Of a stretch of DNA of 9,056 bases, positions 1 through 9,056 are shown piece by piece. Every line of letters starts with the position of its first letter. The stretch's first letter is position 1. Both the position numbers and the translations under genes were made by a program. Origin of the DNA: CBDUXZ01 sp965371325 [NCBI: uncultured bacterium] (GTDB lineage Bacteria; JAUYMQ01); assembly GCA_965371325.1 (NCBI GenBank), contig CBDUXZ010000052.1:1-9056 (forward strand), in the 5' to 3' direction. Below the pieces are notes generated by a model that worked only from the letters and a program-made list of their open reading frames with translations, made no database searches and was not told where the DNA came from.

Positions 1-1
1 G

Positions 2-241
2 GAGCAGGCCGAGAAGGAGGTCAAGCTGCAATGTCTTCGAGATCGCCATAACGAACCTTTGATGCCAGATGCGGGCGCGCCTGTCAAGGGTCACCCGGCG
101 GGCGCCTGTTATGACCTTCTATTCGTCCCGAAGGGGGCGAAACTGAAGGGCCCGATGATTACTCGTCATCGTAATACTCTGAAAGCTGATCGAGGAGCGT
201 GCGGGCCCCGACGATGGTCTCGCTGGGTGAGTCGGGGTTGA
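2..241 (+). CDS. Possible 3' end of an unidentified gene (partial, doubtful)
   Basis: Frame 2 is open from the left edge to a TGA at 239-241 and would give 79 residues. The first 20 or so (starting EQAEKEVKLQ) look like ordinary charged coding sequence with mostly G or C third positions. After about position 60 the sequence becomes Gly/Pro/Arg-rich and unconvincing, and the last 83 bases run antisense to the better-supported gene ending at 159. Either this is a genuine gene tail that overlaps its convergent neighbour, or the real gene stopped earlier and a frameshift hides its end. A hairpin at 122-141 (TTCG and CCC pairing with GGG and CGAA, one bulged G) lies between the two candidate ends but has no T-run. 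I recognise no family. Confidence 0.22.
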   Translation, partial: EQAEKEVKLQCLRDRHNEPLMPDAGAPVKGHPAGACYDLLFVPKGAKLKGPMITRHRNTLKADRGACGPRRWSRWVSRG

Positions 242-602
242 GCACGCGCCGCCCCTGCTCGCGAGCGCTGCTCCGGATTTCCTGGATGACCATGTAGCGG
301 GTGCGCGTTTCATCGCGGCCCGCGCCCCCCTTCAGCTCCGCGGCAAGATCCGTGGCCTGACGCGAGAGGCGCTTCACGTCGGCGATAACGGCGAGCCGCT
401 GGCGCTCCACGACCACATCGCTCCCTTCCGCCTGCTTTTCGAGTTCCGCGATCACTTCCCTGACGGCTTCCGCAAAACCCGCCGCTATATCAGTCACTTT
501 CTCCTGGTTCCATGTAAGACTTCCGGCAAGCGCCCTGGAAGGCGCGAGCAGCATCATCACGGCGACAGCCATCATAAAAATCTGCATGATCCTTGATCTC
601 AT
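159..602 (-). CDS. Small exported helical protein of unknown function
   Basis: This 147-residue protein begins with a classic Sec signal peptide: basic MRSR, a hydrophobic Met/Ala/Val/Leu core at about 6-20, and an Ala-Leu-Ala cleavage motif at 24-26, so the mature chain starts near Gly27. The mature part has no cysteine and is almost entirely predicted helix, rich in Ala, Glu, Arg and Gln (about 33-92 and 98-118), ending in an acidic tail (EYYDDE). It is probably a small soluble periplasmic or envelope protein. The ATG at 602 is preceded by GAGGGGAAATA, a usable Shine-Dalgarno. The gene starts 9 bases after the stop of the upstream hydroxylase-family gene, and its ribosome-binding site overlaps that stop, so the two are almost certainly one operon. 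I recognise no domain and assign no function. Confidence 0.72.
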   Translation of the reverse strand: MRSRIMQIFMMAVAVMMLLAPSRALAGSLTWNQEKVTDIAAGFAEAVREVIAELEKQAEGSDVVVERQRLAVIADVKRLSRQATDLAAELKGGAGRDETRTRYMVIQEIRSSAREQGRRVLNPDSPSETIVGARTLLDQLSEYYDDE

Positions 603-611
603 TATTTCCCC

Positions 612-1256
612 TCAGGACGGCTTGATCCTGGAAAGCCAGCGGTAAAGATGGTACTTCGCCATGATCAGTCGGCGCAAAACGAAATAGCCCAGATCAAACT
701 TTGATAGATCCTTCTTGAAATCCACCAGCAATACTATTCTATCGCTCTTCCCATAGTTCCACGCCTCATGCATATTCGTGTCATCGAAAACCAAGCATCT
801 CCCTTCTTCCCAGACAGCGGTTTCGCCGCTAACCTTTATCCCGCATTCTTCCGGGACAACCAATCCGAGATGGCAACGAAGCACGGAAAGGCGAAATCCT
901 TTGTGGGGCAGGATATGGGTTCCCGAAACGAGCCGTGAAAAGCCTACAGTCGTTATTCCCGGGATAGCTTCGATGAGTTTGGTCGTCTCGGGACAAAGTT
1001 CACAATCCTCATTCATTTTGGTTCCGAATCCGTAAAGCCCGAAGACCCTCCAGCCGTCCTTTAGTCGATAGAGGTGTTTGTCCGAATTGGTCGTGTAGTC
1101 CTTCTCCTCGAGCCGCATAAGCTCGTTCTTGATGGTCTGCCAGTTTTCCTCGAGAGGCCTCAAGAACTCGAACTGCTTGGAACCACCGAATGCTCTACCC
1201 CCAAGCCGAGCATCTCCAGCTACCTCCCTCTTCTCTTCGCGTTGATTCGTTTCCAT
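612..1256 (-). CDS. Aspartyl/asparaginyl beta-hydroxylase family Fe(II)/2-oxoglutarate dioxygenase
   Basis: This 214-residue protein matches the aspartyl/asparaginyl beta-hydroxylase domain, which uses Fe(II), O2 and 2-oxoglutarate to hydroxylate a protein side chain or, in LpxO-type members, an acyl chain of lipid A. The core runs from about 30 to 182. Visible hallmarks are ILPHKG with the first iron His118, the LRCHLGL strand (Arg127, His129), VFDDTNMHEAWN with the second iron His163, and RIVLLVDF with Arg173 in the position that binds 2-oxoglutarate. A basic, aromatic tail (about 191-214) could touch a membrane. There is no signal peptide, so it acts in the cytoplasm. I chose the ATG at 1256. 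The frame extends to a TTG at 1292, but that codon is part of a TTGACA promoter box. No Shine-Dalgarno precedes 1256 and the predicted transcript starts about there, so translation may be leaderless. The gene has clearly lower GC than its neighbours. The substrate is unknown. Confidence 0.85.
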   Translation of the reverse strand: METNQREEKREVAGDARLGGRAFGGSKQFEFLRPLEENWQTIKNELMRLEEKDYTTNSDKHLYRLKDGWRVFGLYGFGTKMNEDCELCPETTKLIEAIPGITTVGFSRLVSGTHILPHKGFRLSVLRCHLGLVVPEECGIKVSGETAVWEEGRCLVFDDTNMHEAWNYGKSDRIVLLVDFKKDLSKFDLGYFVLRRLIMAKYHLYRWLSRIKPS

Positions 1257-1263
1257 CCGAAAA

Positions 1264-1292
1264 ACTTTACAGAGCGGAAAACCCAGTGTCAA
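1264..1292 (-). promoter_or_regulatory. Sigma70-type promoter for the hydroxylase operon (leaderless start)
   Basis: On the minus strand, TTGACA (1292-1287, perfect -35) is followed after exactly 17 bases by TAAAGT (1269-1264, 4 of 6 to the -10 consensus). The expected start point, about 7 bases beyond the -10, is at 1257, and the hydroxylase ATG is at 1256. The same positions explain why no ribosome-binding site is visible and why the in-frame TTG at 1292 cannot be the start. Confidence 0.5.
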
Positions 1293-1340
1293 GGTACGAG
1301 GAGAAACGCTTACAGAACGGAAGAGCGGAACCTGTCAAGG
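1267..1340. repeat. Imperfect direct repeat spanning the two promoter copies
   Basis: Plus-strand words recur in the same order: TTACAGAGCGG (1267-1277) and TTACAGAACGG (1310-1320), then AGAGCGGAA...TGTCAAGG (1271-1294) and AGAGCGGAA...TGTCAAGG (1322-1340). The period is about 43-51 bases with small indels. It looks like a local tandem duplication carrying the -35/-10 region of the minus-strand promoter. Confidence 0.55.
1309..1338 (-). promoter_or_regulatory. Second, upstream promoter-like copy
   Basis: A second TTGACA (1338-1333, minus strand) is followed after 18 bases by TGTAAG (1314-1309, 4 of 6 to the -10). It lies 46 bases upstream of the better promoter and shares flanking sequence with it, so it looks like a duplicated promoter that has diverged. 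It would give a transcript with a leader of about 45 bases. Confidence 0.3.
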
Positions 1341-1417
1341 AGTTTAAGACATCCTCACGTCGAATCTGTTGTAGAGGCTCCCCTGTCGCGGGACGCTTGA
1401 TCAGAGGCGAGCGCCGG

Positions 1418-1443
1418 TCAAAACGGCTGCAAGATAGTTTTGA
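1418..1443. repeat. Inverted repeat, possible operator upstream of the radical SAM gene
   Basis: TCAAAAC (1418-1424) and GTTTTGA (1437-1443) form a perfect 7-base inverted repeat with a 12-base spacer, about 60 bases before the radical SAM start. It could bind a dimeric regulator of either divergent transcript, or fold as a weak hairpin. A match of this length can arise by chance, and I see no convincing plus-strand -35/-10 pair beside it. Confidence 0.25.
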
Positions 1444-1504
1444 AACCGAGAGACGGGCCCGGGGGGATGGATCTCGCCCCGAACGCTATGGTATCCTGAC
1501 TTCC

Positions 1505-2896
1505 ATGAAGGAAATTCCCGAACTCAAGAGTGACAAACAAATGGTGAAGGAATTACGCCAAACCAAGACTGCGTGTCCCGTCTGCGCCAAGGCGCTGGAC
1601 GGCTGGATTGAGCAGCGCGACAACGAAATCTACCTCTGTCGGGAGTGCCCGGAACACGGGCCGTGCGATTTTCTTCTGTCAACGAATGGCGACCTCTATG
1701 CGGACCTGGATCGGTTCTATTGCCGGTTGAAGGGCGAGAAGGCCCGGGGCCGGATCACGAATTATTGGGTCCTCTCCACCTCCCGCTGTCAGATGCAATG
1801 CAAGTTCTGCCAGGTTGAGGTGGAAAGCCCGACGTTTGAAGATATGTCACAAGACGATTTCGAGCAGATATTTTCTGACTACGGCGACGCCAAGCTGACT
1901 CTGTCCGGTGGTGAGCCAAGCCTGCATCCGCAGGTGATCAGCTTCTTCGAGGAAGCGAAGAAGCGTAACCTCACTACGCAGCTGGCAACCAACGGGGTGC
2001 GACTGGCGGACGAAGCATTCGTCCGCCAGCTGGCTGAGGCCGACGTCGGGGAAGTTCGCTTGTCAATCGAGTCCTTTGATCCCCAAGAGGCGACACTTGT
2101 GGGGACTGACCGCTTTGTGGAGCCGAAACTGAAAGCCCTGGACAACCTCGAAAAGCACGGGATCGCCGTCATCATCTCCCCGACGATTTTCAAGGGAACC
2201 AATGAACACCTCTTGATCGACGCCCTTGACTTCGCCAAAGGCAGGGTGGGGGTGAAAGAGGTCTCGGTGAACGGGTTTTCCTGGGTTGGGGAAGGCGTGG
2301 GCATGGATAAGGCGCAAATGATCATGCCCGACGAGATGATGGACATCCTTTTCCAGAAATATTTTGGTGATGACCGTGAAGAGATCTTCACGTTCCAGAA
2401 GCTGATGTTGACTATTCTACAAGTGCTCGGGATACGCTTGTGCTTTTACACTCAGCTCATGATTTTTGTCAAAGAAAAGAACGGCCTCCTTCCCATAACG
2501 AACTATTTCCACATGGGACGAATGAAGAGAGCCTTTCAGCGCTGGGAGCGGGTTATCGAAATGCCCGTCTTTGTCCAGGGGTTTGCGACGATGCTGGTCG
2601 TTATGAGCTCCCTGAAACTCTCTTCCCTCAAAGTCTTCCGTTCCTTGGGGTCCATGCTACTTGCAAATATTTTCAAGGTAAATATCAAGAAGTATCCCAC
2701 GAATATGATTCCCGTTGTCATGAATACCAATTGCTCCACACTGAGCCTCGATGAACGTGTCAGCCGACAGTGCATGAGCGGTTGCTTGTTGAAGCGTCAT
2801 GGCAGGATCAGCGAAGGGAAGAGCACAGACACACTCATGGACAAGGAGCAGAGCAGGGTGGCAGATCAATCTGGCGGATCCACACAAGCGCACTGA
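1505..2896 (+). CDS. Radical SAM enzyme with N-terminal rubredoxin-like cysteine knuckle (MJ0619/Tes-like)
   Basis: The 463-residue product is a radical SAM enzyme: CQMQCKFC (Cys95, Cys99, Cys102) binds the [4Fe-4S] cluster, with the SAM-contact motif GGEP at 135-138 and a TIM-barrel-like stretch to about 290. Before the barrel are Cys24-x2-Cys27 and Cys45-x2-Cys48 followed by PEHG, a four-cysteine site of the kind seen in the archaeal MJ0619 and tetraether lipid synthase (Tes) group. The C-terminal part has further cysteines (313, 410, 423, 427) that could hold auxiliary clusters. It probably makes or alkylates C-C bonds or inert carbons, perhaps on lipid chains, but the substrate is unproven. 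I start at ATG 1505. The open frame reaches 1190, but the extra 105 residues overlap the divergent gene and look non-coding. The start has no clear Shine-Dalgarno. GC falls noticeably in the last third. It converges on the ATC hydrolase-like gene, with only a weak hairpin (2914-2934, no T-run) between them. Confidence 0.85.
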   Translation: MKEIPELKSDKQMVKELRQTKTACPVCAKALDGWIEQRDNEIYLCRECPEHGPCDFLLSTNGDLYADLDRFYCRLKGEKARGRITNYWVLSTSRCQMQCKFCQVEVESPTFEDMSQDDFEQIFSDYGDAKLTLSGGEPSLHPQVISFFEEAKKRNLTTQLATNGVRLADEAFVRQLAEADVGEVRLSIESFDPQEATLVGTDRFVEPKLKALDNLEKHGIAVIISPTIFKGTNEHLLIDALDFAKGRVGVKEVSVNGFSWVGEGVGMDKAQMIMPDEMMDILFQKYFGDDREEIFTFQKLMLTILQVLGIRLCFYTQLMIFVKEKNGLLPITNYFHMGRMKRAFQRWERVIEMPVFVQGFATMLVVMSSLKLSSLKVFRSLGSMLLANIFKVNIKKYPTNMIPVVMNTNCSTLSLDERVSRQCMSGCLLKRHGRISEGKSTDTLMDKEQSRVADQSGGSTQAH

Positions 2897-2962
2897 TTTG
2901 GCTTTTGATTGCCCCGGCAGCCCCTGCTACCCGGCCATAAGGAAAAACAGTAAAGCCTGACC

Positions 2963-3661
2963 TCACAAGCGCTTGAAGCGGTCGGGAACTAAGGTTTCGC
3001 GGCCGTGTTTGTACCGGAGCTTGCACGTCCGGCACCCCTGCCCGATGGTTTCGCTGGCATCCAGACCCATGCCCATGAGGCGACTGTAGACGACGTCGAA
3101 GAAATTGCAATACGGCTTCAGCTCCTGGGCCCCCTGCGCCTCATAGAACTTGTTGACCGCACACTCCGTAAACTCCAGGGTCATCTCGCCGTCTTCGCCT
3201 TCGCGAACGTTGTAGACGAAATCCCCGGCAAACGACCGCTCCCGTGACCGGGCCGCCTGCTTCTTCAGGGCCCTCTTCACAAACCCGCTGAAGGCGACCT
3301 TTCCCCCGAAGCGAAGAATGAAGTGCGGGAAAGTCCGGAAGAACCCGTCCGAGATTTCAAAGCAGACGTCGATGACTTCCTCGACCGTCTTTCCTCGGGC
3401 CTTCATCGCCCGGTAAAGGGCCACAACCCACCCGTTCACGACCATGACGGGGGTGAAATAGTTTTTTCGCCCACCGATGTAGGGGAGATCTGGGATGATC
3501 CGCTCGAACTCGGCCCGCGTTACCGCGATAGCCTCAACCGCGAACGCGTCGCCATAACGGGCGGTCAGGCTCTTCTTCAGGCGCTTCGAGAAACGATCGA
3601 AGACACGCAGGAGCCTGGGAGCCCTGTCGGTGTAGTAGGTTTCCGCCACCTGTACCCTCAT
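2963..3661 (-). CDS. L-2-amino-thiazoline-4-carboxylic acid (ATC) hydrolase family protein
   Basis: This 232-residue cytoplasmic protein fits the ATC hydrolase family, named for bacterial enzymes that open 2-amino-thiazoline-4-carboxylate on the way to L-cysteine; most genomic members have no tested substrate. The N-terminal half has the GGRKNYFTPV segment (63-72) and a helical Gly-x-Thr-x-Glu-Glu region (90-96). The C-terminal half has the family signature: ECAVNKFYEAQGAQEL (166-181), Tyr-Cys185 with Asp189, then GQGCRTCKLRY (208-217). Cys167, Cys185, Cys210 and Cys213 are the likely functional cysteines. The start at 3661 has GGGGAG upstream, and its leader contains a promoter-like box and a terminator-like hairpin. 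Family members often sit beside radical SAM genes, so the converging radical SAM gene may be a functional partner, though the two are not co-transcribed. Confidence is good for the family and low for the actual reaction. Confidence 0.75.
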   Translation of the reverse strand: MRVQVAETYYTDRAPRLLRVFDRFSKRLKKSLTARYGDAFAVEAIAVTRAEFERIIPDLPYIGGRKNYFTPVMVVNGWVVALYRAMKARGKTVEEVIDVCFEISDGFFRTFPHFILRFGGKVAFSGFVKRALKKQAARSRERSFAGDFVYNVREGEDGEMTLEFTECAVNKFYEAQGAQELKPYCNFFDVVYSRLMGMGLDASETIGQGCRTCKLRYKHGRETLVPDRFKRL

Positions 3662-3691
3662 CTGAACTCCCCGGCCCGCTCGCGCGAAACG

Positions 3692-3725
3692 AAAACGCCC
3701 CGGCGGGCGCTTCCCCGCCCGGGCG
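3692..3725 (-). terminator. Hairpin plus T-run in the leader of the ATC hydrolase-like gene (attenuator-like)
   Basis: Bases 3696-3707 and 3714-3725 pair over 12 positions with a single C-C mismatch around a 6-base loop, a very GC-rich stem. On the minus strand it is followed directly by TTTTCGTTT (3695-3687). This is the form of an intrinsic terminator, but it lies about 30 bases upstream of the ATC hydrolase-like start and downstream of that gene's own promoter-like box. It may attenuate that transcript or block read-through from the right. Confidence 0.5.
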
Positions 3726-3744
3726 CCTTCCGTGGCCTTACATC

Positions 3745-3773
3745 ATTATAATAAGCCCTGTCAAAAGCGTGAA
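3745..3773 (-). promoter_or_regulatory. Probable promoter of the ATC hydrolase-like gene
   Basis: On the minus strand a perfect TATAAT (3750-3745) has TTCACG (3773-3768, 4 of 6) at 17-base spacing. The expected start is near 3738, giving a leader of about 77 bases that contains the terminator-like hairpin. A perfect TTGACA at 3764-3759 is closer but only 8 bases from the -10, so it is wrongly placed to serve as its -35. Confidence 0.45.
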
Positions 3774-3997
3774 CCAGTCTGTCTTAAATCGATCGCCGGA
3801 CGCCGCCCCGGATCTGCGGATCCAACCCCGCCTAGCTGAATCCCCCCAGCATTCCAATCAATTCTTGACTTTCCGGTCTCCCGGGGAAACCATCCCATGA
3901 CACGGTTCCGAATCAATCCGGACAGGCAGCTTCCGGTTGATCGGAGACCGGTTTCGAAGAAGCGTTGGATTAACAAATCATCATGTTGGGGGGAACA
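3774..3997. other. Structured spacer upstream of the small cysteine-rich gene
   Basis: No gene is visible here. The plus strand holds GGATC-TGCG-GATCC (3808-3821), a perfect small hairpin. CCGGTCTCC (3873-3881) pairs with GGAGACCGG (3943-3951) across 61 bases that contain a further CCGGA/TCCGG hairpin (3918-3936). A TTGACT at 3865-3870 could be a -35 for the downstream gene, but the -10 position (AACCAT) is poor. If transcribed, this would be a foldable leader. I cannot match it to a known riboswitch. Confidence 0.25.
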
Positions 3998-4420
3998 ATG
4001 AGCACATCCAGAACACCCTTGCGTTTTGCACCGCTCGCCATCCTGGGAGCGTTTCTCCTGATGCTGGCCGGGCCAGGAAACGCATCCGCAGAGTACGCGG
4101 AAGACGTCGACTGCCATACCGTTGAAGGTGTGGAAAAAGGAATCGCGGCGTGCTTCGAGAAACTGACCGATTGTCCCGAGGAGAACAAGGTTTCCTCGGA
4201 TTGCCGGAACATGAAGCAGTACTGCACGTGCATAAGAAAGAAGGGTGAGAAGAAAGACGAGGACGCCGCCGAGGAGAAGGCAAAAAAACAGGAAGAGAAG
4301 GCTGACAAGAAGGCCGAAAAGGAGAAGGAGAAGGCCATCAAAAAGGCCATTAAAGAGAAGGTCGAAAAGGGAGCGGACCAGGACGAATCGGCGCCCGAAG
4401 ATCTGATGCTGATCAAGTAG
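3998..4420 (+). CDS. Small exported cysteine-rich protein with Lys/Glu-rich coiled tail
   Basis: The 140-residue product starts with a Sec signal peptide (basic to Arg9, hydrophobic 10-24, cleavage after Ala-Ser-Ala at 29-31). The mature protein has a compact domain (about 32-80) with six cysteines (39, 52, 59, 69, 76, 78), an even number that suggests three disulfides in the periplasm. This is followed by a tail (81-130) made almost only of Lys, Glu, Ala and Asp, likely a charged single helix or coiled coil, and a short end (PEDLMLIK). There is no CXXCH, so it is not a cytochrome. I chose ATG 3998 because GGGGGG (3988-3993) precedes it. The in-frame ATG at 3983 has no ribosome-binding site and adds only five residues. 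It converges on the radical SAM gene of the cytochrome operon with a 42-base gap. I recognise no family. Confidence 0.7.
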   Translation: MSTSRTPLRFAPLAILGAFLLMLAGPGNASAEYAEDVDCHTVEGVEKGIAACFEKLTDCPEENKVSSDCRNMKQYCTCIRKKGEKKDEDAAEEKAKKQEEKADKKAEKEKEKAIKKAIKEKVEKGADQDESAPEDLMLIK

Positions 4421-4462
4421 TACGCGGCAACAACCGGTGAGAAAAGAGGCCGGCGGTGACGC

Positions 4463-5350
4463 TTACTTCGGGGACATGCCCCGCGGACCGGGGTACCCTC
4501 CCCCATCCAGCATGGCGGCGATGTGGAAAACGACCCACCCGCCGCAAAGGTCGCAGTCGACGTCGTTGCCGTAACAGCAGAAGGGCGAAACGAACTCGTT
4601 CCCTTCGAGGTAGAGCGGCAGCACGAGCCGCTTCGAGGGGCAGTTGTCCGTCACGGATCGGGCGTTCTCCGAAAGCGTCAGCTCGAGGCTTCTTTTCTTG
4701 TTCCAGACGAAGTCGGGATACTTCCGCTTCAACCGCATCACCGTCCGAACGGCTTTGTCGCGCCGCTCGATGGAGCCCCAGGTAAGATCGGAATTATCTT
4801 CTCTCGGAGGAGAGTAGAAGCTGAAAGTCATCCCCTCGATGCGTGTCGGGCGCAACAGCTCGACCAGTTCCTCAAGTCGATCCTCGTTGGTCCTGGTCAC
4901 GACCGACTGCGCCATAACCGTCGGCCCGAAAGGCTCCGGGATCCGCGACAGCGTCCTCATGATCTTGTCGTATGTCCCCTTCCCCCGGATTGAATCATTG
5001 AGATCCGGAGGCCCATCAATCGAGATGACGTAGAGGGAATTTGGAAGCTCGATCAGATCGAGCGTTCCGTTTGTCGTTACGTTGTTTCGCGGAAATATCT
5101 TCACGCCCTCACGGAGAACATCCGGCCTCAAGAGCGGTTCGCCGCCCATCCAGAGCATTACCTGGATGTCGTGTGCCTTTTGAAGCTCCGCCAGCTTCCC
5201 GAGCATCGTCGAGGCGTCCATCTTACTGGCAGGTTTGTTCGGATTCTCGTCCCGGAAGACGAAGCAGTGCTTGCAACGGAGGTTGCACTTGTTGGTGATG
5301 TTGACCATCGCCGCCGGATAACGGCGAGGGGCAGTATCGGTTCCGATCAT
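4463..5350 (-). CDS. Radical SAM protein with cysteine-rich C-terminus, in the HAO-like cytochrome operon
   Basis: The 295-residue product has the radical SAM motif CNLRCKHC (Cys22, Cys26, Cys29) close to the N-terminus, GGEP at 69-72, the TTNGT strand (92-96) and VISIDGP (108-114), so the SAM-binding half-barrel is intact. The C-terminal part has Cys237, Cys258, Cys259, Cys266 and Cys269 in a SPASM/twitch-like layout (CPSK ... FCCYGNDVDCDLCGGW) that could hold one auxiliary [4Fe-4S] cluster. Such proteins usually modify peptides or small metabolites by radical chemistry. ATG 5350 follows GGAGGG with a 4-base gap, a strong site. It is the third gene after the octaheme cytochrome and the membrane protein, with a 37-base gap and no terminator, so co-transcription is likely. 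A role in maturing that complex (a cofactor or protein cross-link) is inference only. It is not an obvious HpnH, PqqE or MoaA. Confidence 0.85.
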   Translation of the reverse strand: MIGTDTAPRRYPAAMVNITNKCNLRCKHCFVFRDENPNKPASKMDASTMLGKLAELQKAHDIQVMLWMGGEPLLRPDVLREGVKIFPRNNVTTNGTLDLIELPNSLYVISIDGPPDLNDSIRGKGTYDKIMRTLSRIPEPFGPTVMAQSVVTRTNEDRLEELVELLRPTRIEGMTFSFYSPPREDNSDLTWGSIERRDKAVRTVMRLKRKYPDFVWNKKRSLELTLSENARSVTDNCPSKRLVLPLYLEGNEFVSPFCCYGNDVDCDLCGGWVVFHIAAMLDGGGYPGPRGMSPK

Positions 5351-5387
5351 TCAACCCTCCGAACGGGGAACTCTTTAAGCTTACCAT

Positions 5388-6245
5388 CTATCGGCCGGCA
5401 CGGTCGAGAGCTTGCGCCGGCGGTGATTTTCCGATCAGGTCGAACGTACCCAGCATCGCCAGAACGGCCAGATCCGCGAAGAGCAAGGGGGCGAATATCG
5501 GCGCGCCGAACAGGAAATTATCCCCCATGTTCCCCGAGGGCCCTTCCATGTTCGCTCCGAAGTGAAACAGAAAACCCGCAACGCCGACACCGGCCTGGAG
5601 AATCAGAACGGGAACGCAGAGCCTGAGAAAGGGACGGCTCCGGGGTCTGACCGTGGCAACGCACAAGAAACCGATCGCCAGGGCACTCGATAATACCGGG
5701 ATCCATTCACGGGTGTCGAAGAAACCGTTTTGCGCGTGATCGGCAAGCGAAAGCGCAAAGTTCCCGGCGAAGCCACCGAGGGCAAGAAAGATCACCCACT
5801 GCCCCCATTCGGTGGATTGCGAGCACATCATGCGGTTTAGCAGAAGGAGAAACCCCAGCCCTGCATAGGCGAGGGGCGCCACGAAGGGAGCCGTGTATAC
5901 AAGGCTTCGGATGGTCTGCTCCAGGAAGAAACGGCTCTCGAGATGAAGCACCATCCCTCCAATGCCGACACCGATAGAGGCGAACCCCGCAGCCATCCCG
6001 ATGATGCGCCCGGGAGGCCATCCGGGATCCCCCTTTCCCCGTACCAGGGCGTATCCGAGCAGCGGAGGGACGACCGCCGAGAACAGAACGGGGAGCCACT
6101 GCACGGTCAGTCCGAATTCGTTGATTGAATGTGCGAGTAAAACATCCAGGGCCAGAAAGGCGAGGTTGAAGATAACGAAGAGCTCGACGATCATCGGGCG
6201 GTTCCGCAGCAGGGCAATCACCGATTGCATATTTTCATCCCTCAT
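5388..6245 (-). CDS. Eight-helix membrane protein built of four His-bearing two-helix repeats
   Basis: This 285-residue integral membrane protein has about eight transmembrane segments. The open frame runs to 6383, but the ATG at 6245 overlaps the cytochrome stop as ATGA, so I start there and expect translational coupling. Internal repeats are clear. HSINEFGLTVQWLPVLFSA (39-57) matches HAQNGFFDTREWIPVLSSA (170-188), with His, Asn, Phe, Thr, Trp and Pro-Val-Leu in register. GVGIGGMVLH (92-101) matches GVGVAGFLFH (219-228), and TAPFVAPLAYAGL (118-130) matches GAPIFAPLLFADL (247-259). The protein is therefore a duplicated four-helix unit of about 127-131 residues, each with two related hairpins. 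His39, His101, His170 and His228 lie at the outer end of each first helix. The positive-inside rule (RGKGDP, NRMM, RPRSRP and the C-terminus inside) puts all four on the periplasmic face. It may anchor the cytochrome or exchange electrons or quinol with it. I do not recognise a family; NrfD-like is not evident. Confidence 0.82.
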   Translation of the reverse strand: MRDENMQSVIALLRNRPMIVELFVIFNLAFLALDVLLAHSINEFGLTVQWLPVLFSAVVPPLLGYALVRGKGDPGWPPGRIIGMAAGFASIGVGIGGMVLHLESRFFLEQTIRSLVYTAPFVAPLAYAGLGFLLLLNRMMCSQSTEWGQWVIFLALGGFAGNFALSLADHAQNGFFDTREWIPVLSSALAIGFLCVATVRPRSRPFLRLCVPVLILQAGVGVAGFLFHFGANMEGPSGNMGDNFLFGAPIFAPLLFADLAVLAMLGTFDLIGKSPPAQALDRAGR

Positions 6246-7468
6246 CGATGCCCACGGAGCCCCTTGGCTATTTCCTCCATCTCGACCTTCTTGGATAATA
6301 GTTCGTAGTTGCCGTGCCACTGCACAAAATCGGCGCCGCCCATGAATGCGCCGTGCTTGGCGGTGCGCCCGAAGTAGTGCCAATAGTCAAACGCAAGGAA
6401 TTCGATCGACTCGTCAAACGGCTCCGGTGTCAGGAGACCTTCCTCTCTTAACTCTTCGACGATCTTGAGAACCGACGCCACTTTATCGTTTGTCGCCGCT
6501 ACCACCTCTTCAGCTTTCCGATAGAACTCGTCAATATCGGTGCCCGAGTGGCACTTGAGGCACATCTCCTTCATCTCGGTTTGACCACGAGCGTAGGTGG
6601 GGCGCTTTTTTGAAATCGGAGCGAAGAGCCAGAAGGAAAGACGTTCCGTCACATCATGCGTCACCTTCATCCCTTCGAGACCGCTCATGTGGCATGTCGC
6701 GCACGTCGGTATCGGCATGTCCAGAGCCGTCAGTTCCTTGGGCGGCGCGTCGAGGTTCATCGTGGCGCTCTGGGCGTTGAAGAGAACGCCGTGTTTCGAC
6801 TCGTTGTAAATCTCAATCTGCGCATGGTCGGGTCCCATGTGACACTGGCCGCATGTCTGCGGATGGCGCGCGAGGGCGATCGATGCCGAGTGACGGGAAT
6901 GGCACTGGGTGCATGAACCGATCGAGCCGTCGGCGTTGGGCTTCCCGATGTTGTGACAGGCCAGGCAGCCCGTCTCCATCGCCCCAGGCTCCTCGAGCAG
7001 CACGAGCTTGTTGGGAGCCCGGTCGACGGCGCCCTGATGGAACTCCTCCGAGAAGCTGATCTGCTCGGATGTAAAGTCGTCTCTGCCTCGAACAGCCGCC
7101 CAGGCCGGCGCCCCGTGACGGCTCCGGACAAATTGTTCGTATTCCGTCGCGTGGCATTCCCGGCAGTTCAATGACGTCGCTTCGGTCGTGATGACGAAAT
7201 CGCGGTGCTCAAGCGCCTCCTGCCCCTCGAGAACCTTGTGACAATCAAGGCAGGTCACCCCCTCCTTGGCGTGCACACTTCGCTCGAATTGGTGCACAAG
7301 GGAGGCGGATTCGCGCAGATGGCATTGCGCGCACTTCCCCGTGGCTTTCACCAGGGCTGATGTCGGCTGCGCCGTTTCCGACTCCGGACGGCGCGCATTG
7401 AGAATGAGCGCCGCGACCACGAGTGCAGTCGCGATAAAAACCGCGATGAAGATCAAGCGAAACGACAT
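6242..7468 (-). CDS. Octaheme c-type cytochrome, hydroxylamine oxidoreductase (HAO)-like
   Basis: The 408-residue product has eight CXXCH heme sites, with first cysteines at 46, 73, 102, 168, 186, 206, 256 and 303. CHMGPDHAQIEIYNESKHG (209-227), CATCHMSG and THDVTERLSFW (270-280) are HAO-family hallmarks. The Asp214-His215 pair may correspond to the substrate-pocket Asp-His of characterised HAO. The family oxidises hydroxylamine or hydrazine or, in epsilon-proteobacterial types, probably reduces nitrogen oxides. Direction depends largely on whether a C-terminal Tyr cross-links the P460 heme. Candidates here are Tyr362, Tyr365 and Tyr388, near the GAFMGGADFVQWHG stretch (373-386), and I cannot decide without alignment. 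At 408 residues it is shorter than nitrifier HAO (roughly 550). Residues 4-24 form a hydrophobic segment with no clear cleavage site, so it is probably membrane-anchored facing the periplasm. ATG 7468 has GGGGGG five bases upstream. It is the first gene of a three-gene operon. Confidence 0.85.
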   Translation of the reverse strand: MSFRLIFIAVFIATALVVAALILNARRPESETAQPTSALVKATGKCAQCHLRESASLVHQFERSVHAKEGVTCLDCHKVLEGQEALEHRDFVITTEATSLNCRECHATEYEQFVRSRHGAPAWAAVRGRDDFTSEQISFSEEFHQGAVDRAPNKLVLLEEPGAMETGCLACHNIGKPNADGSIGSCTQCHSRHSASIALARHPQTCGQCHMGPDHAQIEIYNESKHGVLFNAQSATMNLDAPPKELTALDMPIPTCATCHMSGLEGMKVTHDVTERLSFWLFAPISKKRPTYARGQTEMKEMCLKCHSGTDIDEFYRKAEEVVAATNDKVASVLKIVEELREEGLLTPEPFDESIEFLAFDYWHYFGRTAKHGAFMGGADFVQWHGNYELLSKKVEMEEIAKGLRGHR

Positions 7469-7881
7469 CGGTTCCCCCCTTGAGCGCTTCCCGTTTTGTC
7501 TGGAGTCCGGCGGGCAAACACCTCGAGCAGCGAGCGACGTTTTTGTTGTCTGATCCGATCGTCGGGAGACATTTGAGAACGGCGCGGCCCACGTAGCCTA
7601 AATCATGGCCACGGGCGACACAAGAACGGTCATGCTTCCGCGGACGCGCGCTTCCATCCGGACGACCTCGGACGCATCGTGGAAACAGGAAGTTTGCACG
7701 TGGGGTTCAGCCGTGGAGGGGCTCGTGGAGAGAGGAGCGAAATGCGCCGGGATCGTGGTAGAATGGTCCGATTCCGTGGGCTATAAAGAGCGTTGCTCAG
7801 CCTTCGGGCACCCCCTGTCGAACCAGCCTTCCGGGCCCATGTAAAATCCGCCGAGCCCGACGCATTCCCGAGATCGATCAT
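7469..7881. other. Divergent spacer between the cytochrome operon and the PcRGLX-like gene
   Basis: This stretch of 413 bases should hold promoters for both directions. Short frames on both strands (for example 7605-7844 plus) have no signal, domain or Shine-Dalgarno and look like GC-rich chance ORFs. For the plus-strand gene, a TATAAA at 7782-7787 has only a poor -35 (TAGAAT, 7759). For the cytochrome operon I see no convincing sigma70 or sigma54 pair. No c-di-GMP (GEMM) riboswitch, which often precedes multiheme cytochromes, is recognisable. I find no tRNA or repeat. Confidence 0.4.
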
Positions 7882-9056
7882 ATGCGTAACTTTTCAATTG
7901 CCCTCAGGCGCACCATCCTGATTCTGGGCTGGCTGCCGCTGCTCCTCGTGCCTCCCACCGCGGGCGCGATAGACGGGGAGGTCCGGATTGAGATCGATGA
8001 TGCCGTGGCCCAGGGGGCGGACACCTGGCCGGTGACCACCGGTGTTCCCTTCCCCAGGGGCGCGCTTGCCTCGGCGGATCAGATCCGGCTGGTCGACGGA
8101 ACGGGTGCCGAGATTCCGATTCAGAAGGAAGTCACGGCGACCTGGGATCCCGCCGGCGCGGAAGTGAAGTGGCTTCTCCTGGATTTTCAGGCGAGCGCTC
8201 TCGAAACCTATCGGTTGCAGTACGGGGCGGACGTTTCTCCTTCGCCGGTTGAGGGTATTCTGACGAGCGAGGATGCTGCATCCATCTTCCTCGACGCGGG
8301 CGAGCTCCTGCTCGTGATTCCCAAGCAGCCCCAAGGGTCGCTCTTCACCCTCTTCCGCGACGAGAATACCGACGGCGTGCATGATCCGTCTGAAGAGTTT
8401 GCGGTTCTCCGGGATTCCACCATCGAGGACAATCTCGGAATTCGCTACGCGGCTTCCGCGGATGCGACCGACTACACCGCAGCAGTGGAGGTTATCGGTC
8501 CGCTCCGGACGACGATCCGTCTTGGCGGTTGGTATGTCGCGGCCGACGGGACGAGATTTTGCAAGCACATCACCCGCATCGAGACGTTTTTCGACAAGCC
8601 CTACATCCGCGTCTATCACACGTTCATATTCACGGGCGACACGGACGATATGATCACCGACATCAGTCTCGTCATGGAGCGTACCGGTTCGGGTGAGGAA
8701 GCGGTCGGCGTTTTTCCGCGCGGATACGATGCCCAGGGATCGACCGAACAGGTTCTTCTGAATCACAAGCAATCGGGCCTGCTGATACAGGAGAAATACC
8801 GGCACGCCGGGCAGCCGGATACCGCGCCTCACAATGCGTTTGGAATCTATCTGGCCAAAGGGGGTAAGCCGAAGAAACTCTTCCCTCGAAAACAATCTTC
8901 CCTGGGAAAATCGCCCGGCTGGACGACGCACCTGAACGACACGGGCGGGGCGACTGTCGGAGTCAGGCATTTCTGGCAGACCTTCCCAAAAGAGATCGAA
9001 GCAACGCGCGATGGAATCACGGTGCACCTCTGGTCGTCCCGACTGGGCCAGTTATT
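7882..9056 (+). CDS. Exported PcRGLX/YetA-like (exo-rhamnogalacturonan lyase family) protein, 3' end missing
   Basis: The frame is open from ATG 7882 to the window edge (391 codons plus two bases), so only the N-terminal part is present. A Sec signal peptide is clear: basic RNFSIALRR, hydrophobic 11-25 and a cleavage motif TAGA at 26-29. The mature start resembles the N-terminal RIFT-barrel domain of PcRGLX/YetA-like proteins: VTTGVPFPRGAL (51-62), ADQIRLVD (65-72), then VKWLLLDF. Around residues 230-260 comes a second domain with RIETFFDKPYIRVYHTFIFTGD, a motif typical of the following domain of that family. Relatives act on pectin-type rhamnogalacturonan from the non-reducing end, outside the cytoplasm. 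Substrate and activity cannot be judged without the C-terminus. No strong Shine-Dalgarno is visible. The gene is divergent from the cytochrome operon and probably unrelated to it. Confidence 0.78.
   Translation, partial: MRNFSIALRRTILILGWLPLLLVPPTAGAIDGEVRIEIDDAVAQGADTWPVTTGVPFPRGALASADQIRLVDGTGAEIPIQKEVTATWDPAGAEVKWLLLDFQASALETYRLQYGADVSPSPVEGILTSEDAASIFLDAGELLLVIPKQPQGSLFTLFRDENTDGVHDPSEEFAVLRDSTIEDNLGIRYAASADATDYTAAVEVIGPLRTTIRLGGWYVAADGTRFCKHITRIETFFDKPYIRVYHTFIFTGDTDDMITDISLVMERTGSGEEAVGVFPRGYDAQGSTEQVLLNHKQSGLLIQEKYRHAGQPDTAPHNAFGIYLAKGGKPKKLFPRKQSSLGKSPGWTTHLNDTGGATVGVRHFWQTFPKEIEATRDGITVHLWSSRLGQL

Follow-up and report, generated by a model that had tools for sequence, protein, structure and literature searches.

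The window, the whole 9,056-nucleotide stretch that we analysed, carries on its minus strand a gene for an octaheme cytochrome c (P0002) followed by a gene for an eight-helix membrane protein (P0001). The start codon of the second gene overlaps the stop codon of the first. An original prediction had given the coordinates of the membrane protein gene, this overlap, histidines at residues 39, 101, 170 and 228 and two motifs shared between the halves of the protein, and all of these proved correct. The features, numbered from the first letter of the window, are as follows.

5388..6245, minus strand: P0001, eight-helix membrane protein of 285 amino acids plus stop, a tandem duplication of a four-helix, two-histidine unit
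5817..6206, minus strand: first four-helix half of P0001, residues 14-143, homologous to the second half
5421..5816, minus strand: second four-helix half of P0001, residues 144-275, homologous to the first half
6129..6131, minus strand: codon of His39, predicted periplasmic end of helix 1, invariant in 79 of 79 family members and in a distant 11-member alignment
5943..5945, minus strand: codon of His101, predicted periplasmic end of helix 3, in GxxGxxxH, conserved in the family and the distant alignment
5736..5738, minus strand: codon of His170, predicted periplasmic end of helix 5, conserved in the family and the distant alignment
5562..5564, minus strand: codon of His228, predicted periplasmic part of helix 7, in GxxxH, conserved in the family and the distant alignment
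6242..7468, minus strand: P0002, octaheme cytochrome c with the HAO fold (PF13447, PDB profile and model), 408 amino acids, eight CXXCH motifs and a hydrophobic N-terminal helix
7394..7462, minus strand: predicted N-terminal helix of P0002, residues 3-25, a possible membrane anchor (model and sequence hydrophobicity)
6242..6245, minus strand: ATGA, overlap of the P0002 stop TGA with the P0001 start ATG, suggesting translational coupling

P0002 matches Pfam PF13447 with an E value of 5.7e-28 (98.4 bits against a cut-off of 21.9). Like P0002, 77 of the 78 paired relatives carry eight CXXCH motifs; the exception (L072), which is cut by the end of its contig, has seven. Among PDB profile matches the best was 4qo5 (E 8.6e-64), which we take to be IhOCC, and chains of HAO (1e-41) and HDH (1.2e-29) also matched. 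The structural model (pLDDT 87.1) is likewise closest to 4qo5 (Z 29.0, rmsd 2.4, 351 residues aligned, 32% identity), with Z scores of 22.4-24.2 for HAO and HDH entries and of 23.1-23.6 for those of N. europaea HAO. By model and profile, P0002 shares the HAO fold with IhOCC and the other HAO-fold octahemes; it differs from the 4qo5 chain in being 113 residues shorter and in having an N-terminal helix and a new membrane partner. P0002 is probably periplasmic and tethered to the membrane through helix 3-25, a putative anchor.

A radical SAM gene (4463-5350, minus strand) starts 37 nt 3′ of the P0001 gene on the same strand. As it has no match among loci L001-L082, it probably lies outside the module, and we dropped it as a candidate third gene of the operon. 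No inverted repeats were found 5′ of the cytochrome gene. Further along, an open reading frame at 3983-4420 (plus strand) encodes a small protein with a signal-like start, a Cys-containing front and a Lys/Glu/Ala-rich tail. An ATC_hydrolase-family gene (2963-3661, minus strand) faces another radical SAM gene (1502-2896, plus strand), which has an HMPTM zinc ribbon and is related to TrsS/tetraether synthase profiles. The divergent neighbour on the other side (7882-9056, plus strand) encodes a PcRGLX-like protein and is cut off by the end of the window.

A duplicated unit with two invariant histidines

From sequence comparison, P0001 is correctly described as one four-helix, two-histidine unit, duplicated. 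Aligning half 1 with half 2 by hhalign gave 98.2% (pairwise E 2.6e-13), bearing out the homology that had been proposed for the two four-helix halves, and BLASTP of half against half gave a pairwise E of 6e-9 without composition correction, with the histidines aligned. The motif H-x-x-N-x-F-x-x-T-x-x-W-x-P-V-L starts at His39 and again at His170, and A-P-x-x-A-P-L starts at Ala119 and at Ala248. When hairpins were aligned separately, 1 matched 3 (96.5%) and 2 matched 4 (94.9%); the combinations 1-2, 1-4, 2-3 and 3-4 each scored below 2%. The suggestion that the protein consists of four two-helix modules therefore needs correcting in detail: hairpins 1 and 3 are homologous, as are 2 and 4, but hairpins 1 and 2 are not. 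Similarly, each odd-numbered helix does carry one histidine at its predicted periplasmic end, but what had been called four equivalent histidines should be two pairs.

An AlphaFold2 model of P0001 alone, made with 79 family sequences (mean pLDDT 92.8, pTM 0.89), contains eight long helices (residues 16-40, 47-69, 77-103, 119-139, 145-172, 178-199, 204-233 and 254-273), besides short ones, and places the histidines at or near the C-terminal ends of helices 1, 3, 5 and 7. Counts of lysine plus arginine that include five flanking residues are higher on the N-terminal (even-loop) side in all 79 members, with means of 11.3 and 3.8. With three flanking residues this side is higher in 78 members and equal in one; with no flanking residues it is higher in 67 and equal in seven. 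Because of this excess, the N terminus is predicted to be inside and all four histidines periplasmic. Model and charge counts agree in placing the histidines on one face rather than on different faces.

His39, His101, His170 and His228 are identical in 79 of 79 family sequences and so do not vary freely. The longer of the two motifs is only partly a family trait: the His, Asn42, Phe44 and Pro52 are kept, but Thr47 is not (Pro is the commonest residue there, in 30 of 79 members) and position 50 is variable (Trp in 48, Tyr in 28). Asp34 and Asp169 are also invariant in all 79. We then aligned 11 sequences with 20-33% identity to P0001, comprising four linked to octaheme genes (P0001 included), five linked to GMC oxidoreductase genes and two others. 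The invariant residues of this alignment (H39, P52, G97, H101, P120, A123, P124, L125, H170, G224, H228, P249, A252, P253 and L255) form nearly the same core twice, once per half. As the two aspartates are neither equivalent between the halves nor kept in this distant alignment, only the histidines recur as candidate ligands.

In relatives that have the four-helix unit once, both histidines are present in 23 of 23, together with the same Pro and GxxGxxxH. Since this smallest unit has two histidines at one membrane level, we prefer a bis-His site per unit to a four-His centre. Two histidines on helices 1 and 3 of a four-helix unit, at one level in the membrane, are a usual layout of bis-His heme b, and the two invariant histidines per unit in P0001 are consistent with such a site.

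Pairing with the octaheme cytochrome

Single-sequence scans of viral, genome and plasmid contigs with P0001, which reach close relatives only, returned no relative, and we therefore used the cytochrome to reach its neighbourhood. (A scan of viral contigs with P0002, of equally short reach, also returned none.) Searching genome contigs with a cytochrome alignment yielded at least 553 confirmed relatives, of which the best 80 (53-68% identity) were kept. In 78 of these best 80 loci the cytochrome gene is immediately followed, on the same strand, by a gene for a P0001 homologue; in the remaining two (L049 and L051) the contig ends at the partner's place. The distance from the cytochrome stop to the membrane protein start, with start codons that we chose, ranges from -68 to +102 nt. 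About 12 phylum labels are represented, including Planctomycetota, Poribacteria, Acidobacteriota, Gemmatimonadota, Neomarinimicrobiota, Zixibacteria, KSB1, Bacteroidota, Myxococcota, Eisenbacteria and Verrucomicrobiota, with one Leptospiraceae contig that ends before the partner position. As most loci come from metagenome bins, individual labels could be mistaken.

A search from the opposite side, with the membrane profile, hit 13 of 343 genomes of Planctomycetota and 26 of 347 of Acidobacteriota (690 together). All 22 hits with E <1e-30 in these genomes adjoin an octaheme gene, and 12 of the 22 lie outside the first 80 loci. The other 17 genomes contain weaker or partial matches without the cytochrome, which represent distant relatives, fragments or, probably, chance. 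Among 188 Myxococcota genomes two were hit, one of them the centre, and both contain the pair.

The cytochrome profile matched in 85 of 246 Planctomycetota genomes and separated them into clear tiers, with 10 places at 633-708 bits and the rest at 420 bits or less. The membrane gene accompanies all 10 cytochromes of the top tier and none of the 20 second-tier octaheme loci that we examined (L205-L224). In one second-tier genome (G211), a contig begins with a fragment of the membrane protein, and assembly may have split a pair there. The second-tier loci hold a second, longer class of octaheme HAO-like cytochrome in Planctomycetota.

Distances within the P0001 and P0002 families covary (Mantel r 0.676, reached in 0 of 2000 permutations; 78 pairs, the truncated L072 excluded), a correlation that is partly due to shared descent. 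We consider it likely that the two proteins form a physical complex. Strict one-to-one pairing would also suit a chaperone, and P0001 could serve solely to assemble, mature or anchor the cytochrome instead of carrying electrons. This seems quite improbable to us, as the cytochrome appears to carry a membrane helix of its own at the N terminus, the 20 second-tier loci do without the protein and members of its superfamily adjoin flavoprotein genes (see below). One host of the pair, Paludisphaera soli JC670 (L048), is a named strain, so that a test need not wait for cultivation.

Family searches and the wider superfamily

P0001 had no meaningful match in Pfam, NCBIfam or PDB sequences. When the 79 family members were compared with Pfam one by one, we obtained scattered weak matches (best 0.0039), none of them to NrfD or to heme-b families, among the matches listed (25 of 33 families); nine distant relatives had no match over a curated cut-off. 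P0001 itself had no Pfam match to NrfD or to the di-heme cytochrome b, b561, FdnI, HyaC or NarI families. In hhalign comparisons with E. coli NrfD, HybB, FdnI, HyaC, NarI and CybB nothing was found (0.7% for NrfD, at most 0.3% for the di-heme group), with single-sequence targets only; such targets are insensitive, and an NrfD-HybB control also failed (0.5%). By these weak tests, no sequence match to heme-b or quinone-binding families was obtained. P0001 is also distinct from the NapC/NirT/NrfH quinol dehydrogenases, since it contains no CXXCH motif and has no match to PF03264 (NapC/NirT) at E values up to 1.

Foldseek found no significant match to the P0001 model in the PDB (best E 0.12). The top match in VIA-align was a soluble metalloprotein, 3d19 (Z 16.4, rmsd 3.5, 232 residues aligned), followed by 3dby (Z 15.8, 230 aligned). 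The next row had Z 10.6, and the rows after the first two were bacteriorhodopsins and other bundles. No NrfD or cytochrome b structures were among the matches listed, which is not evidence against either. A non-heme metal (iron, copper or zinc) held by the two histidines of each half, with a role in redox chemistry, NO handling or structure, would fit the modelled likeness to 3d19 at least as well as heme b would, and we count this match against the heme reading. Some loci also have NO-linked gene neighbours. However, by the note that accompanies VIA-align, largely helical models can score up to about Z 14 without clear relatives, the likeness to 3d19 and 3dby is at most a common duplicated-bundle arrangement and no residues other than the histidines recur as ligands, so that we regard a non-heme metal as improbable.

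The main rival reading is a subunit of the NrfD type. NrfD partners usually connect through an iron-sulfur subunit. According to excerpts of PMC8076601, NrfD/PsrC-like proteins consist of eight helices in two four-helix repeats, with the periplasmic side proposed to be active, a P-side quinone site and no cofactor. As the gross architecture of P0001 is the same, it could be a divergent or convergent subunit of this type, with quinol bound on the periplasmic side, no redox cofactor of its own and histidines that would bind quinol and release protons. We think this unlikely. There is no NrfD match for P0001 or, among the matches listed, for its relatives, although the hhalign score carries little weight because the control failed; no iron-sulfur subunit gene is found among the recurrent neighbours; and the Q site of NrfD is in the first bundle (excerpts of PMC8076601), whereas both halves of P0001 keep the same invariant histidine pair.

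Among octaheme systems, the HaoC/HaoA type, in which a NapC/NirT protein serves a reductive octaheme enzyme, resembles our pair in combining an octaheme HAO-like enzyme with an adjacent membrane gene. For the plasmid cytochrome relatives from Desulfosarcina and Desulfobaculum (35% and 32% identity), the gene immediately upstream encodes a NapC/NirT protein. In contrast, the partner described here is CXXCH-free, has eight helices and is encoded downstream by an overlapping gene, and P0002, at 408 amino acids, is shorter than the Desulfosarcina and Desulfobaculum cytochromes (466 and 471). HaoB of ammonia oxidisers, which we compared by description only, resembles P0001 in its gene position beside an octaheme; excerpts of PMC3772326 describe it as a protein of unknown role that is encoded beside HaoA and co-expressed with it. 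We searched the open-licence literature, including excerpts of PMC12758564, PMC4429474, PMC5317091, PMC8940962, PMC3772326, PMC8076601, PMC10732223 and PMC8528874, and within that material neither the pair nor the membrane family is described, in keeping with the earlier remark that no complex of this form was known. Systems in which a periplasmic multiheme enzyme works with a membrane electron partner are known; as far as these searches reach, this partner family is undescribed.

Distant relatives place the family in a broader setting. At five of six Acidobacteriota loci, a distant eight-helix member is followed by a Gluconate_2-dh3 gene (PF13618) and then by a GMC oxidoreductase gene (PF00732/PF05199), as assigned by Pfam on L134 and by similarity on the others. 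At the sixth locus (L112) the membrane copy is truncated, and the short stretch examined contains neither gene. At the five loci (L131-L134 and L115), the eight-helix relative directly precedes the two subunit genes and so occupies the usual third-subunit place of gluconate-dehydrogenase-like GMC complexes. The third subunit of the classical gluconate 2-dehydrogenase complex is instead an electron-carrying cytochrome c. Since the superfamily adjoins genes whose classical third subunit carries electrons, this arrangement supports a role for P0001 in electron transfer. Two further distant eight-helix members (L129 and L130) lie beside an Rce1-like gene (Pfam on L130) and RND-efflux-like genes (assigned by eye).

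The unit also occurs singly, with the core present once, in 134-147-residue stretches at 23 Acidobacteriota loci (L170-L188, L135-L137 and L139). The profile link A2-A4 of this single-unit family scored 96.7% (E 4.3e-10), and the profile matched in 28 of 199 genomes, some of them through octaheme-linked eight-helix members. At 20 of the 23 loci the gene is followed by one for a helix-hairpin-helix-type protein (from a neighbour cluster, with Pfam on one member), a gene pair that is conserved in Acidobacteriota. We did not use this neighbour in support of electron transfer, as it is not an obvious redox enzyme and counts against that role. Redox neighbours of single-unit genes are a PQQ dehydrogenase at one locus and an amine-oxidase-like flavoprotein at another. 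The proposed link to the cytochrome thus holds for all close relatives that could be observed, but the wider superfamily is not confined to cytochromes. A short remnant at L138 (5967-8380) matches the C-terminal part of the membrane family (71-aa frame, L107); it adjoins a RIC repair gene and a gene for a 442-aa-type protein, and no octaheme frame was seen in 15 kb.

Nitrogen context and the proposed electron path

In excerpts of PMC12758564, reductive members of the cytochrome family have a histidine at a key site and oxidative members a crosslinking tyrosine. None of 78 sequences of the P0002 family has tyrosine at positions 382-386, and His385 is invariant, although the register with HAO Tyr467 is placed only approximately. 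Because the HAO-type tyrosine is missing from these positions and the histidine is invariant, P0002 is probably reductive, subject to that approximate register. Tyr365 and Tyr388 are invariant, and position 381 is tyrosine in 4 of 78, which weakens the argument. The cytochrome might instead oxidise hydroxylamine or a similar compound and P0001 reduce quinone, along the same electron path in the opposite direction, and the GMC-linked relatives presumably run oxidatively. Given the tyrosine pattern, we hold an oxidative module to be rather improbable.

A gene for NO reductase is located no more than about 4 kb from the cytochrome start in 7 of the 80 loci (L060, L062, L064, L069, L071, L074 and L076), which are labelled Acidobacteriota and Verrucomicrobiota. 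The enzyme has a fused cytochrome-like domain (PF22085 plus COX1, tested on L064). Six of the seven loci have a Crp/Fnr-type regulator in the flank, and four encode there a RIC (YtfE-type) repair protein together with a family-less 442-aa protein. The other 73 loci, many on short contigs, have no such NO reductase in the stretch examined. The 442-aa protein (L060, 12208-13533) has no match in Pfam or NCBIfam; homologues are found at L062, L064, L074 and L138, near NO-related genes.

We searched 14 genomes that contain the pair. As seven of them were picked for an NO reductase beside the pair, the counts are not prevalences, and as genome completeness is not stated, absences are soft. NO reductase is present in nine, i.e., in two of the seven not chosen for it, and NirK exceeds its cut-off in two. 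The NrfA profile (PF02335) exceeds its 24.1-bit cut-off in five, with each match covering fewer than 80 of 438 positions and three falling within the octaheme gene itself. The NirS profile (PF02239) exceeds its 25.5-bit cut-off in 10, through partial matches of about 25-41 bits, and also matches weakly in two control genomes. Since the matches are short or weak, we judged that none represents a real NrfA or NirS. The NapC/NirT family has no match in six of the 14 and exceeds its cut-off in eight, where only one match lies in a NapC-sized frame (203 aa). These counts fit the proposal that P0001 takes the place of a NapC/NrfH-type (HaoC) partner and leave it unproven. Excerpts of PMC10732223 report hao, often with norB and without nirK or nirS, in bins of Planctomycetota and KSB1. 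One of our loci, L014 (OFTM112), bears the isolate prefix of the study excerpted there.

Our preferred reading, to which we give about an even chance, is that P0001 is an undescribed membrane electron-transfer subunit that links quinone to a probably reductive octaheme cytochrome, with one bis-His site per half. The two genes would encode a two-part respiratory module. The cytochrome would be a periplasmic HAO-fold enzyme that probably reduces nitrite, NO or hydroxylamine. Its eight-helix partner would take electrons from quinol, or return them to quinone, at the periplasmic face and feed them into the octaheme chain by way of two cofactors with His ligands, most likely hemes b. His39 with His101 and His170 with His228 would form the two sites, and the two hemes would sit just under the cytochrome. 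P0001 would thereby fill the role that in other systems belongs to NapC/NrfH-type (HaoC) or NrfD-type subunits. The parts of this reading differ in strength: quinone-linked electron transfer is somewhat favoured, reduction of nitrogen oxides by P0002 is evenly balanced and heme b as the ligand of the histidine pairs falls slightly short of even. Besides the metalloprotein match, we count against the reading the Rce1-like and RND-like neighbours, the 73 of 80 loci that lack an NO reductase, the NapC matches in 8 of 14 genomes and the NrfA and NirS profiles that pass low cut-offs in 5 and 10 of them.

Excerpts of PMC8940962 rank HAO-like genes with the most abundant nitrogen genes of a microbial-mat metagenome and report that the mat hao genes are annotated as hydroxylamine dehydrogenase yet lack the tyrosine. 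The route by which HAO-like enzymes are tied into respiration is often unclear. Through its constant partner gene, one clade stands out as a module of its own for which an electron source can be predicted, and the pair of invariant histidines in each four-helix unit provides a testable sequence tag. On a tentative and broader view, which we hold to be somewhat less probable than not, the family would belong to an undescribed quinone-facing membrane redox superfamily, with its four-helix, two-His unit single or duplicated, that offers, alongside NapC/NrfH and NrfD, a third general way of connecting periplasmic enzymes to the quinone pool. Under the labels Acidobacteriota, Planctomycetota, Poribacteria and about eight further phyla, it would drive an octaheme reductase of nitrite, NO or hydroxylamine able to stand in for NirK, NirS or NrfA. 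If the module works as proposed, some bacteria that seem unable to reduce nitrite by their gene content may do so.
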